Source: Sulfuricurvum sp. | Lineage (GTDB): Bacteria > Campylobacterota > Campylobacteria > Campylobacterales > Sulfurimonadaceae | Length of the DNA: 64,000 nt | Direction of reading: 5' to 3' | Assembly: GCA_028718525.1 (NCBI GenBank) | Contig: JAQULP010000009.1 | Coordinates: 1 to 64,000, forward strand | Part shown: piece by piece, positions 1-64,000 of the stretch | How positions within the stretch are numbered: position 1 is the first letter of the stretch | How the letters are laid out: each line of letters starts with the position of its first letter | Notes under the pieces: model-generated | The model's database searches: none | Seen by the model: only the letters and a program-made list of their open reading frames with translations | What the model was told of the DNA's origin: nothing | Made by a program: the position numbers and the translations under genes

Positions 1-32
1 CCCAATATAACTACCCAAAAAGGGGAATTGTC

Positions 33-254
33 ATGGTGACAATCGAATTTTTAGGACCGATTCAAAAGGCCCCGATAACATTGGAAGCATCATCTTTACG
101 TGATGTTGCTGGAGCATTAAAAAGTGACAGTGAATTGGCACAGTGGCTTGAGAACTGTGCAGTCGCAGTAAACGATACCCTTGTCGCAACACTCGATACA
201 CCGCTAAAAGACGGGGATAAAGTATCTTTGCTCCCTCCGGTATGCGGCGGATGA
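33..254 (+). CDS. moaD: MoaD, molybdopterin synthase small (sulfur carrier) subunit
   Basis: A 73-residue ubiquitin-fold protein whose C-terminus ends in Gly-Gly, the tail that is adenylated and thiocarboxylated to carry sulfur. With MoaE it forms cytosolic molybdopterin synthase, which converts cyclic pyranopterin monophosphate to molybdopterin. Length is normal for MoaD. The ATG at 33 follows an AGGGGAA ribosome site. The stop codon overlaps the start of moaE as ATGA, so the two subunits are probably translationally coupled. moeA follows in the same tight operon. Upstream sequence is cut by the window edge, so the promoter is not visible. Confidence 0.93.
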   Translation: MVTIEFLGPIQKAPITLEASSLRDVAGALKSDSELAQWLENCAVAVNDTLVATLDTPLKDGDKVSLLPPVCGG

Positions 255-703
255 GTATGTTGGAACTTTATGACGGAGCGTTAAACGTCCCTGAAATCAT
301 AACGCGCTGGTATGCGGAAGAGACGAACTATAACTACGGAGCATATATCCCCTTTATCGGAACGGTTCGGGAGGAAGACGGGATTGACGGGCTTAGTTTC
401 GATGTCTATGAGCCGATTTTGAACGCGTGGTTTAATGCGTGGCAAGCCAAAGCGGCCCCTCTGGGTGCAAAGCTCAAAATGGCACACAGCCGGGGTGATG
501 TTTTGGTGCATGAAAGCTCCTATATTGCGGCGGTATTTTCACCGAAACGCCGCGTTGCATTGGAGACGATCGAGCAGTTCGTGGAAGATTTCAAAGCTTC
601 CGCCCCCATCTGGAAATACGATCTTAAAAACGGTGAGCGCCTTTATGCCGCGGATCGCTCAACAGCGATACAAGGTGCGGGATTATTGGGGAGAGACGTA
701 TGA
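251..703 (+). CDS. moaE: MoaE, molybdopterin synthase catalytic subunit
   Basis: About 150 residues, the usual MoaE length. It carries the family segment APIWKYDL near the C-terminus, with the active-site lysine region that accepts the pyranopterin substrate. The frame is open from an ATG at 242, but the ATG at 251 overlaps the moaD stop as ATGA and is the likelier start. It transfers two sulfurs from MoaD thiocarboxylate to cyclic pyranopterin monophosphate in the cytosol. Its own stop overlaps the moeA start (ATGA at 700), so moaD-moaE-moeA read as one coupled operon. Confidence 0.93.
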   Translation: MSMLELYDGALNVPEIITRWYAEETNYNYGAYIPFIGTVREEDGIDGLSFDVYEPILNAWFNAWQAKAAPLGAKLKMAHSRGDVLVHESSYIAAVFSPKRRVALETIEQFVEDFKASAPIWKYDLKNGERLYAADRSTAIQGAGLLGRDV

Positions 704-1899
704 TTTCGTATGAAACCTCGCAAAATATGATCAGCCTTTTAAGCATCGGAAACCTCCGAAGCGAACGTGTTTTCCTCAGTGAAGCTCTAGGGCGGATTTT
801 GGCGGAAGATATTGTTGCCGATGAAGATTATCCGACCCATCCGACATCGGCTATGGACGGTTATGCCATTGTTCATAGTGATTTGGAAGCGCTGGCATCT
901 CTTGAAATCCTCGGAGACAACCCTGCGGGAGCCGATCATGTCGATACGGTGATGAGCGGTGTCTGTATCAAAACGTTTACCGGTTCACTTATGCCAAAAG
1001 GTTCCGATACGTTGATACCGATAGAAAATGTCCATGTAGAAGAGTCCCGGATTGTTATCGATAAGTCGGTTCCTCTCGGCTTCGCGGTACGCCCTGTGGG
1101 TGAAAGCTATCGTGAAGGGGAAGTCCTTATCGCACAGGGAACCAAAATCGGTTTTGCCCAAATCGGTGTATTGGCCGGAATCAATCGGGTTATGGTACGT
1201 GTAGCGCAAAGACCGCGTGTTGCCATCATCGCAACCGGGAGCGAAATCCTTGATATCGGCGAAAAAGAGCTTCATCCGGGGCAAATTCGAAGTTCTAACA
1301 GTTATACATTACAGGCACTTGTCGATTCACTCGGAGGAGAAAGTGTCCAGATGGGGATAGTCGGTGACGACAAACATGCCATTATGGAACGGTTTGAAGA
1401 GGCGCTTCACTCATCCGATATCGTGGTGAGCACCGGAGGGGTCAGTGTCGGAGATTATGATTTTGTCAAACATATCGTTCCGAAACTGGGAGCGGAAGTG
1501 ATCTTTAAAGGGGTCAATATCAAACCGGGACAGCACGTGATGATCGCCCAGCGTGGGTCGAAATTTATTGTTTCTTTACCGGGCTTTGCCTATTCGTCTA
1601 CCGTCACGTTTATCCTCTATGCCGCACCGCTAATGGCGCGGATGATGGGAATAGAGAATCCTTATGAAGTGATCGAGGCGACCCTCAAAGTCCGTTTTTC
1701 AAAACGGTCGAATAAAAGTGAATTTACCGCATGCAATCTAAAATTCGAAGACGGACGCTATTGGGTCGATTTCGACGGGAAAAAGAGCGGAAGTTCTGCC
1801 ATTTTAACCAATCTGCTCGGAGACGCAGGATTGATGATCTGCGGTGAAGAGGATGGGGATTTGGATGCGGGGACATTGGTTCGCGTTATCAAATTGTAA
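700..1899 (+). CDS. moeA: MoeA, molybdopterin molybdenumtransferase (first of two copies)
   Basis: A 399-residue MoeA-type protein, normal length. Near residue 51 it has AMDGYA, the conserved N-terminal MoeA signature. Around residues 244-255 it has the MoCF-domain motif TGGVSVGDYDF, which binds the pterin phosphate. It inserts molybdate (or tungstate) into adenylylated molybdopterin. The start overlaps the moaE stop. A second, clearly diverged MoeA paralogue lies at 52717-53934, so the two may differ in metal, timing or partner enzyme; that is inference. The operon ends here; the stretch after the stop holds an inverted-repeat arm that could also form a transcription-stopping hairpin. Confidence 0.93.
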   Translation: MISYETSQNMISLLSIGNLRSERVFLSEALGRILAEDIVADEDYPTHPTSAMDGYAIVHSDLEALASLEILGDNPAGADHVDTVMSGVCIKTFTGSLMPKGSDTLIPIENVHVEESRIVIDKSVPLGFAVRPVGESYREGEVLIAQGTKIGFAQIGVLAGINRVMVRVAQRPRVAIIATGSEILDIGEKELHPGQIRSSNSYTLQALVDSLGGESVQMGIVGDDKHAIMERFEEALHSSDIVVSTGGVSVGDYDFVKHIVPKLGAEVIFKGVNIKPGQHVMIAQRGSKFIVSLPGFAYSSTVTFILYAAPLMARMMGIENPYEVIEATLKVRFSKRSNKSEFTACNLKFEDGRYWVDFDGKKSGSSAILTNLLGDAGLMICGEEDGDLDAGTLVRVIKL

Positions 1900-1904
1900 T
1901 CTCC

Positions 1905-1940
1905 GTCTTCTCCGTTCGCCCTGAGCTTGTCGAAGGGTGA
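1905..1940 (+). repeat. Left arm of a 36-bp inverted repeat flanking the NACHT gene
   Basis: These 36 bases pair in inverted orientation with 5203-5238, matching at 34 positions. The core (CGCCCTGAGCTTGTCGAAGG) resembles a short repeat I recall seeing in many unrelated bacterial genomes. The arm alone can fold: GTTCGCCCT and AGGGTGAAC flank an 11-base loop, with one G-T pair. It lies six bases after the moeA stop, so it may act as a terminator, a repeat-type insertion boundary, or both. I see no obvious target-site duplication outside the two arms. Confidence 0.75.
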
Positions 1941-2034
1941 ACCTTCCCTTGTATTTATCCACATTAAAGCTACAAATCACTATCATCTTTTAACAATTTT
2001 TAAATTTTATTGTTCCGTAAGGGGATGAAAATAT

Positions 2035-5000
2035 ATGATGAAAAAAGAAAAGATACAAAATATTGTTAACACGATGCCTGATATATTAAAAACATTTGGC
2101 AGTTTTTTAAAAAGTTCATTTGATAAAAATGGGCAAGAAGCATTGGATGATTTAAATGGTGTTGTAGGTGTTTTAGTCAAATTATTCGGTAAAGAATATA
2201 TTGATCAATATTTTGCACAAATTTCAAAAGACAAACTAAAAGATTTTGGCTCAGCTATTTATTTGAAAGCAGCGCTTTTACAAGCAGGGAACTCTATTGA
2301 GGCAGTTTTTGGAGATGATTATCCAAATAAGAACAAAGTCGATCTTGAACAGATAAAACAAAAGATCGAAGTAGCTGCCGCTACATTTGATACTAAAAAT
2401 ATATTGACAATCTTTCAACCGAAATATCACCCAATAGTTCAGTTTGCAAAAAATACGATTCGTGAGACGCTTTTTTCGGTCGGTTTTGAGAATCAAGAAT
2501 ATAATGCTTTCCTTAAACATTTTAATGAAAATATCACTGGTACTATTGTCTCCTGCTTCGGAGAAGAAGATTATAAAAAGCATACGGAAGAGGTTAAAAA
2601 ATACATTTTCAATGAACGTGAAGCAGAATTTCTCTCCGATATGTTTGCACTTCGGAAAATTGGTTTTAAAGAAGATGAAGACCTAAAATATGAAGAGACC
2701 TATGGAAAATTTGAAATCATAACCAATCTATTTCCATCGGAATACGTCAGACCTCGACGCATTGAACATGAAGAGGAACAATTGTCTTCGGTAGAAGATA
2801 TGATCGAAAAATATTACAGCTCAAAAGAAAAACTGACACTTCGAGAAATAGTATTTATCATTGCCGATTTTGGTAAAGGGAAATCGGTGTTTTTACGACA
2901 ATACGCATCGAAACTGGCACAGCACTATGTCGAAACAGCGGAGGGGTATTTTCCTGTCTATTTCAATCTGAGAAATTTTGCGAATTATCAGTCTGGTGCA
3001 AAAGGTGGGATTATCGCTGACTTTTTGCGAAAAGATTATGGTATTGATATTTTTAATGTCCATGAAGATCAAAAGAGAAAATATGCTTTTTTAGTTGATT
3101 CATTAGACGAGAGTGGAGAACTAAATAAGTATGCGATTGAGAACGTCATCAACTCTGTGCAGGATATTCAAAATATTGATCCGACTCTTTTTAGAGAGAA
3201 TAGAATTATTATTACTTCACGACCGTTTGATGACGGGTTGGAATCACAAATCAAAAAGCATGAGCCATTCATAGACGAAGACCATCATCAGTACTTCATT
3301 TCTGTTCATGGGTTTACGAAAGAACAGTTTAACGATTGGGTGCGGGATAGTTTAAAACATTATTTGGATAAAAAACCGATACAGACGAATTCGTTTACGG
3401 AACAAATCGTTGAAAGCATCCAAGAGGATAGTTATCCGATAGACATTCATAAGTTACTGATTCAAAATAAAACGTTGACAGAAGAGGAACTTAAACGGCC
3501 GATTTTTGCTTATATGATTTATCAGCTTATCATCAATAATGTCGATTTCTCGACGATTGGGAAAACGGGGGTTTATCTCTCCTTTTTAAATCTTCTGACA
3601 AAAGACGCGAAACATGTAAACGATGCCGATTGCAAATTTAATTTGCAGGATGAAATCGAATCACGAAATATCTTGCACGCTATTGCCGCATTATGGATGT
3701 ATGAAAAACAGCAAGGGAAACAGGGGACACTCAGAAAAGCCGATATATTTAGGGTATTGGAAGGGGCGAAAATCAACGATGACGATAATAAGGTACTGGA
3801 AGAGAACATAGGGAATAATGCCTCGAATATAAAATTTTTGTCCCACTCCTATTTTGGAGCAAAAGATGACCTATTGCATTTTCAGCATCAGTCTTTTGCC
3901 GAGATGCTGTTGGCAGAGTATTATCTGAAAATTTTTATCAAATATGCTTTGGATGATGATGTAAAATCAGAAGATGCGAGAGTTCTTTTAAATTTGGGAG
4001 AACCGACTCCTCAAACAGTTGTCTTTTTTAAGGAATTATTACAATTATTAAAAGACAGTTGTTTACCTGCCGAGATAGAAAAGCGGAAGCTTCTATTCCC
4101 ATTAATGGCATCTTTAGCGACTGAAAAACATAATAAAAAGACGCGATGCAATAGCTTGTACTATACGTGGCTCAAACAAGTCCCCTTAAACAATTTGACA
4201 TTTTATCCCGAAAAATTGATAAAAGAGTGGTGCATTGATGGTGAAAAAATTGATCAAATTGTCAATTTGGCAAAAACGATTCTCGAATCGAATAAAGAGT
4301 ATTTAACAACGAAAGCAAACTTTCATACGGCACTGTTTGACAGAGAAGTTGTTGAAATTGAAAATGAACGGTTGAATCGTGCTCCTCATAATATCGATAA
4401 ATGGTTGGCTTTATTGGTTGGGAATATTTTATATACGGATATTAAAAAGCGTGTCTTTTTTAATGGCATGATAAATACGCCTGAAGTATTTTTTGAGATG
4501 ATGAAAGACTGGTCATATATTTATTCTACATCTTCACCATATTGGGCAGGTAGTTTTTTTAAAGGTATTGTTACCAAAAGTGGTAATAAAAGAATTGAAA
4601 TAAAGAATATGAATATGACTGACATGGATTTTTCATTTTCAATTTTTCAAGATATAAATCTTAGAAATTGCCATATTATGGAATGTAAATTTAATTTTTG
4701 TGAATTTAATTCAATTGAATTTTTTGCAACAGTATATGAAACTACATTTGATGAGATTATCAGTTTAAAAAAATCTTTCTTTATATTTAGAAATGACATT
4801 TTATCAGCAGCATTAATGTGTAGTTTTTTTCCTTCTAATATGGGTATTGGGGTTGATAGAAAAGCATATATATCTAATGGATATCATGTTTACTATGCTG
4901 ATGAAGAGCATGGGTTTGACTCTGATGAAAATATATTTGAAAATCGTTTTAGTACAATAAAAGGCTTTCTAGTTTATGGATTAAAAGAAAAGGCTTTTAC

Positions 5001-5160
5001 TGTAAAACAAATAATTGATGCGTATGAGTATGACTCGAAAGAGACAAAAGAACAATTTATGAAAGAAATACAAGTATTGGCAAAACATATTCAAGCTTCA
5101 GTTAGAAAGTCTACACGATTGAAAAAAACAAAAGAAGTTCAAAAAGTAGATGAAATATAA
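2035..5160 (+). CDS. NACHT-type STAND NTPase, putative anti-phage defence protein
   Basis: A 1041-residue protein with a NACHT-like P-loop NTPase. Seen directly: Walker A ADFGKGKS at residues 277-284, Walker B AFLVDSLDE at 351-359, and a sensor-like IIITSRP at 391-397. Residues 1-260 are mostly helical and match no effector domain I recognise. The middle (about 450-840) is a long helical region. Residues 855-895 look like degenerate pentapeptide repeats (MDFSFSIFQD, LRNCHIMECKF). Bacterial NACHT proteins are known phage-sensing defence NTPases that oligomerise after ligand binding; the role here is inferred from that. The gene is alone between moeA and an MFS gene, more AT-rich than its neighbours (especially the last 600 bases), and bracketed by an inverted repeat, all suggesting acquisition. 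ATG at 2035 follows a weakly spaced AAGGGG; ATG 2038 is an alternative. Confidence 0.8.
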   Translation: MMKKEKIQNIVNTMPDILKTFGSFLKSSFDKNGQEALDDLNGVVGVLVKLFGKEYIDQYFAQISKDKLKDFGSAIYLKAALLQAGNSIEAVFGDDYPNKNKVDLEQIKQKIEVAAATFDTKNILTIFQPKYHPIVQFAKNTIRETLFSVGFENQEYNAFLKHFNENITGTIVSCFGEEDYKKHTEEVKKYIFNEREAEFLSDMFALRKIGFKEDEDLKYEETYGKFEIITNLFPSEYVRPRRIEHEEEQLSSVEDMIEKYYSSKEKLTLREIVFIIADFGKGKSVFLRQYASKLAQHYVETAEGYFPVYFNLRNFANYQSGAKGGIIADFLRKDYGIDIFNVHEDQKRKYAFLVDSLDESGELNKYAIENVINSVQDIQNIDPTLFRENRIIITSRPFDDGLESQIKKHEPFIDEDHHQYFISVHGFTKEQFNDWVRDSLKHYLDKKPIQTNSFTEQIVESIQEDSYPIDIHKLLIQNKTLTEEELKRPIFAYMIYQLIINNVDFSTIGKTGVYLSFLNLLTKDAKHVNDADCKFNLQDEIESRNILHAIAALWMYEKQQGKQGTLRKADIFRVLEGAKINDDDNKVLEENIGNNASNIKFLSHSYFGAKDDLLHFQHQSFAEMLLAEYYLKIFIKYALDDDVKSEDARVLLNLGEPTPQTVVFFKELLQLLKDSCLPAEIEKRKLLFPLMASLATEKHNKKTRCNSLYYTWLKQVPLNNLTFYPEKLIKEWCIDGEKIDQIVNLAKTILESNKEYLTTKANFHTALFDREVVEIENERLNRAPHNIDKWLALLVGNILYTDIKKRVFFNGMINTPEVFFEMMKDWSYIYSTSSPYWAGSFFKGIVTKSGNKRIEIKNMNMTDMDFSFSIFQDINLRNCHIMECKFNFCEFNSIEFFATVYETTFDEIISLKKSFFIFRNDILSAALMCSFFPSNMGIGVDRKAYISNGYHVYYADEEHGFDSDENIFENRFSTIKGFLVYGLKEKAFTVKQIIDAYEYDSKETKEQFMKEIQVLAKHIQASVRKSTRLKKTKEVQKVDEI

Positions 5161-5202
5161 TACCTGTATTTTAAAGCGTATCGTAAATTACGGTACATAG
5201 AG

Positions 5203-5238
5203 TCACCCTTCGACATGCTCAGGGCGAACGGTGAAGAC
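5203..5238 (-). repeat. Right arm of the 36-bp inverted repeat flanking the NACHT gene
   Basis: Inverted copy of 1905-1940 with two mismatches. Its outer edge reaches the first base of the MFS stop codon (5238-5240, read on the minus strand). It therefore sits exactly in the convergent space between the NACHT gene and the MFS gene. Besides marking a possible insertion boundary, it could serve as a bidirectional terminator, though the hairpin within this arm is weaker than in the left one. Confidence 0.75.
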
Positions 5239-6560
5239 TATTTAACGATCTTCGCTTTAATCGCCTCTTCTTCAATCAGCGATTTACGGTATTTGACCGC
5301 GACGATATTTTCGGTCTCATTGATAAACCATTCCGCAATATGCTCATGTTCCAAATTATTGAGTTTCTCCATATCCACATGATCCAATGAGAGATACAGA
5401 TGCGAATATCGGTGAGGATTTTGCATTTTAAACGTCCACAGAAGCCATAATGTTGTGATCACAAGCAATACTACAGTGAACACTTCGCGACTAGAGTATT
5501 GAAGCGCAATCCCTGCGGCCGCACCCCCGATAAACGTCATAAAATAGGCGAATCCATTTGCAATACCGAGCGCTGCCCCTTTTTGGTGCACTTTGGCGTA
5601 TTTGCTGATCATCGATTGAACCAGAGGCTCCATCATATTAAAGGCCATAAAAAAGCTGACAACACCTACGACGAATTCCCATCCTTTGTTTGCAAACCCC
5701 ATAAGGGTAAAGGAAACGATGAATAAAACAATTGAGATGAGGAAAATTTCACGCGGCTTATTGTATTTTTCACCAAAAACAGCGGCAGGTCCCATCGCTA
5801 AAAGACCCATGACCATCGCCGGGACAAAAGCCTGCCAAAGCTCTTTTTTGTCCCATAAGAATCCGTATTCGGGTTTTGTCAGAAAGATAGGGATAAGGAC
5901 GAAGGAAACGGTCATCAGCCCTTTTTGCATCCCGTTGGTGATAATCATGCTAAGGAGATTCGGATCTTTAAGAATATCTTTGGTGGTCGAGGTTGAATGG
6001 TAGATATGATGGATTCTCGGTGGAGTCGGTACTTTGGTAAACAGGACGATCATTGAGAGGATGGATAAGAACGCAGCGATCCAAAAGAGTGATGCGAATC
6101 CGAATCCTGCGGCAAGGACAGGTCCCAAAGCCATTGCCGCGGCAAAACTGATGGCAATGGTTCCCCCCATCAGCGCCATCGCGTGGCCCCGTTTTTCTTC
6201 AATAACCAAATCGCTGATCATCGCCGGAATAACGGCTCCGATAGCACCTGCCCCTTGTAAAAAGCGTCCTGCCATCAGGGAATAGATATCGGTGCTTACC
6301 GCACAGATAATCGATCCGATCAAAAAGATCACTAAACCGATGAGTAGAGTCGGCTTCCGACCGATTTTATCGCTCATGACACCGAACGGTACTTGGAAAA
6401 GGGCCTGTGTCAGGGCATATCCACCGACAATGATACCGATCAGAAGCGGTGTAGCCCCCTCAAGATTCAGAGCATAAGCAGAGAGGACGGGAAGTACGAG
6501 AAATAGACCGAAAAATCGAAGCGATAAAATCGCTGAGAGTGGGAGAACCGTTTTAAACAC
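5238..6560 (-). CDS. MFS transporter, YajR-like
   Basis: A 440-residue inner-membrane protein with the hydrophobic pattern of 12 helices. The cytoplasmic loop between helices 2 and 3 carries MFS motif A, GVMSDKIGRKP. The N-terminal run (LPVLSAYALNLEGATP, ALTQALFQVPFG) resembles the YajR group of proton-driven exporters. E. coli YajR has an extra C-terminal YAM domain; here a roughly 60-residue charged tail follows helix 12 but I cannot identify it as YAM. The substrate is unknown. The gene faces the NACHT gene and appears monocistronic. Confidence 0.82.
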   Translation of the reverse strand: MFKTVLPLSAILSLRFFGLFLVLPVLSAYALNLEGATPLLIGIIVGGYALTQALFQVPFGVMSDKIGRKPTLLIGLVIFLIGSIICAVSTDIYSLMAGRFLQGAGAIGAVIPAMISDLVIEEKRGHAMALMGGTIAISFAAAMALGPVLAAGFGFASLFWIAAFLSILSMIVLFTKVPTPPRIHHIYHSTSTTKDILKDPNLLSMIITNGMQKGLMTVSFVLIPIFLTKPEYGFLWDKKELWQAFVPAMVMGLLAMGPAAVFGEKYNKPREIFLISIVLFIVSFTLMGFANKGWEFVVGVVSFFMAFNMMEPLVQSMISKYAKVHQKGAALGIANGFAYFMTFIGGAAAGIALQYSSREVFTVVLLVITTLWLLWTFKMQNPHRYSHLYLSLDHVDMEKLNNLEHEHIAEWFINETENIVAVKYRKSLIEEEAIKAKIVK

Positions 6561-6660
6561 CGTGCAACCTTAGATACGTTAAAATTTTCAGCATTATATT
6601 ACACCCTCAAATGAAACATCGGGTAAAGATCGATGGATAAAGTCTATTGTAAGGATTGAA

Positions 6661-7287
6661 ATGAAAATTGTCTTGGCAACATCGAATAAGGGGAAGGTCA
6701 GAGAGATCATCGAGCTGTTGCATGATCGGGAGGTTTTCCCTTATACCGATTTAATCGGGGGATTTGAGATCATTGAAGACGGTGACACGTTTAAAGCGAA
6801 TGCTTTGATCAAAGCTCGCGCGGTTTACACTGCACTTGGAGATGAGAATGCGATTGTTGTTGCCGATGACAGCGGTATCAGCGTTGATGCATTAGAGGGT
6901 GCTCCTGGGATTTACAGTGCCCGTTACGGAGGTGAGGGGGCAAGTGACCGGGACAATCTTCTTAAACTTGTCGAAGCGTTAAAAGTCAAAGGGTTGAATA
7001 CCTCGCCCGCACACTATACCGCGGCGATTGCGGTGGTATCCCGTGAGGGGGAGAGCTGTGTGCATGGATGGATGCATGGAGACGTGATTACCGAACTTCG
7101 TGGGGAAAACGGTTTCGGATACGATCCGATTTTCATACCGGCGGGGTATGACCAGACGTTGGGCGAATTGCCGAATGATGTTAAAAAAGGGCTTTCTCAT
7201 CGTTCCAAAGCGTTGGAATTGGCAAAAATTCTGATCGATCAGATTAAATTTTTACGCGCTCACGCCGGAAGCGTCGCTACGAAATAA
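6661..7287 (+). CDS. rdgB: RdgB/HAM1, non-canonical purine NTP pyrophosphatase
   Basis: A 208-residue Ham1-family enzyme. It has the N-terminal SNKGKVREI motif, DDSGISVDALEGAPGIYSAR in the middle and GFGYDPIF in the C-terminal half. It hydrolyses XTP, ITP and dITP to monophosphates, keeping deaminated purines out of DNA and RNA. The ATG at 6661 follows a GGATTG stretch. The last 28 bases overlap the 3-prime end of uppP on the other strand, a convergent tail-to-tail overlap. Confidence 0.94.
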   Translation: MKIVLATSNKGKVREIIELLHDREVFPYTDLIGGFEIIEDGDTFKANALIKARAVYTALGDENAIVVADDSGISVDALEGAPGIYSARYGGEGASDRDNLLKLVEALKVKGLNTSPAHYTAAIAVVSREGESCVHGWMHGDVITELRGENGFGYDPIFIPAGYDQTLGELPNDVKKGLSHRSKALELAKILIDQIKFLRAHAGSVATK

Positions 7288-8039
7288 AAGAAAATAATGC
7301 CTACTATGATACGGTAAATTGCAAACGGCACAAAGGTATGGCGGCCGACAAAGCCCACAAACACTTTTACGGTAGCCAATGCAAATACAAAAGCGGTGAC
7401 AAACGCTACGGCTAACATGGAATAGTCATCAACGACCATTTCATGACGGTGTTTGAGTAGATCATAGGCCGTAGCGATCATCATGGTCGGAATGGCAAGG
7501 AGAAACGAAAACTCGGCGGCACTTTTGCGCTTGAGCCCTAAAAACAATCCTCCGATAATGGTTGCTCCGGAGCGGCTGGTTCCGGGAACCATCGAAAGGC
7601 TTTGGAATACACCGATGAAAAAAGCCTCTTTGTAAGTGAGTTCACTGAGCCCTTTCCCCTCATCGATTGCTTTGTTGCGACGGAAATACTCCACGGCCAA
7701 AAAGACAATCCCTCCGGCAATCAGCATAAAACTGACCGTCTCCACGCCAAAAAGACTTTTAATCTGTTTGTAGAATAAAAATCCCAATGCTCCCGTCGGT
7801 ACAAAGGCGACGGCAAGTTTGATCCAGAGTGTTTTGTCCTTGATCAAATCCTTGGCATACAAAAAGAGGACCGCCAGAATACTTCCTAGCTGAATCGCCA
7901 CTTCAAATGCTTTATGGGCATTCGTTTGTTCAAGTCCTAAAAGTTGGGATGCCAAGATAAGATGTCCGGTTGAAGAGACGGGTAAAAATTCGGTCACCCC
8001 TTCGAGTGCACCGAGTATGAGAGAATCAAATAGGGTCAT
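7260..8039 (-). CDS. uppP: UppP/BacA, undecaprenyl-diphosphatase
   Basis: An integral membrane phosphatase of 259 residues when started at the ATG at 8039, whose first residues MTLFDSLILGALEG match the family N-terminus. The frame stays open 12 codons further upstream, but those residues (MLWYNCTQKERL) look unrelated. Both catalytic signatures are present: EGVTEFLPVSSTGHLIL near the N-terminus and PGTSRSGATI in the second half. It recycles undecaprenyl pyrophosphate for peptidoglycan and surface glycans; loss or gain alters bacitracin sensitivity. The gene ends inside the rdgB tail on the opposite strand. Confidence 0.95.
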   Translation of the reverse strand: MTLFDSLILGALEGVTEFLPVSSTGHLILASQLLGLEQTNAHKAFEVAIQLGSILAVLFLYAKDLIKDKTLWIKLAVAFVPTGALGFLFYKQIKSLFGVETVSFMLIAGGIVFLAVEYFRRNKAIDEGKGLSELTYKEAFFIGVFQSLSMVPGTSRSGATIIGGLFLGLKRKSAAEFSFLLAIPTMMIATAYDLLKHRHEMVVDDYSMLAVAFVTAFVFALATVKVFVGFVGRHTFVPFAIYRIIVGIIFFYFVATLPA

Positions 8040-8152
8040 TAAGCGCTCTTTTTGAGTGCAATTGTACCATAGCATTTCCCCTTAAACCTCCCCTAACCTC
8101 AACTAGGATAAAATGCGCGGAATTATGACTATTTCCATTAAGGAATTTTTAA

Positions 8153-9259
8153 ATGCTACTTTTTACCCCAGGACCTACCCCTGTACCCGAATCGGTACGT
8201 ATTGCTATGGCTGGAGAAACACTTCACCATCGTACGCCGGAGTTTGAAGCTATTTTTGAACGAACACGTACGTTGCTGTTCGAATTATTAGGTATGGATG
8301 AGGTCCTTATGCTCGCTTCATCCGGCACCGGAGCGATGGAAGGGGCGGTAACAAACCTTACCCGTACGAAATTGCTCTCAATTAATTCAGGAAAATTCGG
8401 TGAGCGTTTCGGAAAAATTGCTGTAGCCCATGGAATAGCCAATGTCGAGATTAAACATGAATGGGATACCCCGGCTACGGTTGAAGAGGTACAGGCAGCT
8501 CTCAATGAAAATTCTGACATTGACGCAATCGCAATACAAATTTGTGAAAGTGCGGGCGGATTGCGTCACAGTGTGGAAGAAATTGCGGCAGCGGTGAAAG
8601 CCCATAACCCTTCGATTATGGTTATCGCTGACGGAATCACCGCAGTCGGTGTTGAAAAAATCGATGTGAGTAATATCGACTGTCTGATTTCCGGAAGCCA
8701 AAAAGCGTTGATGCTCCCTCCGGGGCTGGCAATTATGGGACTTTCGAATGCAGCGATCGAAAAGATCGGAAGCGGTAAAGGGTACTATTTTAACCTTGCC
8801 ACCGAGATTAAAAATCAGCGTAAAAATACGACGGCTTGGACAGCGGCAACCACCCTTATTATTGGATTGGAGAGCGTGTTAAACCGTATCAAATCGGAGG
8901 GAGGTCTGGAAAAATTGTATGCCGAAACGGCGCGACGTGCCAAAGCGACACGTGAAGCGATGATTGCTATCGGATTGCATATTTACCCAACCTCTCCGGC
9001 CGATTCAATGACAACAGTTGATGATATTCAAGCCAAAGATATCCGCTCCCTCTTGAAAAAAGAGATGCAGGTAAACGTCGCCGGCGGCCAGGATCATATT
9101 AAAGACTCCATCTTCCGTATCAATCATATGGGATTGATCGCACCGTATGAAGCGGCATGGGTGATTAACGGTGTCGAATTGGCACTCGCAAAACTTGGGC
9201 GCAGACCATATGACGGAACCGCAAACCGCGTATTTAATACCGTTTATTTCGGGCTTTAA
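8153..9259 (+). CDS. Class V PLP aminotransferase (serine-glyoxylate/alanine-glyoxylate type)
   Basis: 368 residues with the start typical of the family, FTPGPTPVPESVRIAM. The active-site lysine lies in SGSQKALMLPPGL near residue 184. This family moves amino groups from serine, alanine or aspartate to glyoxylate or pyruvate; exact specificity cannot be read from sequence. Archaeal relatives are broad-specificity aspartate aminotransferases, so an anabolic role is possible. The ATG follows AAGGAATTTTTAA. hisZ begins four bases after its stop, so they are probably co-transcribed. Confidence 0.85.
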   Translation: MLLFTPGPTPVPESVRIAMAGETLHHRTPEFEAIFERTRTLLFELLGMDEVLMLASSGTGAMEGAVTNLTRTKLLSINSGKFGERFGKIAVAHGIANVEIKHEWDTPATVEEVQAALNENSDIDAIAIQICESAGGLRHSVEEIAAAVKAHNPSIMVIADGITAVGVEKIDVSNIDCLISGSQKALMLPPGLAIMGLSNAAIEKIGSGKGYYFNLATEIKNQRKNTTAWTAATTLIIGLESVLNRIKSEGGLEKLYAETARRAKATREAMIAIGLHIYPTSPADSMTTVDDIQAKDIRSLLKKEMQVNVAGGQDHIKDSIFRINHMGLIAPYEAAWVINGVELALAKLGRRPYDGTANRVFNTVYFGL

Positions 9260-9263
9260 TATT

Positions 9264-11370
<2,107 letters not shown>

Positions 11371-11389
11371 TGATTAATTAGGAGCTGCT

Positions 11390-11812
11390 ATGGGCATTTC
11401 GCGCTATACGCCATTAGTCAAACTCAAAAAAAAGAGTCTTGACAATGCGGAGCGTGCCCTGATTGCAGCCAATAACGAACTCTCTTCCGCTTCTGATAAA
11501 TTGAATCACGCTTACAATGAACTTTCCCGTATGAGTTTGCCGACTCAAGGAACTTTGGGTGAATTTACCCAGGTCGCTTCGATTATCCATGCACAGCATC
11601 GAAGCATCGAAGAGTTTAAATTCCATTTAGAAAATGCTCGTCAAAAACAAAATCTAATGAGGGAACGTTTTAAAACCGCGATGATAGACTTTGAAAAATT
11701 TAAATATCTAGAGGTTCAGGAGTTGGAAACACAGCTCAAACGGGCGAAATTGGATGAAGCAAAAACCCTTGATGAGATCGCTACCTTATCCTACAAAAGA
11801 GAGATGCCATGA
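11390..11812 (+). CDS. FliJ-like flagellar export chaperone (HP0256-type)
   Basis: A 140-residue, almost wholly helical and coiled-coil protein with no membrane segment, basic at the N-terminus. Sequence similarity to classical FliJ is low, but the length, coiled coil and position after purA match HP0256, the FliJ-like protein of Helicobacter. FliJ proteins couple the flagellar ATPase to the export gate and escort chaperones. The ATG at 11390 follows TAGGAGCTGCT. The last codons overlap the start of the next gene by four bases (ATGA), so the two are coupled. Confidence 0.65.
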   Translation: MGISRYTPLVKLKKKSLDNAERALIAANNELSSASDKLNHAYNELSRMSLPTQGTLGEFTQVASIIHAQHRSIEEFKFHLENARQKQNLMRERFKTAMIDFEKFKYLEVQELETQLKRAKLDEAKTLDEIATLSYKREMP

Positions 11813-12336
11813 AATCCATTTTAAGTAAGGTTCTCCTTCTGAATGTTGTTGCATTCGGCGCAGCTCCGACGAAATCGTATGAATGCACCAAAATATTTGA
11901 AGACCGAAAAAATGAGCTATTGGTTGAGTTGGGACGGATTGACGAGCAGCGTCAGTCACTGGATACGCTGAAAAAAGCGACGGAAGATCTCTTACGAAAA
12001 AAAGAAGCACTGGTTCAGGGGAAAGATACCAAAGTCGATCAAAAATTGAATGAGATAAAAGCCAAAGAAGAGTCAATCAAAAAAATGATGGATGAAAATA
12101 AAAAGGTTTTAGAAGAGATAAAACAGTTGAAATCGACTAAAGTTTCTCAAACCTTTTCGAAAATGAAGCCTTCCGCATCGGCACAAATTCTTTCTCAGAT
12201 GTCGGCTTCCGATGCATCGGATATCATGAGTACACTTAACAGCAAAGTGGTTGGACAGATTCTTGCAAAAATGGACCCTAAAAAAGGGTCAGAAATTACC
12301 GCATATTTACGTAAAATTCCTGAATCAGCAAAATAG
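11809..12336 (+). CDS. MotE/FlgX-like periplasmic stator chaperone
   Basis: 175 residues. A hydrophobic N-terminus (about residues 3-18) is followed by a long charged coiled coil (about 35-105) and a C-terminal MgtE_N-like region (KMKPSASAQILSQMSASDAS). This architecture is that of MotE, a chaperone for the flagellar stator protein MotB, called FlgX in Campylobacter. The lack of a strong signal cleavage site suggests either secretion or anchoring by the N-terminal helix. Translationally coupled to the FliJ-like gene, it supports a joint flagellar role. Assignment rests on architecture and context. Confidence 0.7.
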   Translation: MKSILSKVLLLNVVAFGAAPTKSYECTKIFEDRKNELLVELGRIDEQRQSLDTLKKATEDLLRKKEALVQGKDTKVDQKLNEIKAKEESIKKMMDENKKVLEEIKQLKSTKVSQTFSKMKPSASAQILSQMSASDASDIMSTLNSKVVGQILAKMDPKKGSEITAYLRKIPESAK

Positions 12337-12348
12337 CCCCGAAATAAT

Positions 12349-12366
12349 CTCTAAGCGATTTTAGAG
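12349..12366 (+). terminator. Possible terminator hairpin after the motE-like gene
   Basis: CTCTAA and TTAGAG face each other across a six-base loop, followed by GTGTTTTAG. The stem is short and A/T rich, so this is a weak candidate. It sits in the 73-base gap before the DUF507 gene, and a possible -10 element, TAAAAT, lies just downstream. Confidence 0.3.
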
Positions 12367-12409
12367 GTGTTTTAGAGTAAAATGCACAAAATTTTACTCA
12401 GGGCTGGCA

Positions 12410-12961
12410 ATGAAGGTTTCACTGACACACGTACCCCATATCGCGACACGTATTGCTGTCGATCTTAGCCGCAGCGGTTTGGTTACCATGACCAAAGGGC
12501 TGGAGAGTACCGCTAAAGAAGCCGAAACGGTTTTGATTGCTAACATTAAAAAAGAGATGGCTTTAGAAGAAAAAGTCAAAGAGATCGTCAACGCGAATGA
12601 AGAACAAATCGATTTTTATCTGGCGGATGAACGACAGCTTTTTTTTATGATTAAAAAGAAATTAGCACCAGAATATGGGGTTGTTTTGTCGTATGAAGAC
12701 CGTTATTCCGATATAGCGCACCAAATTCTTGATGTCCTGTATGAAGAAGATCTGATCAATTATGATGTGAGTGAAAACCGCATCAAAAATATTATCTATG
12801 ATGCAATTACCGGCTCAATTGCCGATTCGACCGAGATTGAATCAGCCGTCTATCAAAAATTAAAAAGTTATAAACGTGATCTTATTCCGGGAACCGATGA
12901 ATACGAAATACTTTATGAGAAATTATACAAAGATGAATTGCTAAGAAGGGGGATGGCATAA
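12410..12961 (+). CDS. DUF507 family protein
   Basis: A 183-residue soluble protein made of two similar-looking halves, each starting with a helix rich in charged residues; the C-terminal half has the YEILYEKLYKDELLRRG ending typical of DUF507. The family has no established function that I know. It is regularly found directly upstream of carA in Campylobacterota. Here its stop (TAA) overlaps the carA ATG by one base. A role connected to carbamoyl phosphate or to carA expression is only suggested by this linkage. Confidence 0.72.
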   Translation: MKVSLTHVPHIATRIAVDLSRSGLVTMTKGLESTAKEAETVLIANIKKEMALEEKVKEIVNANEEQIDFYLADERQLFFMIKKKLAPEYGVVLSYEDRYSDIAHQILDVLYEEDLINYDVSENRIKNIIYDAITGSIADSTEIESAVYQKLKSYKRDLIPGTDEYEILYEKLYKDELLRRGMA

Positions 12962-14088
12962 TGCGTGACGTTTGGATTTATTTAGAAAACGGGACTTATT
13001 TAACTGGTAAAAGTTTCGGTGCCGATACTACAGCGGTTGGGGAAATTGTTTTCAATACCTCGATGAGCGGATATCAGGAAATCATCACCGATCCGTCGTA
13101 TGCAGGACAGTTTGTGACGTTCACGATGCCTGAAATCGGTAATGTAGGCGTGAATGATGAAGATATGGAAAGCATTAAAGCGCACTGCAAAGGTATTATC
13201 GTCAGACAATATCAAAGCCAGTATTCTTCATTCAGAGCGCAGGAAGCATTGCATACCTTTTTGGAAAAACACGGAATTATCGGCATTTGCGATATCGATA
13301 CCCGCTATATTACGAAAATGCTCCGTAATGAAGGGGCGATGATGATGATCGCATCTACGCAGGTGAGTGACAAAGAGGAATTGAAAAAAATCCTTGAAAG
13401 TTCACCGCGTATTGAAGAAATCAATTATATTGAAGAAGTCAGTACAAAAACGTCATACGTTCACAAGAATGGTATCTATGATCCGTTCAATTTCCGATAT
13501 AACGATGCGCCGGCACCAAAGGCCCGTATTGCAGCAATCGATTTTGGTGTAAAACGAAACATTTTAAACGAACTGACGGAAGCCGGTTTGGAAGTTGAGG
13601 TTCTTCCGAATTCATTTAGCGCGGATGAACTAATCAGCCGTTTTGACGCCAAAGAGATTGACGGCGTTTTCCTCTCGAACGGGCCGGGAGATCCTCTGGT
13701 TTTAAAACGTGAACAAGAGGAGATCAAAAAGTTGATTGCACGCAAAATTCCTTTATTCGGAATTTGTTTGGGACACCAGCTTTTAAGTATTGCACACGGA
13801 TACGATACCCATAAATTGAAATTCGGACATCACGGCGGAAATCATCCGGTGAAAAATATCTCTACCGGTATGGTAGAAATAACGGCTCAAAACCATAACT
13901 ATAATGTTCCCGAATCGGTTCGTGAAATTGCTGACGTGACGCATATCAATTTGTTTGATAATACGATTGAGGGACTTCGCTATAAAAGTGGACACGTTTT
14001 CTCGGTTCAGCACCATCCGGAATCAAGCCCGGGTCCTAAAGAGAGCCGCTATATTTTCGGTGAATTTCTTCAACTTCTTCAGCGCTAA
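12961..14088 (+). CDS. carA: CarA, carbamoyl-phosphate synthase small subunit
   Basis: 375 residues, usual length. The N-terminal half is the small-subunit domain, with the TSMSGYQEIITDPSYAGQ signature. The C-terminal half is a class I glutamine amidotransferase: Cys269 in GICLGHQLLS is the nucleophile, and His352 and Glu354 in QHHPESSPGP complete the triad. It delivers ammonia from glutamine to CarB for arginine and pyrimidine synthesis. carB is not in the window. A hairpin follows the stop. Confidence 0.97.
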   Translation: MRDVWIYLENGTYLTGKSFGADTTAVGEIVFNTSMSGYQEIITDPSYAGQFVTFTMPEIGNVGVNDEDMESIKAHCKGIIVRQYQSQYSSFRAQEALHTFLEKHGIIGICDIDTRYITKMLRNEGAMMMIASTQVSDKEELKKILESSPRIEEINYIEEVSTKTSYVHKNGIYDPFNFRYNDAPAPKARIAAIDFGVKRNILNELTEAGLEVEVLPNSFSADELISRFDAKEIDGVFLSNGPGDPLVLKREQEEIKKLIARKIPLFGICLGHQLLSIAHGYDTHKLKFGHHGGNHPVKNISTGMVEITAQNHNYNVPESVREIADVTHINLFDNTIEGLRYKSGHVFSVQHHPESSPGPKESRYIFGEFLQLLQR

Positions 14089-14092
14089 GATT

Positions 14093-14121
14093 CAATTGTC
14101 GGGATTGATTTCCCACAATTG
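14093..14121 (+). terminator. Candidate rho-independent terminator of carA
   Basis: CAATTGTCGGGA and TCCCACAATTG form a stem with one bulged base and a six-base loop, followed by the T-rich ATCATTTATTTTCC. It begins five bases after the carA stop and separates carA from the cco operon. Confidence 0.55.
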
Positions 14122-14292
14122 ATCATTTATTTTCCCTGAGTGTTACTTTTCTTCTCCTAATTCTGTAAATAACCTTAAAAATATCGTTAAGTTCGAATTG
14201 GCTGAAAAACATTTATACATTTAAGATTATTCAAATAGTGCGATTGCTATCATTAGAGTGTCTAATAGCCTACTTTTGTTACAAAAGTGTTA

Positions 14293-14338
14293 AGGGCACC
14301 TCTTGTTTCATAAAATTTTGTGACGCAAGAGGTGCCCT
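14293..14338. promoter_or_regulatory. 46-bp near-perfect palindrome upstream of ccoN
   Basis: Two 13-base arms, AGGGCACCTCTTG (14293-14305) and CAAGAGGTGCCCT (14326-14338), pair perfectly. The 20 bases between them are themselves nearly palindromic (TCATAAAATTTTGTGA). The whole 46 bases are thus symmetric about AAAATTTT. It lies 40 bases before the ccoN ATG, which has its own AAGGAGG ribosome site. It may be a large operator for a dimeric regulator of the oxidase operon, or a leader hairpin or attenuator. No T-tract follows, so a simple terminator is less likely. The rest of the carA-ccoN gap is AT-rich, with no gene seen. Confidence 0.6.
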
Positions 14339-14377
14339 AATAGGCTCTTATGCTTTGAATCTTTAAGGAGGTCGTAA

Positions 14378-15859
14378 ATGGAGAATCGTCCATTGGAGTA
14401 TGATTACACGGTTGCAAAATGGTTTATGCTCGCAACTGTTGTTCTCGGTATTGTCGGGATGCTTGTCGGCGTTATTTTGGCGTGGCAAATGGCGTTTCCA
14501 GGTGTAAATTTATTGGCGGGAGAGGGCTTGGCTGAGTACACAAACTTCAGTCGTCTTCGTCCGTTGCATACTGACTCAGTAATCTTCGGATTTACCCTCA
14601 GCGGTATCTGGGCTACATGGTACTATGTCGGTCAACGTGTATTAAAAGTGTCTATGGCGGAATCAAAATTTTTGATGTTTCTTGCTAAATTGCATTTTGC
14701 TATTTACATGGTGGTGGTAGTTGCCGTTGTCGGTTCATTATTGCTCGGTATTTCAACCGGTAAAGAGTATGCAGATTTTGAATGGCCGATCGATATCGCT
14801 GTTGTTGTGGTATGGGTTATTTGGGGTATGTCTATTTTCGGTTTGATCGGTATTCGCCGTGAAAAATCGCTGTACATCTCAATTTGGTATTACATTGCTA
14901 CTTTCTTGGGTATTGCTATGTTGTATCTTTTCAACAATATGGAAATCCCAACATATTTCGCATCAGGCGGAATCGGTGCATGGTACCACTCTGTTTCAAT
15001 GTACTCAGGAACCAATGATGCGTTGGTACAATGGTGGTATGGACACAACGCGGTTGCGTTCGGATTCACTGTACCTATCGTAGCCATGATCTACTACTTC
15101 CTTCCAAAAGAATCAGGTCAAGCGGTTTATTCTTATAAATTGTCTCTTCTTGCGTTCTGGGGATTGATGTTTGTTTATCTTTGGGCAGGCGGACACCACT
15201 TGATCTACTCTACAGTACCGGATTGGATGCAAACAATGGGTTCTGTATTCTCAGTTGTATTGATTCTCCCATCATGGGGTTCTGCGATCAATATGCTCTT
15301 GACTATGAAGGGTGAATGGCAACAAGTAGCGGCAAGCCCGTTGATCAAATTCATGATCTTGGCTTCTACGTTCTACATGTTCTCAACTCTTGAAGGTCCG
15401 ATCCAAGCGATTAAATCAGTTAATGCATTGGCTCACTTTACAGACTGGATCGTCGGTCACGTACATGATGGTGTTCTCGGTTGGGTTGCATTCATGATTA
15501 TGGCAGCACTTTTCCACATGGCACCGCGTGTATTCAAACGTGAGATCTATTCTAAATCATTGATGAACACACAATTCTGGATCCAAACATTGGGTGTTGT
15601 ATTGTATTTCACATCTATGTGGATTGCTGGTATCACACAAGGTATGATGTGGCGTGCGCATGATGAATTCGGTAACTTGGCTTACTCATTCATCGATACG
15701 GTTGCCGTATTGCACCCTTACTTCACAATCCGTGCGGTTGGTGGTACATTGTATCTCGTAGGTATGTTCTTGTTCGCGTACAACATGTACAAAACAATGA
15801 CAAGCTCTCGCCGTGTTGAAGAGAGTGAACTTCAAAACGCATCGCCGATGGGCGCATAA
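14378..15859 (+). CDS. ccoN: CcoN, cbb3-type cytochrome c oxidase catalytic subunit I
   Basis: A 493-residue polytopic haem-copper oxidase subunit. Visible ligand regions include RPLHTDSVIFGF (low-spin haem), WWYGHNAVAF and AGGHHLIYS (CuB and neighbouring histidines), and VGHVHDGVLGW (high-spin haem b3). It reduces oxygen to water with high affinity, the terminal oxidase for microaerobic growth, and pumps protons. A strong ribosome site, AAGGAGG, precedes the ATG. It heads a tight operon ccoN-O-Q-P followed by four small membrane-protein genes. Confidence 0.97.
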   Translation: MENRPLEYDYTVAKWFMLATVVLGIVGMLVGVILAWQMAFPGVNLLAGEGLAEYTNFSRLRPLHTDSVIFGFTLSGIWATWYYVGQRVLKVSMAESKFLMFLAKLHFAIYMVVVVAVVGSLLLGISTGKEYADFEWPIDIAVVVVWVIWGMSIFGLIGIRREKSLYISIWYYIATFLGIAMLYLFNNMEIPTYFASGGIGAWYHSVSMYSGTNDALVQWWYGHNAVAFGFTVPIVAMIYYFLPKESGQAVYSYKLSLLAFWGLMFVYLWAGGHHLIYSTVPDWMQTMGSVFSVVLILPSWGSAINMLLTMKGEWQQVAASPLIKFMILASTFYMFSTLEGPIQAIKSVNALAHFTDWIVGHVHDGVLGWVAFMIMAALFHMAPRVFKREIYSKSLMNTQFWIQTLGVVLYFTSMWIAGITQGMMWRAHDEFGNLAYSFIDTVAVLHPYFTIRAVGGTLYLVGMFLFAYNMYKTMTSSRRVEESELQNASPMGA

Positions 15860-15873
15860 TAAGGAGGGGAAAA

Positions 15874-16566
15874 ATGTTTCACTGGTTAGAAAAACACCCG
15901 TTCTTTTTCGCGGTAGCGGTGTTCGTAACAATTGCGTTCGCAGGTCTTATTGAGATCGTGCCAAACTTCGCGCAAGCGTCTCAACCGGTTGTAGGGACTA
16001 AACCTTACACGACGTTGGAACTTGCTGGTCGTCATATTTATATTTCAAACAACTGTATGGGATGTCACTCCCAATTGGTTCGTCCGTTTAAATCGGAAAC
16101 GGATCGTTACGGACACTACTCATTGAGTGGTGAATATGCGTATGACCGTCCATTCCTTTGGGGTTCAAAACGTACTGGTCCGGACTTGATGCGCGTAGGT
16201 AACTATCGTACAACGGATTGGCATGAAAACCACATGAAAGATCCTGCAGCGGTTGTTCCAGGTTCAATCATGCCGGCATATCGCTGGATGTTTAAGAAAG
16301 ATGCGGATATCGATACTGCCTATGCTGAACAAGTAACCGTCAATAAAGTGTTCAAAACACCTTATAACGTAGAAATTCCTATGGTAGATGGTTCTAAAGC
16401 GACCGTTAAAATGGCAGCTACTCTAGATGAAGCACATGCTGATGCTCTCGAAGAGGCAAAAATGATTGCAGCTGACATGAAAGATCAAGATGTTAAAGAT
16501 GCGGTTGAAGCGGGCAAAATCCCTGAAATCGTAGCGTTGATCGCTTATCTTAATAGCTTAAAATAA
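15874..16566 (+). CDS. ccoO: CcoO, cbb3 oxidase mono-haem cytochrome c subunit
   Basis: 230 residues with an N-terminal membrane anchor (about 7-28) and one c-type haem site, CMGCH at residues 61-65. The sequence MPAYRWM in the middle supplies the likely methionine ligand. It passes electrons from CcoP to the CcoN active site on the periplasmic face. AAGGAGG lies just before the ATG. It lies 14 bases after ccoN. Confidence 0.97.
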   Translation: MFHWLEKHPFFFAVAVFVTIAFAGLIEIVPNFAQASQPVVGTKPYTTLELAGRHIYISNNCMGCHSQLVRPFKSETDRYGHYSLSGEYAYDRPFLWGSKRTGPDLMRVGNYRTTDWHENHMKDPAAVVPGSIMPAYRWMFKKDADIDTAYAEQVTVNKVFKTPYNVEIPMVDGSKATVKMAATLDEAHADALEEAKMIAADMKDQDVKDAVEAGKIPEIVALIAYLNSLK

Positions 16567-16569
16567 GGG

Positions 16570-16779
16570 ATGAGCGTGGATATTGGTACACTTCAAGCGT
16601 ATGCTTACTTTGGTTTTACGGCGTTTTTGGTGGTGGTATTGTATTCGTACATCTACCACCTCTACAGCGCACAAAAGAAGGGGACACGCGATTATGAAAA
16701 GTACGGAAATATCGCGCTGAATGACGAGGTCACTGACCAGCCGGTTGAAGAGATCTCGAAAAACGATGAGATAAAATAG
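16570..16779 (+). CDS. ccoQ: CcoQ, small cbb3 oxidase subunit
   Basis: A 69-residue protein with one membrane helix (about residues 11-32) and a charged cytoplasmic tail that contains a YEKYGNIALND stretch typical of CcoQ in this phylum. CcoQ stabilises the oxidase but is not catalytic. It starts three bases after the ccoO stop and precedes ccoP by 11 bases. Confidence 0.85.
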   Translation: MSVDIGTLQAYAYFGFTAFLVVVLYSYIYHLYSAQKKGTRDYEKYGNIALNDEVTDQPVEEISKNDEIK

Positions 16780-16790
16780 AAGGAGCCATA

Positions 16791-17708
16791 ATGAATAAGT
16801 TAATGGTATTCGGTGTTGTCTTCGTACTCGCATTGCTTGGCCTTACATGGGTTGTCGCTGGCGGACAAGTAGGTGATGACATCGTCAACAAATTGGCGAT
16901 GCTCGGAGCAGTCGCAACAGCGACTATTGCGATTTTCGTAGCATTGAAATATATTCGTCAAATGCAGACGGATAAAGCAGGCGGTAAGCTTGCAGAAGAA
17001 AATTGGGATGGAATCGGTGAATATAAAAATGAACTTCCTTTCGGATGGGCAATTATTTTCTTCGGTCTTGTCATTTGGGCTATTTGGTATTTCCTAGCTG
17101 GTTACCCGGTAAATGCCTATTCACAAATTGGTGAATACAACGAAGCGGTAGCGGAACATGACGCTAAATTCGAAGCACAATACGCTAATATGGACGAAGA
17201 AACCCTAAAAGAGATGGGTGGATCAATCTTTATTGTTCAATGTGCTCCGTGTCACGGTCTTCAAGCAGACGGTATCGACGGTAAAGCGGCGAACTTGAAT
17301 GCTCGTTTGGAAGAGAAAACGATTAAGCATGTAATTCAAAACGGTTCAAACAACCAACTTCTTGGTATGGAAATGCCTATGCCGGATCGTAACGGGTTGA
17401 TGAACGCCAATACAGGTGCATTGATCACGGATGCTGAAATTGATGCGGTAACTAAATTCGTAGCCGGTGGCATGAAAGGTACCGAAGGTGCTGACGTATT
17501 TGCCGGAACTTGTGCTGCATGTCACGGTGCAGATGGTAAAGGTATGGATATGGTTGCTCCAAGTATTGCCGACTTCAATCCAACGCTTATTGCTAATGTA
17601 TTGAAACACGGTAAAAAAGGTGCGATTGGTGCAATGCCAGCATTTAACAACTTGACTGAAGCTCAAGTTAAAGCGCTTGGTGCGTATGTCACCAGCCTTA
17701 GCAAATAA
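16791..17708 (+). CDS. ccoP: CcoP, cbb3 oxidase di-haem cytochrome c subunit
   Basis: 305 residues. Two hydrophobic segments lie near residues 4-22 and 34-50, and a third around 84-103 contains WAIIFFGLVIWAIWYF. The periplasmic part has two cytochrome c domains with CAPCH at 151-155 and CAACH at 241-245. It accepts electrons from the bc1 complex or soluble cytochromes and hands them to CcoO. AGGAGCC precedes the ATG. Together with ccoNOQ it forms a complete oxidase. Confidence 0.97.
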   Translation: MNKLMVFGVVFVLALLGLTWVVAGGQVGDDIVNKLAMLGAVATATIAIFVALKYIRQMQTDKAGGKLAEENWDGIGEYKNELPFGWAIIFFGLVIWAIWYFLAGYPVNAYSQIGEYNEAVAEHDAKFEAQYANMDEETLKEMGGSIFIVQCAPCHGLQADGIDGKAANLNARLEEKTIKHVIQNGSNNQLLGMEMPMPDRNGLMNANTGALITDAEIDAVTKFVAGGMKGTEGADVFAGTCAACHGADGKGMDMVAPSIADFNPTLIANVLKHGKKGAIGAMPAFNNLTEAQVKALGAYVTSLSK

Positions 17709-17719
17709 GGAGTACCATA

Positions 17720-17926
17720 ATGGAAAATAGAAGTATTTTTGCATTGGACGGTATCACAGGAATGTTGATTGCAACAGTATTGTTGCTTTCAATTTTGGCA
17801 TTTTTAACAGTTATGGGATTAGGTGCACAGCAAAATAGCGCTGCTAACTTTTACCAAATCGAAAATGAAAAAGAGATCAAGATGATCAGCACTGAGAATG
17901 GTGTTCATCGGGTCAATGTACAATAA
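17720..17926 (+). CDS. DUF4006 family membrane protein of the cco operon
   Basis: 68 residues with a single membrane helix (about 13-34) and a short soluble tail. I recognise this as the small DUF4006-type protein that accompanies ccoNOQP in Campylobacterota. Function is unknown; the position suggests assembly or stability of the oxidase. It starts 11 bases after ccoP with an AAGGAGT ribosome site. Confidence 0.75.
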   Translation: MENRSIFALDGITGMLIATVLLLSILAFLTVMGLGAQQNSAANFYQIENEKEIKMISTENGVHRVNVQ

Positions 17927-17936
17927 GGGGTTTAAA

Positions 17937-18038
17937 ATGGCAAGTATCATGGATAAACTCATTACAATTGCGTTAGTGATTTCTGCAGCGGTAACGCTGT
18001 GGGCGGTTGTTACGCCTAATCACCTATACGTCGGGTAA
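17937..18038 (+). CDS. 33-residue membrane protein in the cco operon
   Basis: A very short open frame (33 codons, TAA stop) with AAGGGG seven bases ahead of its ATG. It encodes one hydrophobic helix (ITIALVISAAVTLWAVV) and a short tail ending PNHLYVG. It lies 10 bases after the DUF4006 gene and 9 bases before the next gene, so it fits exactly into the operon spacing. Small single-helix subunits are common in respiratory oxidases; such a role here is inferred. I do not recognise a family. Confidence 0.65.
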   Translation: MASIMDKLITIALVISAAVTLWAVVTPNHLYVG

Positions 18039-18047
18039 GGGTAGCGT

Positions 18048-18749
18048 TTGTTACTCTCGCGAGGGCTGGCGGCCCTCACCTTCATACTCTTCTTCGCGCT
18101 CTCTCTCAATGCTGAATATTTATATAAAGATGATGTTGTCAATAACCCAAAGTTTTCAGAACAGATTAATGCGATCGGTGCCGAACTAAAAGCGAAAACA
18201 GGTGTTTCGCTCTATTTGGTTATGGTTCGTGACCTTGATGCAAATCAGAGCATTGCCGATTTTGAAAAAGAGCTGGCAATACAATTGGGTGAACCGGCGG
18301 TGATTATGACATTTATAGAGCTCCAACAGCAAATCGACATTTTGGCTCGTCCCGTCTCTTTATATGAGCATTTTAATAAATCGCAAATTCTAAGTCCGAA
18401 TGCAACCTTTATCGGTTCTGTTGTAAGTGCCATTATGTTTGCCCGAAGTTACGATGAAGCGAAAGAACTTATTAGTAATCGCGGCGGCACGATTCTCCCG
18501 ATTTTGGCGGAAAAAACAAAAGGGGGCGAAACGGTTCAAAAGTATTCGGTAGCGATGTTTAACGGGTACAGCGATACGGCTGATCAGATTGCCAAGGCAA
18601 AAGGGGTAACCTTAAGCTCATCAGCCGGTAACGGAAGTAAAAACTTTATTGATATTTTGCGAATTATCTTTTACGGTATTATTTTATACGGTTTATTCCG
18701 CTATGTTAAAGGGCGTTTTCTCGCTCCGAAAAAGGGTGAAAATGTTTAA
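18048..18749 (+). CDS. Membrane-anchored TPM-like periplasmic protein of the cco operon
   Basis: 233 residues. An N-terminal signal-like helix (about 3-22) precedes a periplasmic domain beginning YLYKDDVVNNPKFSEQINAIGAELKAKTG, and a second membrane helix lies near 209-223 before a basic tail. The domain resembles the TPM fold seen in secreted phosphatase-like and repair proteins, but I see no clear catalytic motif. An in-frame TAG sits just upstream, so the TTG at 18048 is the first possible start and places the signal helix correctly. The 3-prime end overlaps fixH by eight bases. A part in oxidase assembly is inferred from location. Confidence 0.6.
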   Translation: MLLSRGLAALTFILFFALSLNAEYLYKDDVVNNPKFSEQINAIGAELKAKTGVSLYLVMVRDLDANQSIADFEKELAIQLGEPAVIMTFIELQQQIDILARPVSLYEHFNKSQILSPNATFIGSVVSAIMFARSYDEAKELISNRGGTILPILAEKTKGGETVQKYSVAMFNGYSDTADQIAKAKGVTLSSSAGNGSKNFIDILRIIFYGIILYGLFRYVKGRFLAPKKGENV

Positions 18750-19248
18750 AAATCCCGGTACTAAATGGCCTGTTATTATTGCTTTGTCAATTGCAGGTGT
18801 TGTCGGTATGTCAATAATGACAATTAAAATTGCTTCAAAAAACCCTGTGGAAATGTCAGATTACGGGATGCAAAGCTATCACGAGTATGATGCAGACGTC
18901 AATAAAATTATCGCATCTAAAATTGAATTTGATAAACGGTACGAATTGTCTTTTCTTACACCGCAAATTACCGAAAAAGAGGCAATTGTAACCTACAAGG
19001 TTACCGACAAAGAGGGTAAAGCTGTAAACGACGCTGTTATTGAGGCTCTTTTCACCCGTCCTGATATGAATCAGTATGATATTAATCTTTCCAATCCTGT
19101 CATTAAAGATGGGGTATACACTTTCAGTCCGGTAGACCTTCCTAAAGCCGGACGATGGGATATCATGGCAAAAGTTACAATCGGAGACGTTCAACGGTAT
19201 TTTAATCTTAAAACCGATACACGTAACCCCCAAACGATCGAATTTTAA
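18742..19248 (+). CDS. FixH-like cbb3 oxidase accessory protein
   Basis: 168 residues when started at the ATG at 18742 (MFKNPGTKWP), which gives one membrane helix at about 9-30 and a periplasmic immunoglobulin-like domain. The segments MSDYGMQSYHEYD and LPKAGRWDIMAKVT are typical of FixH-family proteins, which assist copper delivery and maturation of cbb3 oxidase. The frame is open further upstream, but that part overlaps the previous gene. It is the last gene of the cco cluster. Confidence 0.78.
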   Translation: MFKNPGTKWPVIIALSIAGVVGMSIMTIKIASKNPVEMSDYGMQSYHEYDADVNKIIASKIEFDKRYELSFLTPQITEKEAIVTYKVTDKEGKAVNDAVIEALFTRPDMNQYDINLSNPVIKDGVYTFSPVDLPKAGRWDIMAKVTIGDVQRYFNLKTDTRNPQTIEF

Positions 19249-19261
19249 ACTTTCGAAAGTT
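19248..19261 (+). terminator. Hairpin at the end of the cco operon
   Basis: AACTTTCGAAAGTT is a perfect 14-base palindrome starting at the last base of the fixH stop and followed by the pyrimidine-rich CATCTCTTTTCTTCC. It may end the transcript, although the loop would be tight. Confidence 0.4.
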
Positions 19262-19373
19262 CATCTCTTTTCTTCCTCCCCTTTAGGGGAAATCAACTAC
19301 AATTATTTAAATCAAATTACCTTGCAATCTGTTCAGCTTGGAAATTAACAATGGAAAATTAGGAATATATTGA

Positions 19374-21716
19374 ATGAAAAGAGAATGCATTGTTTATCCA
19401 ACAGCAAGGTGTATACGTGAAGCCGTTGCGGCATCGAACGAGAGTTTTTTACCCCATATGATGACTATGGGGGAGTTCCTCTCACGATCATGTGTTGCAA
19501 GCGGAAAAATAACTCCAGATGAAGATCTGCGCCTTTTAGCAATGCATGAAGCGTCGAATTTTTCCGGATTTGCGGCTTTGAATATTGAGCGAAATTTTTT
19601 TACCTTTATTCAAAACTCAGAGTATTTATTTCGATTTTTTGAAGAGTTAAGTTCCGAAGAAGTCTCTGTAGAGAGGTTACAATCGGTTGATGTATACGGT
19701 GAATATGAAGAACACATCGCTATCCTTATCCGCTTGCGTGAATTTTACAGGGAAATATGTCATCGTGAGGGATGGGCAGACATTATATTCAAAACGGAGA
19801 ATATGGTTCTCCAGCACGATTTTTTACGCAATTTCAATCGGATCACCCTTGTAATTGAAGGGTACCTGTCACGGTATGAAATTTCACTGTTGCGAGAGTG
19901 CACTGCCGTCTTAGAGGTGGTATTGCTCTATAACACGACCCCGTATAATCGAAAAATGACGGATCGTTTTAGTGAAATGGGATTTGCACTCAAAGAAGGG
20001 ATCGGATATCGCCTATCTTTGAACAAGATTGAAATCATCAGTCAGAGCCCTTTAAGTATCAATCGGAACGTCACCTGTGGACTTTTTCATACGAAGCTGG
20101 CACAAATCGGGTTTATTAAAACAACGATTGAAAAATACGTAAATGAGGGCATTGCACCCGAGAAGATAGCTGTGGTATTGCCGGATGAAAATTTTGCAGC
20201 CATGCTTAAAGAATTCGATACAGAAAAAAATTTTAACTTTGCTATGGGGGAACCTTTTGAAAACTGTACCCTTTATCGGCAGTTGGAAAGCATAGTACTT
20301 TATATGGATGAGGCGAATGTTCTCAATAAGGCGCGTATCCATAATGTTGCGTCGACATTAATGGAATGGTTTAAATCTCATTATCACCAAAAGTTTCACT
20401 TTAACCAATTGGAAACTTTGGTCGGGTTGTTGGATGATTCTGAAGAGGAGACGATAGAAATAGTTCGGGAAGAACTCCAAAGATTTGGCCATCTTGCGCA
20501 TGCCTTGGAACAAATGGATTTTAGAGCGGTCTTTCGGATATTTATGAATCGGCTTCGACAACAGAGTATTGACGATACACGGGGAGGAAAAATCACGGTT
20601 ATGGGGCTGTTAGAGACAAGAGGTGTGGCCTACGACGGGGTTATCATCGTTGATTTTAATGAAGGTTATGTGCCGCATAAGAGTGAAAAAGATCTTTTTT
20701 TAAACACCAAAACACGTGAGTATGCAGGATTACCGAGCACGCATGACCGTGAATCACTGCAAAAACATTATTATTCGATGCTCTTTAACCGGGCCCAAAA
20801 AGTAGCTATCGGGTGTGTTCAAAATTCCGAATCGGTTCCGTCACGATTTTTATTGCAACTGGGGATTAAAAGTACCCCGTCTCTTTATCGATATGAGGAG
20901 GTATTGTTTCCTGCTGTGAGTTTTAGAGAGCGGAAGGTGACGACGATCGAAGGGGAATACGATTTTACGCAACATCCGCTATCGGCCAGCGGGCTAAAAA
21001 GCTTTTTAACCTGTAAGAGACAGTATTACTTCCGTTATATAGAACATCTACGTGATCATGAACGGCCGCGTGATCTGTCACAGGAACGGGATATCGGTAA
21101 TGAACTTCATGCTGCACTGGAACAAATCTACAAAGAAAGAGAAAAATTTGATTCAGCCTCTGAGATCAAAGAAAATCTCCGGTCCTTATGGGAAAAAGAG
21201 CTCTCAAAGGATCCTCTGGAGAGACATATGAAACGGCTGTGGATCGATAAACTCGATCCTTTTTATCTTCATGAAGCTTACCGTTTTGCTTCAGGGATAA
21301 AAGTTTTAGAGACTGAAAAGGAGATGAGGGTCCAGGTGGAAGGGATAACGTTAAACGGACGTATTGACCGGATAGACGAACATCATGGAGAGATAGAAAT
21401 TATCGATTATAAAAGCGGAAAATTTCCGGATACTGCGAAAGAACCAAAAGAGAGCGATGTCGATTATCAGCTCAGTATTTATGCGCTAATGTGTCACGGA
21501 ATGGGAAATGTTATCCGTTGCGGCTATTATGATCTTGCTAAAGGGGAACTCAAATTTGAGCAGTTCCTTGAAGCAAAAACGGGGAAACTTCGAGAAATAC
21601 TGGCCGAAATGGCATCTCGGAAAATGTGGAGCTGGGAGATGTGCGAAGATTTAAGCCGGTGTCGGATTTGTCCCTATATCTATCTTTGTCATCGGGAGGT
21701 TATGCGTGGAATTTAA
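19374..21716 (+). CDS. addB: AddB-type nuclease subunit of the AddAB recombination complex
   Basis: 780 residues. The N-terminal part is an inactivated helicase-like region. The C-terminal third is a PD-(D/E)XK nuclease with GRIDRIDE and EIIDYKSGK. Four cysteines that bind an iron-sulfur cluster in AddB proteins are present: Cys547 in SFLTCKRQYYF, and Cys763, Cys766 and Cys772 in CRICPYIYLC. With AddA it resects double-strand breaks for RecA loading. The two are adjacent and overlap by 11 bases here; in Helicobacter they are, as I recall, apart. Confidence 0.88.
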   Translation: MKRECIVYPTARCIREAVAASNESFLPHMMTMGEFLSRSCVASGKITPDEDLRLLAMHEASNFSGFAALNIERNFFTFIQNSEYLFRFFEELSSEEVSVERLQSVDVYGEYEEHIAILIRLREFYREICHREGWADIIFKTENMVLQHDFLRNFNRITLVIEGYLSRYEISLLRECTAVLEVVLLYNTTPYNRKMTDRFSEMGFALKEGIGYRLSLNKIEIISQSPLSINRNVTCGLFHTKLAQIGFIKTTIEKYVNEGIAPEKIAVVLPDENFAAMLKEFDTEKNFNFAMGEPFENCTLYRQLESIVLYMDEANVLNKARIHNVASTLMEWFKSHYHQKFHFNQLETLVGLLDDSEEETIEIVREELQRFGHLAHALEQMDFRAVFRIFMNRLRQQSIDDTRGGKITVMGLLETRGVAYDGVIIVDFNEGYVPHKSEKDLFLNTKTREYAGLPSTHDRESLQKHYYSMLFNRAQKVAIGCVQNSESVPSRFLLQLGIKSTPSLYRYEEVLFPAVSFRERKVTTIEGEYDFTQHPLSASGLKSFLTCKRQYYFRYIEHLRDHERPRDLSQERDIGNELHAALEQIYKEREKFDSASEIKENLRSLWEKELSKDPLERHMKRLWIDKLDPFYLHEAYRFASGIKVLETEKEMRVQVEGITLNGRIDRIDEHHGEIEIIDYKSGKFPDTAKEPKESDVDYQLSIYALMCHGMGNVIRCGYYDLAKGELKFEQFLEAKTGKLREILAEMASRKMWSWEMCEDLSRCRICPYIYLCHREVMRGI

Positions 21717-24408
21717 CCCTTTTTTGGCATATGAGGCAAGTGCGGGGAGCGGCAAGACCTTTAACCTTGTTGTCCGATACCTAAGCTTGTTGTTTATGGG
21801 GGAGAACCCGTCATCCATCATAGCCTTAACCTTTACCAACAAAGCAGCCAATGAGATGCTTGAACGGATCATCATTACACTCGAAACGTTGCCGACACGG
21901 GGTGAACTGGCGCAAATTGCGCGCCTTAGCGGTATCGATGAAAGTAGATTATTGGAAGAACGCCCAAAGATACTCTCCCGCTTTTTACGTTCAGATATCC
22001 AAATTTCAACTATTGACAAGTTTTTTGGACGTATTTTACGAAAATTTGCATTGAATGCAGGGCTTATGCCTACATTTAAAACGATTCAAAGACAGCATGA
22101 AACGAAACTATTGGAACGTTTTTTGAATGAAGTAGAAGTTTCCCGTGCGCAAGGGGCTCTGATCCATTTATCTCTTTTGAGCGACAAGCGGCTGAGTGAT
22201 TTGTTTGAGCTGCTTTCGGCCCTGTACTCCAAATATAAAGAACTCAATCTAGAGAGATATGAAACGATTGAGATACCGGTAGACATACGGGATCAAATCA
22301 TGGAGTGTGCCAAAGAACTTTCACTCTTGGTAAACATGTATCCGCTCAGTGATCGGGCACGAAAAACTATGCAGTTTGATAGCTACGATGATCTATTGGG
22401 CAAAACATGGCTCTTGAAACCGAGTTTGGAGTATTGGGATTTTAAAAAAATTTACCAACCTAAAATGGATGAGTTGCTCCATGAATTGCAACATAAAATA
22501 TCTTTGCAGATGCGTCGTCGGGAAGTGCTCTATTTTAAAGAGCTGTTTTCCATACTGAAACTTTATATCAGAAGTCGTCAATCAATGGCCGTACAGAGTA
22601 ATGAGCTCAGCTTCGATGACATTACCCTTAATGTCCATACGCTGCTTAGGGAAAAATTAGAGAGTGAATTTCTCTATTTTAGGCTGGATTCACGTCTTAA
22701 ACATCTCTTGCTGGATGAATTTCAGGACACCAGTGTTATTCAGTTTGATATCCTGCGCCCGCTGATCGAAGAGATCCGTTCGGGGGTGGGTGTTAATGAA
22801 GGGGGGAGCTTCTTTTTTGTCGGTGATGTTAAGCAATCGATATACCGATTTCGAGGAGGGGTAAGCGCACTGTTTCATCAGGTTGCCGAGTTGTTTGATG
22901 TTCAAGTGGAACCGTTGAAAATAAACTATCGCTCACGCAGCGAGATAGTAGAGTTTGTAAATCGATCCTTCGAAGGGAAAATTAAAGGCTATACCCCCCA
23001 GCAGAGTCCGCCACATTTGAGTGGAGGATACGTTGAGGTCATGAATACCGATGATCTTCTCCTAACCTTAAATGAACGTATCGCCTCATTGATTGCCCAA
23101 GGGGTAGTCCCCGAAGATATTGCTGTTTTGACTGCGACCAACAAAGATGGAAGTGCGGTTGAAGAAACATTGGGTGCTCACGGATATGATGTGGTTACCG
23201 AAACGACCGCGCGGTTGATCGCGCAACGCAGTGTACGTGCCATTATTGAATATTTGCGTTATTGCTATTTCGGAGAACCGATTTATCGATTTAATTGTGC
23301 CGCATTGCTTGGACGGGAGCCGGATAAGATTATTCGGATGAAGGCGGATGCATTGATTAGCGCTGTGATCTCATTTGTTAAGCAATTTGAAATTGCCGAT
23401 AAAAGCGCCATGATGTTTATCGAGGTATTACACGGATATCGTGATCTTGAAGAGGTGGTTTTTGAATGTGAACGTTTGGAAACCTCTTCGCCTCAGAGTG
23501 ATCTCAAGGGGATACGTATCATGACGGTTCATAAGTCAAAGGGGCTGGAGTTTGAACATGTCATTGTCTTGGACAGGCTCGGAATGGCACGATCGCACAA
23601 TGACGCGATTGTTTATGAATATGAGGGGGCGCAACTAAAAGGGATGCACTATCGCATTAAAAATCGTGAAATTTTTGATGAAAACTATGCGAAAGCCCTT
23701 GAATCGGAGAAAAAAGCATCCGATGAGGATCAGCTAAACGCCCTGTATGTAGCATTGACACGAGCGGTTGAATCGCTCAGTGTCATTGCAAAAAGCAAAA
23801 ATTCATGGTTTGACCCTTTGGAACTTGTTGCCTTTAGCAAGGGGAATTTGGAAGTCAAATTGCATGAACCTGAGGTACTTTCCACAGCTAAAGCGATAGA
23901 CTTCAAAGCCCTCCAATTTGGCCGCCAGGAAGAGACGCTTAGCTCACCCAAAGAGGAATCGTACGATTATCGGGCCGTGCAGTTTGGACTGGCATTACAC
24001 TATACCCTGGAAATGATGGGAGATTTTAACCGTGCATCGTTGGAGATCGCTATCGAATCGATGCGCAATCGCTACGGTTCAGTATTGCAAGCAGGTGCAA
24101 TTGTCCAGATTGAAAAAAGGGTGGAGCGGCTAATAGATGATACAACATTCCAATCGCTGACTCAGGGGAGATTATACAAAGAACAGATGATACGCCATAA
24201 AGGAAATATAGGGGTGATCGATTTGTTGATAGAGCAAGAGGCGGGGTGGATAATTATCGATTATAAAAGCGGACGGGAAGAGGAAATGAAACATCAAGAA
24301 CAAGTCAACCGTTATTGCGATGCGATACGCTCTTCAACAGGGTGTTTGACAGAGGGATATATCTGTTATCTTCTTGAAGATCGGATAGAATGGGTAAAGT
24401 GCTTATAG
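21706..24408 (+). CDS. addA: AddA-type helicase-nuclease subunit
   Basis: 900 residues, a UvrD/Rep-family helicase fused to a RecB-type nuclease. Walker A ASAGSGKT is at residues 11-18. Other helicase motifs seen are LLLDEFQDTS (II), VGDVKQSIYRFRGG (III), MTVHKSKGLEFEHVIV (V) and LYVALTRAVESL (VI). The C-terminal nuclease shows GVIDLLIE and WIIIDYKSG. Start is a GTG at 21706, inside the end of addB, preceded by GGGAGG. It unwinds and degrades broken DNA ends together with AddB. Confidence 0.93.
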   Translation: MEFNPFLAYEASAGSGKTFNLVVRYLSLLFMGENPSSIIALTFTNKAANEMLERIIITLETLPTRGELAQIARLSGIDESRLLEERPKILSRFLRSDIQISTIDKFFGRILRKFALNAGLMPTFKTIQRQHETKLLERFLNEVEVSRAQGALIHLSLLSDKRLSDLFELLSALYSKYKELNLERYETIEIPVDIRDQIMECAKELSLLVNMYPLSDRARKTMQFDSYDDLLGKTWLLKPSLEYWDFKKIYQPKMDELLHELQHKISLQMRRREVLYFKELFSILKLYIRSRQSMAVQSNELSFDDITLNVHTLLREKLESEFLYFRLDSRLKHLLLDEFQDTSVIQFDILRPLIEEIRSGVGVNEGGSFFFVGDVKQSIYRFRGGVSALFHQVAELFDVQVEPLKINYRSRSEIVEFVNRSFEGKIKGYTPQQSPPHLSGGYVEVMNTDDLLLTLNERIASLIAQGVVPEDIAVLTATNKDGSAVEETLGAHGYDVVTETTARLIAQRSVRAIIEYLRYCYFGEPIYRFNCAALLGREPDKIIRMKADALISAVISFVKQFEIADKSAMMFIEVLHGYRDLEEVVFECERLETSSPQSDLKGIRIMTVHKSKGLEFEHVIVLDRLGMARSHNDAIVYEYEGAQLKGMHYRIKNREIFDENYAKALESEKKASDEDQLNALYVALTRAVESLSVIAKSKNSWFDPLELVAFSKGNLEVKLHEPEVLSTAKAIDFKALQFGRQEETLSSPKEESYDYRAVQFGLALHYTLEMMGDFNRASLEIAIESMRNRYGSVLQAGAIVQIEKRVERLIDDTTFQSLTQGRLYKEQMIRHKGNIGVIDLLIEQEAGWIIIDYKSGREEEMKHQEQVNRYCDAIRSSTGCLTEGYICYLLEDRIEWVKCL

Positions 24409-24444
24409 AAAACTTAATTTCAGTAGATTATAAGTTTAAAAGGG

Positions 24445-24450
24445 TACAAT
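24445..24450 (+). promoter_or_regulatory. Probable -10 element of the rplM-rpsI operon
   Basis: TACAAT, preceded by GGG and an A/T-rich stretch, lies 40 bases before the rplM ATG. The Campylobacterota housekeeping sigma factor relies mainly on the -10 element, and no clear -35 box is seen. Confidence 0.4.
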
Positions 24451-24489
24451 TTCGCCACTATTTATAGAGACTTTAAAAGGAGACTCAAG

Positions 24490-24912
24490 ATGAAATTTAC
24501 TAAAATTGCTTCACCTGAGCAAATCGAACGTAAATGGGTTTTGATCGATGCGGAAGGGAAAACATTCGGTCGTATTATGACAGATGTTGCAACTCGTCTT
24601 CGCGGTAAAGACAAACCTTATTTTACCCCAAATATCGACTGTGGTGACTTCGTTGTTATCATTAACGCTGAAAAAGCGATTATCAACGGTGGCGGTAAAG
24701 CGGCTACTAAAACATATCACCGTCACACAGGTTACTTCGGTAACGTAAAAAGTGAAAAATTTACAGAACTTTTGGCTACTAACCCAGAAAAAGTTTTCAA
24801 ACTTGCAGCTCGCGGTATGCTTCCTAAAACAAAATTGGGTCGTGCGATGTTGAAAAAACTCAAAGTCTATGCAGGTGCTGAACACCCACACTCTGCGCAG
24901 ATCGCTAAGTAA
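24490..24912 (+). CDS. rplM: Ribosomal protein uL13
   Basis: 140 residues, normal length, with the characteristic RKWVLIDAEGKTFGR and GMLPKTKLGRAMLKKLKVYAG motifs. A large-subunit protein needed early in 50S assembly. AAAAGGAG precedes the ATG. rpsI follows nine bases later, the universal L13-S9 pair. Confidence 0.98.
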   Translation: MKFTKIASPEQIERKWVLIDAEGKTFGRIMTDVATRLRGKDKPYFTPNIDCGDFVVIINAEKAIINGGGKAATKTYHRHTGYFGNVKSEKFTELLATNPEKVFKLAARGMLPKTKLGRAMLKKLKVYAGAEHPHSAQIAK

Positions 24913-24921
24913 GGATAAATA

Positions 24922-25311
24922 ATGGCAAAAACGTATGCAACCGGAAGAAGAAAATCTTCGATCGCAAAAGTATGGCTTGCTCCGGGTACAGGTAAAATCA
25001 CTGTAAACGGTCTTTCACTTGATGCATGGCTTGGTGGTCTTGAAGCAAAAAAATTGCGTGTTACTCAACCGCTTTCTTTGACTAAACAAGACACATCGGT
25101 AGATATCACTGCTACAACATTGGGTGGTGGTTTCTCAGGACAATCAGATGCACTTCGTCACGGAATTTCCCGTGCTCTTTGCGCATTTGATCCGTCATTC
25201 CGTGCTATCTTGAAACCGTTCGGTATGTTGACTCGTGATGCTCGTATTGTTGAGCGTAAAAAACCGGGTAAACGCAAAGCACGTCGTTCTCCTCAATTCT
25301 CAAAACGTTAA
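24922..25311 (+). CDS. rpsI: Ribosomal protein uS9
   Basis: 129 residues with the start [15 protein letters not shown], the [19 protein letters not shown] core and the basic C-terminal tail [10 protein letters not shown], which reaches the P-site tRNA. Co-transcribed with rplM. A hairpin follows the stop. Confidence 0.98.
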
Positions 25312-25317
25312 TCGTTT

Positions 25318-25337
25318 TTCTCTCCCTGCGGAGAGAA
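25318..25337 (+). terminator. Hairpin after rpsI
   Basis: TTCTCTCC and GGAGAGAA form an eight-base stem with loop CTGC, starting seven bases after the rpsI stop. The downstream run is CCCCTCCCTATTTC, not a good T-tract, so termination efficiency is uncertain. Confidence 0.5.
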
Positions 25338-25466
25338 CCCCTCCCTATTTCACCTTTTTCTTTCCCTTTTAAATTATTCCCGACAATCGTATAATGATTT
25401 TTTTAATGCAATTTTGATCTCCTCAAACTGACCTTTGTGATAACATTTTTATTAAAAAGGTAAAAA

Positions 25467-26198
25467 ATGAAAAATTGGTTAACATCTTTGTGTGTTGCGG
25501 CATGTTTAATGAGCGGCAGCGTTTACGCCGAGGCACATCACGGAGGGGCACACTGGAATTACGACGATCACGGACCGGCTCACTGGGGAGAATTCGGTGA
25601 AACGTGTGCTGCAGGTAAAGCACAATCACCGATTAATATCCTCACCAATCAAACCAGTTCTCTTGAGCCGTCAAAATCGATCACGTTAGCGGAAAGTGTC
25701 AATTCAAATGCATCCATTGCCGACAATGGGCATGCGATTCAAGCAACCATTGATAATGGCGGAAAACTCACGATCGACGGCATTGATTACAAACTTCTTC
25801 AATTCCATTTTCATGGAAAGAGTGAAGAGATGATTGATGGAAAACAGTATGATTTGGTCGCACATATGGTACATAAGAGTGCGGATGGAAATCTTGCGGT
25901 TGTCGCCGTTTTGTTCAATGAGGGGAAAAAAGCGAATCCTATGGTCCAAAAAGTATTGGACAATGTAGGAAAAACGACATCAATTAACCCGTCTGAACTG
26001 CTTCCAAAACAAAATGACCATTATTTTCATTTTATGGGTTCATTGACGACACCTCCTTGCAGTGAAAATGTCAAATGGTATGTCATGAAAGAGGTTCAGA
26101 GTGCAACAAAAGAGCAAATAACGGCTATGCGTCATTACTATGACCATAATTATCGTCCGGTTCAACCGCTTAACGGACGGGCTGTAGAGTCGAAATAA
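25467..26198 (+). CDS. Periplasmic alpha-type carbonic anhydrase
   Basis: 243 residues with a signal peptide (cleavage probably after VYA near residue 22). Family motifs are AQSPINI, NGHA (proton-shuttle histidine) and FHFHGKSEE. Zinc ligands are His114, His116 and His133. The position two before the third ligand is Val131, whereas most alpha enzymes have glutamate there (Glu117 in human CA II), which hydrogen-bonds the zinc histidine. It interconverts carbon dioxide and bicarbonate in the periplasm, helping carbon supply or pH control. The ATG follows AAAAAGGTAAAA. It stands alone between rpsI and the solute-binding gene. Confidence 0.92.
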   Translation: MKNWLTSLCVAACLMSGSVYAEAHHGGAHWNYDDHGPAHWGEFGETCAAGKAQSPINILTNQTSSLEPSKSITLAESVNSNASIADNGHAIQATIDNGGKLTIDGIDYKLLQFHFHGKSEEMIDGKQYDLVAHMVHKSADGNLAVVAVLFNEGKKANPMVQKVLDNVGKTTSINPSELLPKQNDHYFHFMGSLTTPPCSENVKWYVMKEVQSATKEQITAMRHYYDHNYRPVQPLNGRAVESK

Positions 26199-26201
26199 TG
26201 G

Positions 26202-26231
26202 TATAATCTCACCTAAAAATGGGCTGAGATT
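26202..26231 (+). promoter_or_regulatory. Promoter -10 box and overlapping inverted repeat before the solute-binding protein gene
   Basis: TATAAT at 26202-26207 is a perfect -10 box located just after the carbonic anhydrase stop. An inverted repeat, AATCTCA (26205-26211) and TGAGATT (26225-26231), overlaps both this box and the TTG start codon of the next gene. It could be an operator; if transcription starts upstream, it could hide the start codon. Confidence 0.45.
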
Positions 26232-27729
26232 GAAATTTTTACTCCTTTTTATACAAAGTGTCTGGCTTATTGCCTCGACACTTCATCTAAGCGCTTCGTC
26301 TAATCCGGCAAGACTTAATCCTCTTATTGCAACCGATTCGGCAAGTTCGTCTATCGCCAATTTTATCTTCAATTCACTCGTAAAGTACGATGAGAGCGGT
26401 CAAAATATTGTCGGCGATTTGGCCGAATCCTATCGATTCCTCTCTCCTACGGTGATTGAATTTAAATTACGCCAAGGGGTAAAATGGCATGACGGGAAAC
26501 CCTTTAGCGCATCAGATGTCCTTTTTACCTATCAACTCATAAAGTCTCCTAAGACGATAACCCCCTATGCTTCGGATTTCAGAGTGATCAAAGCCGTAAC
26601 AGCGTTGGATGAGCATACGGTGCGCGTTATCTATGAAAAACCCTATTTTAAAGCGTTAGAAATATGGATGATGGGCATTGTCCCACGTCATGTTTTGAGT
26701 CGCGAAAGCGACATCATGGGGAGCCGATTTAACACGGCTCCTATCGGAACCGGCCCTTACAAGCTAAAAAATCTCGAATTTTCAAAACAGATCGTACTGG
26801 AGGCCAACCCGAATTATTTTGAACATCGGCCTAAAATCGATAAAATAGTTTTTCATGTGATCAACGATCCGATGACCCGGTTTCTAATGTTGAAATCGGG
26901 GCAAATCGATATAGACGGCCTTGATCCGATGCAATATGAGCGTCAGTTGGACAAAACGTTTCATCATAATTTTGCGACCTTGGAGCTTCCATCGCATAGC
27001 TATACCTATCTTGGATTTAATTTGAGATTGCAAAAGTTTAAAGATCCTCGTGTGCGTGAAGCGTTATCGTTGGCAATTGATCGAAAAGCATTGATTGATC
27101 TATTGTTTTTACATCACGGTAATATTTGTACGGGCCCGTTTTTACCCGGAAGTAAAGGATTTAACGATCAGGTTAAAGCCCCTATACGCAATCTTGTAAA
27201 AGCAAAACGCCTTCTTAAAGCTGCAGGATACGATGCGAATCACCCTTTGTCATTTGAAATTGCAACCTCGAATTCCAATGCGATTCGTCCTTACGCTGCC
27301 GAAATTTTACAGCGTCAGTTATTGGATATCGGTGTTATTGTAACGTTACGGGTGATGGAGTGGCAGGCATTCTTGAATACGGTTGTCTCTCCGCGAAAAT
27401 TTGATGCGGTGTTGCTGGGATGGTCACTTTCGTTAACCCCTGATCCTTATGCCCTATGGCATTCGGACAGCGATGTCCCCGGCGGATTTAATCTTGTAGG
27501 ATACCATTCGAAACGGACCGACAGGTTGATCGAAAAAATGGAAAGTTCTACCGATCCAGAAAAAATTGCGGCATTGCAGCGTGAAATTTTTGAGTCGATT
27601 ACAAGAGACAATCCCTATTTGTTTCTGGTCATTCCCAATGAAATCAATGTGTACTCTCGAAGTATTTCAGGGATAAAACCGACCATTAACGGAATTTGGG
27701 AAGATTATATTGATTGGGAAAAAAAATGA
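26230..27729 (+). CDS. ABC-type peptide/nickel solute-binding protein (SBP_bac_5)
   Basis: 499 residues, a usual family length, with a signal peptide (about 1-22). Family features are VKWHDGKPFSASDVLFTYQ, PIGTGPYKL and DPRVREALSLAIDRKAL. It binds a peptide, opine or metal complex in the periplasm for an ABC importer; no permease or ATPase gene is adjacent, so the partner lies elsewhere. The start is TTG at 26230, which gives a well-formed signal peptide; no strong ribosome site is evident. The stop overlaps the HAD gene start as ATGA. Confidence 0.85.
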   Translation: MKFLLLFIQSVWLIASTLHLSASSNPARLNPLIATDSASSSIANFIFNSLVKYDESGQNIVGDLAESYRFLSPTVIEFKLRQGVKWHDGKPFSASDVLFTYQLIKSPKTITPYASDFRVIKAVTALDEHTVRVIYEKPYFKALEIWMMGIVPRHVLSRESDIMGSRFNTAPIGTGPYKLKNLEFSKQIVLEANPNYFEHRPKIDKIVFHVINDPMTRFLMLKSGQIDIDGLDPMQYERQLDKTFHHNFATLELPSHSYTYLGFNLRLQKFKDPRVREALSLAIDRKALIDLLFLHHGNICTGPFLPGSKGFNDQVKAPIRNLVKAKRLLKAAGYDANHPLSFEIATSNSNAIRPYAAEILQRQLLDIGVIVTLRVMEWQAFLNTVVSPRKFDAVLLGWSLSLTPDPYALWHSDSDVPGGFNLVGYHSKRTDRLIEKMESSTDPEKIAALQREIFESITRDNPYLFLVIPNEINVYSRSISGIKPTINGIWEDYIDWEKK

Positions 27730-28370
27730 AAAAAATTATTTTATTTGATTTAGACGGCACTTTGATTGATTCAACGGAAGCGATATTAGAGAGTTTCCAC
27801 CATGCTCTTCAAACCCATAATGAGAAGACAGACGTAAGTGATACGGCTATAAAATCGTTGATCGGGCACACCTTAGAAACAATGTTTGAAGGAGTCGGAA
27901 TTGCATCGGGCTCCGTAGATGCTCATGTCGCAACGTATAAAAGTCACTATCGAAAGATTTCGTGTCAAAAGACGCTATTGCTTCCGAATGCGATGGATGC
28001 GGTCAAAGAAGCGGCTGAATTTGCACGTTTGGGGATCGTGACAACGAAAACGGGGATTTATTCCCGAGAATTACTGGAGTACTTTGAAATAATGGACTAT
28101 TTTGAAGTATTAATCGGACGTGAGCATGTTGAAAATCCAAAACCGCATCCTGAACCGATTTTGAAAGCATTGGAAAAGATGGATGGGATGAATATTCCGA
28201 CATGGATGATAGGAGATACCCGCCTTGACATTGAAGCATCACAGCGTGCGGGAATAGAATGTGTTGCCGTTATCAGCGGATATGATAATGAAAAACAATT
28301 AAGAACATTAACAGATACTATAAAACCGGACGCCCTTGAAGCCGTCCGTTATATCGCACGGCGGGGATGA
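27726..28370 (+). CDS. HAD-family phosphatase, phosphoglycolate phosphatase-like
   Basis: 214 residues from the ATG at 27726, which overlaps the preceding stop. The HAD motifs are complete: FDLDGTLID (nucleophile aspartate), IVTTKTG (motif II) and MIGDTRLDIEASQRAG (motifs III and IV with acid residues). An alpha-helical cap follows motif I as in Gph and PpaX. The substrate may be 2-phosphoglycolate or pyrophosphate; not decidable from sequence. Confidence 0.82.
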   Translation: MKKIILFDLDGTLIDSTEAILESFHHALQTHNEKTDVSDTAIKSLIGHTLETMFEGVGIASGSVDAHVATYKSHYRKISCQKTLLLPNAMDAVKEAAEFARLGIVTTKTGIYSRELLEYFEIMDYFEVLIGREHVENPKPHPEPILKALEKMDGMNIPTWMIGDTRLDIEASQRAGIECVAVISGYDNEKQLRTLTDTIKPDALEAVRYIARRG

Positions 28371-28495
28371 AAGTAACACTCCGTCTTTGGTTTTTAAGCT
28401 CGTAAAAGGTGAAAAGCTACATTTAAGAGCAACTTTCATAGAATACGTGTACTGATTAAAATTAAACTTAAAAACTTAAGTCAGAGGGAGAATTC

Positions 28496-29053
28496 ATGCT
28501 AGAGATTCGATGGCATAGTCGTGCCGGACAAGGTGCTGTAACCGGCGCCAAAGGTTTGGCAGATGTAGTATCTACCACCGGTAAGCATGTTCAAGCATTC
28601 GCATTTTACGGTTCCGCAAAACGGGGAGCCGCAATGACAGCATATAACCGAGTCGATGATAAAATTATTATGAACCATGAAAAATTCATGAGACCTGATT
28701 ACGTTCTGGTAATTGACCCTGCGCTGGTGTATGTTGCTGATATCACGGCAAATGAAAAAGACAGTACGGTTTATATTGTTACAACCCATATGAGTACCGA
28801 AGAGTTAATCGCATCACAACCGAAACTTGAAGGGAAAAAAGTTTACACGGTAGACTGTATTAAAATTTCTCAAGAGACGATTGGAAAAGCAATCCCTAAT
28901 ACGCCGATGCTCGGAGCATTGATGAAAGTATCGGGAATGTACGAGATGGATTTTTTCAAAGAGAACATGGTTCGCGTATTGAAAAAATTGCCTCAAAAAA
29001 TTATCGATGCTAACATGATCGCGATTCAACGCGCTTATGATGAAGTGAAATAA
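28496..29053 (+). CDS. porG: Pyruvate:ferredoxin oxidoreductase gamma subunit
   Basis: 185 residues with the gamma-subunit signature IRWHSRAGQGAVTGAKGLA and FYGSAKRGAAMTAYNR. It is the first of four separate POR subunits here, the arrangement usual in Campylobacterota. The enzyme oxidises pyruvate to acetyl-CoA with reduction of ferredoxin or flavodoxin; in reductive-TCA organisms it also runs in reverse to fix carbon dioxide. GGGAG lies before the ATG. Confidence 0.9.
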   Translation: MLEIRWHSRAGQGAVTGAKGLADVVSTTGKHVQAFAFYGSAKRGAAMTAYNRVDDKIIMNHEKFMRPDYVLVIDPALVYVADITANEKDSTVYIVTTHMSTEELIASQPKLEGKKVYTVDCIKISQETIGKAIPNTPMLGALMKVSGMYEMDFFKENMVRVLKKLPQKIIDANMIAIQRAYDEVK

Positions 29054-29063
29054 GGAGCCTATA

Positions 29064-29480
29064 ATGGAAAAAAAAGGATGGGATGGATTTGAAATCGGTG
29101 CCATGCTCCGTTCATTTGATGGAGCAACACGTGATATCGCGACTACCTTGCCTGAGGATCGCCCTTATTCACAATCGAACTCGTTTACGGCGAGTGTAGC
29201 TGACTGGCGTATTGAAAAACCTTTGTTTAACAAAGATTATTGTATCGATTGCCAATTTTGCTGGGTTTATTGTCCGGATATGTCGATCATTTCACGCGAT
29301 AAAAAAATGGTCGGAATCGATTTTGATCACTGTAAAGGGTGTGGGATCTGTGTTGAGGTTTGTCCGACCAACCCTAAATCGTTGTTGATGTTCGCAGAAC
29401 AACAAGATGAAGAGAGCGCCATTGCTGAATGGCCGAAAAAAGATACTTCAAAAGCAAAAGAAGAAGCAAAGGACGAATAA
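29064..29480 (+). CDS. porD: Pyruvate:ferredoxin oxidoreductase delta (2[4Fe-4S] ferredoxin) subunit
   Basis: 138 residues with two ferredoxin motifs, CIDCQFCWVYCP and CKGCGICVEVCP. It shuttles electrons from the thiamine-pyrophosphate site in PorB toward the external acceptor. The C-terminus has a charged extension rich in Lys and Glu. The TAA stop overlaps the porA ATG by one base. Confidence 0.93.
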   Translation: MEKKGWDGFEIGAMLRSFDGATRDIATTLPEDRPYSQSNSFTASVADWRIEKPLFNKDYCIDCQFCWVYCPDMSIISRDKKMVGIDFDHCKGCGICVEVCPTNPKSLLMFAEQQDEESAIAEWPKKDTSKAKEEAKDE

Positions 29481-30703
29481 TGGCTGATACAATGGAACTA
29501 CGCGATATCGAGGTATGGGACGGTAACATGGCGGCAAGCCAAGCACTCCGTCAAGTACAGGTTGATGTTGTAGCGGCTTATCCGATTACACCATCAACTC
29601 CAATCGTAGAAAATTACGGTAATTTTACAGCAAACGGCTATGTAGACGGTGAGTTTGTTATGACCGAATCGGAACACGGTGCAATGTCATGTTGTATCGG
29701 TGCGGCTGCCGCAGGCGGACGTGTCGCAACCGCTACATCTTCGCAAGGGTTCGCTTTGATGGTTGAGACGCTTTATTCCGCATCGGGAATGCGTTTGCCG
29801 ATCGTTCTTAACGTCGTTAACCGTGCAATCGGAGCGCCGTTGAATGTTAACGGTGACCATTCCGATATGTATATGGGGCGTGACAGCGGATGGATCCAAT
29901 TGGATGCGTACTGCCCGCAAAACGCATACGATTTGAACTTCATTGCTTTTAAAGTATCTGAAGATCATGATGTACGTCTTCCGGCTATGGTACACCAAGA
30001 TGGGTTTATGACATCGCATACAGCACAAGGTGTTGCAACTCTTCCGGATGATGTGGCCTATAACTTTGTCGGTGAGTATAAACCGATGAACGATATGCTT
30101 GATCTCGATCATCCGGTAACACACGGTGTACAAACGGAAGAAGATTGGCATTTCGAACACAAAGCACGCCAGCAGCATGCGCTGATGACTGCAGTTATTC
30201 CAAAAATCGAAGCAGCGTTTGATGAATTCGAAAAATTGACAGGACGACGTTATAATCTTGTTGAAGCCTACAATATGGAAGATGCAGAAGTTGCGGTTGT
30301 ATGTATGGGTACATCGGTTGAAACGGCTCGTGAAGTTGCCGAAGAGATGCGAGCGCAACACGGAATTAAAGCAGGAGTTGTCGGTATCCGCGTATTCCGT
30401 CCGTGGCCATTAGAGCAAATTGCGGCAGCATTGAAAGACGTTAAAGCAATCGGCGCACTTGACCGCTCAAGCCCGCACGGTACGGTTGGAGCTCTTTTCA
30501 ACGAAATTTCCGGTTCATTGTTTAACACAGATACCAAAGCGGTTCTGACTAACTATATTTATGGATTGGGCGGACGTGACTTGACCAAAGCACACTTGGT
30601 AAGTATCTTTACAGATCTTAAAGCTAATGCAGATGCGGGAAAACCGACAACTCCATTGCAACAATATATCGGTCTTCGCGGACCGAAACTCTCTTTTTTC
30701 TAA
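29480..30703 (+). CDS. porA: Pyruvate:ferredoxin oxidoreductase alpha subunit
   Basis: 407 residues from the ATG at 29480 (MADTMELRDIEVWDGN). The frame is open 17 codons earlier, but that part overlaps porD and is lysine- and arginine-rich. AAYPITPSTPIVE and the TESEHGAMSCCIGAAAAGGR segment are typical of POR alpha. It forms the substrate and CoA site with PorB. Confidence 0.95.
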   Translation: MADTMELRDIEVWDGNMAASQALRQVQVDVVAAYPITPSTPIVENYGNFTANGYVDGEFVMTESEHGAMSCCIGAAAAGGRVATATSSQGFALMVETLYSASGMRLPIVLNVVNRAIGAPLNVNGDHSDMYMGRDSGWIQLDAYCPQNAYDLNFIAFKVSEDHDVRLPAMVHQDGFMTSHTAQGVATLPDDVAYNFVGEYKPMNDMLDLDHPVTHGVQTEEDWHFEHKARQQHALMTAVIPKIEAAFDEFEKLTGRRYNLVEAYNMEDAEVAVVCMGTSVETAREVAEEMRAQHGIKAGVVGIRVFRPWPLEQIAAALKDVKAIGALDRSSPHGTVGALFNEISGSLFNTDTKAVLTNYIYGLGGRDLTKAHLVSIFTDLKANADAGKPTTPLQQYIGLRGPKLSFF

Positions 30704-30712
30704 GGAGCCACT

Positions 30713-31669
30713 GTGTCAGAAATTAAAAAAATTAAAAACCTCAAAGAGTTTTCCACTTCGGCGGATCGCTTTGAAGGGGCTAACCTTCTTTGCCCGGGCT
30801 GTGCCCACTCTATTATTGTCCGCGAAGTATTGAACGCTACGAATGATGATTTGATCCTAGCGGCTTCAACCGGATGTTTAGAAGTATGTACGGCAGTTTA
30901 TCCGTATACTTCATGGGATGCTTCATGGATCCATATCGGATTTGAAAACGGTTCATCTGCTGTTGCCGGCGCAGAAGCAATGTACAAAGCTCTTAAAAAT
31001 AAAGGGCGCCTAAAACAGCCAGATCGTACTCCGAAATTTGTTGCCTTCGGTGGAGACGGTGCGACGTATGACATCGGATTCCAATGGATTTCAGGGTGTT
31101 TTGAACGCGGTCACAATATGATGTACGTCTGTTTGGATAATGAAGTGTATGCAAACACGGGCGGACAACGTTCTTCATCTACACCAATCGGTTCGTCTAC
31201 TACGACAGCTCCGGCAGGTCGAGTAAGCTACGGCGAAAAGATGATGAAAAAAGATATGATGGCTATTATGGCAGCACACGGAGCACCGTATGTTGCACAA
31301 GTGGCTCCGAATAAATGGAAAGATATGGTTGCTAAAATCCAAAAAGGATTTGCTGCAGAAGGCCCTGTTTATATCAATGCAATGTCGGCTTGTACAACAG
31401 AGTGGAAATTTGCCCCTGAAGATACTATTGCTATTTCTGACTTGGCCGTCGATTCATTGGTTTTCCCATTATATGAGATTATCAACGGTGAAAAATTAAA
31501 TATTACATACCGTCCAAAAAATATTATTCCGGTTCGTGATTACCTTGGCGCACAAGGGCGTTTCAAGCACCTGTTCACAAAACAATACGAATATCTTATC
31601 GACGAGTGGCAAAAAAATGTCGATAAAAAATGGGATTATCTTCAACGTCGTGAAGAGGCAAGTGTCTAA
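30713..31669 (+). CDS. porB: Pyruvate:ferredoxin oxidoreductase beta subunit
   Basis: 318 residues with the [4Fe-4S] ligand motif LLCPGCAHS and the thiamine-pyrophosphate motif GGDGATYDIGFQ followed by NEVYANTGGQRSSSTP. Start is GTG at 30713 behind AAGGAGCC. It is the last gene of porGDAB. The 109-base gap after it is pyrimidine-rich, then A/T-rich, with no gene seen. Confidence 0.95.
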   Translation: MSEIKKIKNLKEFSTSADRFEGANLLCPGCAHSIIVREVLNATNDDLILAASTGCLEVCTAVYPYTSWDASWIHIGFENGSSAVAGAEAMYKALKNKGRLKQPDRTPKFVAFGGDGATYDIGFQWISGCFERGHNMMYVCLDNEVYANTGGQRSSSTPIGSSTTTAPAGRVSYGEKMMKKDMMAIMAAHGAPYVAQVAPNKWKDMVAKIQKGFAAEGPVYINAMSACTTEWKFAPEDTIAISDLAVDSLVFPLYEIINGEKLNITYRPKNIIPVRDYLGAQGRFKHLFTKQYEYLIDEWQKNVDKKWDYLQRREEASV

Positions 31670-31778
31670 GGACACGCCCTTTCACCCCCTCCTCAAACCT
31701 TCATCTTTTTCTTCCATTCAGACAAAATTGGTATTATCTTTGCTTCTATCGTTTAATATTATTATTTTGGAATAACTT

Positions 31779-31982
31779 ATGTATAGAATGACGTATACCA
31801 ATACCGGTGTTACCGGATGCTCGGCACGCGGAATCGCAAAACGTGAAAGTAAAGAAGAATTATTAAAGCTTGCGGAAGAACTCAAAGATTCAATATCCAT
31901 AATTGAAATTGCACCTATAGGTAAGGATATCGAAAAGCATATTCCAATGGAATTGTTCACTAATATGAAAGAATTGAAATGA
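31779..31982 (+). CDS. Unknown 67-residue protein coupled to lsrK
   Basis: A small soluble protein with a short N-terminal segment containing one cysteine (TNTGVTGCSARG) and a helical charged C-terminal half (EELLKLAEELKDS). I recognise no family. The TGA stop overlaps the ATG of lsrK (ATGA at 31979), so the two are probably translated as a coupled pair. This argues that it is a real gene and connected with autoinducer-2 phosphorylation. The upstream ribosome site is weak (TTGGAAT). Confidence 0.6.
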   Translation: MYRMTYTNTGVTGCSARGIAKRESKEELLKLAEELKDSISIIEIAPIGKDIEKHIPMELFTNMKELK

Positions 31983-33541
31983 GTCGCTATTTCCTTGTTG
32001 TCGATGCGGGAACAGGGAGCGGCAGAGCCGTAATATTTAATACGGCTGGACGTCAAATATCCATTGCGCAGGAGGAGTGGAAGCATATCAGTGAACACGG
32101 TGTTCCCAACTCTATGGGTTTTGACACGGTGCGCAACTGGGAACTCATCTGTCGATGTATCCGCAGGGCCCTTCAGGAAGGGAATATCCGTCCCATGGAC
32201 ATTGCGGCTGTGAGCGCCACGAGTATGCGCGAAGGGATCGTGATGTACGATAAAGGACAACGAGAACTTTTCGCGGTTGCCAATGTCGATGCACGTGCTG
32301 ATAATGAGGTTACCTATCTCAAAAATGAATATCCGCTATTTGAGGGAGAATGTTACGCTCAAAGCGGTCAAACATTTGCTCTCGGAGCGATTCCGAGAAT
32401 CATGTGGTTGCGTACCCATCATCCCCGGGTGTACGAACAGGTGGATAAGATCAGTATGATCAGTGATTGGGTTTTGACTAAATTGAGCGGCGTGATCGCT
32501 TCTGAACCGTCAAATGCCGGTACGAGCGGTATCTTTGATCTGTCGACGCGTCAATGGGTTCCCTCAATGGCAGCAAAAGTCGGGATAAAAGACACGATAT
32601 TTCCCCCCGTATACGAGAGCGGTACACAAATCGGAACGATAACCCATAAGGCATCTTTAGAGTGCGGGTTGAATCCGGGGACACCGGTAATAACCGGTGG
32701 AGGGGATGTTCAGCTCGGTTCAGCCGGGCTTGGCGTTGTCGGTGCGGGGGATTGTGCCATTTTGGGAGGGACATTTTGGCAGCAGTTGGTCAATTTGGAT
32801 TCACCCTTGGTTCATCCAGAAATGGATCTACGGATCAATCCCCATGTTATCCCCGGGATCACACAGGCGGAGGGGATAACATTTTTTTCCGGGCTGGTTA
32901 TGCGATGGTTCAGAGATGCATTATGTCAAGAAGAAGTACACAAAGCGCACGAACGGGGAATAGACCCTTATGCGTATCTGGAGTCGATGGCATCAAAGGT
33001 TCCGGTAGGCTCAAATGGAATAATGGCAATTTTTTCGGACATGATGCACTACGGTAAATGGTATCATGCCGCCCCTTCATTCTTGAATCTCTCCATTGAT
33101 CCGGCGGTTGCTTCGAAAGGGGCAATGTTTCGTTCGCTTCAGGAAAATGCGGCAATAGTTTCGATGATGAACCTCGAATCAATTTTTAGCTGGACGCAAA
33201 GAGAGAGTGATTCGATTACCTTTGCAGGGGGTGCAAGCAAAGGGGAATTATGGTGTCAAATTCTTTCGGATGCTACAGGTAAAACAGTCCGTGTTCCGTA
33301 TGTAACGGAAGCGACGGCATTGGGGGGCGCATTTGCCTGCGGCGTCGGTATCGGAGAATACGGATCAATTGCGGAAGTGGCCCGTTCACATGTCGAATGG
33401 AAGAGAGAATATACGCCTGATGCTACTCATCGCGCGCTCTATCAGGAGATGGCTGAAAAATGGAAAGAGGCATATAAAGTGCAGCTTTCACTTGTAGATC
33501 GAGGGATTACAACGTCGATGTGGAGGGCCCCGGGGGTTTAA
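31979..33541 (+). CDS. lsrK: LsrK, autoinducer-2 (DPD) kinase
   Basis: A 520-residue FGGY-family sugar kinase. The N-terminus VVDAGTGSGRAVIF is the first phosphate-binding loop, and GGGDVQLG and FAGGASKGELWCQILSD form the second-domain ATP site. As I recall E. coli LsrK, the match runs along the whole length (SAVSATSMREGIV, ILGGTFWQQLVNL, the C-terminal GITTSMW.APG), so this is more than a generic FGGY kinase. LsrK phosphorylates DPD, the product of LuxS. Here luxS lies 1.6 kb away, with an LsrG-like gene and a class II aldolase between them. The 3-prime end overlaps the LsrG-like gene by four bases. Confidence 0.88.
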   Translation: MSRYFLVVDAGTGSGRAVIFNTAGRQISIAQEEWKHISEHGVPNSMGFDTVRNWELICRCIRRALQEGNIRPMDIAAVSATSMREGIVMYDKGQRELFAVANVDARADNEVTYLKNEYPLFEGECYAQSGQTFALGAIPRIMWLRTHHPRVYEQVDKISMISDWVLTKLSGVIASEPSNAGTSGIFDLSTRQWVPSMAAKVGIKDTIFPPVYESGTQIGTITHKASLECGLNPGTPVITGGGDVQLGSAGLGVVGAGDCAILGGTFWQQLVNLDSPLVHPEMDLRINPHVIPGITQAEGITFFSGLVMRWFRDALCQEEVHKAHERGIDPYAYLESMASKVPVGSNGIMAIFSDMMHYGKWYHAAPSFLNLSIDPAVASKGAMFRSLQENAAIVSMMNLESIFSWTQRESDSITFAGGASKGELWCQILSDATGKTVRVPYVTEATALGGAFACGVGIGEYGSIAEVARSHVEWKREYTPDATHRALYQEMAEKWKEAYKVQLSLVDRGITTSMWRAPGV

Positions 33542-33843
33542 AAAGGGTAGACCTCTTCATCTAAAAGGGTGAGTTCTTCGGTATATTTATCGTCTACAAA
33601 CGGTTCGTAATGGGATTTATAATAAGCATAATGTTCCGTATGTTTATGCCCTTCCAAAGATTGCTCATCCGCCCAGGACTCAACAGCAAAAAATTTACGG
33701 GGGTTGGTTTGGGATTGGAAAATATAATAGAACAAACAACCGGGCTCTTTGAGTGAAGGGGCGACCATATCTTCTAATAGTTTCTTGACCGTCGCAATAT
33801 GCTCTTCTTTGGCGATGAAGGTCACTTTTTTTGTAATTTTCAT
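33538..33843 (-). CDS. LsrG-like antibiotic-biosynthesis-monooxygenase-fold protein
   Basis: A 101-residue ABM-fold protein (dimeric alpha-beta barrel half). It has FAVESWADEQSLEGHKHTEHY, with histidines at the usual active-site helix. LsrG, the phospho-AI-2 isomerase, belongs to this fold, as do quinol monooxygenases. Next to lsrK and luxS, the LsrG role is the better guess; the sequence alone does not settle it. It starts 14 bases after the aldolase gene ends, with AAGGATAAAC before the ATG, so both form one minus-strand operon. Confidence 0.68.
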   Translation of the reverse strand: MKITKKVTFIAKEEHIATVKKLLEDMVAPSLKEPGCLFYYIFQSQTNPRKFFAVESWADEQSLEGHKHTEHYAYYKSHYEPFVDDKYTEELTLLDEEVYPF

Positions 33844-33857
33844 ATAGTTTATCCTTA

Positions 33858-35039
33858 TTATTGAGGTTTTTGTTTTAATTTTGCTTGTTCGAGTTCCCAG
33901 TATTCCATTTCAAACATCTGCGCCAGGGTAAGTGATCTCCATCCTCCGAGCTGTTCGGCAGAGAGGATAGCCGTAATGGTATGTTTAACGATATCGCCGA
34001 TAATGCGGGACTCCTTTTCATCCTTGCCCAGTACGACAATTCCGACACCTTTGATTACAGCGTATCGGGGAGAGAGATCGAGGCAGATATGCTCAGAGGA
34101 AGCATTGGCATCAAAATAGTTTTGGTAATCCTGCGCAAATTGTCCGATTCCCACAGCGATATCCCTGTCAATAATGGCGGGAAAAGGTTTGATACGGATA
34201 ACATGTTCAGGGGTAAGCCCCCCCTTCTTTACGAGTGTTTCGAGATTGGGAAGGATACTGAAAAGCTGTGCACGCGGCGAATCGATCAAGAGAGGATAGA
34301 GATCGCATCCGCGTAATTTGGACGCTTCCGCACCGACCGCTTCCGCGATGGCTGGATCGCCTTTGCCTTCGCAGTCACCGCACGCCAAAGTAACCTGTTT
34401 TGCGAGATACTCTTCGGCAACGCTAACAATGCCGATCATCTTCTCATAAGCGCGTTTGGCATTATTATCAAATGTAAATACGCCGTGATGCATCAAAATC
34501 ATCCCTGATAGAGCATCCCAGTTAATGCCGCGTGTCAAGTCATAGATATGTTTCGCCAATTCGAATCCGGGCATCACATAATCAATGATGAGCATCGTAT
34601 CTCCGTAGAGCTCTTGCACCAACGCTTTTCCGTTTGGAGTATTGGTGAGGGTGACGAGGGCGTCGGCATGGGTATGGTCGACAAAATTATAAGGGATAAT
34701 AGCGTGGAGTATAGCCTCGATGGAGGGATTCGGGAAGTTTTGGTCACTCATCGCGGCACGCTGCTCGGCTACCATTTGGGTGTCGCTCAGGCGAGTGCGC
34801 GTCGCCATCTCTAAAAGGACATCGAGATTAACGGGAGAAAAGCCGGGTTTTTCAATCGTATCAAGGTTCCAGCCACTCCCCTTGACGTAGAGGGTATTAT
34901 CGATTTTTACGGAAGTATTACCCCCTCCGTGTAAAACAAGATCGGCCTCTTTTCCCAAAAGCTGTGAGCTGTATACCCTCATCGCCAGCGGGTCGTTTCG
35001 GTATTGTGCGGCGATGGAATCGTCAAAGAGGCTTGTCAT
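33858..35039 (-). CDS. Class II aldolase/adducin-family protein of the AI-2 cluster
   Basis: 393 residues. GGGNTS (38-43) is the phosphate-binding loop. Zinc-ligand histidines are His122 and His124 in DHTHADAL and the third in ILMHHGVFTF (184-185). It resembles the aldolase half of the rhamnulose-1-phosphate aldolase/dehydrogenase fusions rather than short FucA. Class II aldolases split phosphorylated ketoses into dihydroxyacetone phosphate or glycolaldehyde-type fragments. In E. coli, phospho-DPD is broken down by LsrG and LsrF; no LsrF is visible here, so this aldolase may act on the LsrG product. That is inference. It diverges from luxS across a 96-base gap. Confidence 0.78.
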   Translation of the reverse strand: MTSLFDDSIAAQYRNDPLAMRVYSSQLLGKEADLVLHGGGNTSVKIDNTLYVKGSGWNLDTIEKPGFSPVNLDVLLEMATRTRLSDTQMVAEQRAAMSDQNFPNPSIEAILHAIIPYNFVDHTHADALVTLTNTPNGKALVQELYGDTMLIIDYVMPGFELAKHIYDLTRGINWDALSGMILMHHGVFTFDNNAKRAYEKMIGIVSVAEEYLAKQVTLACGDCEGKGDPAIAEAVGAEASKLRGCDLYPLLIDSPRAQLFSILPNLETLVKKGGLTPEHVIRIKPFPAIIDRDIAVGIGQFAQDYQNYFDANASSEHICLDLSPRYAVIKGVGIVVLGKDEKESRIIGDIVKHTITAILSAEQLGGWRSLTLAQMFEMEYWELEQAKLKQKPQ

Positions 35040-35135
35040 AATGTTAGTTCCTTCTATTAGTGGTCAAATTATAGCGACGCTAGGATGAAATATGTTACTA
35101 TTGCCCCAATTAAAGATAAAAATTCAAGGATATTC

Positions 35136-35642
35136 ATGCCGTTACTTGACAGTTTTTGTGTTGATCACACCATTATGCCTGCACCTGCCGTTCGTCGTGC
35201 AAAAGGGATGAAAACCCCCAAGGGAGATGATATAACCGTCTTTGACCTCCGTTTTTGCCGTCCGAATGAGGCGATCCTCTCTCCAGAGGGAATTCATACT
35301 CTTGAACATCTGTTTGCCGGATTTATGCGCGATCATTTAAACTCATCTGAAACGGAAATTATCGATATCTCGCCGATGGGGTGCAGAACAGGGTTTTATA
35401 TGAGTGTCATCGGTACACCCAAAGAAGAAGCGGTCGTTAAGGCATGGGAAGCCTCCATGAACGACATTCTTGCGGTAGAGAAACAAAGCGATATCCCCGA
35501 ACTCAATATGTATCAGTGCGGGACTTGTGCGATGCATTCGCTCAAAGACGCCAAAGCGATCGCTCAGGATGTTTTGTCTCACGAGATCGGCATTATGGAT
35601 AATGAAGCATTAAAGCTAGATCTTTCAAAGGTGGAATGCTAA
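35136..35642 (+). CDS. luxS: LuxS, S-ribosylhomocysteine lyase
   Basis: 168 residues from the ATG at 35136 ([11 protein letters not shown], the family start), with CAAGGA upstream. Zinc ligands are His54 and His58 in HTLEH and Cys128 in QCGTC. Cys83 in GCRTGFY is the catalytic cysteine. It cleaves S-ribosylhomocysteine to homocysteine and DPD, the AI-2 precursor. The frame extends 17 codons upstream without family resemblance. The stop overlaps the next gene by one base, so luxS heads a four-gene transcript. Confidence 0.96.
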
Positions 35643-35944
35643 TGCTGCTTTTATTACCGATGAATGGGGACGATACCCAAGAATCCGAATTGGTCGGAAT
35701 TTTAGAAGCCAGTTTTTGGGGTGTCGTCGAGGTTGAAGAGGGACGGGTCATCGAGATTAATTTTTATCCCGATCGTACGACGATAGAGATACCGTGTGAT
35801 GCGGTGATCGTAAAAAACAATTACGAACCCGTTATGGAGTTCTTGGATCAACAGATGATGGTATTGGTCGCTCATACCCAGCGCACTATCGACGATATCG
35901 TCGAAGCGTATCTTTTTAGAGAATTGCACGATCTTTCATTATAA
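35642..35944 (+). CDS. Unknown 100-residue protein downstream of luxS
   Basis: An acidic soluble protein beginning [11 protein letters not shown], with a beta-rich centre (VVEVEEGRVIEINFYPDRTTIEIPCD) and a helical end. I do not recognise it, though it vaguely recalls dinitrogenase cofactor-type NifX/NifB domains in its strand pattern (SFWGVVEVEEGRV...DAVIVKNN). The ATG at 35642 overlaps the luxS stop; an ATG six bases earlier in frame is an alternative. Confidence 0.6.
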   Translation: MLLLLPMNGDDTQESELVGILEASFWGVVEVEEGRVIEINFYPDRTTIEIPCDAVIVKNNYEPVMEFLDQQMMVLVAHTQRTIDDIVEAYLFRELHDLSL

Positions 35945-36077
35945 TGTATACGCCATCGGAATACATCCCGATTGGCTACGCTAACGCTGGATTCTACCCG
36001 CTTCGGGGCACAATGTCTTCGGCAGAGTGCCCGTGTACGCTTGCGTGCTTTTTATCACCTTATTAAGGGTTATAGTT

Positions 36078-36557
36078 ATGATTACTTCGCTTCTGCATCC
36101 GACGCCTCACACGAAAATCATGATCGTAACGAGTCATTTGGACCGTATGAGCGAAGAGATCGGGGAGTTTTTAGCCCCCTATGAGGGGCTTATCGATTTT
36201 TCGCTTTTTGCAGGGGATCATCAAGAGCTTTTCCACAGTACTTTCCATAAAACATTTATGATCAAAGATTATCGCTCACCAGCAGGGGGGATCCCCCGCG
36301 ATTACGCTTCGGTCATAGTACAGGATGTCTTGCACCGGCATGAGTCTCCTCATAAATTTTTGGAGCTGATCTACCGTACCCTACTCAATGCTTCCGAAGT
36401 CATAATTATCCAGAAAAACGGCTCTATGGATATTGCAGAGGTCGAATCACTGCTTGATCAGGCAGAATTTCGTGCCATTAACCCGATTACGGATCTTATT
36501 GAGGGGTGTGAGATCATTGTCGGTAAAAAGATGCACATGTGGGGAAACGGACTGTGA
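36078..36557 (+). CDS. Unknown protein, possible degenerate methyltransferase-like fold
   Basis: 159 residues from the ATG at 36078, behind AAGGGTTATAGTT. The strand-helix pattern (IMIVTSHLD, DYASVIVQDVLHRHESPHKFLELIYRTLLNASEVIIIQKNG) looks like the second half of a Rossmann methyltransferase without the SAM-binding glycine motif. No function can be given. Its TGA overlaps the GTG start of the mnmD-like gene, so they are coupled. The 133 bases before it contain no gene I can support, only a stretch sharing a 12-base word (TTGGCTACGCTA) with the mnmG leader. Confidence 0.55.
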   Translation: MITSLLHPTPHTKIMIVTSHLDRMSEEIGEFLAPYEGLIDFSLFAGDHQELFHSTFHKTFMIKDYRSPAGGIPRDYASVIVQDVLHRHESPHKFLELIYRTLLNASEVIIIQKNGSMDIAEVESLLDQAEFRAINPITDLIEGCEIIVGKKMHMWGNGL

Positions 36558-37300
36558 AGGAATGGGTACGAAGCGAAGACGGAAGCTATACGGCGTACAG
36601 CAGCGAATACGACGAACACTACCACTCGACCAAAGACGGCGCCCTCAACGAATCGCTCAAAAAACATATTGAACCCGCTTTTGCATTGCATCAGGAAAAA
36701 GATCATCTCCGTATCATCGATATCTGTTTCGGATTGGGGTTTAATACCCTTCTCAGCCTCTATTATCGTGATACCTATTATCCCGATACGACGCTTGAAC
36801 TCTATTCCCCCGAGCTTGATGGCGATCTGGTCGCTTCGCTCGTTGATTTTCCCTATCCCGATATCTTTGAGCCGTATCGAAACATCATTACCGACATCGC
36901 AACGCTCGGCGGATATGAGGACGAGCGGACGCAGATCACTGTGGACATTATGGATGCACGGGTTGCGATGCGTGAACTGGAGGGGGAATGGGACATCTGC
37001 TATCAGGACGCGTTCAGCCCCTCGGTAAATCCAGCCCTATGGACACGGGAATATTTCGCCGATATTACACGGCTGATGGGTGAGGACGGGATTATTACGA
37101 CCTATTCGACGGCACTCTCTACGCGGTTGGCTTTGTATGAAAATGGCTTGCAGGTGTACCTGAACAGGGGTGAAGGGTATCGCAATGCGACGATCGCTTC
37201 AAAACGGGAATTAAACGAGTATGAGAAGGTCGATATGGCCCATAAGATCGCGTGCAATCCCGATGCCAAAAGCCTCACCGACGAAAATTCGGCTCTTTAA
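36554..37300 (+). CDS. MnmD-like tRNA U34 methyltransferase (N-terminal MnmC domain type)
   Basis: 248 residues from the GTG at 36554, which overlaps the previous stop. The SAM-binding motif is IDICFGLGFNTLLSLY, and CYQDAFSPSVNPALWTREYF is the catalytic-region signature of this family. It methylates the aminomethyl group at the wobble uridine of tRNA. Bifunctional MnmC has an extra FAD oxidase domain; it is absent here. mnmG, which acts earlier in the same modification, is at 44381. The 3-prime end overlaps the opposite-strand gene by 26 bases. Confidence 0.85.
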   Translation: MKEWVRSEDGSYTAYSSEYDEHYHSTKDGALNESLKKHIEPAFALHQEKDHLRIIDICFGLGFNTLLSLYYRDTYYPDTTLELYSPELDGDLVASLVDFPYPDIFEPYRNIITDIATLGGYEDERTQITVDIMDARVAMRELEGEWDICYQDAFSPSVNPALWTREYFADITRLMGEDGIITTYSTALSTRLALYENGLQVYLNRGEGYRNATIASKRELNEYEKVDMAHKIACNPDAKSLTDENSAL

Positions 37301-37580
37301 AGCGGTAATGGGCAGTAAGATGAATCAGGCGATTGGGATTAAACCGCCAAAAATGGTTAGGGTCAAATTCGGGATGTTCGATCATCTTCCGATAAAGCTC
37401 TTCATCGGTTAATCCGGGAAAGTTGTGTTCTGTTTCAACCATAATCCGTTCGAGCAAGTCGACCGATTCGGGAGTGGTATCATCATCGGGTAATCGTTTT
37501 GTCGGGAAAAAGTAATAGAGTTTCCATACCGACAATCCGAGTCCGGCGATAAACGCCCCCATCATCATCCATTCGATCAC
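37275..37580 (-). CDS. Unknown 101-residue membrane protein, last gene of the flavin/iron operon
   Basis: One membrane helix near the N-terminus (MMMGAFIAGLGLSVWKLYYFF), then a soluble acidic domain ending in HFWRFNPNRLIHLTAHYRF. GTG at 37580 overlaps the upstream stop (GTGA) and is the likely start, although the frame is open to 37619. No family recognised. It belongs to a run of five overlapping minus-strand genes, so a part in the same membrane complex is plausible. Its end overlaps the mnmD-like gene tail to tail. Confidence 0.55.
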   Translation of the reverse strand: MIEWMMMGAFIAGLGLSVWKLYYFFPTKRLPDDDTTPESVDLLERIMVETEHNFPGLTDEELYRKMIEHPEFDPNHFWRFNPNRLIHLTAHYRFKEPNFRR

Positions 37581-38008
37581 GCTAACTCCTTGAGGGTTTT
37601 TTGAAAGATAAGAATCCATACCCAGCCTAAAGAGAATTCAAACAAGATAAAAGAGGCCAGTTTGATATAGGCAAACAGTTCAAATCCGGATGCTATCATG
37701 AAGACCGATCCTTGATCGAGTATTAAAAGGGTAAAGAGAAGATAAGGGGCCGCGCGTTTGATCTTTTCGCTAACGGTGGGGGTAAAGCTTAAAAAATGGA
37801 GGGTTGCCATCAGGGCAACAGTGATAAAGAGGGTATGCGGAGCAACCACTTCCAACAGGCCGTGAATCGATTTGTCATGATAATGATTGAGGATCGATGC
37901 GGGATTAAAACCGATAGTACGCCAAAAGAGGGTCCCCCCGAGTACGGATTGAAAGAGAACGAGAGCGATGAATGCAAGGGCCAAAAAGTGAAGCGGACGT
38001 TCACGCAT
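37577..38008 (-). CDS. Four-helix membrane protein, possible haem b or quinone-binding subunit
   Basis: 143 residues from the ATG at 38008, which overlaps the upstream stop by one base. Four predicted helices; histidines sit at helix ends (RPLHFLAL, ILNHYHDKSIHGLLEVVAPHTLF, LMATLHFLSF), a pattern compatible with haem ligation. I recognise no family. Together with its upstream partner of similar size, it could carry electrons across the membrane toward the FMN protein. This is inference from context. Confidence 0.55.
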   Translation of the reverse strand: MRERPLHFLALAFIALVLFQSVLGGTLFWRTIGFNPASILNHYHDKSIHGLLEVVAPHTLFITVALMATLHFLSFTPTVSEKIKRAAPYLLFTLLILDQGSVFMIASGFELFAYIKLASFILFEFSLGWVWILIFQKTLKELA

Positions 38009-38487
38009 TAGAGCCGCCGTCTCAAAAGAGCAATCATCAGTTCGCTCCCGCCCAAGAGCATCACCGCATGAAACAGGATAAAGGACCCTCCGGCTACAGA
38101 TACGGCGATCGGACCGATCCATTGGGCGGTTAATAACATGAGAGGATAGAGGATCAGCCCGGCTAAGGAGATACCTAAAAATACAATTTTAAAGGTACTG
38201 GAACGGGAAGTACGAAGATAAAGCGATGCGATCAAAATGTAGATCAATACGAGGCTGAAAAGATCGGTATGTATTGTCAAAAGTAGATCATTAAAGCTCA
38301 TCGGCTCTTGAAATTCATCCGGATTCCCTAAAATGACACTGTTCCATGCTTGCGGTGAAGTGCCATAGTCGATCGATTTGGCGATGAGGTTCAACCCCAT
38401 GGCGGCGATTAGGCCGATGAGCATCCATAGCATCACCAGACGTAGGGAACTATTGTTTGAGAGTTTTTGGGAAGCGATAAATTTCAT
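38008..38487 (-). CDS. Four-helix membrane protein of the flavin/iron operon
   Basis: 159 residues with helices near 17-38, 72-90, 100-122 and 127-152. Histidines occur in LTIHTDLFSLV and FILFHAVMLLGG, within or near helices. Together with the 143-residue partner it may form an eight-helix membrane unit. No family recognised. It starts one base before the end of the intergenic spacing after the FMN-binding gene and is coupled to the next gene by TAATG. Confidence 0.55.
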   Translation of the reverse strand: MKFIASQKLSNNSSLRLVMLWMLIGLIAAMGLNLIAKSIDYGTSPQAWNSVILGNPDEFQEPMSFNDLLLTIHTDLFSLVLIYILIASLYLRTSRSSTFKIVFLGISLAGLILYPLMLLTAQWIGPIAVSVAGGSFILFHAVMLLGGSELMIALLRRRL

Positions 38488-38488
38488 A

Positions 38489-39007
38489 TCAGGGTTTCAC
38501 AATCTCCAGTAATGCCAAAGCGGTTCTGGCTCCATCGGTTATGGCGCGTGCCGATAAGGTTGCTCCTGTGGTTGTCGGAATATCTTGATTGAGTTTTAGT
38601 GTATTGGCGCTGCTTTTGTTGTCAAATCCATCAAGCCATGTTTTGGAAGGGAGATACTCAATCGGTTCGTTAAAAGCAACGATTTCAATCGACTTTATTT
38701 TACCGTCGCTACCGATAAGATAAAGTGTTACGGCTGTTTTGGTGCGTACTTTTTTGGACATTAAGACGCCATACCCGATACTTTGCGATCCGTTTTTAGC
38801 AATATAGATACGGTAGAGTTTGGAATCGATAGGCTGCTGAGCCGTTTTGATTAATTGTTGAAGCTGTACTTCACTAAGGATAATATTTTGCTGCTCCACC
38901 GATTTCGCCCCGAATGTACGAAGTGTAAGGGAGGAAGGGTCGCCCAATACCTGGGCGAAAGAGAGGGTGGAACATAAAAGTATCGGTATCATTGATTTCA
39001 TTTTCAT
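38489..39007 (-). CDS. Secreted FMN-binding domain protein (NqrC/RnfG-like)
   Basis: 172 residues with a signal peptide (about 1-18). TTTGATLSARAI near residue 148 matches the S/T-GAT-x-S/T motif in which ApbE attaches FMN covalently to the threonine. The domain is the FMN-binding fold of NqrC and RnfG. An apbE gene is transcribed divergently 1.3 kb away, so it is the probable modifying enzyme. It likely carries electrons in the periplasm between the membrane subunits and an acceptor, perhaps ferric iron. Start overlaps the porin stop (TAATG). Confidence 0.75.
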   Translation of the reverse strand: MKMKSMIPILLCSTLSFAQVLGDPSSLTLRTFGAKSVEQQNIILSEVQLQQLIKTAQQPIDSKLYRIYIAKNGSQSIGYGVLMSKKVRTKTAVTLYLIGSDGKIKSIEIVAFNEPIEYLPSKTWLDGFDNKSSANTLKLNQDIPTTTGATLSARAITDGARTALALLEIVKP

Positions 39008-40344
39008 TAAAAAATAAATCCTAATCCAAAAGAGTAAATTCCTTCATTTTCAACACTGCTCACACTGTTTTTATTATGACGTAGCGTATATTCTCCCTTG
39101 AGAACGACTTGTTCATGCGGGAAATAATTGACGCCATAGGAAAAATTCTCGCTTGTTCCGAATGAAGTTGCACTGTTGGCCAAAGAGGTGGCCATATTGT
39201 AGTTTTCATATTGGAAGAAGACCGGCATCCGTCCGGTAGCTTGTGAAAATAACGGTAAGATATTATACTCCATATTGACGTAACCTCCCCGCGCATTTTG
39301 GGGATGAAATAAAAAGTCAACCGATACATCATTAAAAGTATGGATACCGAGATAGGAATCCGCATTACTCAAATGAGCTTGTGCATAAAGGACTTTGAGT
39401 TTGAACCCTTCGTATTGGTATTGGGTGTGAATATCACCGATGCTTAATTGCCCCGTTGCTTTATTGGCGCTGGAAGGGCCCGCCTTACCCGTATATAAGC
39501 TGGCACCGACCATTAGTCCGTTTATCCCGGTATAATCTAAACGTGCGACGACAGCAAGATTGGAGACGCCATTGTTCGTCTCATTTCCGCCGCGTCGTCC
39601 GTCCATGATCCATTGTTTACCGTAACTTGCCGCTTCCGGCTCACCGTCGTGATTGGCAAGTCCCATGTCCAACGCGACAACGACTCCCGCCGCATAGTTG
39701 AAAGTGTCTGTTTTGCCGTAAACACTCAGACCGTTTTCATGCCAGGTCGAAGGTATAAGATATCTCTCGACATCGGGACGTTTGACGGTATTGAAAAGTA
39801 CCGGTTCATGGTTGAGATTCACTAGCCCCATGGGGACAATTTGATGCCCTAAACGGACATTAAACGCCGGATCCAGGAGAAAATCAATATAGAGCTGTTC
39901 CAGTGCAATCTCTTGACCGCCGTGCTCAAATTCGATTTCAGAATTCAGAATAATCGAATCGCTGAATTTGTACCCTATATAGGGTACGAAACGGTAAGCT
40001 TCACTCACGTTAGCCCCGTTTTTGGTGTAATGGGAGTAAAAAAGCTCTCCATAGCCTCCGATAGAGAGAGGGTTTTTGGAATAATAGACTTTGGATGCGG
40101 CGGCACCTAGCCCTGATTCGGTTTTATCCATATCGATTGTGGTAAATGAAGTTGCCGTTTGGGTGTTGATGAGTTCTTCGGTCAGGGTCTGTGTCTGTTC
40201 CGATTGCTTTTTATCATTTACCTCTAACGCCGAAAGACGTTCATTGAGCAATTTAAGTTGCATTTTTAGATCATTCATCTCATCTGCTGAAGCGTGGGAT
40301 GTCATCAAAATGAGTGCCGCCGTACTTAAGAGCAAGGGTTTCAT
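39007..40344 (-). CDS. Outer-membrane porin with N-terminal coiled coil
   Basis: 445 residues from the ATG at 40344, which is preceded by AAAGGATATGAC and gives a clean signal peptide (MKPLLLSTAALILMTSHASA). A short coiled coil (MKMQLKLLNERLSALE) is followed by a beta-barrel with alternating strands, ending in the terminal aromatic GFIF, as in outer-membrane proteins. It resembles the DcaP or phosphate-selective type porins. First gene of an operon with the FMN protein, downstream of a Fur-like site. It may admit iron or another ligand; specificity not readable. Confidence 0.72.
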   Translation of the reverse strand: MKPLLLSTAALILMTSHASADEMNDLKMQLKLLNERLSALEVNDKKQSEQTQTLTEELINTQTATSFTTIDMDKTESGLGAAASKVYYSKNPLSIGGYGELFYSHYTKNGANVSEAYRFVPYIGYKFSDSIILNSEIEFEHGGQEIALEQLYIDFLLDPAFNVRLGHQIVPMGLVNLNHEPVLFNTVKRPDVERYLIPSTWHENGLSVYGKTDTFNYAAGVVVALDMGLANHDGEPEAASYGKQWIMDGRRGGNETNNGVSNLAVVARLDYTGINGLMVGASLYTGKAGPSSANKATGQLSIGDIHTQYQYEGFKLKVLYAQAHLSNADSYLGIHTFNDVSVDFLFHPQNARGGYVNMEYNILPLFSQATGRMPVFFQYENYNMATSLANSATSFGTSENFSYGVNYFPHEQVVLKGEYTLRHNKNSVSSVENEGIYSFGLGFIF

Positions 40345-40358
40345 GTCATATCCTTTAT

Positions 40359-40377
40359 GATACTGATTATTATTAAC
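40359..40377. promoter_or_regulatory. Fur-box-like site between porin and apbE
   Basis: GATACTGATTATTATTAAC matches the 19-base E. coli Fur consensus at 15 positions. It lies 15 bases upstream of the porin start and within the divergent region to apbE. A second A/T-rich palindromic stretch follows around 40400-40432 but is less convincing. Iron-repressed expression of both arms is the inference. Confidence 0.5.
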
Positions 40378-40468
40378 GAAAGTATAGAACAGCAAGCTGA
40401 AAATAATATTAATATTGAAAATAAATATCAATTACTTTGTTCTCTCCGGTTCGTGTTACACTTCGGCA

Positions 40469-41404
40469 ATGAAAACAATAGTAATGGTCTTGATCTTGGG
40501 GATTAAGGGAGTGTATGCAGAGCGTACACAGGTGCATATGGGGACGATGATCCATGTGAATGTGTCGGATGTAAACGCAAGTGATGCGGTATTTAATGAA
40601 TTTGGTTATCTGGATCAGACGCTATCTACCTATAAAAAGGATTCGGAAGTTTCCTTGCTTAACCGTAATTTTGAATTGAACGCTTCAGAGGTTACACGGG
40701 AGATATTGGTACGTTCTGTGGAGATGTACCGTTTAAGCGAAGGGGCATTTGATGTAACGGTTGGTTCCTTAACGCATAAGGGATACCGTTTCGGATACGA
40801 CGATGAACGGCTCCCCGATTTAGGTGAAGTTGAACGTTTAGGCCAATCGATTCAAAGTACACGCATCCATATAGTAGGGAAAACGGTTAGAGTCGAACCG
40901 AAAACCGTAATCGATCTAGGGGGGATAGGGAAGGGTTATGCCGTTGATCGTGGTATGGCGATTTTAATCCAGAGAGGGATAACGAAGGGCATTATTGCCG
41001 CATCGGGAGATATCGGCTGTTTGGATGCGTGCGATATTGCCGTTCAGGATCCATTTCATCCGGATGGGAGCATAGCGACGATCCAATCTACTTTAAAGCG
41101 TTTTGCCGTAAGTACAAGCGGGAATTATGAACGCTATGTTAAAAACAAAAGTAATAATCATCTAATCAATCCTAAAACGTATCAACCGCAGCAACAATAT
41201 GCTTCGGTAACTTTGATGGACACAGGGGATAATACCCGTCTTGATGCTTTGGCTACTGCGGTTTCGGTAATGGGAGAAAAACGGGCGATAAGCATGCTGG
41301 AGAAATTGGATATCGCATATATCTTAGTTCGCAATGACGGTACGATCACACACAAGATCCGAATACCCGGTGTAAGGGTCACTTTTAAGAGAAGTGAAAA
41401 GTAG
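40469..41404 (+). CDS. apbE: ApbE-type FMN transferase
   Basis: 311 residues from the ATG at 40469, which gives a signal peptide (MKTIVMVLILGIKGVYA). DLGGIGKGYAVD is the ApbE signature and the motif LDALATAVSVMG near the C-terminus is the metal and FAD site. It transfers FMN from FAD to a threonine of periplasmic flavoproteins. Its likely client is the FMN-binding protein encoded divergently. The frame continues 18 codons upstream into the divergent promoter, which is unlikely to be translated. Confidence 0.85.
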   Translation: MKTIVMVLILGIKGVYAERTQVHMGTMIHVNVSDVNASDAVFNEFGYLDQTLSTYKKDSEVSLLNRNFELNASEVTREILVRSVEMYRLSEGAFDVTVGSLTHKGYRFGYDDERLPDLGEVERLGQSIQSTRIHIVGKTVRVEPKTVIDLGGIGKGYAVDRGMAILIQRGITKGIIAASGDIGCLDACDIAVQDPFHPDGSIATIQSTLKRFAVSTSGNYERYVKNKSNNHLINPKTYQPQQQYASVTLMDTGDNTRLDALATAVSVMGEKRAISMLEKLDIAYILVRNDGTITHKIRIPGVRVTFKRSEK

Positions 41405-41424
41405 TTAAGGGAAAGATTTATTAT

Positions 41425-41470
41425 AATAACAATTATCACTATTGACATATTTGTTTTGCTTTGGCATAAT
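41425..41470 (+). promoter_or_regulatory. Promoter of the di-haem peroxidase gene with overlapping Fur-like site
   Basis: TTGACA (41442-41447) and CATAAT (41465-41470) are spaced by 17 bases, a textbook sigma-70 promoter. Read on the minus strand, the 19 bases 41425-41443 match the Fur consensus at 14 positions and overlap the -35 box. This fits iron-dependent repression. Confidence 0.5.
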
Positions 41471-41501
41471 TTTGAAAATCATTATTACAAAGGAGGGTGA
41501 A

Positions 41502-42629
41502 GTGAAGCTTTCTACTTACCTTACCCTGTCCCTATCGGCAATGGCAGTTTTCGTATTAAACGGATGCAATGAAGGGATTTTCTCAGATACTCCGACAGCA
41601 GCTCAGAGCGAGCTTGCGGCGTTGGGTGAGGAACTCTTTTTTGATACCAATCTCTCGGAACCGGCAGGGCAGTCCTGTGCCTCATGTCATTCATTTACGA
41701 GCGGTTTGGCTGATCCTGACAGTCATTTTTCTACCTCTGAAGGGGTGATCTCCGGTCAATTTGGAACACGAAATACTCCAAGTGCCGCCTATGCGGCGTA
41801 TGCACCGCCATTTACGTATGACCTGGTTGAAGGTCTGTATAGCGGCGGGCAATTTTTAGATGGACGCGCATCGATGCTCGAAGATCAGGCCAAAGGGCCT
41901 CCCCTGAATCCGGTAGAGATGCATAATCCGAATAAAGAAACCTTTATGGCTAAAATTGAAGCGGCACCTTATGCATCTAAATTTAAAACCTTATTCGGGT
42001 TGAATGTTTTTAACGACACTGAAGCGGCATATGAGAAAGTAGCCCGCGCTATTGCGGCATTTGAGCGGATAAAACGCTTTTCGCCGTTTAGTTCTAAATT
42101 TGATGCGTATGTCCAAGGGAAAGCGGTATTAACTTCTCAGGAGCTGGAAGGATTAACTCTTTTTGAGGGAAAAGGGCGGTGCGTTGCATGCCATCCGTCA
42201 CGTCCTACGAGTGACGGAACTCCTGGCTTGTTTACCGATTTTACTTATGATAATCTGGGGGTTCCTAAAAATAGAACGATTCCTGCCTACGCAGCCGATG
42301 AGAATTTCACGGATATCGGTTTAGCCGGAAATTTGCAGGTAATCGCAGATGGGCGTAGCACGGCAAATAGGGGAAAATTCAAAGTGTCCACTCTGCGTAA
42401 TGTTGCGCTTACCGGACCTTACATGCATAACGGTGTGTTTAAGACACTGAAAGAAGTGGTATCGTTCTACAATACGCGTGACACGAATCAAACCCGTTGG
42501 GGGAGTGCCGAGATCCCCGAAACCGTTAATCATACCGAATTGGGGAACCTTGGATTAAGTGATGCGGAAGAAGATGCCATCGTCGCCTTTTTGATGACCT
42601 TGACAGATGGGTACAGTTCTAACCCCTAA
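41502..42629 (+). CDS. Di-haem cytochrome c peroxidase/MauG-family lipoprotein
   Basis: 375 residues from a GTG at 41502 behind AAAGGAGGG. The signal ends in the lipobox VLNGC, so the mature protein is probably lipid-anchored. Two haem c motifs are CASCH at 59-63 and CVACH at 227-231. It reduces hydrogen peroxide in the periplasm using cytochrome c electrons, or oxidises a protein as MauG does. It sits downstream of apbE behind its own promoter with a Fur-like site, unusual for a housekeeping peroxidase. Its stop overlaps the ribE stop on the other strand. Confidence 0.87.
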   Translation: MKLSTYLTLSLSAMAVFVLNGCNEGIFSDTPTAAQSELAALGEELFFDTNLSEPAGQSCASCHSFTSGLADPDSHFSTSEGVISGQFGTRNTPSAAYAAYAPPFTYDLVEGLYSGGQFLDGRASMLEDQAKGPPLNPVEMHNPNKETFMAKIEAAPYASKFKTLFGLNVFNDTEAAYEKVARAIAAFERIKRFSPFSSKFDAYVQGKAVLTSQELEGLTLFEGKGRCVACHPSRPTSDGTPGLFTDFTYDNLGVPKNRTIPAYAADENFTDIGLAGNLQVIADGRSTANRGKFKVSTLRNVALTGPYMHNGVFKTLKEVVSFYNTRDTNQTRWGSAEIPETVNHTELGNLGLSDAEEDAIVAFLMTLTDGYSSNP

Positions 42630-43240
42630 TAAAGGGAACTGATATGATCGATATCCTCCCAGCTCATTTTTCTCGTAGAGGAAGCGGTGAGAATATGGCG
42701 TATGTACCGGGCGAATAGGTCGGTTTCGATATTGACCCGTGTCCCTTTTTGATACAGACCAAAGAGGGTTTCCCGCATAGTAATCGGGATAATGGTTAGG
42801 CGAAAGGCATCTTTCATGACCTCATTGACGGTGAGGCTAATTCCGTCGATCGTAATGGAGCCTTTCGGAGGGATCAGGGGGATGAACTCTGGATCGACAT
42901 CGACGATTACATCGTAACTGTTGCCGTTATCGGTAATGGAGCGAATGGTTCCGATAGTATCGATATGCCCTTGAACAATATGCCCTTCGAATCGCTCCCC
43001 CATCATCATAGCCGGTTCGATGTGAACTTTTCCGCTTAGTTTTTCGGTTGCGATATGCTCTAGTGTTTCTGGGGAAAGTTCGACGCTGAATCCATCACTT
43101 TCGATACTCACGACAGAGAGGCATGTACCGTTGATGGCGATGGAATCACCAAGCTTCGGCTTATGTAGCGCTTTGAGGGATAGTCGGTTTCCACCGAAGC
43201 TTTTGACGTGCGCCATCTCTCGAATCAAACCTGTAAACAT
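42626..43240 (-). CDS. ribE: Riboflavin synthase alpha subunit
   Basis: 204 residues comprising two lumazine-binding repeats, with MFTGLIREMAHVKS at the start and the second repeat FEGHIVQGHIDTIGTI in the middle. It dismutates two lumazine molecules to riboflavin in the cytosol. Its neighbours here, apbE and the FMN-binding protein, also use flavins, but the distance and opposite strand do not prove co-regulation. Confidence 0.93.
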   Translation of the reverse strand: MFTGLIREMAHVKSFGGNRLSLKALHKPKLGDSIAINGTCLSVVSIESDGFSVELSPETLEHIATEKLSGKVHIEPAMMMGERFEGHIVQGHIDTIGTIRSITDNGNSYDVIVDVDPEFIPLIPPKGSITIDGISLTVNEVMKDAFRLTIIPITMRETLFGLYQKGTRVNIETDLFARYIRHILTASSTRKMSWEDIDHISSLY

Positions 43241-43252
43241 CGAATTCCTTTA

Positions 43253-43936
43253 TTAAAAGACTATTTTACCCTCTTCCTGCAGAGAACGGATAATGCTTTT
43301 TGCTTTTTCATGACCATTGTATGCCGCTTTACGACACCATTCCAATGCGGTATCATTATTCATCTCACATCCGAGCCCCTGATCGAACATCAGTCCGAGA
43401 TTATATTGCCCCTCCGCAAGATTCATATTGGCAGCTCGGGAAAAACAGATAAAGGCTCTGGCATAGTCTTGAGGTACGCCATGCCCCTCTTTATAAAGGA
43501 CCCCCAAATTATTAAAGGCATGGACATTCCCCCGCTTTGCCGCTTCTTCGTACCAGAATGCCGCTTCGGAGAAATTTTGGACACATCCAAGCCCCCGTTC
43601 CAGTGAGAGGGCTGTCTCGTATTGGGCTTGAGCAAATCCGAGAATCGAAGCCCGTAAAAGCAATTCGAATGCTTTGAATTGGTCGTGAGAAACAACTGCG
43701 CCATCGGCATACATGAGCGCCAGATTGTAAATTGCTGCAGGTTCATCAAGCTCCGCTGCTTGGGTGTATAAATGATAGGAACGTTCCAAAGAACATTCGA
43801 CTCCGAGCCCTTTTTGATGCATATATCCCAAGGATGACAGGGCTGTAGGGTTGTTTTGTAGTGCCAGAGTTTCGAAAAGTTCTATTGCCTCTTCGTATTG
43901 TTTGGCGTTAAAAGCATCAAATGCACGTTGAAGCAT
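43253..43936 (-). CDS. Sel1/TPR-like repeat protein, cytoplasmic
   Basis: 227 residues made of about six Sel1-type repeats, seen as recurring ALSSLGYMHQKGLGV, YNLALMYADGAVV, NNLGVLYKEGHGV and YNLGLMFDQGLG. No signal peptide, unlike the Helicobacter Hcp proteins that it otherwise resembles. Sel1 repeats bind partner proteins; the partner is unknown. It follows ribE in the same direction 12 bases upstream in sequence, so co-transcription is possible. Confidence 0.8.
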   Translation of the reverse strand: MLQRAFDAFNAKQYEEAIELFETLALQNNPTALSSLGYMHQKGLGVECSLERSYHLYTQAAELDEPAAIYNLALMYADGAVVSHDQFKAFELLLRASILGFAQAQYETALSLERGLGCVQNFSEAAFWYEEAAKRGNVHAFNNLGVLYKEGHGVPQDYARAFICFSRAANMNLAEGQYNLGLMFDQGLGCEMNNDTALEWCRKAAYNGHEKAKSIIRSLQEEGKIVF

Positions 43937-43981
43937 TGCAGATCCCTCGTCTATTTTTGGCGGATTATAACAAAGTGCCCT

Positions 43982-44179
43982 TTAGCGACGCACTTTTCTG
44001 GCTTCACGCTGTTTTTCTTTAAGCTTGGTAACAACGTCCTTGAGCTCCTCTTTTTTTTTGAGGAGCTCATCACGAACAAGATACTCGTCTCCACCGTCAA
44101 CCTCCGGATCATATTCAAGAGGTTCGGGATTGTAGTTTTGAAGAAGCTCTTCTAATGTTTTGGTGTTAGCGGTATCCAT
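43982..44179 (-). CDS. Unknown 65-residue charged protein
   Basis: A small, charged, probably helical protein starting MDTANTKTLEELLQNYNPEP and ending in a lysine/arginine-rich tail. I recognise no family. The middle codons for DELLKKKEELK contain a perfect inverted repeat: GAGCTCCTC and GAGGAGCTC with nine bases between, so the mRNA should form a stable hairpin within the reading frame. The gene is in line with the Sel1 gene, about 45 bases apart. Confidence 0.55.
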   Translation of the reverse strand: MDTANTKTLEELLQNYNPEPLEYDPEVDGGDEYLVRDELLKKKEELKDVVTKLKEKQREARKVRR

Positions 44180-44290
44180 TGGTGTTATCCGTCATCAAAA
44201 TATTTTCTTAATTGTAGGCAATTTTTCCTTTGCCTTTTTATAGGTTTCAACATGAGAGGCTATAATTGCATCTTTGATTGTAATTTTTCT

Positions 44291-44356
44291 GCCCATAGCG
44301 GGCAAGCTTTAGTGCCGTAGCGGCTAGCGTAGCCAAAGGGGTTAAATTCCTTTGGC
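44291..44356 (+). promoter_or_regulatory. Hairpin-rich leader of mnmG
   Basis: Three inverted repeats lie in a row: GCCC-GGGC (44291-44303), GGCTA-TAGCC (44322-44334) and GCCAAAGG-CCTTTGGC (44332-44356). The second and third share bases 44332-44334, so they cannot form together. The arrangement may be an attenuator or a promoter-proximal regulatory RNA. No T-tract follows the last stem. The rest of the 201-base gap before mnmG shows no gene. Confidence 0.4.
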
Positions 44357-44380
44357 GTTTAAAATTTTAAAGAAGTAATA

Positions 44381-46255
44381 ATGAATTATGACGTTATCGT
44401 CGTCGGCGGAGGACACGCCGGAATCGAAGCTGCACTTGCCTCAGCCCGAATGGGGCAGAATACTCTGATGGTCTCTATTTTAGCTGAACAGGTGGGAGCT
44501 ACAAGTTGTAACCCGGCTGTCGGAGGTTTGGCAAAAGGGCATTTGGTCCGGGAACTGGATGCACTCGGTGGGGAGATGGGAGTGTTAACCGATGAAGCGG
44601 GTATTCAGTTTCGCATTCTCAATATCACCAAGGGCCCTGCCGTTCGGGGAAGCCGCGCACAGATTGACATGGATCGCTACCGTATAATCGCCCGTAACAA
44701 AATCCTCACCACCCCGAATATGTCGTTGATTCAAGAGACGGTCAATGCTCTCATTATCGAAGAGGGAACGGTCGTCGGTGTACGGACCCATCTGCTTAAC
44801 GAATATCGTGCAAAACGTGTGATCCTTACGACGGGGACATTCCTAAACGGGGTCGTTCATATCGGGGAGATCACTCAGGAGGCGGGACGTTTCGGTGAAT
44901 TTCCGGCGAAAGGGCTTACCGATTCGCTCCGCGAAGCGGGGCTAAACGTCGGACGGCTCAAAACGGGAACCTGCCCCCGTGTTGACAGCTCTTCGATCGA
45001 TTTTAGCGTGATGGAGATCCAAGACGGCGACGAGTTGCCGAACCCGTTTAGTTTCCGTACCGACCGTGAGGAATTCGCACGGACGAAAAAACAGCTCCCC
45101 TGCTATATCGCCTATACCAACGAAGAGACTCACAGTCTGATCGAGGGGAATTTCCACCGTGCGCCGCTTTTCACCGGACAGATCGAAGGGGTCGGGCCGC
45201 GTTATTGTCCGAGTATCGAAGATAAGATCAACCGTTTCCGTGACAAGGAGCGTCACCACCTCTTTATCGAACCTCAGACGGCGGATAATACCGAATGTTA
45301 TATCAACGGAATGTCTACGTCTCTCCCCCCCGATGTTCAGCGCGCTATGATCCATTCGGTCCACGGGATGGAAAATGCCAAAATCGTCCGTTACGGGTAC
45401 GCAATCGAGTACGATTACGTCGATCCGACCGAACTCAAACACACCCTGGAGACGAAAAAGGTCAAAAACCTCTATTGTGCGGGGCAGATCAACGGAACGA
45501 CGGGGTACGAAGAGGCAGCGGCTCAGGGGATGATGGCGGGTATCAATGCCGCACTCAGTCTCCAAGGCAAAGAGCCTCTCGTCTTACGTCGGGATGAGGC
45601 CTACATCGGGGTATTGATCGACGATTTGGTGACCAAAGGGACGAAAGAGCCGTATCGTATGTTCACTTCACGCGCCGAGTACCGATTGCTTCTACGTGAA
45701 GAGACGGCCGATTTGCGTCTGGGCCGCTACGGCCATGCACTGGGACTTATCGATGACGCTCAAATGGAACGGATTGAGACCAAGCGGACTCAAATAACCG
45801 AGGGGTTAAGAGTTCTTGAAGAGACGGTTTACACGCCGAATAAAGAATTTTTGGCCTTTTTGGCTTCAATCGGCGAAGAACATATCACGGATAAGCTGAC
45901 CGCTACCCAGCTTGTTTCACGCAAAAGCTTCGAACTGGATAAATTGGTGAAGCTGATCCCGAGCTTCGCAGAACTGGACCCGTATATTCAAGAGCAGATC
46001 CTGATCGAAGCCAAGTACGCCCGTTATGTCGAGAAACAAAGCGACGACATCGAGCGGATGAGCAAGATGCTTCATATTGCTATCCCGGAGGGATTTGATT
46101 TTAAATCGGTTTCGGGCCTCTCCAATGAGATTGTTGATAAGCTCTATAAATTCAATCCGCCGACATTACAGGCGGCATCGCAGATCAGCGGGATGACGCC
46201 GGCTGCACTCGATATATTACATATCTACATTAAGATGGCAGGCAAAGGGAAATAA
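44381..46255 (+). CDS. mnmG: MnmG (GidA), tRNA uridine-5-carboxymethylaminomethyl modification enzyme
   Basis: 624 residues, full length. FAD-binding [19 protein letters not shown] at the N-terminus and the family motif [11 protein letters not shown] and [16 protein letters not shown] in the middle. With MnmE it installs the aminomethyl-type group at wobble U34. An mnmD-like enzyme that can finish the modification is at 36554. AAAGAAG precedes the ATG. The stop overlaps the next ATG by one base. Confidence 0.97.
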
Positions 46256-47124
46256 TGAGATTTTTTTATTACGTACATACGGGTCACAGGATAGGGCTTG
46301 ACCGCTTTCAGCGTGCTGCGGCGCTGGTCAATGAACTTCAAAAAGAGATTGATATTACATTGCTGTGTTCTGATTTTCGGATTGCCTCAGAAGCCAAAGA
46401 ATATGGGATAAAACGCTCCGTTGGTGTTGATTTAGTCCGAAATATCCCGCAAATAGCCCATCACGGCGACAAAATCATTTTTGATTCAGCCGAAATCAAT
46501 CCCACTCTTTTAGAGGATATGATCCAGTACTTCTCGACATTTATTCGGGTTAGTGATGACCCATCCGATACAAAGCGACCTGGAGAATTTTTGATTTCCC
46601 CCTATTTAGAAGGAGAAGATATCTATAAATCTGTGGTGATTGATGAACGTTATTTCCAACCGTTGCCGAAAACCATTCCGGTAACCTTATTTTTCGGTGA
46701 TGATGATTACGAAAAAGATTTGGAAAAAAATCAAGGGGTGTTTAAGTCCATTAAAATGGATCTCCTGATGGGTTTTTACCATTTTTTAGGATATGAAAAA
46801 TCACTCATGGATAGCTTTTCTACTGTCCATGAATCGGAAGCGTATGAAACGGTAATCCGAACCAGTGAAATTCTCATCAGTGCATCGCCGATGGCGGCTT
46901 TGCAAAGCTTGGCCGGCGGCGGAAAACCGATCTATTTGCAGCGTCCGGATTACAGTAGAGATTTTATTCCCCTTTTTCAATCGCTGAATATACCTATTGT
47001 CGAAGGGTATGATCAAGAACATCTTATGCAAACTATAAGCAAAGCTTCATCAAATAACTATCACAATCTCAACAAAAGTAACAACAAAGTAATTGATTTT
47101 ATAAGGAAAAGTTTCAATTTATAG
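46255..47124 (+). CDS. Unknown protein, GT-B/PseG-like
   Basis: 289 residues beginning [21 protein letters not shown], which resembles the first strand and glycine-His loop of PseG and related GT-B sugar hydrolases. The second half has SASPMAALQSLAGGGKPIYLQRP, a sugar-nucleotide-binding-like segment. No catalytic residues can be assigned. It overlaps mnmG by one base but its role is probably unrelated. A function in surface or flagellin glycan synthesis is possible, not shown. Confidence 0.6.
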   Translation: MRFFYYVHTGHRIGLDRFQRAAALVNELQKEIDITLLCSDFRIASEAKEYGIKRSVGVDLVRNIPQIAHHGDKIIFDSAEINPTLLEDMIQYFSTFIRVSDDPSDTKRPGEFLISPYLEGEDIYKSVVIDERYFQPLPKTIPVTLFFGDDDYEKDLEKNQGVFKSIKMDLLMGFYHFLGYEKSLMDSFSTVHESEAYETVIRTSEILISASPMAALQSLAGGGKPIYLQRPDYSRDFIPLFQSLNIPIVEGYDQEHLMQTISKASSNNYHNLNKSNNKVIDFIRKSFNL

Positions 47125-47184
47125 AAACTTAAACATTTTTAACTTATGATGGGAAGTTAAATTTCCAAATTAAGTGAGAAGACT

Positions 47185-47685
47185 ATGATGGATGAAAGCA
47201 GAAGAGGGTTTATCGGTAAAGCCTTTGGTGCCGTCGCCGCTGTCGGGGGGATCGCCTCGCTCATCGCGATGAAGAAGACATGGGATCCGCTTCCGAGCGT
47301 CATGTCGGCCGGTTTTACTACTGTAGACGTGTCAGGCTTAGAAGCCAATAAACTAGAAGTTGTTGTATGGCGGGGTAAACCGGTGTTTGTCCTTAAATAT
47401 ACCGAAGATATGAAACCTACTGATGGCCGAAATGTCAAAATCGGTGACCATTATTTCTCCGTTATGATCGGTCTTTGTACCCACCTTGGATGTATTCCGG
47501 GTTATGAAGGGGACAAAAAATTGTTCAAATGCGCATGCCACGGCGGTGAGTACAGTGCTGATGGTAAACAAACGTTCGGGCCTCCTCCGAGACCGCTTGA
47601 TATTCCTCCGTTCAAACTTGATGGTGTAACGCTTGTATTGGGTGACGAAGGTCCGGAATACAAAGCTATGACGGCGAAAGCGTAA
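47185..47685 (+). CDS. petA: PetA, Rieske iron-sulfur protein of the cytochrome bc1 complex
   Basis: 166 residues with a twin-arginine-like N-terminus (SRRGFIGKAFG) and one anchor helix. The [2Fe-2S] ligands lie in CTHLGC (98-103) and CACHGG (116-121), giving two Cys and two His. It takes electrons from quinol and moves to cytochrome c1. It precedes petB by ten bases. Confidence 0.96.
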   Translation: MMDESRRGFIGKAFGAVAAVGGIASLIAMKKTWDPLPSVMSAGFTTVDVSGLEANKLEVVVWRGKPVFVLKYTEDMKPTDGRNVKIGDHYFSVMIGLCTHLGCIPGYEGDKKLFKCACHGGEYSADGKQTFGPPPRPLDIPPFKLDGVTLVLGDEGPEYKAMTAKA

Positions 47686-47695
47686 GGGGGGCGAA

Positions 47696-48946
47696 ATGGC
47701 AGAATTTAAAAAAGCTAATTCGGTCGGCGAGTGGTTCGACCAACGTTTAGGTGTTGTAAACTTTTCAAAAGTAATGATGAGTGAATACTGGATTCCGAAA
47801 GAGATTAATTTTCTATGGGCAATGGGGATGATCCTAGCCGTTATGTTTAAAATTCTTCTGATCTCGGGTATCTTTTTGTTGATGTACTACAAACCCGATG
47901 TCAATATGGCGTTTGACAGTGTAAACTATACCATTATGCAGGAAGTTGCGTACGGCTGGTTGTTCCGACATGTTCATGCGGTCGGTGCTTCCGTAGTGTT
48001 CTTGATTATCTATATCCATATGTTTACCGGCATCTATTACGGCTCTTACAAAAAAGGGCGCGAAATGATCTGGATTTCTGGGATGTTGCTGTTCATGCTT
48101 TTCTCGGCAGAAGGGTTTAGCGGGTATATGCTTCCGTGGGGACAAATGTCATACTGGGCGGCATACGTTATTACCGAGATTTTCGGGGGTATTCCGTTGA
48201 TCGGAGACGAATTGGTTGTATGGATCCGCGGTAACTTCTATGTAGCGGACGCAACATTGACCCGTTTCTTTATGCTTCACGTATTATTGATTCCGTTGGC
48301 GATTTTAGGTGCAATTGTATTTCACTTCTATGCACTTCGTTTCCCACATGTTAACAACGAATCAGGTGAGTTTTTCGATTATGAAGAAGAAGCGGAGAAA
48401 TTTAAAGCCGGTAACAAAAAAGGTTCTAAAGTTATCCCTTTCTGGCCGGTATTTTTGTCAAAAGATGTCTTCGTTATGGGGATCTTTTTAATTTTCTTCT
48501 TTTATCTCGTTTTCTTCCATTACGGTTTTGCAATGGATCCGATTAACTTTGATAAAGCAGATGGGCTTAAAACACCTGCACATATTTATCCTGAGTGGTA
48601 TTTCTTGTGGAGCTATGAAGTATTGCGCGGTTGGTTCTTTGAGATTGCCGGAATTTCAGGTAAAGATCTTGGTTTGATGGCATTTGGTTTTGCGAACGCT
48701 ATTTTCCTGGTATTGCCATGGTTGGATCGTTCACCAATGGTAAAACCGGCAAATCAACGCCCTTATTTCAAATATTGGTTCTGGCTCATGATTGCCGACT
48801 TGATGGTATTGACCGAATTCGGTAAGTTACCTCCGACCGGTCCAAACGCATGGGTAGGATTCGGTGCATCATTGACATTCTTGGTATTGTTCATCGCATT
48901 GCCGTTTATTACCAAAGCTGAAGCAAAAAAAGTGGGGGGTAAATAA
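47696..48946 (+). CDS. petB: PetB, cytochrome b of the bc1 complex
   Basis: 416 residues, full-length cytochrome b with both N- and C-terminal parts. Visible features include haem-ligand histidines in WLFRHVHAVGASVVF and FMLHVLLIPLAILGAIVFH, and the quinol-site motif PEWYF. It oxidises menaquinol and pumps protons by the Q cycle. AGGGGGGCG before the ATG is a strong ribosome site. Confidence 0.97.
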   Translation: MAEFKKANSVGEWFDQRLGVVNFSKVMMSEYWIPKEINFLWAMGMILAVMFKILLISGIFLLMYYKPDVNMAFDSVNYTIMQEVAYGWLFRHVHAVGASVVFLIIYIHMFTGIYYGSYKKGREMIWISGMLLFMLFSAEGFSGYMLPWGQMSYWAAYVITEIFGGIPLIGDELVVWIRGNFYVADATLTRFFMLHVLLIPLAILGAIVFHFYALRFPHVNNESGEFFDYEEEAEKFKAGNKKGSKVIPFWPVFLSKDVFVMGIFLIFFFYLVFFHYGFAMDPINFDKADGLKTPAHIYPEWYFLWSYEVLRGWFFEIAGISGKDLGLMAFGFANAIFLVLPWLDRSPMVKPANQRPYFKYWFWLMIADLMVLTEFGKLPPTGPNAWVGFGASLTFLVLFIALPFITKAEAKKVGGK

Positions 48947-49824
48947 TGAAAGAGTTTAAAATTTTAGCCGTCATTGTTGCTCTTGTCGGCATCACTTATT
49001 ATGGAATAGAGCCGTATGCCCACAGCGTAATGCACCCTGAGGTGGCAGCCGCTGACTTTACGTTCAAAGACGTTAAAAATGTCGATACGACATTGGCCGG
49101 AAATGTTGAAAACGGAAAAGCTTTGGTAGAAGCTAACTGTATCGCATGCCATGCTATCGAAGCGGCAGGTCATCCTGCGGTAATGCCGAATGCGGATGCA
49201 GCGGCAAGTTACGGTGTTGTACCGCCGGATTTGAGTTCTGCCGGACGAATCTATGATACGAATTATTTGGCAAACTTTATTTTTGATCCTGTCACCGCAA
49301 TGCATTTGGAACATAAATATACCCCGGACAGCGGTAAACAATTCCCGATGCCGTCGTATAACTGGATGACACCTCAAGAAATTATGGACGTAGTGGCGTA
49401 TCTGAAATCGGTAGCACCAAAAGTTTCTGAAGATAAAGAGGGTCATAAAGCTACGTTTGAAGCGGCATGCGGACGCTGTCACAATATGAAATATGCCGGT
49501 ATCGAAGCAACAACGCCAACCGACAATCTTAAAAACTATATGGGTGCAACCCCTCCGGATTTGTCCCAATATATCAAAAGCCGTGGTGAGCACTATCTGC
49601 ACAGCTTTATCAACGATCCTCAAGTATTGTTGCACGGTACTTCAATGCCGCGTGTCGGTTTGAGCGAAAAAGCACAAGAAGAGGTCATCGAATATATGGA
49701 AGAGGTAGGTGACTCTAAAAAAGCAGAACGTGAAAGTCTTGGTCTATACGTAATGGGCTATATGGTTGTATTTGCGTTGTTCGCTTACTTGTGGAAACGT
49801 AAAATTTGGGAGGAGGTACACTAA
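48946..49824 (+). CDS. petC: PetC, di-haem cytochrome c1
   Basis: 292 residues with two haem motifs, CIACH (65-69) and CGRCH (175-179), an N-terminal helix and a C-terminal anchor (LYVMGYMVVFALFAYLWKRK). The di-haem form replaces the mono-haem c1 of mitochondria and is usual in Campylobacterota. It overlaps petB by one base. It hands electrons to soluble cytochromes or directly to the cbb3 oxidase. Confidence 0.95.
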   Translation: MKEFKILAVIVALVGITYYGIEPYAHSVMHPEVAAADFTFKDVKNVDTTLAGNVENGKALVEANCIACHAIEAAGHPAVMPNADAAASYGVVPPDLSSAGRIYDTNYLANFIFDPVTAMHLEHKYTPDSGKQFPMPSYNWMTPQEIMDVVAYLKSVAPKVSEDKEGHKATFEAACGRCHNMKYAGIEATTPTDNLKNYMGATPPDLSQYIKSRGEHYLHSFINDPQVLLHGTSMPRVGLSEKAQEEVIEYMEEVGDSKKAERESLGLYVMGYMVVFALFAYLWKRKIWEEVH

Positions 49825-49849
49825 GGTGTACCTTTACGAGGAGTAAAAG

Positions 49850-50245
49850 ATGAAAATGTTAAAAATTTTGGCTCTCTCTGCCCTTATCGGCACAGGTGCG
49901 ATGGCAGATGATACGTTAGTCTTGAATATGAGTCATATGGAAAACGGATTAAGTAACGTTCAAAAAGGGTTCCTTTACAATGCGCCGGCATTGATTAAGG
50001 GGGGTGTAGAAGAGATTAAAAAATCCGATGCGCTTTTCCATGATGTAGCGGCTACGAAAAAGTATCTTCCAAAAGAGAAACAGCATATGAGTAATATTGC
50101 ATTTAATGCAGCGAAGCGTATTGATACCGCATCAAACGAATTGATTAAGGCGTTAGATAAAAAAGAGTATTCAAAAGCTCACCAAGCCTATTCAGAAATC
50201 GTGAATGCATGTACTGCATGTCACGCTGTCGTACGCGGCTGGTAA
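49850..50245 (+). CDS. Cytochrome c-prime-like (class II) periplasmic haem protein
   Basis: 131 residues with a signal peptide (MKMLKILALSALIGTGAMA) and a single CTACH motif at 121-125, close to the C-terminus, as in four-helix class II cytochromes c. It starts 25 bases after petC with GAGGAG ahead of the ATG. It may be an electron carrier or bind nitric oxide as cytochrome c-prime does. A good terminator follows. Confidence 0.82.
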   Translation: MKMLKILALSALIGTGAMADDTLVLNMSHMENGLSNVQKGFLYNAPALIKGGVEEIKKSDALFHDVAATKKYLPKEKQHMSNIAFNAAKRIDTASNELIKALDKKEYSKAHQAYSEIVNACTACHAVVRGW

Positions 50246-50257
50246 TTAAAAACATTC

Positions 50258-50276
50258 AAACCCCTTTTGGGGGTTT
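50258..50276 (+). terminator. Rho-independent terminator after petABC
   Basis: AAACCCC and GGGGTTT with a five-base loop, followed by CTTCTAATTCTTCC. It begins 12 bases after the cytochrome c-prime stop and should end the petABC transcript. Confidence 0.7.
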
Positions 50277-50367
50277 CTTCTAATTCTTCCGATAAATAAA
50301 ACTCAAATCAACTTTTAGATACACTCGCGCAATACTCCTGATTAATTAGGAATTTCCAAGGACAGTC

Positions 50368-51333
50368 GTGTTAATAGATAGTTATGGCAGAACGGTCGAT
50401 TATTTACGTGTTTCGGTTACGGAACGGTGTAACTTTCGGTGCCAGTACTGCATGCCCGAAAAACCTTTTTCATGGGTGCCAAAAGAGAATCTACTCAGTT
50501 TCGAAGAACTATTTCAATTTATCAAAGTCGCTATTGATGAAGGGGTCAAAAAGATCCGTATTACCGGAGGGGAACCTCTTTTAAGAGAAGATCTTGATAC
50601 GTTTATCAAAATGATTCATGATTATAAAAGTGACATAGATTTGGCCATGACAAGCAATGCCTTCTTGCTTAAAGGGGTGGCTCAAAAGCTTTATGATGCC
50701 GGACTCCGTCGCATAAATGTCTCAATCGATTCGCTTAAGCCGGAAATTGCCGAAACGATTGCTAAAAAAGATGTCTTAAGCCATGTCCTCGAAGGGGTAG
50801 AAGAGGCGCTCCGCGTAGGGTTAAAAGTCAAAGTGAATATGGTGCCTATGAAAGGGCTGAATGACGTTGAAGTCCTCGATGTCCTGGAATACTGCAAAGA
50901 GCGGGGGATGGTAGTCCGCTTTATTGAGTATATGGAAAATGTTCATGCCGAAGTCAATATCAAAGGGATGCAGAGTCCTGAGCTCCTCGCTATCATAGGA
51001 AGCCGATATCACTATAATGATGAAGGTTTTGACGGCCATTCTCCGTCACATTATTACAAATTGGATGATGGGTATGAGTTTGGAATTATCGAACCGCACA
51101 AAGACGATTTTTGCACGAAATGCAACCGTATTCGCCTTACGGCAGAGGGGAATCTGATCCCGTGTCTCTATTTTGACGAGGCGATGTCGATTCGAGATGC
51201 GGTACGGCGCGGCGACATACGAGAAGCGACATTGGTACTGAAAGAGGTAATCCGCACCAAACCGGAAAAAAACCGCTGGAATGAAGAAGATGCAGGGCAA
51301 TCCAACCGTGCGTTTTACGAAACGGGAGGATAA
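50368..51333 (+). CDS. moaA: MoaA, GTP 3',8-cyclase
   Basis: 321 residues. The radical-SAM cluster motif is CNFRCQYC at 21-28. The second, GTP-binding cluster uses Cys249, Cys252 and Cys266. It starts molybdopterin synthesis from GTP; moaD and moaE lie at the other end of the window, a second moeA 1.4 kb downstream. Start is GTG at 50368, with CAAGGA upstream. The normal C-terminal pair of glycines (ETGG) is present. Confidence 0.96.
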
Positions 51334-51334
51334 G

Positions 51335-52093
51335 TTGCTCTATTTAGTAGAACATTTTTACTCCGTTCAGGGGGAAGGAAAATACACGGGTGTACCGTCG
51401 CTTTTTTTCCGTTTTGGAGGGTGCAATCTGAAATGCGAGGGGTTCGGATGCAGCGAGCGTGCGCCCAATGGTGATGAAATCCTCGGATGCGATACGGTAT
51501 ATGCCGTTGACAGAAAATCTTTCGGTGAACTGTGGCAGGAGATTGAAGAGCTTCAAACGCTGATCTGGATCATGAACGGTTATCGTCTGCCGCCGCACGT
51601 TGATATCGTCCTTACGGGCGGAGAGCCGTTGATCTATGCGAATGAACCTATTTTTGTTGAATTTATCGACTATTTGATTTCTCAAGGACATCGTGTGACG
51701 TTTGAAACGAATGCGACAATCGCACCGGATTTTAAACGTTTTCCTTTTTACAAACAGGCAACGTATGCGCTGTCGGTCAAACTTTCCAACAGTGGTGAAC
51801 CGATAGAGAAACGGGTCAAACCGGATGCATACGGAACCATAATCGCCAATGCAAAAGAGAGTTTTTTCAAATTCACGGTTGATGAGCCCTCTTTGGTGAG
51901 TCATATCGAGTCGGAAATCGATGACATCATTCAGATATTTCCCTATACCCCTGTATACTGTATGCCGCTGGGAGGGGATAAAGCCCATATTGAAGCAAAC
52001 TGCGAAGCGGTTATCGAGTTCTGTAAACGGCGCGGTTTCATCTATTCGGATCGGCTGCACATCCGAATTTGGGATCAGAATCATGGGGTATAA
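51335..52093 (+). CDS. queE: QueE, 7-carboxy-7-deazaguanine synthase
   Basis: 252 residues from the TTG at 51335, one base after the moaA stop and behind GGGAGGA; the frame itself is open to 51281. VEHFYSVQGEGKYTGVPSLFFRFGGC is recognisable as the family start. The three cluster cysteines are Cys30, Cys34 and Cys39, spaced C-x3-C-x4-C, not the common C-x3-C-x2-C. It performs the radical ring contraction in queuosine synthesis from carboxytetrahydropterin. queD follows 45 bases later. Confidence 0.9.
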   Translation: MLYLVEHFYSVQGEGKYTGVPSLFFRFGGCNLKCEGFGCSERAPNGDEILGCDTVYAVDRKSFGELWQEIEELQTLIWIMNGYRLPPHVDIVLTGGEPLIYANEPIFVEFIDYLISQGHRVTFETNATIAPDFKRFPFYKQATYALSVKLSNSGEPIEKRVKPDAYGTIIANAKESFFKFTVDEPSLVSHIESEIDDIIQIFPYTPVYCMPLGGDKAHIEANCEAVIEFCKRRGFIYSDRLHIRIWDQNHGV

Positions 52094-52138
52094 TGATTAA
52101 ATGATCCTACGATATGACCTAGGGAAGCGATAAATACG

Positions 52139-52720
52139 ATGATTATACGAAAACTATTCAAATTTGAAAATGCCCATATAGTTCGAGGGTGTTCAACACA
52201 GCGCTGCCGTGCTTCAGTTCATGGCCACTCGTATAAAGTAGAAGTTTTGTTTGAATCGAAATATCTCGATCACGGCCAGATGGTTTACGATTTCGGTCTA
52301 ATGAAACAGGGAATGAAGGCGCTGATCGACAGTTTCGATCATGCCATCGCTTTATGGGATCAAGACGACGCGGACTATCTGCACGATATGCAGAAACATT
52401 CCAGCCGTTGGGTGATGCTTCCGGTCTCCCCCTCGGCAGAACAGTTCAGCCGGGTCATCTTTCTCATGATAGATCGTCTGCTTGGATGTACGCAGACCGT
52501 CAACGGAGAAAAAGGGGTCAAGCTGCACAGTATCATCGTCCATGAAACGGATACGGGATATGCGCAGGCGTTCGAAGAAGATGCTTATTCGGAGCTTATG
52601 GGAAGGATCCCGATGGAATCGATACGTTTCAGCGACGAAGTGCGGCAAGGGTGGACCGACCCTTTATTGTGGGAAAAAGTACTCTCGGGAGAAGTTTTTA
52701 CCAACCCTACGACGGTTTAG
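52139..52720 (+). CDS. queD: QueD, 6-carboxytetrahydropterin synthase
   Basis: 193 residues, longer than E. coli QueD (about 120). Zinc ligands are His13, His28 and His30, the last two in VHGHSY. The catalytic cysteine appears to be Cys23, one residue farther from HGH than in E. coli; Cys18 is the alternative. Converts dihydroneopterin triphosphate to carboxytetrahydropterin, the queE substrate. Its end runs four bases into moeA2 on the other strand. Confidence 0.88.
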   Translation: MIIRKLFKFENAHIVRGCSTQRCRASVHGHSYKVEVLFESKYLDHGQMVYDFGLMKQGMKALIDSFDHAIALWDQDDADYLHDMQKHSSRWVMLPVSPSAEQFSRVIFLMIDRLLGCTQTVNGEKGVKLHSIIVHETDTGYAQAFEEDAYSELMGRIPMESIRFSDEVRQGWTDPLLWEKVLSGEVFTNPTTV

Positions 52721-53934
52721 TAGGTGATTAGAGAATTTTGCTGATCGCTGCTCATGCACCAGCGGGTGGGGATGATTTTTATTTCATCTTCACTCTTAAA
52801 CGCTTCGACATTCGCATCCACCATCATAAAAGCATTTGCCTGTGACAGCGGCATGACCATCCCTGGACCGAATTTTTGGCTAGGGGTAAAATGGGTGCCG
52901 TCGAACCATCCCGGGATCAATGAACGTCTCCCTTTTTTCATGGTAAACGGTTTGGATATACGTGTGGAGAGAGGTGCGAGATATTTGTCGCTTCGTCCGC
53001 TTAAGGCGAGGATAGCGCTTTGACCGAACAATTCAAAACATAAGGCCGCGGCAAGAGGATTGCCGGGAAGATTAAGGATCATCGTGGTGCCGATAGATCC
53101 AAAAGTGGTAGGTTTCCCGGGCTTAATATCAACCGATTCAAAGGCGCTTTGAAATCCGAATGACGAAAATGCTTCCTTCGTAAAATCCGCATCACCGACA
53201 CTGACTCCGCCAGAAGTGATGATCAGATCGGCATTTAAAGAGCGTTTAATGTGCTCTTGGATGGATTCGAGGGTATCTTCGGCGGTACCGGCAAAAATAA
53301 CGTCACATCCAAGCTCCTGTGCACGTGCCGCAAAAGTAGGGGTATTGGTATTGTAAAGTTGATTGGCTCCCAATGATTCATAATACATTTTCAACTCATT
53401 ACCCGATGCGAATAACGCAACTTTTGGACGTCGATAAAGACGAACATGGGTTATTCCCTGCGACGCAAGGAGGGATATGTGGTGAGCGCAGAGCAATGTG
53501 CCCGCTTCGATCAAGGTTATTCCGGCCTGAATATCTTCACCTTTTAAACGAATGTGTTGCGACGGTTTAATAACTGAGGGGAAGGTTATCTGATCATCCT
53601 GGATTATGACCTCTTCTATCGGGACAATGGCTTCGCACCCCTGTGGAATTTTTGCGCCCGTCATGATCCGTATGCATTCATTTTCGACAAGGCGGATATC
53701 TTCTTGATCGCCTGCAAAAACAACACAGGATTGTTTGAGTGTTTTTCCGGCATTTTCAACACGAACGGCATACCCGTCCATGGCTGAATTGTCAAAAGAA
53801 GGTAATGAGTGGGTAGCGGTAATGACCTCTGCAAGGATACGATGGATAGAGTTTTCAATAGGCTTGATTTCAGTTCCCAAAGGCAAGGTGTGTTTATACA
53901 CGAGCCCGAGAGCCTCTTCAACGCTAATTGCCAT
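52717..53934 (-). CDS. MoeA paralogue (second copy)
   Basis: 405 residues from the ATG at 53934, preceded by AAGGAG. MoeA features are SAMDGYAV near residue 62 and TSGGVSVGDADF around residue 240. Metal insertion into molybdopterin is the family function. It differs widely from the copy at 700-1899, for example in the C-terminal beta-barrel domain. Two MoeA types often divide molybdenum and tungsten use; which does which is not readable here. Confidence 0.9.
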   Translation of the reverse strand: MAISVEEALGLVYKHTLPLGTEIKPIENSIHRILAEVITATHSLPSFDNSAMDGYAVRVENAGKTLKQSCVVFAGDQEDIRLVENECIRIMTGAKIPQGCEAIVPIEEVIIQDDQITFPSVIKPSQHIRLKGEDIQAGITLIEAGTLLCAHHISLLASQGITHVRLYRRPKVALFASGNELKMYYESLGANQLYNTNTPTFAARAQELGCDVIFAGTAEDTLESIQEHIKRSLNADLIITSGGVSVGDADFTKEAFSSFGFQSAFESVDIKPGKPTTFGSIGTTMILNLPGNPLAAALCFELFGQSAILALSGRSDKYLAPLSTRISKPFTMKKGRRSLIPGWFDGTHFTPSQKFGPGMVMPLSQANAFMMVDANVEAFKSEDEIKIIPTRWCMSSDQQNSLITY

Positions 53935-54034
53935 ATAATCTCCTTGTGTATATCCTCCACTTCGTACCGCACGCATTTACACAAGGGAGTGATTTAATGA
54001 GTCATTATAAGCAATTTAAGGTAAAATCATCTTT

Positions 54035-54448
54035 ATGGAAGCTATGTATACAACCGGACTGAATATCCACTATTTTGGGGTAATCGTATTAATGGGGATT
54101 GTCGTCTTCAATATTACGTTGCTATCTCTTTCCCACCATATTATCCGCTACGCCAAACGAATGCGGATCGTAATGCCTATCTCAGGATCTTTGATCGCTT
54201 TGATTCTGTTTACGGGTGCGGTGATGATGGCCGCTAAACATCTGCATTTTACTTTTGCCAATAGTGCCATGATTGTGATCGGTGTGGTCATGATTATTCT
54301 TGAAGCCAAACGGTACAAGACGCTTAAACGCCAGACTGATATTACCAAAGAAGGGGCTTTTGTCGAGTACAAAAAGAAAGCATTCCGTTTTTTGGGGATT
54401 GAAATGGGTATGCTGGTAGTAATGACTCTATGGATGATGGTGCAATGA
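54035..54448 (+). CDS. Four-helix membrane protein (Cj0157c-like position)
   Basis: 137 residues with four helices (about 13-32, 45-65, 73-90 and 118-136). No motif identified. As I recall, a similar gene precedes rsmE in Campylobacter jejuni, and here too the stop overlaps the rsmE ATG. Function unknown. Confidence 0.65.
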   Translation: MEAMYTTGLNIHYFGVIVLMGIVVFNITLLSLSHHIIRYAKRMRIVMPISGSLIALILFTGAVMMAAKHLHFTFANSAMIVIGVVMIILEAKRYKTLKRQTDITKEGAFVEYKKKAFRFLGIEMGMLVVMTLWMMVQ

Positions 54449-55116
54449 AATTTCTCCTTAATGACGATGCCGGTTCGCAAGAACTGAGTGTATCGGGTGA
54501 TGATTATAAATATCTGATAAAAGTAAGACGCCACAGGAGTGGCGATTTGATCACGTTTCGTTCGCGTACGTTATTAAGCGAAGAGTACCGTTACCGATTG
54601 GAACATACGGATGGGAAAAACGCTTTTTTCTCACTGCAGAGCCATCACCATTCGGTGTGTGAACGGGCGCAAAATCTTCATATAGGCTGGTGTTTAATAG
54701 ATCCGAAAACGATTGAAAAGACATTGCCGATGCTGACAGAACTTGGGGTTACCAAGATCACTTTTATCCATTGCCGCCGATCTCAACAAAATTTTCGGCT
54801 TGATTTTGAGCGATATAATCGTATAATGGAAAGTGCAATCATGCAATGTGGAAGGACTTCGCTTATTACATTGGGGCAATCACCTACCTTAAACGCTTTT
54901 CTAAAAGAGTATCCGGAATCGGTTATATTTGATTTTGGAGGGGAACCATTGAATGCCGAAGAACGTATCGAAACGGTGATTATAGGCTGTGAAGGGGGAT
55001 TTGATGAGGTGGAACGGAAACAATTTTCTGCCCATCGTATCCGACTTTTTCCTCTGCCGATGATTTTACGTTCGGAGACGGCTGCCGTGGCGGTAGCAAG
55101 TGCCTTGATTCACTAA
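54445..55116 (+). CDS. rsmE: RsmE, 16S rRNA m3U1498 methyltransferase
   Basis: 223 residues from the ATG at 54445 that overlaps the preceding stop. A PUA-like N-terminal domain and a SPOUT C-terminal domain, with IIGCEGGFDEVE and LPMILRSETAAVAVASAL at the trefoil-knot SAM site. It methylates the 16S decoding region. Normal length. Confidence 0.92.
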   Translation: MKFLLNDDAGSQELSVSGDDYKYLIKVRRHRSGDLITFRSRTLLSEEYRYRLEHTDGKNAFFSLQSHHHSVCERAQNLHIGWCLIDPKTIEKTLPMLTELGVTKITFIHCRRSQQNFRLDFERYNRIMESAIMQCGRTSLITLGQSPTLNAFLKEYPESVIFDFGGEPLNAEERIETVIIGCEGGFDEVERKQFSAHRIRLFPLPMILRSETAAVAVASALIH

Positions 55117-55147
55117 AATTTTCCTCAATTTACGATAAGGATAGCCG

Positions 55148-57088
55148 ATGATTTTCGATCCAAAAAAGAAAAAATTAGCCACAATGTTTTCGATAATGTT
55201 CGCGGGGGCCTTTATCGTCATATCTCTGGTCTTTTATCTGTATAATTATCATTCGCAGAAGAATGCCTTACATCAAAACCTTCACTCGAAAGCTTCGTCG
55301 ATTCTTGATTTTGCCGATGTGCTGTTAGAGTCACGTAATGAAAAATTTTTTAACGGTGAATCGGCCGAGATTCCTCAAGTTATCCAAAATGACGTCTTCG
55401 GAAAATTTACAAAAATCTCTGAAGGAAAAGTATTCTTTAAAGAGGCTTCCGACACCCCTGTCGTTCCGACAAATAAAGCAAAACCGTATGAGAGCGAAGC
55501 GATTGCCGCATTTAAAGCGGACCGAAGTTTAAAAGAGCTGGAACGTTTTGTCGAGGATGACAATAAACGTTATTACATGCTTTCGCGCCCTATTATCAGC
55601 GAGAGCCGATGTATTCAATGCCATCCAACCTGGACTCCCGATAATGTCGTAGCAATAGAAGATGTCCGTATTGATACGGTTGATTTTGATGCCGCGTTAT
55701 CGGAGAATTTCTGGATTAATTTTTTTACGGCACTCGTCAATATTATTATTATCCTTTTGTTAACCCATTTTCTATTCAGTCGCTATGTTGCTAAGCGGAT
55801 CAATAAAGTCCTTGACGTTATTTTCCGTGTGGAAAAGGGACATTTTCATATTGACGATTTAATCGCCGGAGAGCCGATTGAACAGGGAAGTACAAAAAAT
55901 GAGATCGATCGGCTGTATCGCCACCTGAATAACATGGTGGATACGCTTCGTCCGGTTATCGCTAACGTTGTCGGACAAAGTAAGCAGATTGCCTTTGAAG
56001 CCAGTTACGGATATGTGAGGATAGATCAAACCAACGGCTACGTGAAAGAACAAAATGAGTCTTTGGAACATTCTCAGGAATTAATCAACAACGTGCTGCA
56101 TTTAAATGAAGCGGTAGGGCGTAAATTAGAAGAGTTGTTAAACGGTTCGTTGGAGTCGGTTAAACAGATCGAAAAAGGGCAAGATGTCGTTCACTCCAAT
56201 GTCAAAGAGAGCGTTGCGGCTGCCGATGCGATGGATGCGACTGCGGCGGCTATCCATGAACTCAGACGTTTTTCAAATGAGATATCCTCGACTATGGAGA
56301 TAATGACCGATATCGCCGATGAGACCAACCTAATTGCATTGAATGCTGCGATCGAAGCTGCACGAGCCGGTGAACATGGACGCGGATTTGCCGTTGTAGC
56401 CGAAAAGATTAGAGAATTAGCCGAAGTTTCACTTAATAATGCGCAAACGGTTACCGGGTTATTAGGAAAAATTCACGAACATATCAACGCCGTAACCAAA
56501 AATGCGGAACGTTCAAAAGGGGTTATTACCGAGCTTAATCAGAGTTCGCAGGAACTCAATAACCGATTTATTGAGATTCGAAGCGGCATCGACATGATGA
56601 CGGAAGTCTTGAATCACTTTAAACATGAATTCAACGAAGAGACGGAAGCTCTAAAAGGTGCCGGCCATGAGTTAATGAAAGTCAAAGAATCAAGTACGGT
56701 TTTAGTAACAAACGCGGATCATTCCAAAGCTATTATGGGAGAACTGGTCCACCGGGGCGGGGAACTCAAAACTTTGGCGGACGGATTTGAAATCGTCCTT
56801 CAGAATAATCGAAAAGCTTCCCGTACCATTATTACACCGCCTTTGCATACTAAAGTAAAAACGGCCGGGGCAAGTTTAGATGCGTATCTCTTTGATAACT
56901 CAACCAGCGGTGTTTCGTTCTATGCAACGGATGGGAACAGTCCGCGATTGAATAAAGGGGATAAAGGAAAAATTGTTTTAGATATACCTTTGGATGGTGA
57001 AAGCGAAATTAATTTTGAAGTTGTGTATATCAGTGAAGAGGTTGTCCAAGATGCATTTTTCTACGGTGCGAAACGGATAAAATATTGA
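55148..57088 (+). CDS. Chemoreceptor with periplasmic haem-c motif and C-terminal PilZ domain
   Basis: 646 residues. Helix 1 is at about 14-35; a periplasmic domain of the Tll0287/DUF3365 type follows and contains CIQCH at 155-159, a covalent haem site. Helix 2 (about 192-214) leads to a HAMP-like linker. The methyl-accepting hairpin is [34 protein letters not shown], shown here only by its start [17 protein letters not shown] (about 390-410). After residue 550 comes a PilZ domain with both c-di-GMP motifs complete: RKASR (555-559) and DNSTSG (583-588). The receptor may read redox, oxygen or nitric oxide through haem and be modulated by c-di-GMP; this is inference. It sits alone between rsmE and rpmE. 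Confidence 0.85.
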
Positions 57089-57147
57089 TTTTCAAGAGGA
57101 ATTGAATATCTGAAACAATCTGTATTGTAAAGGATTTATTTTTTCGG

Positions 57148-57153
57148 TATAAT
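57148..57153 (+). promoter_or_regulatory. Probable -10 box of rpmE
   Basis: TATAAT after TTTTTTCGG, 82 bases before the rpmE ATG. The leader contains a short hairpin CGACG-CGTCG (57201-57218) close to the start, which could regulate translation of L31. Confidence 0.5.
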
Positions 57154-57234
57154 TCGATTCCAAATTATCCGCCCCCGTACGGATATAAAACTATACAGAC
57201 CGACGTACAACGCCGTCGATCACAAGGTAATACA

Positions 57235-57435
57235 ATGAAAAAAGATCTTCATCCAAACGTCGTAGAGTGTGCAGTAAGCTGTGCATGTGGTAATACATTT
57301 ACAACAACGAGTACCAAAGAATCGATTCGTGTCGATATTTGTAACGAATGTCACCCGTTTTATACCGGTTCTGAGCGTCAAGTAGATACGGCCGGACGTA
57401 TTGATAAATTCAAAAAACGTTACGCTCTAAATTAA
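57235..57435 (+). CDS. rpmE: Ribosomal protein bL31 (zinc-binding type)
   Basis: 66 residues with [22 protein letters not shown] and [10 protein letters not shown], the cysteines of the zinc-containing C+ form. A surface protein of the 50S subunit. CACAAGGTAATAC precedes the ATG. rpmE before rsmI and rlmB is a conserved order in this phylum, as I recall. Confidence 0.96.
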
Positions 57436-57462
57436 TTTTAGAACGTCGGCGGAGTAAAGCCC

Positions 57463-57546
57463 GTTTGACTGTATTGGCCCTTAGGCCAGGTGCAGTCAAA
57501 CAAAAAAGCCTAGCAAAGCCCAGGTAAACACCAGCCTCTTTGAGGC
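57463..57546. other. Structured rpmE-rsmI intergenic region
   Basis: Within 129 bases lie a nine-base stem (GTTTGACTG 57463-57471 with CAGTCAAAC 57493-57501), an inner stem TGGCC-GGCCA (57475-57488) and a hairpin GCCTC-TTT-GAGGC (57534-57546) near the rsmI start. The first stem is followed by AAAAAA, not T's, so on the + strand it is not a standard terminator. It may be a small RNA or a leader. I recognise no known family. Confidence 0.4.
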
Positions 57547-57564
57547 AGAAATTGAGAAAACACA

Positions 57565-58374
57565 ATGCTGTCTCTTGTCCCGACGCCGATCGGTAATATT
57601 GCCGATATCTCTCTCCGTTCCCTTGAAGTCCTCTCAAATGCTCACATTATGTTGTGTGAAGATACCCGTGTTACAAAAAAACTGATCCATCTTTTGAAAG
57701 AACGTTATGATTTAACGATGCTTGAACCTAAATTCATCAGCCTCCATTCCCACAATGAATCTGAGTTTATTGCAACGGTAACCCCCGATTTTTTCGATCA
57801 GAATGTCGTATACGTCAGTGATGCCGGAATGCCGGGTATTAGTGATCCCGGGCAACTGTTGGTACGATATTGTCAGATGAATAATATCGATTATGATATT
57901 TTACCGGGCGCAAATGCAGCCTTAAGCGCATTTGTAGCGAGTGGATTCATAGAGACGAAAATGCTTTTTTTCGGCTTTTTGCCGCATAAAGGAAATGATC
58001 GTTCGGCAGCACTACAAGAAGCATTATTCAACGGTTATACTACCATACTGTATGAGTCGCCTAAGCGATTGGATAAATTATTGGCTGAAATAGCAACCGC
58101 AGCACCTGATCGTCAACTGTTTTTAGCCAAAGAGATTACAAAAAAGTATCAGCGCTTTTATCGGGGAAAAGCATTTGAAGTGATGCATCAAATGGAAAAA
58201 GAGATTCGTGGAGAATGGGTAGTCGTCATTGAGGCTTCGGAAGCTAAAGGGGCATCATTGAGTGAACAGGATATCCTTGCACTCGATATACCCAAAAAAG
58301 CCGCTTCAAAATTGATTGCCAAAATTACCGGCGAAAACCCAAAAGAGTGCTACACGCGTCTCTTACAACTATAG
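57565..58374 (+). CDS. rsmI: RsmI, 16S rRNA 2'-O-methyltransferase (C1402)
   Basis: 269 residues with VPTPIGNIADISLRSLEVL at the start, EDTRVTKKL and YVSDAGMPGISDPG at the tetrapyrrole-methylase-like SAM site. It modifies C1402 in the decoding centre. The ATG is preceded by a weak site (TTGAGAAAACACA). rlmB follows nine bases on. Confidence 0.95.
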   Translation: MLSLVPTPIGNIADISLRSLEVLSNAHIMLCEDTRVTKKLIHLLKERYDLTMLEPKFISLHSHNESEFIATVTPDFFDQNVVYVSDAGMPGISDPGQLLVRYCQMNNIDYDILPGANAALSAFVASGFIETKMLFFGFLPHKGNDRSAALQEALFNGYTTILYESPKRLDKLLAEIATAAPDRQLFLAKEITKKYQRFYRGKAFEVMHQMEKEIRGEWVVVIEASEAKGASLSEQDILALDIPKKAASKLIAKITGENPKECYTRLLQL

Positions 58375-58383
58375 GAAAATATC

Positions 58384-59061
58384 ATGTTAATTTACGGAAA
58401 ACAACCGGTTTTTTATGCAATTGAACGTCATCGGGAGCGTATCAAAGTTCTTTATCTCGCGAAAGAGATCGACAAAAAAGAGTATTCTTCTTTGATGAAA
58501 ATGGGATTTGAAATTAAACGAATTCCTGAAAATGCTGCGCAGTCAATGGTCCGAGGCGGCAATCATCAAGGCTATATCGCCGAAATTTCGCAAGTGGTCC
58601 CTTATGCATCCCCTTTTCTAAAGTCGTGCGATTTTATTGTCGTCCTAAGCTCTATTACCGATATGGGGAATATCGGATCACTTATCCGAAGTGCGTATGC
58701 TCTTGGCGTCCAAGCGCTCGTCATCTGCGGGATTAAAGAACCAAATTTTGAACCGATGATCCGGACGAGCAGCGGTGCCGCCTTGGATTTACCGCTAGTG
58801 GTCTCACATAATATACATGACGTCTTGCATGAATTAAAACAATCGGGTTTTAAACTCTATGGTGCCGTCATGGATGGGGAAGATGTCCGAGAAACAACTT
58901 TTGCGCCAAAGCGGGCATTGATTTTGGGGAATGAAGGAGAAGGGCTCAGCGGCAGGGTACAAAAAAGCCTCGATGTCGGTATTTCGATCCCTATGGCCCA
59001 TGATTTTGATTCACTGAATGTCGGTGTAGCCGGCGCAATTTTAATGGAGAGAATGCGATGA
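58384..59061 (+). CDS. rlmB: TrmH/RlmB-family rRNA 2'-O-methyltransferase
   Basis: 225 residues, a SPOUT protein. Visible motifs: LSSITDMGNIGSLIRSAYALG (motif 1), LILGNEGEGLSG (motif 2) and ISIPMAHDFDSLNVGVAGAI (motif 3). It likely methylates G2251 of 23S rRNA, though TrmH relatives act on tRNA. It overlaps the next gene by four bases. Confidence 0.88.
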   Translation: MLIYGKQPVFYAIERHRERIKVLYLAKEIDKKEYSSLMKMGFEIKRIPENAAQSMVRGGNHQGYIAEISQVVPYASPFLKSCDFIVVLSSITDMGNIGSLIRSAYALGVQALVICGIKEPNFEPMIRTSSGAALDLPLVVSHNIHDVLHELKQSGFKLYGAVMDGEDVRETTFAPKRALILGNEGEGLSGRVQKSLDVGISIPMAHDFDSLNVGVAGAILMERMR

Positions 59062-59864
59062 AACCGTGCCGTACGTTTGAAGAATTACAAACTCTAGGGA
59101 TAGAAAAAATTCATGAACGGACCCATATATCCAGAGATAAATTAGAACGTGTTTTGAATAAATCATTTGAAGAGATCGGCAAAGTTCAATTTATGGGATA
59201 TATCTCAATTTTGGAACGTGAATACGGGTTAGATCTTACCGAAATCAAACAAGAATACAGTACCTATCATCAACATACTCCAAAACCGGGCAAAGAAAAG
59301 GCATCGAGTATTTTGCAATCACCTACAAATTCAAAAACGAAATGGGTAATAGGCGGAGCCCTGTTTATTCTCATGTTGATGGCAGGCGGGTATTTGTTAC
59401 AAAATCGCATGTCCGTAGCCCCAGGAGATGACGTTATCAAACTTCCTATCCCTTCTATAAAAATTGCGGATGATGCAAATGATTCTTTAATAATTGATAC
59501 CAATGAGAGCAATACGACCTCTGTCGAAACGGGTATCCAAAACCAAGAGAGTGACCTAAATGGAACTCAGCCTCTGCTGTTAGGGAAGGAGCTTGTCATC
59601 CATCCAACGTATAAAGTATGGTACGGAATGATCAATATGGCAACCGGTGAACGGATACAAAATATTACGTCTGAGCCTATTCGAATCGATATAACGAAAG
59701 ATTGGCTTATCTTCTTGGGACACGGTAGGGTAGAAGTTGAATCCTCAGCCGGAAAAACACTCTTTAAAGAGAAAGAGACGATTCGATTTATTTGTGAAAA
59801 AGGGGTATTGCGTCAAATCACGAGAGACGAATTTATTGAACGCAATGGCGGCAAAAACTGGTAA
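59058..59864 (+). CDS. RodZ-like membrane protein (HTH, single helix, periplasmic domain)
   Basis: 268 residues. The N-terminal 75 residues form a helix-turn-helix-like domain (EELQTLGIEKIHERTHISRDKLERVL). One membrane helix is at about 95-114, then a low-complexity Ser/Asn/Thr linker and a beta-rich C-terminal domain. This layout matches RodZ, which links MreB to the envelope, but similarity in sequence is low. Its position after rlmB resembles Cj0152c in C. jejuni, as I recall. Confidence 0.58.
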   Translation: MKPCRTFEELQTLGIEKIHERTHISRDKLERVLNKSFEEIGKVQFMGYISILEREYGLDLTEIKQEYSTYHQHTPKPGKEKASSILQSPTNSKTKWVIGGALFILMLMAGGYLLQNRMSVAPGDDVIKLPIPSIKIADDANDSLIIDTNESNTTSVETGIQNQESDLNGTQPLLLGKELVIHPTYKVWYGMINMATGERIQNITSEPIRIDITKDWLIFLGHGRVEVESSAGKTLFKEKETIRFICEKGVLRQITRDEFIERNGGKNW

Positions 59865-59875
59865 ATGGTTTTACT

Positions 59876-60502
59876 ATGAGGTATCTGATTCTTTTTATGG
59901 TCTTTACCGGAATAGTGGGGGGCTCGATACACACTAGAATAGTATTTAGCGGTGAAGCGACAACTACCTTGCGGATGTTAGTACATTCGTTTGGAAGCGT
60001 TGGATATAAATTTGAACCGGAAACCGTTTCGGTTGAAAACAATGCGGGTGAAATACGAGGAACCATAACCGGAAACAGAACTTTTAATCCTGCTGCTTTT
60101 GGGGAAAGTCTTAAAGAACAGATGATACGTATTGAAAAAGCTCATCTGGATTCGGCAGTGCTTGAACTGACTTTGGATACCCAAAACAGTATCTGGAACC
60201 TTCCGTTACTGGGAAAAGATGAGGGGATTGAACTGCGTAAAGTTACTACGACCCAATGGTTTCGGGTTGAAGAGGGGCAAACTATCCGGATTCAAGCACC
60301 TTATGGAAGCGATTGGTATCCGGATATTGCCGTTTTCAATACAGAAATGAAACTTCTTTTATCGGTACATACGCTTGAACCTAAAGGGGAGTACCGATTT
60401 GACCTTCCCCCTGAAGCCTACTATCTGAAGATATCAAATTCTCAAGGGATGAAAGTACTAAGAGAAGGGATGTGGATAGAGTCAATGAGTCCCGGCCGAT
60501 AA
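59876..60502 (+). CDS. Unknown secreted protein
   Basis: 208 residues with a signal peptide (MRYLILFMVFTGIVGG) and an all-beta periplasmic part. No family recognised. It follows the RodZ-like gene by 11 bases and so is probably co-transcribed; the pair is also adjacent in Campylobacter, as I recall. An envelope role is likely. Confidence 0.6.
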   Translation: MRYLILFMVFTGIVGGSIHTRIVFSGEATTTLRMLVHSFGSVGYKFEPETVSVENNAGEIRGTITGNRTFNPAAFGESLKEQMIRIEKAHLDSAVLELTLDTQNSIWNLPLLGKDEGIELRKVTTTQWFRVEEGQTIRIQAPYGSDWYPDIAVFNTEMKLLLSVHTLEPKGEYRFDLPPEAYYLKISNSQGMKVLREGMWIESMSPGR

Positions 60503-60573
60503 GTACGTATATTATATAAAAACTAAGTCTCTTATGTTAAAATGGCGCAATTTTTTAATCACAGGTTGTAGCC

Positions 60574-61797
60574 ATGTTTGATGAAATCCAATTTGACCGG
60601 ATTAAACGCCTTCCAAAATACGTATTTGCAGAAGTTAATGAATTAAAGATGGCGCGTAGACGCGCCGGAGCCGATGTTATTGATTTCAGTATGGGGAACC
60701 CTGACGGTGATACTCCTAAACATATTCGAGAAAAATTGATTGAGTCCGCACAAAAGACTAAAACGCACGGCTATTCGGCTTCTAAAGGGATTCCTAAGCT
60801 TCGCCAGGCAATATGCGATTGGTATAAACGCCGCTATGATGTAGATCTTGATCCGGAAACCGAAGCCGTTGCGACTATGGGTTCTAAAGAGGGATATGCC
60901 CATTTAGCTTATGCCATCACTAACCCCGGAGATGTTGTCGTTGTCCCAGACCCTACCTATCCGATCCATTCATACGGCTTTATTTTAGCCGGTGGAAATG
61001 TACAAAAAATGGAACTTCCTTTTGATGAGGATTACAAAGTCAACGAAGATCTTTTCTTCGAACGGCTGGAACAGGCATTTCATGTTTCATTTCCTAAACC
61101 AAAATATTTAGTTGTCAATTTTCCTCATAATCCGACAACCGCTACGGTAACGCCGGAGTTTTATACTCGTGTAGTTGAGATGGCGAAGAGGGAACGATTT
61201 TACATTATCAGTGACATTGCGTACGGAGATTTGACGTTCAACGGGTATAAAACACCATCCATCCTCTCTGTCCCCGGTGCAAAAGATGTTGCGGTTGAAA
61301 GTTTTACCCTCTCGAAAAGTTACAACATGGCCGGCTGGCGTGTTGGTTTCTTCGTTGGAAATCCAAAATTGATCGGGGCGCTTCAAAAAATCAAAAGCTG
61401 GCTCGATTACGGAATGTTTACCCCGATTCAGGTAGCTGCGACGATAGCACTTAACGGAGATCAAACGTGTGTTCAGGAGATTACCGATAAATACGACCAC
61501 CGTCAGGATGTACTTCTGGATGCATTCAACAGAGCAGGATGGCCAATACGCCGTAATCAGGCGTCTATGTTCGTATGGGCAAAAATTCCTGAATGCGCAC
61601 GACATCTGGGGAGTTTGGAATTCTCGAAAAGATTATTGGTAGATGCCAATGTTGCTGTCGCACCTGGGATAGGGTTTGGGGATTACGGTGATGAATACGT
61701 CCGAATCGCACTCATTGAAAATGACAAACGCATTCGACAAGCGGCCAAAAATATTAAACAGTTTTTGAGTACTTTAAACTGCAAGGATGCCGAGTGA
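60574..61797 (+). CDS. Class I/II aminotransferase, AlaC/LL-DAP aminotransferase-like
   Basis: 407 residues. PLP lysine is Lys248 in TLSKSYNMAGWRVGF; FPHNPTT and YGDLTF are the other PLP-site motifs. Similar to the alanine (AlaC) and diaminopimelate aminotransferase group. Directly upstream of hom, which it overlaps by four bases (GTGA), suggesting work in aspartate-family amino acid synthesis. The substrate is not fixed by sequence. Confidence 0.85.
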   Translation: MFDEIQFDRIKRLPKYVFAEVNELKMARRRAGADVIDFSMGNPDGDTPKHIREKLIESAQKTKTHGYSASKGIPKLRQAICDWYKRRYDVDLDPETEAVATMGSKEGYAHLAYAITNPGDVVVVPDPTYPIHSYGFILAGGNVQKMELPFDEDYKVNEDLFFERLEQAFHVSFPKPKYLVVNFPHNPTTATVTPEFYTRVVEMAKRERFYIISDIAYGDLTFNGYKTPSILSVPGAKDVAVESFTLSKSYNMAGWRVGFFVGNPKLIGALQKIKSWLDYGMFTPIQVAATIALNGDQTCVQEITDKYDHRQDVLLDAFNRAGWPIRRNQASMFVWAKIPECARHLGSLEFSKRLLVDANVAVAPGIGFGDYGDEYVRIALIENDKRIRQAAKNIKQFLSTLNCKDAE

Positions 61798-63053
61798 CAC
61801 GTGTTGGTGTGATCGGCGTCGGTACGGTTGGGCGTGCTGTAGTAGAGATTCTGGAACAAAACCGTTCAATCATATCAGCCCGTTCCGGAGATGAGATTGT
61901 TGTCAAGAGCGGTGTTGTTCGTAATTTAGAGAAAGTTGCGGATCTCTCTATAGCCCTTTCACAAGACCCGTTTGATATTGTCAACGATCCTGAAATTGAT
62001 ATTGTTGTCGAATTGATGGGCGGCGTTGAATTTCCGTTGGCTATTGTCAAAAAAGCACTCCAAAACGGTAAGTCGGTTGTTACCGCCAATAAAGCGCTTC
62101 TCGCCTATCATCGTTATGAACTTCAAGATATTGCCGGTGAAATCCCTTTTGAATTTGAAGCAAGTGTGGCAGGTGGAATTCCAATAATCAACGCTCTTCG
62201 TGATGGACTTTCAGCCAATCATATTCTTTCTATTATGGGGATTATGAACGGGACCTGTAACTTTATGCTAACAAAGATGATGAATGAGGGGACACCTTTT
62301 AATGAAGTCTTGTCGGAAGCACAACGTCTAGGTTATGCGGAAGCCGATCCGACATTTGATATCGGTGGATTTGACGCAGCACACAAACTGCTTATCCTTG
62401 CATCCATTGCCTATGGAATTGATGCAAAACCCGAAGAGATATTGATTGAAGGGATTGAAGGGATAACTCCCGCAGATATCGCTTTTGCAAAAGAATTCGG
62501 GTACACCATCAAACTTCTCGGCATCGCCAAGCGTGACGGAAATGAAGTGGAGTTGCGTGTGCATGCAGCTCTGGTACGTGAAAATGCGATGATTGCGAAA
62601 ATTGACGGTGTAATGAACGGAATAAGTGTCGTCGGTGATCGTGTAGGCGAAACTCTATATTACGGCCCCGGTGCAGGTGGAAATGCTACGGCCAGCGCAG
62701 TTGTCGCGAATATTATTGACATCGTTCGTTCCGGCAAACGTTCTCCAATGCTCGGCTTTAATCATCCGCTCGAAGAGGGTCTTCAGCTAAAAAGTCAAGG
62801 GGATATCCGCTCAAAATACTATTTGCGTCTCAGAGTATCGGATAAACCGGGTATTCTGGCAAAGATAACCGGACTTTTCGCCGAACAAATGATTTCGATC
62901 GAAGCCGTGATTCAGCGCCCTTCTGAAACCGAATGCGCCCATTTGCTTTTTGCTACTCACGAAGCAACCGAACGTGCGGTTCATGCCCTAATGGTCGAAC
63001 TTGAATCGCTTGATGTCGTATTAGAATCTCCATTTATGATACGGATTGTATAG
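61794..63053 (+). CDS. hom: Homoserine dehydrogenase
   Basis: 419 residues. NADP-binding VGVIGVGTVGRAVVEIL at the N-terminus, catalytic-domain GIMNGTCNFMLTKM and a C-terminal ACT domain (YYLRLRVSDKPGILAKI) that gives threonine feedback. It makes homoserine for threonine and methionine. The GTG start overlaps the aminotransferase stop. No terminator of note; a short ACAC-GTGT hairpin follows. Confidence 0.96.
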   Translation: MTRVGVIGVGTVGRAVVEILEQNRSIISARSGDEIVVKSGVVRNLEKVADLSIALSQDPFDIVNDPEIDIVVELMGGVEFPLAIVKKALQNGKSVVTANKALLAYHRYELQDIAGEIPFEFEASVAGGIPIINALRDGLSANHILSIMGIMNGTCNFMLTKMMNEGTPFNEVLSEAQRLGYAEADPTFDIGGFDAAHKLLILASIAYGIDAKPEEILIEGIEGITPADIAFAKEFGYTIKLLGIAKRDGNEVELRVHAALVRENAMIAKIDGVMNGISVVGDRVGETLYYGPGAGGNATASAVVANIIDIVRSGKRSPMLGFNHPLEEGLQLKSQGDIRSKYYLRLRVSDKPGILAKITGLFAEQMISIEAVIQRPSETECAHLLFATHEATERAVHALMVELESLDVVLESPFMIRIV

Positions 63054-63174
63054 AAACAATTCGTATCACACTCTTCTGTGTTACCTTAATAAAAAATTAA
63101 CCTTATATACGCTATTATACGCGTCCACTTTGCCCCCTCGGACAAATAGAATTGAATGTTTTTAACTGCGTTCA

Positions 63175-63215
63175 ATCGTAGTTACAAGTATTGGTGTGAT
63201 TACGATCCACCTACG
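63175..63215 (+). promoter_or_regulatory. Leader of the ribosomal alpha operon with alternative pairings
   Basis: ATCGTA (63175-63180) can pair with TACGAT (63201-63206), and overlapping CGTAG (63177-63181) can pair with CTACG (63211-63215). The two stems exclude each other. The region ends 34 bases before rpmJ, in the place where the E. coli alpha-operon leader binds protein S4. Function here is inferred. A possible -10 element (TATTAT) is around 63113. Confidence 0.4.
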
Positions 63216-63248
63216 AGAGCAAGTGATTTAAATCAACGGAGCCTACCG

Positions 63249-63362
63249 ATGAAAGTACGTTCTTCAGTGAAGAAAATGTGCGATGATTGTAAAGTCATCA
63301 AACGTAAAGGGATTGTTCGCGTAATCTGCAAAACCCCAAAACATAAACAAAGACAAGGATAA
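63249..63362 (+). CDS. rpmJ: Ribosomal protein bL36
   Basis: 37 residues, [11 protein letters not shown] at the start, with Cys and His zinc ligands ([23 protein letters not shown]). Normal C+ form. ACGGAG precedes the ATG at 63249, which lies within a longer open frame that begins in the leader. First gene of the alpha operon in this window. Confidence 0.96.
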
Positions 63363-63364
63363 GC

Positions 63365-63736
63365 ATGGCACGTATTGCTGGTGTGGACTTACCTAAGAAA
63401 AAACGTTTGGAGTATGCATTAACTTATATCTATGGTATCGGTTTACATACTTCACGAAAAATTTTGGATGCTACAGGGCTCGATTACAACAAGCGTGTAT
63501 TCGAACTCAGCGAAGATGAAGCGGCAACAATCGCTAAAGAAATCCGAAGCAGCGGAATCGCTGTAGAGGGTGACCTTCGTAAACAAGTCGCTATGGATAT
63601 TAAAGCGTTGATGGATCTTGGTTCTTACCGTGGTCTTCGTCACCGTAAAGGTCTCCCATGCCGTGGTCAAAAAACCAAAACCAATGCTCGTACACGCAAA
63701 GGTAAGAAGAAAACCGTCGGCTCAGCCACAAAGTAA
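63365..63736 (+). CDS. rpsM: Ribosomal protein uS13
   Basis: 123 residues with [25 protein letters not shown] and the basic C-terminal RTRKGKKKT tail. Head protein of the 30S subunit touching the P-site tRNA. It starts two bases after rpmJ. Confidence 0.98.
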
Positions 63737-63747
63737 GGGATTAGAGT

Positions 63748-64000
63748 ATGGCAAAAAGAAAAGCAACCCGTAAAAAAATCGTAAAGAAGAATATTGCACG
63801 AGGTATCGTACATATCTTGGCATCATTCAACAATACCCTTGTAACGGTAACGGATGAAATGGGTAACATGATCGCTTGGAGTTCAGCTGGAGCCCTTGGT
63901 TTCAAAGGTTCTAAAAAATCGACTCCTTTTGCTGCACAACAAGCAGTAGAATCAGCGATGGAAAAAGCAATGGTCCACGGAATCAAAGAAGTGGGAATTA
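63748..64000 (+). CDS. rpsK: Ribosomal protein uS11, cut by the window end
   Basis: The first 84 codons are present: [19 protein letters not shown], then [15 protein letters not shown] and [16 protein letters not shown]. The window ends before the stop. It continues the alpha operon (rpmJ-rpsM-rpsK). Confidence 0.97.

What the first reader, a model, noticed from the sequence alone, without database searches (positions are those of the whole stretch)
14293..14338. 46-bp near-palindrome in the leader of the cbb3 oxidase operon
The 13-base perfect arms and an internal near-palindrome give symmetry over 46 bases, 40 bases before ccoN. This is larger than common Fnr or response-regulator sites and is not followed by T's. 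It could be a double operator or a switchable leader RNA controlling the main terminal oxidase.
Basis: seen in the sequence. Interest (0 to 1): 0.55.

Follow-up and report, generated by a model that had tools for sequence, protein, structure and literature searches.

The report
Folded RNA leader of ccoN oxidase
The palindrome is one arm of a folded RNA at the start of the message for a bacterium's main oxygen-using enzyme; the base of that fold is kept across a family of sulfur bacteria, and in some relatives a second oxidase operon carries a hairpin that could pair with the message and switch it off.

Summary
The 46-bp dyad at 14293-14338 is real: it is the best dyad in the window, and 0 of 60 shuffles reach it. 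The evidence says it works as RNA, not as a DNA operator. The organism is a Sulfuricurvum. The dyad is hairpin P3 of a three-way-junction 5' UTR of ccoN: closing stem P1 (14263-14272/14341-14350), P2 and P3. In 24 long-form relatives 9 of 18 P3 pairs show changes on both sides, and G.U exceeds A.C 46 to 13. P3 itself is lineage-specific: 24 of 40 genus leaders have it, 11 are short, 4 odd, 1 unlike. P1 reaches other genera under a hypervariable top, followed by a near-invariant translation-start region. A conserved TATNAT hexamer puts the predicted transcript start about 3 nt before P1. I favour a 5'-terminal stem that protects and presents the mRNA, under CemR/HP1021-type control (TGTTACA at 14277). 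No transcript data were available. Unexpected: in 11 of 41 Sulfuricurvum genomes, not this one, a bd-oxidase-like operon carries a hairpin whose loop is an 18-nt perfect complement of the ccoN Shine-Dalgarno region, so an RNA-mediated oxidase switch is possible.

The parts
14220..14235 (+). TTTAAGATTATTCAAA, conserved block upstream of the -10 (role unknown; regulator or promoter upstream element)
   Evidence: Leader alignment of 24 loci and family leaders
14248..14253 (+). TATCAT, inferred -10 hexamer; predicted transcript start about 14258-14261
   Evidence: TANNAT-like hexamer 11-12 nt before the P1 anchor in 66 of 82 leaders with the anchor; start not mapped
14263..14272 (+). P1, 5' strand of the closing stem
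   Evidence: Minimum-energy fold; 37 of 39 genus leaders keep AGCC/GGCU; 94.7% paired with 19 double changes in 30 non-genus leaders
14273..14287 (+). P2, ACTTTTG-TTA-CAAAAG hairpin or DNA palindrome
   Evidence: 4 of 6 pairs with a change on both sides in A1, each time from single genomes
14277..14294 (+). TGTTACA-N4-TGTTAAG, candidate HP1021/CemR box and a degenerate second copy
   Evidence: TGTTACA in 37 of 40 genus leaders; repeated upstream of the -10 in some relatives and near another gene; box TGTTWCW from PMC6052347 passages
14293..14338 (+).
14341..14350 (+). P1, 3' strand of the closing stem
14352..14374 (+). GCTTTGAATCTTTAAGGAGGTCG, near-invariant translation-initiation region with the Shine-Dalgarno AAGGAGG (14365-14371); 14357-14374 is the stretch matched by the antisense loop in relatives
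14378..15859 (+). ccoN, cbb3 oxidase subunit I
   Evidence: Pfam COX1

Best explanation
The palindrome is hairpin P3 of a structured 5' UTR of the ccoN mRNA. Transcription is inferred to start near 14258-14261 from a conserved -10, so stem P1 lies at the extreme 5' end of the message. P1 closes a three-way junction with P2 and P3 and ends just before a near-invariant translation-initiation region. Supported by comparative evidence: the RNA fold, its coding-strand polarity, the family-wide P1 and the conserved initiation region. Inferred, not shown: the 5'-terminal stem protects the mRNA from 5'-end-dependent decay and keeps structure away from the Shine-Dalgarno, so that ccoN is translated strongly; P3 is a lineage-specific, replaceable extension of that stem; oxygen or redox control is set mainly at the DNA level by a CemR/HP1021-type regulator at TGTTACA.
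For: 24 long-form leaders: 9 of 18 P3 pairs with double-sided changes; whole structure 94.8% paired against 86.4% in shuffles (0 of 500) and 39-56% with slid partners. G.U against A.C cells 46 to 13. The free fold of 14260-14407 gives P1, P2 and P3. P1 in 30 non-genus leaders at one fixed register is 94.7% paired against 21-48% at shifted registers; closing stem in 32 of 36 folded non-genus leaders against 18.7 expected from shuffles. Hexamer at a fixed distance in 66 of 82. Apical part is hypervariable while P1 and the initiation region are kept.
Against: No mapped transcript start and no measurement of RNA stability or translation. P1 hardly varies inside the genus (0 of 9 pairs with double changes), so its support comes from other genera and from 30 of the 59 leaders read there; 23 of 59 did not fit the anchors and several distant ones show no obvious P1. 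G010, G022 and G055 lack the P1 core. No shuffle control was run for the -10 hexamer. The stabiliser role is inferred by analogy.
Confidence: 0.5

Rival explanations
1. The leader is a landing site for trans-acting antisense RNA: a hairpin loop encoded with a second, bd-like oxidase operon pairs with 14357-14374 and shuts ccoN translation, so that the cell swaps oxidases. Compatible with the best explanation and would add to it.
For: 18-nt perfect complement in a hairpin loop in 11 of 41 genus genomes, each behind the same kind of operon; the loop is identical where the first operon protein is only 30% identical; predicted duplexes -35 to -47 kcal/mol; perfect target in 11 of 11 element genomes against 14 of 29 others.
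Against: Absent from the held own genome. The initiation region is also conserved in species without the element. No evidence of expression; no promoter was identified. In 8 genomes the loop overlaps the predicted start of a thioredoxin gene, which could itself explain part of its conservation. The target comparison ignores common descent.
Confidence: 0.3
2. The dyad is a DNA operator (double site for a regulator).
For: Strong DNA symmetry and a likely regulator site (TGTTACA) next to it.
Against: Both arms drift together in sequence, which a fixed operator would not do; strand-biased wobble favours RNA; length varies and 16 of 40 genus leaders lack it; single copy in the held genome.
Confidence: 0.04
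3. The leader is a ligand-binding riboswitch or an RNA thermometer that opens and closes the Shine-Dalgarno.
For: Conserved flanks of P1, a near-invariant initiation region, and a weak predicted stem that pairs the Shine-Dalgarno.
Against: The part inside P1 is hypervariable, so no aptamer core is visible. The SD-pairing stem is modest (median probability 0.45; 23 of 88 leaders at 0.5 or more) and shows no double-sided change. No Rfam match.
Confidence: 0.1
4. P3 is a neutral filler: selection keeps only the promoter, the regulator box, P1 and the initiation region, and P3 persists because a tight hairpin does no harm.
For: P3 is replaced or missing in 16 of 40 genus leaders.
Against: Compensatory changes in 9 of 18 pairs show that pairing in P3 has been kept while its sequence drifted.
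Confidence: 0.2

Closest known systems
5'-terminal stabilising stem-loops such as the E. coli ompA 5' UTR (recalled, no call)
   Same: A stem at or near the 5' end, followed by an accessible ribosome-binding region.
   Different: Here the stem carries a multi-branched, hypervariable top; the transcript start is only predicted and stability is untested.
HP1021/CemR (Cj1608) regulon of Campylobacterota (PMC6052347 and PMC11334517, passages read)
   Same: TGTTACA fits the HP1021 box TGTTWCW; PMC11334517 states that CemR controls ccoN-Q in H. pylori.
   Different: Binding not tested; presence of the regulator in this genome not tested; the box lies downstream of the inferred start.
Cuckoo-type and other anti-Shine-Dalgarno-loop RNAs (recalled; one search gave listings only)
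   Same: For the element in relatives: a long stem presenting a CCUCC loop near the end of a gene.
   Different: Its complement to one mRNA is 18 nt or more and it belongs to a rival oxidase operon; it is not in the window's genome.
Intrinsic terminator or attenuator
   Same: A strong G+C-containing hairpin in a leader.
   Different: No T run follows.

Membership tests
Structured cis-acting 5' UTR RNA | Compensatory base changes that keep the fold | tested here: met
   P3; P1 outside the genus:
Structured cis-acting 5' UTR RNA | Transcribed as part of the mRNA | tested here: inconclusive
   Inferred from strand-biased wobble and a conserved upstream hexamer; no RNA data
5' stabilising stem-loop | Stem within a few nt of the mRNA 5' end | tested here: inconclusive
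   Predicted start about 3 nt before P1
5' stabilising stem-loop | Lengthens mRNA half-life | not testable with these tools
   Needs bench work
Intrinsic terminator/attenuator | Run of T after the stem | tested here: not met
   0 found
DNA operator dyad | Dyad with fixed half-site sequence in relatives | tested here: not met
   Arms drift with compensation; 16 of 40 genus leaders lack the dyad
Riboswitch | Conserved aptamer core | tested here: not met
   Hypervariable interior; no Rfam match
HP1021/CemR-controlled promoter | Box TGTTWCW near the promoter | tested here: met
   TGTTACA at 14277; 37 of 40 genus leaders
HP1021/CemR-controlled promoter | Regulator binds the site | not testable with these tools
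   Needs gel shift or ChIP
Anti-Shine-Dalgarno small RNA (element in relatives) | Loop complementary to a ribosome-binding site | tested here: met
   18 of 18 nt against ccoN in 11 of 11 element genomes
Anti-Shine-Dalgarno small RNA (element in relatives) | Expressed as an RNA that acts in trans | not testable with these tools
   No RNA data

The most novel reading that the evidence does not exclude
The ccoN leader is the receiving end of an RNA-based oxidase switch. In Sulfuricurvum species that carry a bd-like oxidase operon, that operon's own transcript contains a hairpin whose loop pairs perfectly with the ccoN initiation region, so making one oxidase silences the other. Similar anti-Shine-Dalgarno hairpins behind cytochrome c genes would extend such control to more of the respiratory chain.
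Probability: 0.3. Interest if true: 0.75.

Novelty: new member of a known kind. Interest (0 to 1): 0.5.

Why it matters
cbb3 oxidase is the main oxygen-using enzyme of these bacteria, and control of its genes in Campylobacterota has been discussed at the level of DNA-binding regulators (PMC11334517, passages). A family-wide folded leader adds an RNA layer at the entry of the operon, and the antisense loop in relatives gives an exact, directly testable pairing between two oxidase operons.

Tried and rejected
Terminator or attenuator: rejected, no T run. Known Rfam RNA: rejected, the best of 3 matches at E 0.17 is far below its gathering score. Repeated or mobile palindrome: rejected, single copy in the held genome. 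Short-form leaders: by eye several could form a small hairpin at the place of P3, but folding of the excised pieces was weak (about 0 kcal/mol), so I do not claim a conserved P3 there. Sequestration of the Shine-Dalgarno by the P3 arm: considered, not supported, because the arm letters facing it are not conserved. The leader match in G031 is a 25-nt match that reads as part of a coding sequence and is taken as chance (read by eye). In one search the anchor patterns skipped 23 of 59 non-genus leaders plus G055 and mis-set the start of a few others; skipped ones are not counted. L298 was dropped because its start was not recognised (59 of 60 kept). G015's leader is cut by a contig end and is not among the 40. 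In one search the own-genome cytochrome c locus was missed by the script and was read. The co-occurrence of element and operon is physical linkage, not independent evidence. Papers: PMC11334517, PMC6052347 and PMC10593804 were read as passages only (PMC10593804's main text gave no 'ccoN'); all others were seen only as search listings. Searches that could have shown a ccoN leader RNA or a small RNA acting on ccoN listed nothing on it; only this open-access library was searched.

Full report
What was claimed and whether it is there. The dyad at 14293-14338 is as described: 23-nt half-sites, 87% complementary, no gap, with 13 perfect outer pairs. It scores 20 of 23 against 16 for the next best in the 64-kb window, and 0 of 60 dinucleotide shuffles of the window reach 20. 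Its RNA fold has z -6.2. It has no T run, no Rfam match at gathering score and no second copy in the held own genome (the assembly is 83% complete). The gene behind it is ccoN, followed by ccoO and ccoP.

Where it comes from. One relative found (G009, contig of 420,933 bases) is the same place as a named Sulfuricurvum record (L078, JAQTTG010000003.1) and is given as of the same genus, so the window is a Sulfuricurvum. All 41 genus genomes searched match the leader.

RNA, not DNA. I read 40 genus leaders (G015 is cut by a contig end). 24 carry the long hairpin, 11 a short spacer, 4 an unrelated insert, and G055 an unlike leader. In the 24 long forms (alignment A1) P3 has 9 of 18 pairs with changes on both sides. 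For the whole structure 94.8% of cells pair, against 86.4% in 3'-letter shuffles (0 of 500 as high) and 39-56% when partners are slid. Non-Watson-Crick cells are strand-biased: 46 G.U against 13 A.C among 432 P3 cells, and 27 against 4 in the 13 basal pairs. Many of these cells share descent, so they are not independent events. A DNA operator would be expected to show neither the joint drift of both arms nor the bias.

The whole leader. The unconstrained minimum-energy fold of 14260-14407 is a three-way junction: P1 (14263-14272 with 14341-14350), P2 (14273-14287) and P3. Inside the genus P1 hardly varies (0 of 9 pairs with double changes), but it can be tested outside. I fetched 60 leaders from other genera of the family and could read 59. 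In the 30 that fit a strict anchor pattern, P1 at one fixed register is 94.7% paired, against 21-48% at six shifted registers, with 19 double changes (shuffle mean 2.1, maximum 14). Folding 36 non-genus leaders gave a closing stem in 32, with 18.7 expected from shuffles; in 39 genus leaders it was 31 against 13.8. The part above P1 ranges from a few nt to tens of nt with unrelated sequences. Against this, two genus leaders (G010, G022) lack AGCC/GGCU, G055 has no recognisable P1, and several distant family leaders show none by eye.

Promoter and regulator. A TANNAT-like hexamer (TATCAT at 14248-14253 here) lies 11-12 nt before the P1 anchor in 66 of the 82 leaders in which the anchor was found, of 99 given (no shuffle control was run). 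If it is the -10, the mRNA starts at about 14258-14261 and P1 begins within a few nt of the 5' end. TGTTACA at 14277 fits the HP1021 box TGTTWCW (PMC6052347, passages). It is present in 37 of 40 genus leaders, is repeated upstream of the -10 in some relatives, and occurs upstream of a gene whose product reads as a metal-binding protein (L200, by eye). PMC11334517 (passages) states that CemR controls ccoN-Q in H. pylori. Binding, and presence of the regulator here, were not tested.

Translation start. GCUUUGAAUCUUUAAGGAGG is near-invariant in the genus and in most of the family leaders read, more than a Shine-Dalgarno alone requires. RNAalifold proposes a weak stem that pairs the Shine-Dalgarno, but its probability is modest (median 0.45; 23 of 88 leaders at 0.5 or more).

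An unexpected partner. Searching for this initiation sequence turned up its exact antisense in the loop of another hairpin. In 11 of 41 genus genomes an 18-nt perfect complement of 14357-14374 sits in a loop on a long stem (94.7% of cells paired against 88.9% in shuffles; 17 cells changed on both sides against 6.9). In the two regions that I read in full it lies behind a two-gene operon at the same site (chemoreceptor and arsC-like genes). The first operon protein matches bd-oxidase subunit I 5doq_A (phmmer E 5.7e-6) and has a cytochrome c domain; its distant counterpart in G011 has no such match. The first operon protein is found in the same 11 genomes and in none of the other 30. In 8 genomes a thioredoxin-like gene follows, and the loop overlaps its predicted start; a CcoG/NapH-like gene comes next in the two read. 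In the other 3 the first operon protein is only 30% identical to the query, no thioredoxin gene was found, and the loop is the same. Predicted duplexes with each genome's own ccoN are -35 to -47 kcal/mol. All 11 have a perfect target, against 14 of the 29 other leaders (Fisher p 0.0026, not corrected for descent). The held own genome has neither operon nor element. A covariance search of 161 family genomes found these 11, three looser hairpins behind a cytochrome c gene (G005, G007, G055) and one weak hit (G288) that I take as chance.

Judgement. The anatomy is well supported; the function is inferred. I favour a 5'-terminal protective and presenting stem for ccoN, with P3 a replaceable extension. 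The oxidase switch is the most interesting reading that the data leave open, but it concerns relatives, not this genome.

Noticed in passing
L311 (G017), L313 (G011) and nine other relatives: A bd-oxidase-like two-gene operon with cytochrome c domains carries a hairpin whose loop is the exact antisense of the ccoN Shine-Dalgarno region.
   Followed up: partly
L366-L386, 3' of a c553-like cytochrome gene; own genome G000:C23 (L386): In most of the 21 loci looked at, a long hairpin within about 100 nt of the stop codon shows a CCUCC-type anti-Shine-Dalgarno stretch in its loop, with several different stems and loops; the own genome has one with GACCUCCUU (judged by eye).
   Followed up: partly
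window 14220-14235: TTTAAGATTNNTTAAA-like block upstream of the inferred -10, conserved in the genus and in much of the family.
   Followed up: no
L182, L183, L019 upstream of ccoN; L200: A second copy of the TTGTTACAA-N-AGTGTTAA site lies upstream of the -10 in some relatives, and one lies before a gene that reads as a metal-binding protein.
   Followed up: partly
window 14376-14395: Small predicted hairpin AAUGGA-GAAUCG-UCCAUU over the ccoN start codon; these codons are nearly invariant in the family leaders.
   Followed up: no
window 14092-14122: 11-nt inverted repeat just after carA, possibly its transcription terminator; the terminator scan did not list it.
   Followed up: no

Follow-up and report, generated by a model that had tools for sequence, protein, structure and literature searches.

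A Campylobacterota chemoreceptor predicted to join a periplasmic haem-c sensor to a c-di-GMP-type PilZ domain

The locus and the organisation of the receptor

The window, which is the whole 64,000-nucleotide stretch of Sulfuricurvum DNA analysed here, carries a chemoreceptor gene between rsmE and rpmE. Its features are listed below, with receptor residues (aa) in brackets.

54430..55116, + strand: rsmE, upstream flank, on the same strand as the receptor
55137..55142, + strand: putative ribosome-binding site AAGGAT, read directly, about 5 nt 5' of the ATG and inside the 31-nt gap after rsmE
55148..57088, + strand: chemoreceptor gene, an intact ATG-initiated ORF of 646 aa encoding, in order, TM1, sCache_heme, TM2, HAMP, MCP hairpin and PilZ
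55175..55246, + strand: TM1 (aa 10-33), from hydropathy
55247..55708, + strand: Tll0287-like/sCache_heme sensor domain (aa 34-187)
55346..55348, + strand: Phe67, aligned with Met60, the distal haem ligand in GSU0935
55610..55624, + strand: CIQCH, predicted haem-c attachment motif (aa 155-159)
55715..55783, + strand: TM2 (aa 190-212), from hydropathy
55772..55951, + strand: HAMP domain (aa 209-268), from Pfam
55952..56791, + strand: MCP signalling hairpin (aa 269-548), tip near E409, Pfam PF00015
56804..57085, + strand: PilZ domain (aa 553-646)
56810..56824, + strand: RxxxR motif RKASR (aa 555-559)
56894..56911, + strand: [DN]xSxxG motif DNSTSG (aa 583-588)
57235..57435, + strand: rpmE, downstream flank

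By hydropathy, two transmembrane helices flank the sensor domain. A Pfam scan of the full-length 646-aa protein reported Tll0287-like (42-161, E 2e-11), HAMP (209-268, E 1e-5) and MCPsignal (356-506, E 4e-29), and did not report PilZ. When the C-terminus was scanned in isolation, PF07238 (PilZ) passed with 26.5 bits against a curated cut-off of 22.5 (E 8e-6). The original prediction, that one polypeptide contains a periplasmic haem motif, an MCP hairpin and a c-di-GMP-type PilZ domain, was borne out by Pfam, by the folds and by motif conservation across the family, and the letters it gave for the three motifs were exact.

The tip of the signalling hairpin is conserved, and the region from aa 262 to 547 is unchanged in length in 39 members. 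The strict methylation-site consensus had no match in the receptor sequence; many chemoreceptors diverge from that canonical consensus. Each arm seems to be about 14 residues longer than in E. coli Tsr, and this arm length would presumably fit class 40H. In the Sulfurimonas clade (L039-L044, L063), the tip reads HGRSF (HGRTF in L043) instead of HGRGF, in a region that is otherwise highly conserved.

A search of 100 related genomes yielded 14 full-length members, and an alignment-based scan of genome contigs yielded 36 loci, including Sulfuricurvum, Sulfurimonas, Sulfurospirillum and Hydrogenimonas; a single-sequence scan of the contigs, unlike the alignment-based one, found no relatives. We aligned 39 distinct sequences, and the family counts given here cover Campylobacterota. 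Members share as little as about 40% identity. CxxCH is present in 39/39, PilZ in 35/39, and among the PilZ-bearing members RxxxR is kept in 35/35 and [DN]xSxxG in 33/35 (the exceptions are L059 and L067), indicating that the motifs in the receptor exceed chance. The receptor belongs to a conserved family and is not a single curiosity. Its distribution within the class is patchy: the PilZ-tailed receptor occurs in 13 of 397 sampled genomes, always as an uninterrupted frame of 641-707 codons.

The gene starts 31 nt after rsmE. As had been claimed, it sits inside an otherwise conserved order, since no gene separates rsmE from rpmE in 27 of the 29 same-genus rsmE loci examined; in the other two (L076, L094), rpmE was not found downstream of rsmE within the available stretch. 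The further suggestion that the gene was added there held only in part. The slot is indeed empty in most congeners, but it holds an ortholog in several other Sulfurimonadaceae genera. L035, L036, L037, L038 and L060 have the ortholog between rsmE and rpmE; in L052 it follows rsmE immediately, as it also does in L066, where the contig ends. None of these flanking genes accompanies the closest orthologs (L032, L033, L034, L045), and in the genomes of two of them (G007, G024) the rsmE-rpmE pair is empty. Slot occupancy in other genera, together with the receptor tree, led us to reject a recent insertion; these sequence comparisons fit better with an ancestral site at rsmE-rpmE, followed by loss and relocation in relatives.

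The periplasmic sensor and its distal haem position

The Tll0287-like profile (PF11845) passed with 44.9 bits against a curated cut-off of 24.1 and matched 31/31 members. Profiles of the sensor and of PilZ gave no meaningful match among PDB sequences, after which fold comparison was used for both. The AlphaFold model of the sensor, built from 31 sequences, had a mean pLDDT of 93.5. Its first-ranked Foldseek match in the PDB was the haem-c protein Tll0287 (5b82, E 7.8e-5), with a modest TM-score of about 0.5; the other top matches were 3b42 (GSU0935) and 3b47, with Cache domains such as DcuS and CitA lower down. The source genome encodes three other Tll0287-like proteins (four with the receptor), one of them fused to GGDEF and another to a histidine kinase. 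The former (L098:1354-2658, contig C26) is a candidate haem-controlled diguanylate cyclase, possibly an upstream partner of the receptor; the latter is at L099:535-2169 (contig C4), and a short Tll0287-like copy is present at L100. A CcsA-type cytochrome c assembly gene is present in 7/7 other genomes tested, 6 of them receptor-bearing, and was not found in the source assembly, which is 83% complete.

In GSU0935 of Geobacter sulfurreducens the distal haem ligand is Met60 (PMC8396549). When the two sequences were aligned, Met60 fell on F67 of the receptor. In a joint alignment, anchored by a conserved Gly nearby, every family member has Phe at this position (39/39) and every sibling Campylobacterota haem receptor has Met (11/11), so the receptor lacks the Geobacter-type distal Met ligand. 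Outside the CxxCH motif, the sensor has no Met, His or Cys that is invariant across the 39-member alignment. Because Phe67 replaces the distal Met, we infer that the haem may be five-coordinate or water-ligated and accessible to gas, probably NO or CO, and would not act as a Met-switched redox sensor.

The haem part might instead sense redox potential or oxygen, as proposed for DcrA and GSU0935, with c-di-GMP gating energy taxis much as in Azospirillum Aer, which pairs FAD with PilZ. The receptor shares its sensor fold and haem motif with GSU0935 and GSU0582, two receptors proposed to undergo a redox-linked switch of spin state and ligand (PMC8396549), and Aer of A. brasilense does couple a redox cofactor to PilZ (PMC6406031). 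However, the redox-switching Met is Phe throughout the family and no other invariant candidate residue lies outside the motif. As to oxygen, the signalling-type sCache_heme protein that has been tested bound NO stably, with slow release, and formed no stable O2 complex (PMC12889525). We therefore regard this alternative as rather unlikely, although it is the strongest of those considered.

The reading that we prefer, an open haem site that would respond to gas, also draws on the Geobacter receptors GSU0582 and GSU0935 themselves, which bind CO and NO (PMC8396549). The original prediction had spoken of redox or gas sensing. Phe67 and the NO-binding precedent favour the second and disfavour a Met-switched version of the first; by sequence and analogy they argue for NO or CO over O2 or redox as the input. 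cd1 nitrite reductase-type genes showed no association with the receptor (7 of 13 carriers, 8 of 18 non-carriers), so a link to NO production through their co-occurrence was dropped and NO as the ligand rests on analogy.

The PilZ tail and its genomic setting

The AlphaFold model of the tail had a pLDDT of 82, and Foldseek matched it to PilZ structures with probability 1.00, among them c-di-GMP-bound BcsA, VCA0042, Alg44, YcgR and MapZ. The domain adjoins the end of the signalling helix without a long linker. Tail identity within the family falls to about 30%. PilZ is hard to detect: Pfam called it in just one of the 9 full-length members scanned, E 0.01 was reached by 13 of the 29 tails scanned in isolation, and a PilZ search of the receptor's own genome missed the gene. 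With so few Pfam calls, the architecture is hidden by annotation, which may be why the pairing of haem c with PilZ is unreported in the open-access papers that we searched.

Four members (L057, L058, L061, L062) lack PilZ and end exactly at the residue where it would start, indicating that the receptor can work without this domain. They form one clade with support of 100/100. With 11 further Campylobacterota haem receptors as the outgroup, joined by a very long root branch (3.71), this clade is nested among PilZ-bearing members, which suggests, with moderate support from these sequences, a single loss of PilZ. One genome, BB8, has both kinds (L049, L058).

This separability would also suit a PilZ domain that positions the receptor, by polar recruitment or choice of array partner, or that is a c-di-GMP-dependent docking site, in either case without modulating sensing; MapZ, one of the fold matches, affects chemotaxis via CheR. 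Yet the c-di-GMP motifs are conserved nearly as well as the haem motif, and the junction with the signalling helix leaves no long linker. We consider such a role improbable. That the tail is a structural cap that has lost c-di-GMP binding is very improbable: many members do score low in Pfam PilZ and the second motif is altered in L059 and L067, but both motifs are otherwise retained in tails that share as little as about 30% identity.

In the preferred reading, the PilZ domain would bind c-di-GMP and modulate signalling. The source genome (1.94 Mb) has about 53 GGDEF matches, or about one per 36 kb, 17 CheW-domain matches and only one other detected PilZ protein, making the receptor one of the few visible PilZ effectors. 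The other PilZ protein has 373 aa (L001:730-1851, contig C12); its ratio to the GGDEF matches is unusual, though PilZ is under-detected. GGDEF/EAL genes neighbour the receptor in L032, L038, L064 and L067; a few such neighbours are expected by chance at this GGDEF density, and we dropped them as a functional link. In L038 (8100-10063), PAS-GGDEF and EAL frames, possibly a single split gene, lie between the receptor and rpmE.

Proposed mechanism and relation to known receptors

On balance we think it probable that the protein is a two-input transmembrane receptor, in which an open-site haem c senses NO or CO outside the cell and PilZ binds c-di-GMP inside. A covalent c-type haem in the periplasmic sCache_heme domain would sense a small diatomic ligand (NO and CO are the likeliest) or the reaction of that ligand with the haem iron, the invariant Phe in place of the Geobacter redox-switch Met leaving the sixth site open. 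The signal would cross the membrane and pass through HAMP and the coiled-coil hairpin to control CheA/CheW. PilZ, positioned where the returning helix ends, would lie near HAMP and the membrane. Binding c-di-GMP through RxxxR and [DN]xSxxG, it could adjust the gain or coupling of the receptor according to whether the cell is to swim or settle, in a direction that we can only infer. That c-di-GMP would gate the haem sensor is a sound expectation by analogy with Azospirillum Tlp1 and Aer and Azorhizobium Cbp1.

More tentatively, and in our view somewhat doubtfully, the receptor may represent an unrecognised class, of long standing in Campylobacterota and missed by Pfam annotation, in which an open-site haem c reads NO or CO and c-di-GMP decides whether the reading steers the flagella, that is, a single-molecule coincidence detector. 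Such a detector would link gas taxis to the decision to swim or settle. If the two-input model is true, a single protein combines a gas or redox signal from outside with the intracellular messenger that decides between swimming and biofilm, and the naturally occurring forms, some with the PilZ tail and some lacking it, offer a clean test system for c-di-GMP gating of a chemoreceptor. sCache_heme chemoreceptors would also gain an architecture that standard annotation overlooks.

As the original prediction recognised, haem receptors and PilZ receptors are each already known. GSU0935 and GSU0582 (3B42, 3B47) resemble the receptor in having a transmembrane helix, a haem-c Cache/PAS-like periplasmic domain with CxxCH, a second transmembrane helix, HAMP and MCP; they differ in that their described architecture is without PilZ and that GSU0935 has Met60 where the receptor has Phe67. 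The sCache_heme family (DUF3365/Tll0287, PF11845; PMC12889525) shares the profile, the fold, CxxCH and a fused signalling module; PilZ is absent from the main text of that paper, which does not describe an MCP-PilZ combination. Aer and Tlp1 of A. brasilense are, like the receptor, membrane chemoreceptors with a C-terminal PilZ domain, and their PilZ tails matter in aerotaxis (PMC6406031, PMC13401364). Aer differs in its cytoplasmic PAS-FAD input, and for Tlp1 a typical oxygen-sensing domain is not described; no haem c is reported for either. Cbp1 of Azorhizobium caulinodans is also a chemoreceptor with PilZ, and it binds c-di-GMP through the RxxxR motif of that domain (PMC6454048); it differs in being soluble, without a transmembrane region, and the part of its description available to us does not mention a haem-c sensor. 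We found no description of a chemoreceptor combining a haem-c sensor with PilZ in the open-access literature. While the constituent families are known, their pairing, kept across many Campylobacterota, seems to be undescribed so far; as far as our searches reach, the novelty lies in the combination itself, in its conservation, in how little of it annotation reveals and in the replacement of Met by Phe.
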